A stretch of DNA of 64,000 bases, taken from Azorinus chamasolen (Eukaryota > Mollusca > Bivalvia > Cardiida > Solecurtidae). The stretch covers positions 70,464,379 through 70,528,378 of the forward strand of contig OY755236.1 in NCBI GenBank assembly GCA_963576725.1, given 5' to 3'. The notes under the pieces were generated by a model. It searched no databases and was not told where the DNA came from. It saw nothing but the letters and a program-made list of their open reading frames with translations. How positions within the stretch are numbered: the stretch's first letter is position 1; the number at the start of each line of letters is the position of its first letter. Position numbers and translations under genes: made by a program. Below, in pieces: positions 1 to 64,000 of this stretch.

Positions 1-72
1 CACGACGACGGACGCCGGAGCCAGCCTCCTCACAATACCTCACCTGGCACTTTGTGCCACGTAAGCTAAAAA
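1..72 (+). mobile_element. 3' end of a pearl-type (Helitron-like) element
   Basis: The window opens inside an element whose 3' terminus has an ACGG-type microsatellite, CGGACGCCGG, a hairpin (TGGCAC TTT GTGCCA, 45-59) and the terminal GCTAAAAA followed by T. The same 3' plan ends the elements at 35146 and 59418. Everything upstream lies outside the window. Confidence 0.6.
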
Positions 73-900
73 TAATGCAAAAACATGCAAATAGTTTTTC
101 CGCTGTTTTCCCGGAAAACTATTTGACAGATATTAATATAACTTCACAAACATGTTTAATGCATCAAGATCTGAAGCTGAGTTGATTCTGATGATCATTT
201 GATTTTCCGTTTCAGAGTTATGGCCCTTGTCCTTAAAAAATATGCAAATAGTTTGTCTGTTTTCTGGGAAAACTGTTTGAGAGATATTAATGAAACTTCA
301 CAGAAATGTTTAATGCATCAAGATCTGAAGCTGGGTCGATTCTGAGGTTCATTTAATTTGTAGTTCTGGAGTTATGGCCCTTTTACTTAAAAAATAATGC
401 AAATATATGCATATAGTTTGTCCGCCGTTTTCTGGGAAAACTGTTCAACAGATATTAATGAAACTTCACACACATGTTTAATGCATCAAGACCTGAAGCC
501 AAGTCGATTTTGAGGTTCATTTAATTTGTCGTTTCGGGGTTATGGCCCCTTACGGCAAATCTATGCAAATATGAGGATGGCCATAACTTTTTCATTTGAA
601 ATATTTTCTTCTATTTTTTATATGGTTAAACCTTAATATGAATGTTCACATATATTGCGGGGCTTTTGATATGTGATTTTATTCTTAAGTTATGGTCCTT
701 GAACTTTGTGTGTTTGTTGCTTTGTTTGTCAGTCAACTTTTAGTTTGTCTGTTGTTTTCTGGGAAAACTATTAAAATTATATAAATGAAACGTAACAAAA
801 ATGTTTTAAGCAACAAAATCTGAAGCTAAGTTTATTTTGAGGTTCATTCAGTTTGTCTTTACAGAGTTATGGCCGTTGCACTTTACAAAAGTCTGCAAAT
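73..900. repeat. Tandem array, roughly 160-bp monomers
   Basis: Three close copies and one diverged copy. Each carries TATTAATGAAACTTCACA, ATGTTTAATGCATCAAG and GTTATGGCCC; the ATGTTTAATGCATC motif recurs about every 160 bp from 150. Bivalve pearl-type core repeats look like this. Confidence 0.65.
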
Positions 901-1486
901 GTGAGGATAAGCTGTAACTTTTTTATTGAATAAGATATTCACTTCAATTTTTTTAAAAATACTACCACCTTAATATGGAAATCAAGATCTGAAGCACAGA
1001 TTAGAAAATGTCAACACTTTTAAGGCATGATGAATCAGAGAAAGTTTGCAGGTGGGCGTATTATGTACCGTATGCGGTACTCTTGTGCTCAAATTTGCTT
1101 TAAGAATTGTCATGTTAAAAAGTTTGGATGAGTTTAATTTTCAGAGGAATCGGTCTTCCATCCGTCCGTCTGTGTATCATAACACAATATTGCTCATCTA
1201 GCACTTCATTTCTTGACCAATTTTTCTCAGATTTGCTTTAAGAATACTCAATAGTCATGAATAAAAGCTTGGATGAGTACAATTTTCAGAGGAATCTGTC
1301 ATGGGAAACCATTTATTTTCTCTGACAATGTTTTGTGTGGGATATGTGTGCTGGCTCACTAAAGTTCTTTAATAATATCTGAGACATTGATTTTGCTACA
1401 AGTAGGAAGTCCCATTTGTGATCCTCAGTCTAACACAGAAGCTATCTGGTACAATTTTACACCCTTTTCGTAAAGTAACAATTTAC
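901..1486. other. Non-coding flank with one short direct repeat
   Basis: No gene seen. A stretch beginning TTTGCTTTAAGAAT at about 1088 recurs at about 1231, with GGATGAG and TTTTCAGAGGAATC following in both, so it is a two-copy repeat of unknown family. Confidence 0.4.
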
Positions 1487-1702
1487 CTGGTGAATGTATA
1501 TGTCAGAAATAATGATGTCATGATTATTAACTTTGTAAATGGCACATCAAAACTGATAGTCTTGGCCATGGCAGAAATTAGAACCAAATTTAAATTATTT
1601 CATAAGAAAACAGTCCATACCCTAATCAAATGGCTCCAACAAGAACCATTCGCTCTGGGTCTACTCTGTTTGCAGTCATACCTCTATCAGGTAAAAGGGT
1701 AA
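1487..1702. repeat. P1 palindrome-core MITE, diverged
   Basis: Contains AGAAATAATGATGTCATGAT, GCCATGGCAGAAA, the hairpin half TCTGGGTCTACTCTGTTTGC and the end GGTAAAAGGGTAA. The hairpin arms are partly decayed. Confidence 0.55.
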
Positions 1703-1936
1703 GAAGTAATTATAAACTATCATACAGAAATTGATGCGGATGGGTATTTCATATTAAGGGCTACTACACAATGTATATATTTTGGGTTAAATGACAAATA
1801 ATACAAACAGATCTGTTCATATTTATTGACATATCAAAGAAACATGGACTATTACAATGAAAACACATCTACTCCCATAACATTCTTCAGAATATACATT
1901 AACAGTGATATCATGCTTATTACTGCAGGGTGAATC

Positions 1937-2130
1937 TTCTTAACCCTTCACTCTATAGATACCCCTTTTTATGCCTTTGCAAACAAAGTAGACCCAGATC
2001 AGATGGCTCCATTAAGAGCCATCTGATCAGGGTCTGCCCTGTTTGCCTATGTAGTTCTGATTTTAAAGTTCCAGACGTTACCAAGAAATCATGTGTCCAA
2101 ATGCCATTATAAAAATCAGCTAATTAATAT
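1937..2130. repeat. P1 palindrome-core MITE
   Basis: Starts TTAACCCTTCACTC and holds a nearly perfect palindrome, 1979-2047 (GCAAACAAAGTAGACCCAG arm, GATCAGATGGCTCC, loop ATTA). The outer end past 2130 is unclear. Confidence 0.65.
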
Positions 2131-2616
2131 CTATGATATCACTATATCGTACACAAGTATTTAATTCATGGAGTATCTATATCTAGCTATATAGTAATGG
2201 TAACTCCTCTTTCGAGTGTTACTGACATGAAGAACTGCAAGCAATAATCACAGGACATTCATATCTACACCTACGTAATGTTTAGCAAGATTTGTTTACT
2301 ATACATTCCAACTTACAATGCTCTATTATTGTTTATGTATGCATTATTGCAAGAAATCTACATCTACTACATCTACTAGTCAATGAAATGTACCAACATA
2401 TACCATGAAATCACATTTTAAAGAGAGCACAAATTATATGGGAAATATCAAATGAGCTTCTCTTTACATAGACTAAAACCATTTGACAAAACCAAATGCT
2501 GTCCAAATGACAAATGAGCCACAGCACTGGAAATAGTGCACATGTGTCATAATGCACATGTATCATTCACTAGCAGCTGGTGTGTTTTGTCAAAAAAATA
2601 CAAACCCTTCAGACAG

Positions 2617-2838
2617 CCTATTAAACCCTTTACCTCATACAAATGCCTTTCCATGCCTTTGAAAACAGAGCAGACCAATATGTTGAAGCCACGGGTCAGT
2701 TCTGTTTATGAAATAATATTGACATGATCCTATAGTTTCTGGTAAAACATAATTTATTATCTTGTTCATATTGTCAATCAGCTAATTAATATTCATAATC
2801 AATCTTTCTTACATTAATATTCATGAGGGAAAGGGTTA
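2617..2838. repeat. P1 MITE with decayed core
   Basis: Termini AAACCCTTTACCTC and GGGAAAGGGTTAAA are intact, and the left arm CAAATGCC...GAAAACAGAGCAGACC is visible. The palindrome centre is scrambled. Confidence 0.55.
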
Positions 2839-2904
2839 AACAATAGAACTTTGATACAGTAGTTACTTCATATCTATGGGTGTCTTATGGGACATGTCTA
2901 TGGG

Positions 2905-3110
2905 TGCCTTTATCCCATGAATATTCATGTAAGAAATATTGATATCATGAATATCAATTAGCTGATTTTTTACAATAATATTGACCACTAGAAGGTTCGG
3001 CCATGGCAGGAATTGTGGAATTAGATTTATTATTCTTTCACTAGCAAACAGAACAGATTCTTACAGGAACCATCAGATCAGGTTCTACTCTATTAGCAAA
3101 GGCATTAACC
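2905..3110. repeat. P1 MITE
   Basis: CATGAATATTCATGTAAGAA, GGCCATGGCAGGAA and a core with GCAAACAGAACAG and AGGTTCTACTCTATTAGC. It abuts the next MITE so that the two share AACCC. Confidence 0.55.
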
Positions 3111-3343
3111 CTTACAGTGTGGGACATATGTCATTAATGCCTCTTACAAACATGGTAGACTCAGATAAGAAGGCTCCTAGAGGAGTGGTGTATGGTGGTG
3201 GCTCCTAGAGGAGCTCTCTCATCAGTGTCTGCAAAGTTTGTCACGTTACATTTTTGTTAGAAAAATCCCTAAATATTCACCATAAGCGTGACATGTTTGA
3301 ATTTTGGAAAAGTCCATTTGAAAATTCAGCGCTGAAAGGGTTA
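3106..3343. repeat. P2 palindrome-core MITE
   Basis: Begins TTAACCCTTACAGTG and ends GCGCTGAAAGGGTTAA. The core holds GGCTCCTAGAGGAG twice, showing a small internal duplication. P2 shares the terminus TTAACCCTT with P1 but has different arms. Confidence 0.6.
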
Positions 3344-3697
3344 AAAGATGTATCTATGGTGTAAAGGAGTAAAAGTAGACTAAGGAGGCTGTTCCATGAA
3401 GAAGAAAACCACCAGCACTTATTGCCCAGGGTTTAGAAATGATTGGCCATTGTAGAGAGATTTGAAATTCAGATGTGGCTGAGCTGGGGTCTCACCATTA
3501 ATTTTGCAATGTACAAAGACTGGCTTTCCCACAGCAGGCACTTGTGGTTTTCTTCTGCCTCTGCACATCTGACAAACTGTCAATAGTTAAAGTATATTAT
3601 TGCACAATCTGACAAAATGTAGTTGGCATTAAATGAATGAAACTGAACACAATATTAAACATGTCTGGTGCTCCCTCCCCCTCAACAGACATCATCC

Positions 3698-3830
3698 CCT
3701 TAATACTCGAAATCTTGCCATTTTACGCTTTTGCAAACAGTAAAGACCCAGATCAGATAGCTACAGTAGGAGCTGTTTTATGAGGGTCTGATATTTAATT
3801 ACATGTTACAGATCTGATATGTACTGTTTG
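3698..3830. repeat. P1 MITE fragment
   Basis: Left half with TTTTGCAAACAGTAAAGACC and CAGATCAGATAGCT, partial right arm. No right terminus. Confidence 0.4.
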
Positions 3831-3899
3831 CCATGGTTAAACATTTCCTTATTTCATAACACAAGAATTGATATTGAAAATGGGCTAAGTCTTCTATAC

Positions 3900-5185
3900 T
3901 ACAATAGTGCACTGTAAGACCAGATATCTAATACCCCACTGACCCTATAAACTGTCAGACCATGCCTACAACCACACAGTGAACAGTAAGATCGTGTATA
4001 TACAACCCTAATGACACTTTAAACTGTAAGACCATGTCTACAACCACACAGTGAACAGTAAGCTCATGTATATATGTAACTCTACTTACACTATAAACTG
4101 TAAGATCACATCTATAACCTGACTTACAATATAACTGAGCTGTAAGATAACATAGCAACAATACCAGTTATCACTATAATAGTGAATTGTAAATCATATG
4201 TCTTCAACACATTCACTATAACCCATTCCCCCATACTGACGCCTTTGTAAAGGTCACTTTTTGAAAACATTGTGATTTATAACAATGGTTTCAATACTAC
4301 ACAATTCTAAAATGTTCTTTTTCTAGCAAATGCTTCTTTTTGGTAGATTTATTCAAAGAGGTTGGATCTATGAGGGAATTAGATAAATGTGAGCTGTAAG
4401 ATCATATGTCTACAACCCTACTAACACTATAACAATGAACTGTAAGATCATACATCAACAACCCCCACTTAAACTACAATAGTGAACTGTAAGATCATAT
4501 GTCTACAACCCCCACTTAAACTACAATAGTGAACTGTAAGATCATACATCAACAACCCCCACTTAAACTACAATAGTGAACTGTAAGATCATATGTCTAC
4601 AACACCTACACTACAATAGTGAACTGTAAGATCATACGTCTACAAATCCCACTACAATAGTGAACTGTAAGATAATATGTCCACAACATCCACTTACACT
4701 ATAATAGTGAACTGTAAGACCCTACGTCAACACCTGACTCACACTATAACAGTGAACTGTAAGATTATATGCCTACAACCCCACCAACTACAATAGTGAA
4801 CTATAAGATCATATATCTACAACCCCCACTTGCACTATTGTGGAGAACTGTAAGATCCTAAATCAACACCCGACTCACACTATAACAGTGAAATGTAAGA
4901 TCATATGTCTACAATCTCACCTACACTACAATAGTGAACTGTAAGATCATATGTCTACAACCCCCACTTACACTATAACAGTGAACTGTATGATCATATG
5001 TCTACAACCCCCACTTACACTTTAATAGTTAACTGTACGATCATATGTCTACAACCCCCACTTATACTATAATAGTGAACTGTAAGATCATATGTCTACA
5101 ACCCCCACCTACACTACAATAGTGAACTGCAAGATCATATGTCTACAACCCCCACTTACACTATAACAGTGAATTCTATGATCAT
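3900..5185. repeat. 47-bp minisatellite, about 20-25 units
   Basis: Unit of about 47 bp: GATCATATGTCTACAACC, then CCCACTTACACTA, then ACAGTGAACTGTAA. Interrupted by non-repeat sequence at about 4200-4385. It lies downstream of the KDM1A stop codon; short open frames here are by-products of the repeat. Confidence 0.85.
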
Positions 5186-5535
5186 ATACATGCATCTGCT
5201 AATAGCATATTTAAAAGCACTTATTCCTGCACAGAAATCTACCTAGGATGTCACACTTCAATGTCACATGCTTTAACATACTGGTATCTCAAACAGGCTA
5301 TCTTTAAATCTTATTCTCTTATATGCACTGTGATATGTGTAACTACTAGGAATATTAAAATGCTTTGTATCTATTAACAGCATTTCACACATACATGCAT
5401 TTTCCCAAATCTGAGTGTACATGCTAGTGATATATTGTATATTTTCATGACTTCATAAATCTTTATTAGCTGAACTTAATTGGTTCATGTACATAGGGAT
5501 GTTTGTAATGCTATAAGCTGTAGTCAGATCTATTA

Positions 5536-5640
5536 TAACTATGTAAGCAAATAGAGCAGACCCTGATCAGACGCCTCCTACAGGCAGTCTGACATGGGTC
5601 CACTCTCTTAGCAAGGCATGAAAAAGACACTTATATTAGA
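5536..5640. repeat. P1 core only
   Basis: Palindrome core with AAGCAAATAGAGCAGACC, GATCAGACGCCTCC, CAGGCAGTCTGAC and GGGTCCACTCTCTTAGC. The outer parts are not convincing. Confidence 0.45.
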
Positions 5641-5689
5641 GAAAAAGTTAAGCATTATCATTATTACATTCATCTTGTATCAAATACTT

Positions 5690-5916
5690 ACCATTATAAA
5701 ATCACCTTTTCTCGCCTTTGCAAAGAGAGAAGATCCAGATTTGACAGAACCTGTAGAAACAGTCTGATCAGGGTCTGCTCTGTTTGCTTATCTGATTCTA
5801 CAGTTTCTATTATGGCCAAATATTCCCTTGTTCTTAAGCCATTATAAAAATTGTTCTAATTAATATTCATGATGTCATTATTTCTTACATGAGAATTCAT
5901 CAGGTAAAGGGTTCAG
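5690..5916. repeat. P1 MITE
   Basis: Core with TTTGCAAAGAGAGAAGATCC and CTGATCAGGGTCTGCTCTG, then GATTCTACAGTTTC, AATTAATATTCATGATGTC and the end CAGGTAAAGGGTT. Confidence 0.55.
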
Positions 5917-5933
5917 CTACTAGTACTGCAGTA

Positions 5934-6156
5934 AGACTTCCTGTAACCTGCTCAATGCTGATTTTCAAATGGACTGCTCCAAAATTCAAACAGGTCAAGC
6001 TTACGGTGTATATTTAGGGATTTTTCTAATAAAATCTGTTATCTGACAAACAGTGTACACCCTGATGAGAGAGATCCTCTAGGAACCCTCTCATTTTGGT
6101 CTACAACATTTGCAAAGGACATTAGTGACTCGTGTCCTGCACTATAAGGCTTAAGG
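5934..6156. repeat. P2 MITE
   Basis: Mirror orientation of the copy at 3106. Carries CAAATGGACTGCTCC, TATTTAGGGATTTTTCTAA, the core AAACAGTGTACACCCTGATG and GACATTAGTGACTCGTGTCC. It lies in the 3' flank or 3' UTR of KDM1A. Confidence 0.55.
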
Positions 6157-6297
6157 AATTTGTTTAAAGATACTTAACCCAAACACATTGATGCATCATT
6201 AGCAGTTAAAGGATGACATTTTAACTGGAAACATTTGCCATTTTTTCCAATAAATAGTCAGGTCCCTGAAACACATATTGGTCCTTCAGAATTGAGA

Positions 6298-60108
<53,811 letters not shown>

Positions 60109-60629
60109 CTATTCAATAGATGAAAATTATTTGATTTTGACTTCATCGAATCCTGGACATCACTTTAATAACTTTATACTTAAACAGATCATCACTTCAA
60201 AAACACAGGATGAGCTTTTCTCGGTTCCACTGGTTATGACAAAGTAAAAATCAAGTGTTTAAATAAAATTGCAATGTATCTAAATAGGACCTGTACTTTT
60301 AAACAGTCATTATAGTACATAGTAATAGTAGTATACTGCTTTCTTGTTGCAAGACAGAGTGGATTCTAATCAGATTCATATGGTTATCAGTATTTTGTAA
60401 TGATGTTTCGTAGGTCTAAAACTGAGCCCTATATGAAACATATCTTTTTTATTTTAGCATATCACTTTTGACATTTGTGTCAGACCGTATAATATAGCAA
60501 CCTGTAAGTAGCCTAACTGTACCAAAGAATCTTCATTTTTAATTACTGTTTCAATTTTGAGACACCTTTTGAGATGCAAGACACCATCTAATTTTACACC
60601 TGCATCAAAATTACAATTTATTACAACCA

Positions 60630-60840
60630 TATACAGTAAAAGCCCTCTAAACCAAATTCTAGTAGAGAACAATTAAGATACGTTTAGGCAGGTGGCTGCT
60701 TAATGCAGGGAGAAAGTCATGCAGGAAGCTCATAAAGGAGCTTTCTGCATGACTTTCACCCTGCAATAAGCTGCCAACTGTCTCAAAGACCGATATCTAT
60801 ACTACATTGAATGTCTCATTAACAGGGGTTTTATTGTATA
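60630..60840. repeat. TACAGTAAAACC-type MITE with central hairpin
   Basis: Termini TATACAGTAAAAGCCCT and inverted TATACAATAAAACCCCT. Centre: GGTGGCTGCTTAATGCAGGG, GAAAGTCATGCAGGAAGCTC and its inverted copy (60691-60731, 60738-60778). Relative of 53635 and of the palindrome at 36140. Confidence 0.7.
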
Positions 60841-60965
60841 GGCCTTACCCAACCCCTTCTTTTTTAATATTTCATAAGCATTTATATTCAAAGCATTTAT
60901 ATTGCATGCCTTACAAACCCTCATGCTCCTAAACACCACCACACAAACCCAAATTAACCTGAAGT

Positions 60966-61240
60966 TATTTCAGAAGGCGGAAGGGAGGAAAGTGTGCTAC
61001 TTTGGGGAGTTAAACTTTCCCCTCATAGAGATACCCTTTTCAACTTTTGCAAACAGAGCAGACCCAGATCAGATGGGGGCCATCTGATCAGGGTGTGCTT
61101 TATTTGCTTATGAAACTGTATAGATACGAATTTAGTCAATTTACAGTTAATGGAATGGCCTGTGTTCATATACAATTGTAAAAAATCAGCTAATAAATGC
61201 TCATGATGTCATCATTCATAAATGTTCACCTTTTCACCAA
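60966..61240. repeat. P1 MITE; 90-bp left part duplicated at 61408
   Basis: TTTCCCCTCATAGAGATACC, TTTGCAAACAGAGCAGACCC, AGATCAGATGG, GGCCATCTGATCAGGG. The preceding CAGAAGGCGGAAGGGAGGAA through CATAGAGATACCC recurs at 61408-61495. Confidence 0.6.
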
Positions 61241-61489
61241 GGAAATGTATTACTAACAGACACTTTAACCATTTCTAACAAAGTTGCAGAGACTATTGCA
61301 TATCATAAAATAAACCTATCACTTCAATAAATACTGTCTCCTAAACAACACATACAACTAGTCTAGTGTAACTGAGTTAACATACCATGTAGATTTTTTG
61401 TACTTTTCAGAAGGCGGTAGGGAGGAAAGTTATTGTGCTACTTTGAGGAGCTAAACCTTTCCCTCATAGAGATACCCTTTTTGCAAACA

Positions 61490-63870
61490 GAGCAGAGTTG
61501 CAGACCCAAGACAAAAAAAGCGCATCTTCACTCCATGTATCAACACCTGGAAACTCAGGGATCCAGCTATGGATAAGGAGTACCATGCCTCCTTCAAGGA
61601 GAAAGTAACTGCTACTGCTACCTTCGCATCTGACAGTGTTTCGAAAGATGTGTTGTCTAAACCAAAAATTACTCTCCTTGAAGCAACCTTTGAGGTATGT
61701 GGCCTCTCTAAGAACCACCAATGGAAACGGGAAACCTGGTGTAGAGAGGACAAGATTGAGGAGGCCATAAAGATGAAGAAGGTACGTTTAAAAACTTCAA
61801 GATTCTGGTTAAGGCAGGCAAGCTGAGTGAGGCAACTGAGGCCAAAGCTGCCTATAACGAGACTAAGTGTATGGCCAAAATGGTATTCTAGCAGGCAAAG
61901 CTAGAGGCCGAAAAGGATAAGTTTGCCAATATCTCACCCAATTGCCAAGTGAACTACTTGCTCCTGTGGAAGGCCCTCCCAGCCTGTGACATAGGATGTA
62001 ATCTGCAAAGCTCTCTGCAAAACAAAATGTGGCAAAGCTGCTGGTCCACCTGGTATCATTGCTGAGATGATGAAAGCAGCAGGTGAGGAGAGCATAGTGT
62101 TGTTGAGGGACTAGGCAGAGGAAGTCTTCAGTGATGGTGTTATTCCAAAGGACTAGGAGCAGAGCTACATCATTAATCTCTACAATGGGAAAGATGATGC
62201 CCTCGATCACTCCAATTACCATGGTCTGAAGCTAATAGATTAAGCTATGAAATTGCAAGAGCGTGTGCTAGATACCTCCGTCCATGGGATGGTAAACATT
62301 GACTCGATGCAGATCGGCTTTGTGCCTGGCCAGGGCACCACTGATGAGATTTTCATCATATGCCCAGGACTCAAGAGGGTGATTTGGGAGAAAAAGTCTC
62401 CCCTACCCTGCTGACTTCTCCCTGATTTTAGCTGAGGGAGAAGTTTGATATATAGAACATACAGGGAGATACAAAATCAGGACCAAAACTTCTCCCTCAA
62501 TACCACTAAACTTCTCCCTGATCGAGTGCTCCAGCTTGAGCCCTGATGCCAACTTGCACATTGCTGCAAACCAGTCACTGTATCTTGCCTTTGTTGACCT
62601 GGAGAAGGCTTTCAACCATGTACCTTACCTAGGAAAGTCCTTTGGTGGGCCTTGAGGAGCCTGGGTGTGGAGGACTGGGCTGTACATGTCATCCAGGGCA
62701 TGTACATCAACGTTAGGAGTCGAGTATGAGTCAATTGGCAGTACAGCAAGGAGTTTAGTGTAGGAGTTGGAGGGCATCAGGGATCCGTCCTCATTTTCCT
62801 TCTCTTCATTTTGGAAATGGAACTGTTGTCACGTGAGTTCCACACTGGTGTGCCATGCCAATGACCTTGCAGTTAATGCAGACTCTCTGGAAGAATGCGT
62901 GTCAAAGTTCCAAGGCGACAGAATGGAAAGAGGGTACGGAGAGCAAAGGGCTGAGAGTCAACATGTAGAAGGCTAAGCTCATAATCACTGGACCTGGTCT
63001 TGACGTCCTCTGTGACTCTGGTGTATTCCCCTGTGCTGTCTGTCTGAGCGGTGTTGGGAGTTAATGACATCATGATCAAGTGCTCGAAGTGCACATTCTG
63101 GGTGCACAAGTGGTATCCAGGAAAGACTTGTTGCCAACCCAAACTATGTCTGTCCAAGGTGTCGTGGACAGGCATGTCCAATTGATGGCAGACACACTGT
63201 GACAAGTAGATGTAGATGGAACTCTTGCTTGGTGTTGAAGCCAGCTTCTGCTATCTTGGCAACATGTTGTGTGCTGGTGGTGGATGCTCGCTTGCCATTA
63301 TGACAAGGTGTTCTACTGCCTGGGTAAAATTAAGAAGGCTTCTGCCAATTCTGGCATCCAAGTACACTTTCCTCTCAATTTGTGGGGAAAGTATAATATT
63401 TGACGCCGTCGTCTGCGCTACATTTCTGCATGGAAGCGACACATGGGATCTGACTGCTCCAGACTTACAATGGCTCCGTAGAGATGACAGATCAATGATA
63501 TCATGGATCTGTGGTGTCAAGCCCAAAGATGAAATACCAATCGATTCATTGTGTGCTAGGTTGGGCCTGCAGGAGGTAACAGCTCTATGCGTTTTAAATG
63601 GTATGGACACGTCGCTCGATCCTCATCTTGTATTAAGCCTGTTACCATTGACCAATATGAAGGTTCCATGTACTAGAGTGCGTGTTAGACCAAGAAAGTC
63701 ATGGTTAGACTGTGTCAAAGGTGATATGAATGTATGCAGCCTTGGTGACATCAATCCATTAAGCAGGGCTGCATGGAGATCAGGTGTTAGTCGCCTGCTG
63801 TCTACCCCAGATGCTGGGACACCCGCAGCAGATAAAAAATAAAATCAGGATCAAGTCAAGTCAAGACTCA
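61490..63870 (+). mobile_element. Non-LTR (RTE-like) retrotransposon remnant
   Basis: Coding pieces in order on the + strand: linker with NTWKLRDPAMDKEYHASFKE and EVCGLSKNHQW (61530-61740), reverse transcriptase blocks KCGKAAGPPGIIAEMMKAAG (about 62025), NLYNGKDDALDHSNYHGLKL (about 62180), QIGFVPGQGTTDEIF (about 62310), LAFVDLEKAF (about 62587), GVGGHQGSVL (about 62763), CHANDLAVNADSLEECVSKF (about 62851), a zinc-finger-like KCSKCTFWVHKW (about 63080), then the C-terminal frame. The 5' endonuclease is missing. Tail has TCAAG pentamers (63851-63866). Frameshifts, stops and an insertion at about 62395-62545 disable it. Upstream of KDM1A window exon 1. Confidence 0.8.
63216..63842 (+). pseudogene. 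C-terminal part of RTE-like ORF
   Basis: 208 codons: SFCYLGNMLCAGGGCSLAIM, STAWVKLRRLLPILASKYTF, FLHGSDTWDLTAPDLQWLRR, MISWICGVKPKDEIPIDSLC, then RVRPRKSWLDCVKGD and a stop at 63842. The pattern of YLG.ML, LLHGSETW, WICG and GRPRK-like blocks is typical of the region after reverse transcriptase in these elements. Intact frame, but upstream domains are broken. Confidence 0.7.
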
Positions 63871-64000
63871 CTTCTGTCACTCAATTTGAATCCAGACTTT
63901 ATTTCTATTTCACTATAGATTGAACTTAAAACTACATCATTTAATCACATCATATTTTAGAAACTAAATATCCCTATATGCCATGTAGTAACAAGGAAGA

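Follow-up and report, generated by a model that had tools for sequence, protein, structure and literature searches.

We propose that an internal palindrome is under selection as a cis-acting element, kept at a fixed distance from the left end, in several families of piggyBac-type MITEs in the window (the whole 64-kb stretch of DNA analysed here), and we give this reading a probability of roughly 0.4. Several observations argue for selection, among them the following. The consensus palindromes of families P1a and P1b (six and five copies) are identical at 67 of 68 positions, the sole difference falling in the loop, while the 29 bp of spacer adjoining the palindrome agree at 55%; and pair 18 of the palindrome stayed unpaired in eight of eight RNA folds (six copies, one fold being poor). 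Between families the two arms have changed in coordination, and the results suggest a function of the hairpin as such in the element that carries it.

The window has a GC content of 32-46% (4-kb steps), a CpG observed/expected ratio of 0.38 and plentiful tandem and dispersed repeats. There are 62 occurrences of the motif CAAACAG, where shuffled sequence has 13.9 +/- 3.6, and a profile made from 20 seed palindromes found 53 palindrome-bearing loci (E<=0.05) spanning positions 1604 to 61109, 31 in plus and 22 in minus orientation, so the CAAACAG-opening palindrome repeat reported in the preliminary description is real. The ends were searched with the motifs TTAACCCTTT (left) and AAAGGGTTAA (right), allowing up to 2 mismatches and using 1000 control sites. 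A left end was found at 34 of the 53 loci (34/1000 controls), a right end at 28 (89/1000 controls), and at least one TTAACCCTTT-like end at 44 (120/1000 controls). Both ends were found at 18 loci (3/1000 controls), with exact TTAA on both ends at 11 of the 18 and exact TTAACC...GGTTAA at eight; P4, with 4 mismatches to the search motif at its right end, stands outside this count. That more than 40 copies share their termini, as first described, thus holds for one, often decayed, terminus, and is overstated for both ends, since only 18 of 53 loci have the two and only 11 of them exact TTAA.

Terminal inverted repeats beginning 5' CCC(TT), by which a piggyBac-type MITE is recognised, are present according to these end counts against controls. 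The inverted ends run to about 17 bp in P3 and P4 (by eye from blastn), and the eight elements of Table 1 in which both ends and a near-complete palindrome are present measure 209-251 bp. Because TTAA, a putative target-site duplication, is combined with CCCTT ends, the sequences point to several families of non-autonomous piggyBac-type MITEs, in a eukaryotic genome that, judged by its repeat types, is probably that of a mollusc. No piggyBac transposase was found among the 26 of 43 stop-to-stop ORFs of the window (>=95 aa) that were scanned against Pfam. Rfam structured RNA families gave 0 matches above the gathering score in the window, which rules out a known Rfam RNA as the identity of the repeat. 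When collections of viral and prokaryotic contigs were scanned for the pattern, no palindrome-bearing relative came up among the three of five matches whose surroundings were read.

Other features of the window include a mariner-type transposase fragment at 54283-54930 on the minus strand (Pfam Transposase_1 and DDE_3), and broken reading frames at 12553-14265, also minus, with a single sub-threshold reverse-transcriptase match, which may belong to a retroelement. Arrays of units of about 165 bp and 155 bp at 32734-35061 and 57402-58735, partly alike by eye, may be dispersed satellite-like repeats. Three other long inverted repeats, at 55813-55973, 23508-23648 and 24449-24609, have arms of 69-73 nt that are 86-94% complementary, and the first two, judged by eye, lie in or next to the tails of P1 MITEs.

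Six families (P1a, P1b, P2a, P2b, P3 and P4) were told apart by eye from flanks and blastn, and their members are listed in Table 1. All four variants of the inner arms and all four subterminal motifs named in the preliminary description exist in the window, as flanks and blastn show. Apart from their termini, the families have little in common beyond a quasi-palindrome of 68 bp and a spacing of about 39 bp (38-42) on the left. When P3 was used as query, its other matches in the window were limited to the palindrome; P4 matched itself, through its palindrome read in reverse, and a 29-bp stretch at 38177-38205, in and beside a P1 palindrome. The P3 palindrome has the fewest arm mismatches among 18 palindromes compared.

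Table 1. MITE families, elements and palindromes in the window
Family	Feature	Position	Strand	Description
P1a	family			ends TTAACCCTTTACY ... GGTAAAGGGTTAA
P1b	family			ends TTAACCCTTTCCC ... GGGAAAGGGTTAA
P2a	family			left end TTAACCCTTACAGTGC ...
P2b	family			left end TTAACCCTTTGAATGC ...
P3	family			left end TTAACCCTTCGCTTGCT ...; single copy in window
P4	family			left end TTAAACCTTTAGCCTGCT ...; single copy in window
	MITE end sequences			also given as TTAACCCTTTACC, beside TTAACCCTTCGCTTGCT and TTAAACCTTTAGCCTGCT
P1a	element	9258..9508	+	251 bp; palindrome 9297-9364
P1a	element	23890..24103	-	214 bp; TTAA at both ends
P1a	element	39234..39468	-	235 bp; deletion at palindrome centre
P1a	palindrome	1979..2046	+	39 bp from TTAACC at 1940
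P1a	palindrome	28505..28572	-	39 bp from TTAACC at 28611
P1a	palindrome	36288..36355	+	
P1a	palindrome	55699..55766	+	left arm GACAG, right arm CCATC (unmatched); private matched change at pair 2
P1b	element	37688..37937	+	250 bp; TTAACCCTTACCC ... GGGAAAGGGTTAA; palindrome 37727-37794
P1b	element	17084..17333	-	250 bp; TTAA at both ends; palindrome 17227-17294
P1b	element	27480..27728	-	249 bp; decayed ends TTGACC / GGTTAT; palindrome 27622-27689
P1b	element	16331..16536	-	palindrome truncated
P1b	element	22901..23179	+	palindrome piece tandemly duplicated, 22923-23026, two 52-bp units
P2a	element	3105..3344	+	240 bp; TTAACCCTTACAGTG ... GCGCTGAAAGGGTTAA; local duplication of palindrome centre, 3145-3240
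P2a	palindrome	6046..6113	-	arms GAGAGGG / CTCTCTCATC; 41 bp from TTAAGCC at 6154
P2b	element	15744..15952	-	209 bp; TTAACCCTTTGAATGC ... GCATCGAAAGGGTTAA
P2b	palindrome	16836..16903	+	arms GATCAGAG / CTTTGATC; 38 bp from TTAACC at 16798
P3	element	10934..11178	-	245 bp; TTAACCCTTCGCTTGCT ... AGCAAGCGAAAGGTTAA; palindrome 11072-11139
P4	element	56768..56979	+	212 bp; TTAAACCTTTAGCCTGCT ... AGCAGGCTACAAGTTAA; palindrome 56810-56876; inner arms differ, A.A mispair retained

The stretch 14643-15644 holds two repeats, with 99% matches, of a 500-bp unit that includes the left part of a P1 MITE, so the palindromes at 15036 and 15536 represent a single insertion that was duplicated. The two local duplications of palindrome pieces in Table 1 are as expected from replication slippage at a hairpin. 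Directly inside the right terminus of some P1 and P2a elements, for example 3105-3344, lie the 12-bp palindromes ATGAATATTCAT and TTCAGCGCTGAA (by eye), which are possible candidates for transposase sites.

The quasi-palindrome consists of two 32-base arms and a 4-base loop, and it keeps a constant orientation toward the nearer (left) end of the element. We aligned 32 palindromes out of the 53 loci, leaving out 21 with a profile hit shorter than 55 bp. The P1 consensus forms Watson-Crick pairs at 30 of 32 steps, the exceptions being T.G at step 11 and A.A at step 18. In the alignment step 18 reads AA in 26 palindromes, TA in 2, CA, GA and AT in one each, with one gap; thus A.A is found in 26 of 31 scorable palindromes, which include P1, P2a, P2b, P3 and P4, and the pair is closed (T-A or A-T) in 3. 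Step 11 reads TG in 22, AG in 6, TA in 2, TT in 1 and CG in 1, so that it is non-Watson-Crick in 29 of 32; since the T-A form occurs in P2a and P4 copies, this property of step 11 is not shared by all families.

Where the end is good, most P1 copies have 39 bp between TTAA and the first base of the palindrome, as does P3; the distance is 38 bp in a P2b copy, 41 bp in P2a and 42 bp in P4. Left spacing was measured on 31 loci, and among the 28 with a left end of up to 2 mismatches it is 37-40 bp in 18; the ten outliers measure 41, 42, 29-32, 52 and 10 bp, some of their ends being decayed or mis-called. The near-constant position, orientation and left spacing across families rule out that the palindrome is a separately inserted element.

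The preliminary description had offered, as an alternative to selection for the hairpin, a force that copies one arm to the other. The two mispairs speak against this: with A.A kept at pair 18 in 26 of 31 palindromes, whole-arm copying is not the usual process, and arm-wide conversion, which would have erased the mispairs at 11 and 18, is unsupported as a general force. We reject gene conversion of a whole arm, mispair 18 being retained in every family.

Between families, a single plan with arms that change in coordination is borne out. The P3 palindrome (a single copy) differs from P1 by 7 changes in the left arm and 6 in the right, and all six right-arm changes fall on partners of changed left-arm bases and re-pair (pairs 2, 6, 9, 22, 26 and 27). 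The hypergeometric probability of this sharing is 7.7e-6 even before re-pairing is required; pairs 26-27, two of the six, fall at a former CpG. The spacer of P3 equals that of P1a in length (39 bp), with a sequence likeness of 0.38, not clearly above the 0.29 obtained when shuffled (p=0.18). We also compared 18 gap-free palindromes, all from this one window (15 P1 and one each of P2a, P2b and P3), using shuffles that leave the relatedness of copies in. Ten pairs were changed on both sides vs 5.2 +/- 1.6 shuffled (2/500), and 19 cells vs 7.2 +/- 2.2 (0/500), while slid partners gave 4-7 pairs and 4-8 cells. The covariation score was 0.176, vs 0.118 +/- 0.010 shuffled and 0.038-0.059 with slid partners. 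The covariation term of RNAalifold was nearly nil (-0.11 kcal/mol), which counts against selection, with a kept double change at 9 of 23 predicted pairs.

A likeness of palindromes beside unlike flanks would also arise if recombination or gene conversion between MITE families passed the palindrome as a module and kept it alike while the rest diverged. By eye, the elements starting at 15497 and 29243 resemble P1b on the left and P1a on the right, and copies of P1a, P1b and P2a alike show CCA for CCC at pair 17, a change confined to the left arm. We nevertheless consider such exchange highly improbable: position, orientation and spacing are almost constant, and the P3 and P4 palindromes have clearly diverged from P1 and were not recently swapped.

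Within P1 the arms behave differently from what was first described. The arm test used 19 of the 32 aligned palindromes, after exclusion of six from other families, six gapped or poorly aligned copies and one of two copies in a tandem duplication, and its shuffles leave the relatedness of copies in; the copy at 21507-21574, with a short left-arm deletion misplaced by MAFFT, is in this set and absent from the 15- and 18-copy sets. With their own arms the 19 copies form 460 of 570 Watson-Crick cells, vs 450.0 +/- 4.1 with right arms re-dealt (p=0.011). Without two CpG-like columns the figures are 439 vs 433.2 (p=0.03), and the two columns alone give 21 vs 16.8 (p=0.10). Among the 15 gap-free copies there are 8 compensatory double changes vs 3.1 shuffled (p=0.003), or 5 vs 1.7 without pairs 26-27 (p=0.02). 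Six pairs are changed on both sides vs 3.0 shuffled (13/500), and sliding the partners by +1 also gives 6; the corresponding cells number 8 vs 6 in the +1 slide. Because the shuffle differences are small and the +1 slide is equal, most P1 arm differences are independent decay, to which a small excess of matched changes is added. Thus the statement that P1 arms often still match is correct for pairing as such, and copy-specific co-variation is weak; independent divergence of the arms, which had been named as the refuting outcome, largely holds within P1, and the excess of compensatory changes keeps it from holding wholly.

The main arm polymorphism of P1 is TG or CA at pairs 26-27, and it looks like the outcome of a single CpG loss on either strand. 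The six copies with a CA (GACAG) left arm never have a fully matching right arm, which reads CA in 3, AG in 2 and CG in 1, although pair 26, taken by itself, is matched in three of the six copies; the matched GATGAGACAG variant belongs to P3, a separate family. Ordinary inheritance with CpG decay would explain these data by one old, vertically inherited palindrome, the variants being decay products and the families sharing termini only. It is favoured by the low CpG ratio of the window, by the TG/CA forms at an apparent former CpG and the failure of the CA form to match fully, and by the small difference made by arm shuffles within P1. We regard it as very unlikely, given that it leaves unexplained both the identity of the P1a and P1b palindromes beside a diverged spacer and the six matched changes of P3, and that it is opposed by the covariation in the 18 palindromes.

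Matching could also be maintained by mutation, without selection on structure, if short template switches in replication copy a few bases between arms. Such switching has been described, in excerpts of the cited reports, for RNA hairpins (PMC8794818) and for inverted repeats (PMC8604942). In the copy at 9297-9364 pair 18 is closed (T-A), which is unique among the 18 gap-free palindromes, and pair 21 carries a private change from T-A to A-T; both left-arm changes equal the right arm and lie within a matched tract over pairs 18-25, which makes this copy the strongest candidate for a short stretch copied from one arm to the other. The excess of private compensatory changes in P1 fits as well, as do gaps of at least 6 columns in 5 of the 32 aligned palindromes, all touching the inner part (columns 21-52), as hairpin-induced deletion would produce. 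On the other hand, mispair 18 persists in all families and pair 11 is mostly non-Watson-Crick; the four other private matched changes, pairs 26-27 aside, each affect one pair and form no multi-pair tracts, and so are uninformative; and the change between P1 and P3 needs at least two copied tracts, both sparing pairs 11-18. Template switching alone should have closed step 18, and we judge it somewhat unlikely as the explanation, although it may supply matched mutations for selection to act on.

If the palindrome were transcribed, selection might instead maintain an RNA hairpin, a stem with a fixed internal mismatch that serves small RNAs, silencing evasion or an effect on a host transcript. The best P1 and P3 folds have energies between -50.8 and -54.5 kcal/mol, with z from -10.8 to -11.8. 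The T.G at pair 11 in 22 of 32 palindromes is a G-U wobble on one strand only, and in the P1 copy at 27622 the strand with the G-U step folds at -54.5 vs -45.7 for the other. Some copies may be intronic. On the minus strand, several NAD/FAD-binding Pfam families match 35162-35533 (two of eight above whole-protein cut-offs) and Pfam Amino_oxidase matches 11352-11666 above the cut-off; an FAD-dependent amine oxidase gene may have exons at these two places, and if both belong to one gene, the MITEs in between are intronic. Against an RNA role, the two P3 strands fold equally (-50.8 and -51.3), G.T and A.C mispairs in P1 copies are near equal (30 vs 25) and give no clear strand bias, orientation in the window is mixed, and a mollusc survey, in the excerpt considered, found evidence of Dicer processing of long dsRNA elusive (PMC12479628). 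Nor does an RNA hairpin predict a fixed spacing to the element end. We therefore consider it unlikely; near-constant spacing beside unlike sequence points to a role in transposition at the DNA level.

Selection on a cis-acting palindrome would work as follows. All families would descend from elements with one internal quasi-palindrome, with A.A at 18 and a usually non-Watson-Crick pair 11, and the subterminal sequence specific to each family would presumably be fitted to its own transposase. In active source elements selection would maintain the palindrome, which would act at the DNA level during transposition: two protein subunits would read it as a site of two-fold symmetry, or it would extrude as a hairpin at a fixed distance from the left end. 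A shift in the recognised sequence would force a shift of both arms, so that arms change in coordination between families. Inserted copies would be unselected, and their arms would decay almost independently, partly through CpG loss. Such selection on source elements would give conservation beside a diverged spacer, coordinated arms, an open mispair and near-constant spacing and orientation. Three further points weigh against it: constant spacing could reflect plain inheritance, and 10 of 28 loci are spacing outliers; the private matched changes of P1 (5 vs 1.7) are not what this reading predicts in dead copies, except where these stem from several source elements; and P3 and P4 are each represented by a single copy in the window. 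The stronger proposal, that the MITE superfamily depends on the 68-bp quasi-palindrome with an obligatory A.A mispair and fixed end distance, as a cis-acting hairpin that co-evolved across families answering to different transposases, is at present a distinctly tentative one.

The interior of a MITE is commonly regarded as filler. If the hairpin is conserved above its surroundings, with matched arms, a mispair that is kept and a spacing that hardly varies, such interiors can carry structure under selection, and many decayed copies would let selection and template switching be separated as causes of compensatory stem change. Among the matches listed in open-licence literature, we found no description of MITE arm co-variation, the kept mispair or the spacing, and no paper describing the arm-sequence strings of these MITEs.

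The plan itself is not new, since a MITE with terminal repeats and a 77-bp palindrome has been published. According to excerpts of that report (PMC4732748), 'consensus sequence 1' of Lucina pectinata is MITE-like, 210 bp long, with imperfect TIRs and a central self-complementary 77 bp at 96% identity, and fragments more than 80% similar to three Lucina pectinata consensus sequences occur in Biomphalaria, Aplysia, Crassostrea and Lottia. Set side by side by description only, it resembles the MITEs of the window, also from a bivalve, in its imperfect TIRs and central palindrome (210 bp and 77 bp vs 209-251 bp and 68 bp). It differs in having 30-bp TIRs and no identified target-site duplication, its authors likened it to a rice MITE type rather than piggyBac, and the excerpted description contains no arm variants, fixed mispair or fixed spacing (PMC4732748). 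Kolobok and KolobokP, which occur in molluscs, insert specifically at TTAA, the putative target of the window MITEs; their termini are RR...YY (PMC9587614, in part) instead of CC...GG, which rules out Kolobok as the class. Animal piggyBac elements usually have TTAA as their TSD, and the best conserved motif of their 5' TIR is CCCTT; the window MITEs have the CCCTT terminus and TTAA as a putative target. A long internal palindrome goes unmentioned in the part of that account considered (PMC10813416), and no piggyBac transposase was found in the scanned ORFs of the window. In piggyBac and piggyBat, dimers of the CRD (cysteine-rich domain) bind internal palindromes that are unrelated in sequence between the two transposases, according to excerpts of PMC11707139. 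Like the MITE palindrome, these lie inside the tip and have two half-sites, with asymmetric placement in piggyBac; they measure about 14-19 bp, unlike the 68-bp MITE palindrome with its 4-base loop and fixed mispair (PMC11707139). As the latter is far longer, reading it as a transposase site is an analogy with these piggyBac and piggyBat end palindromes.
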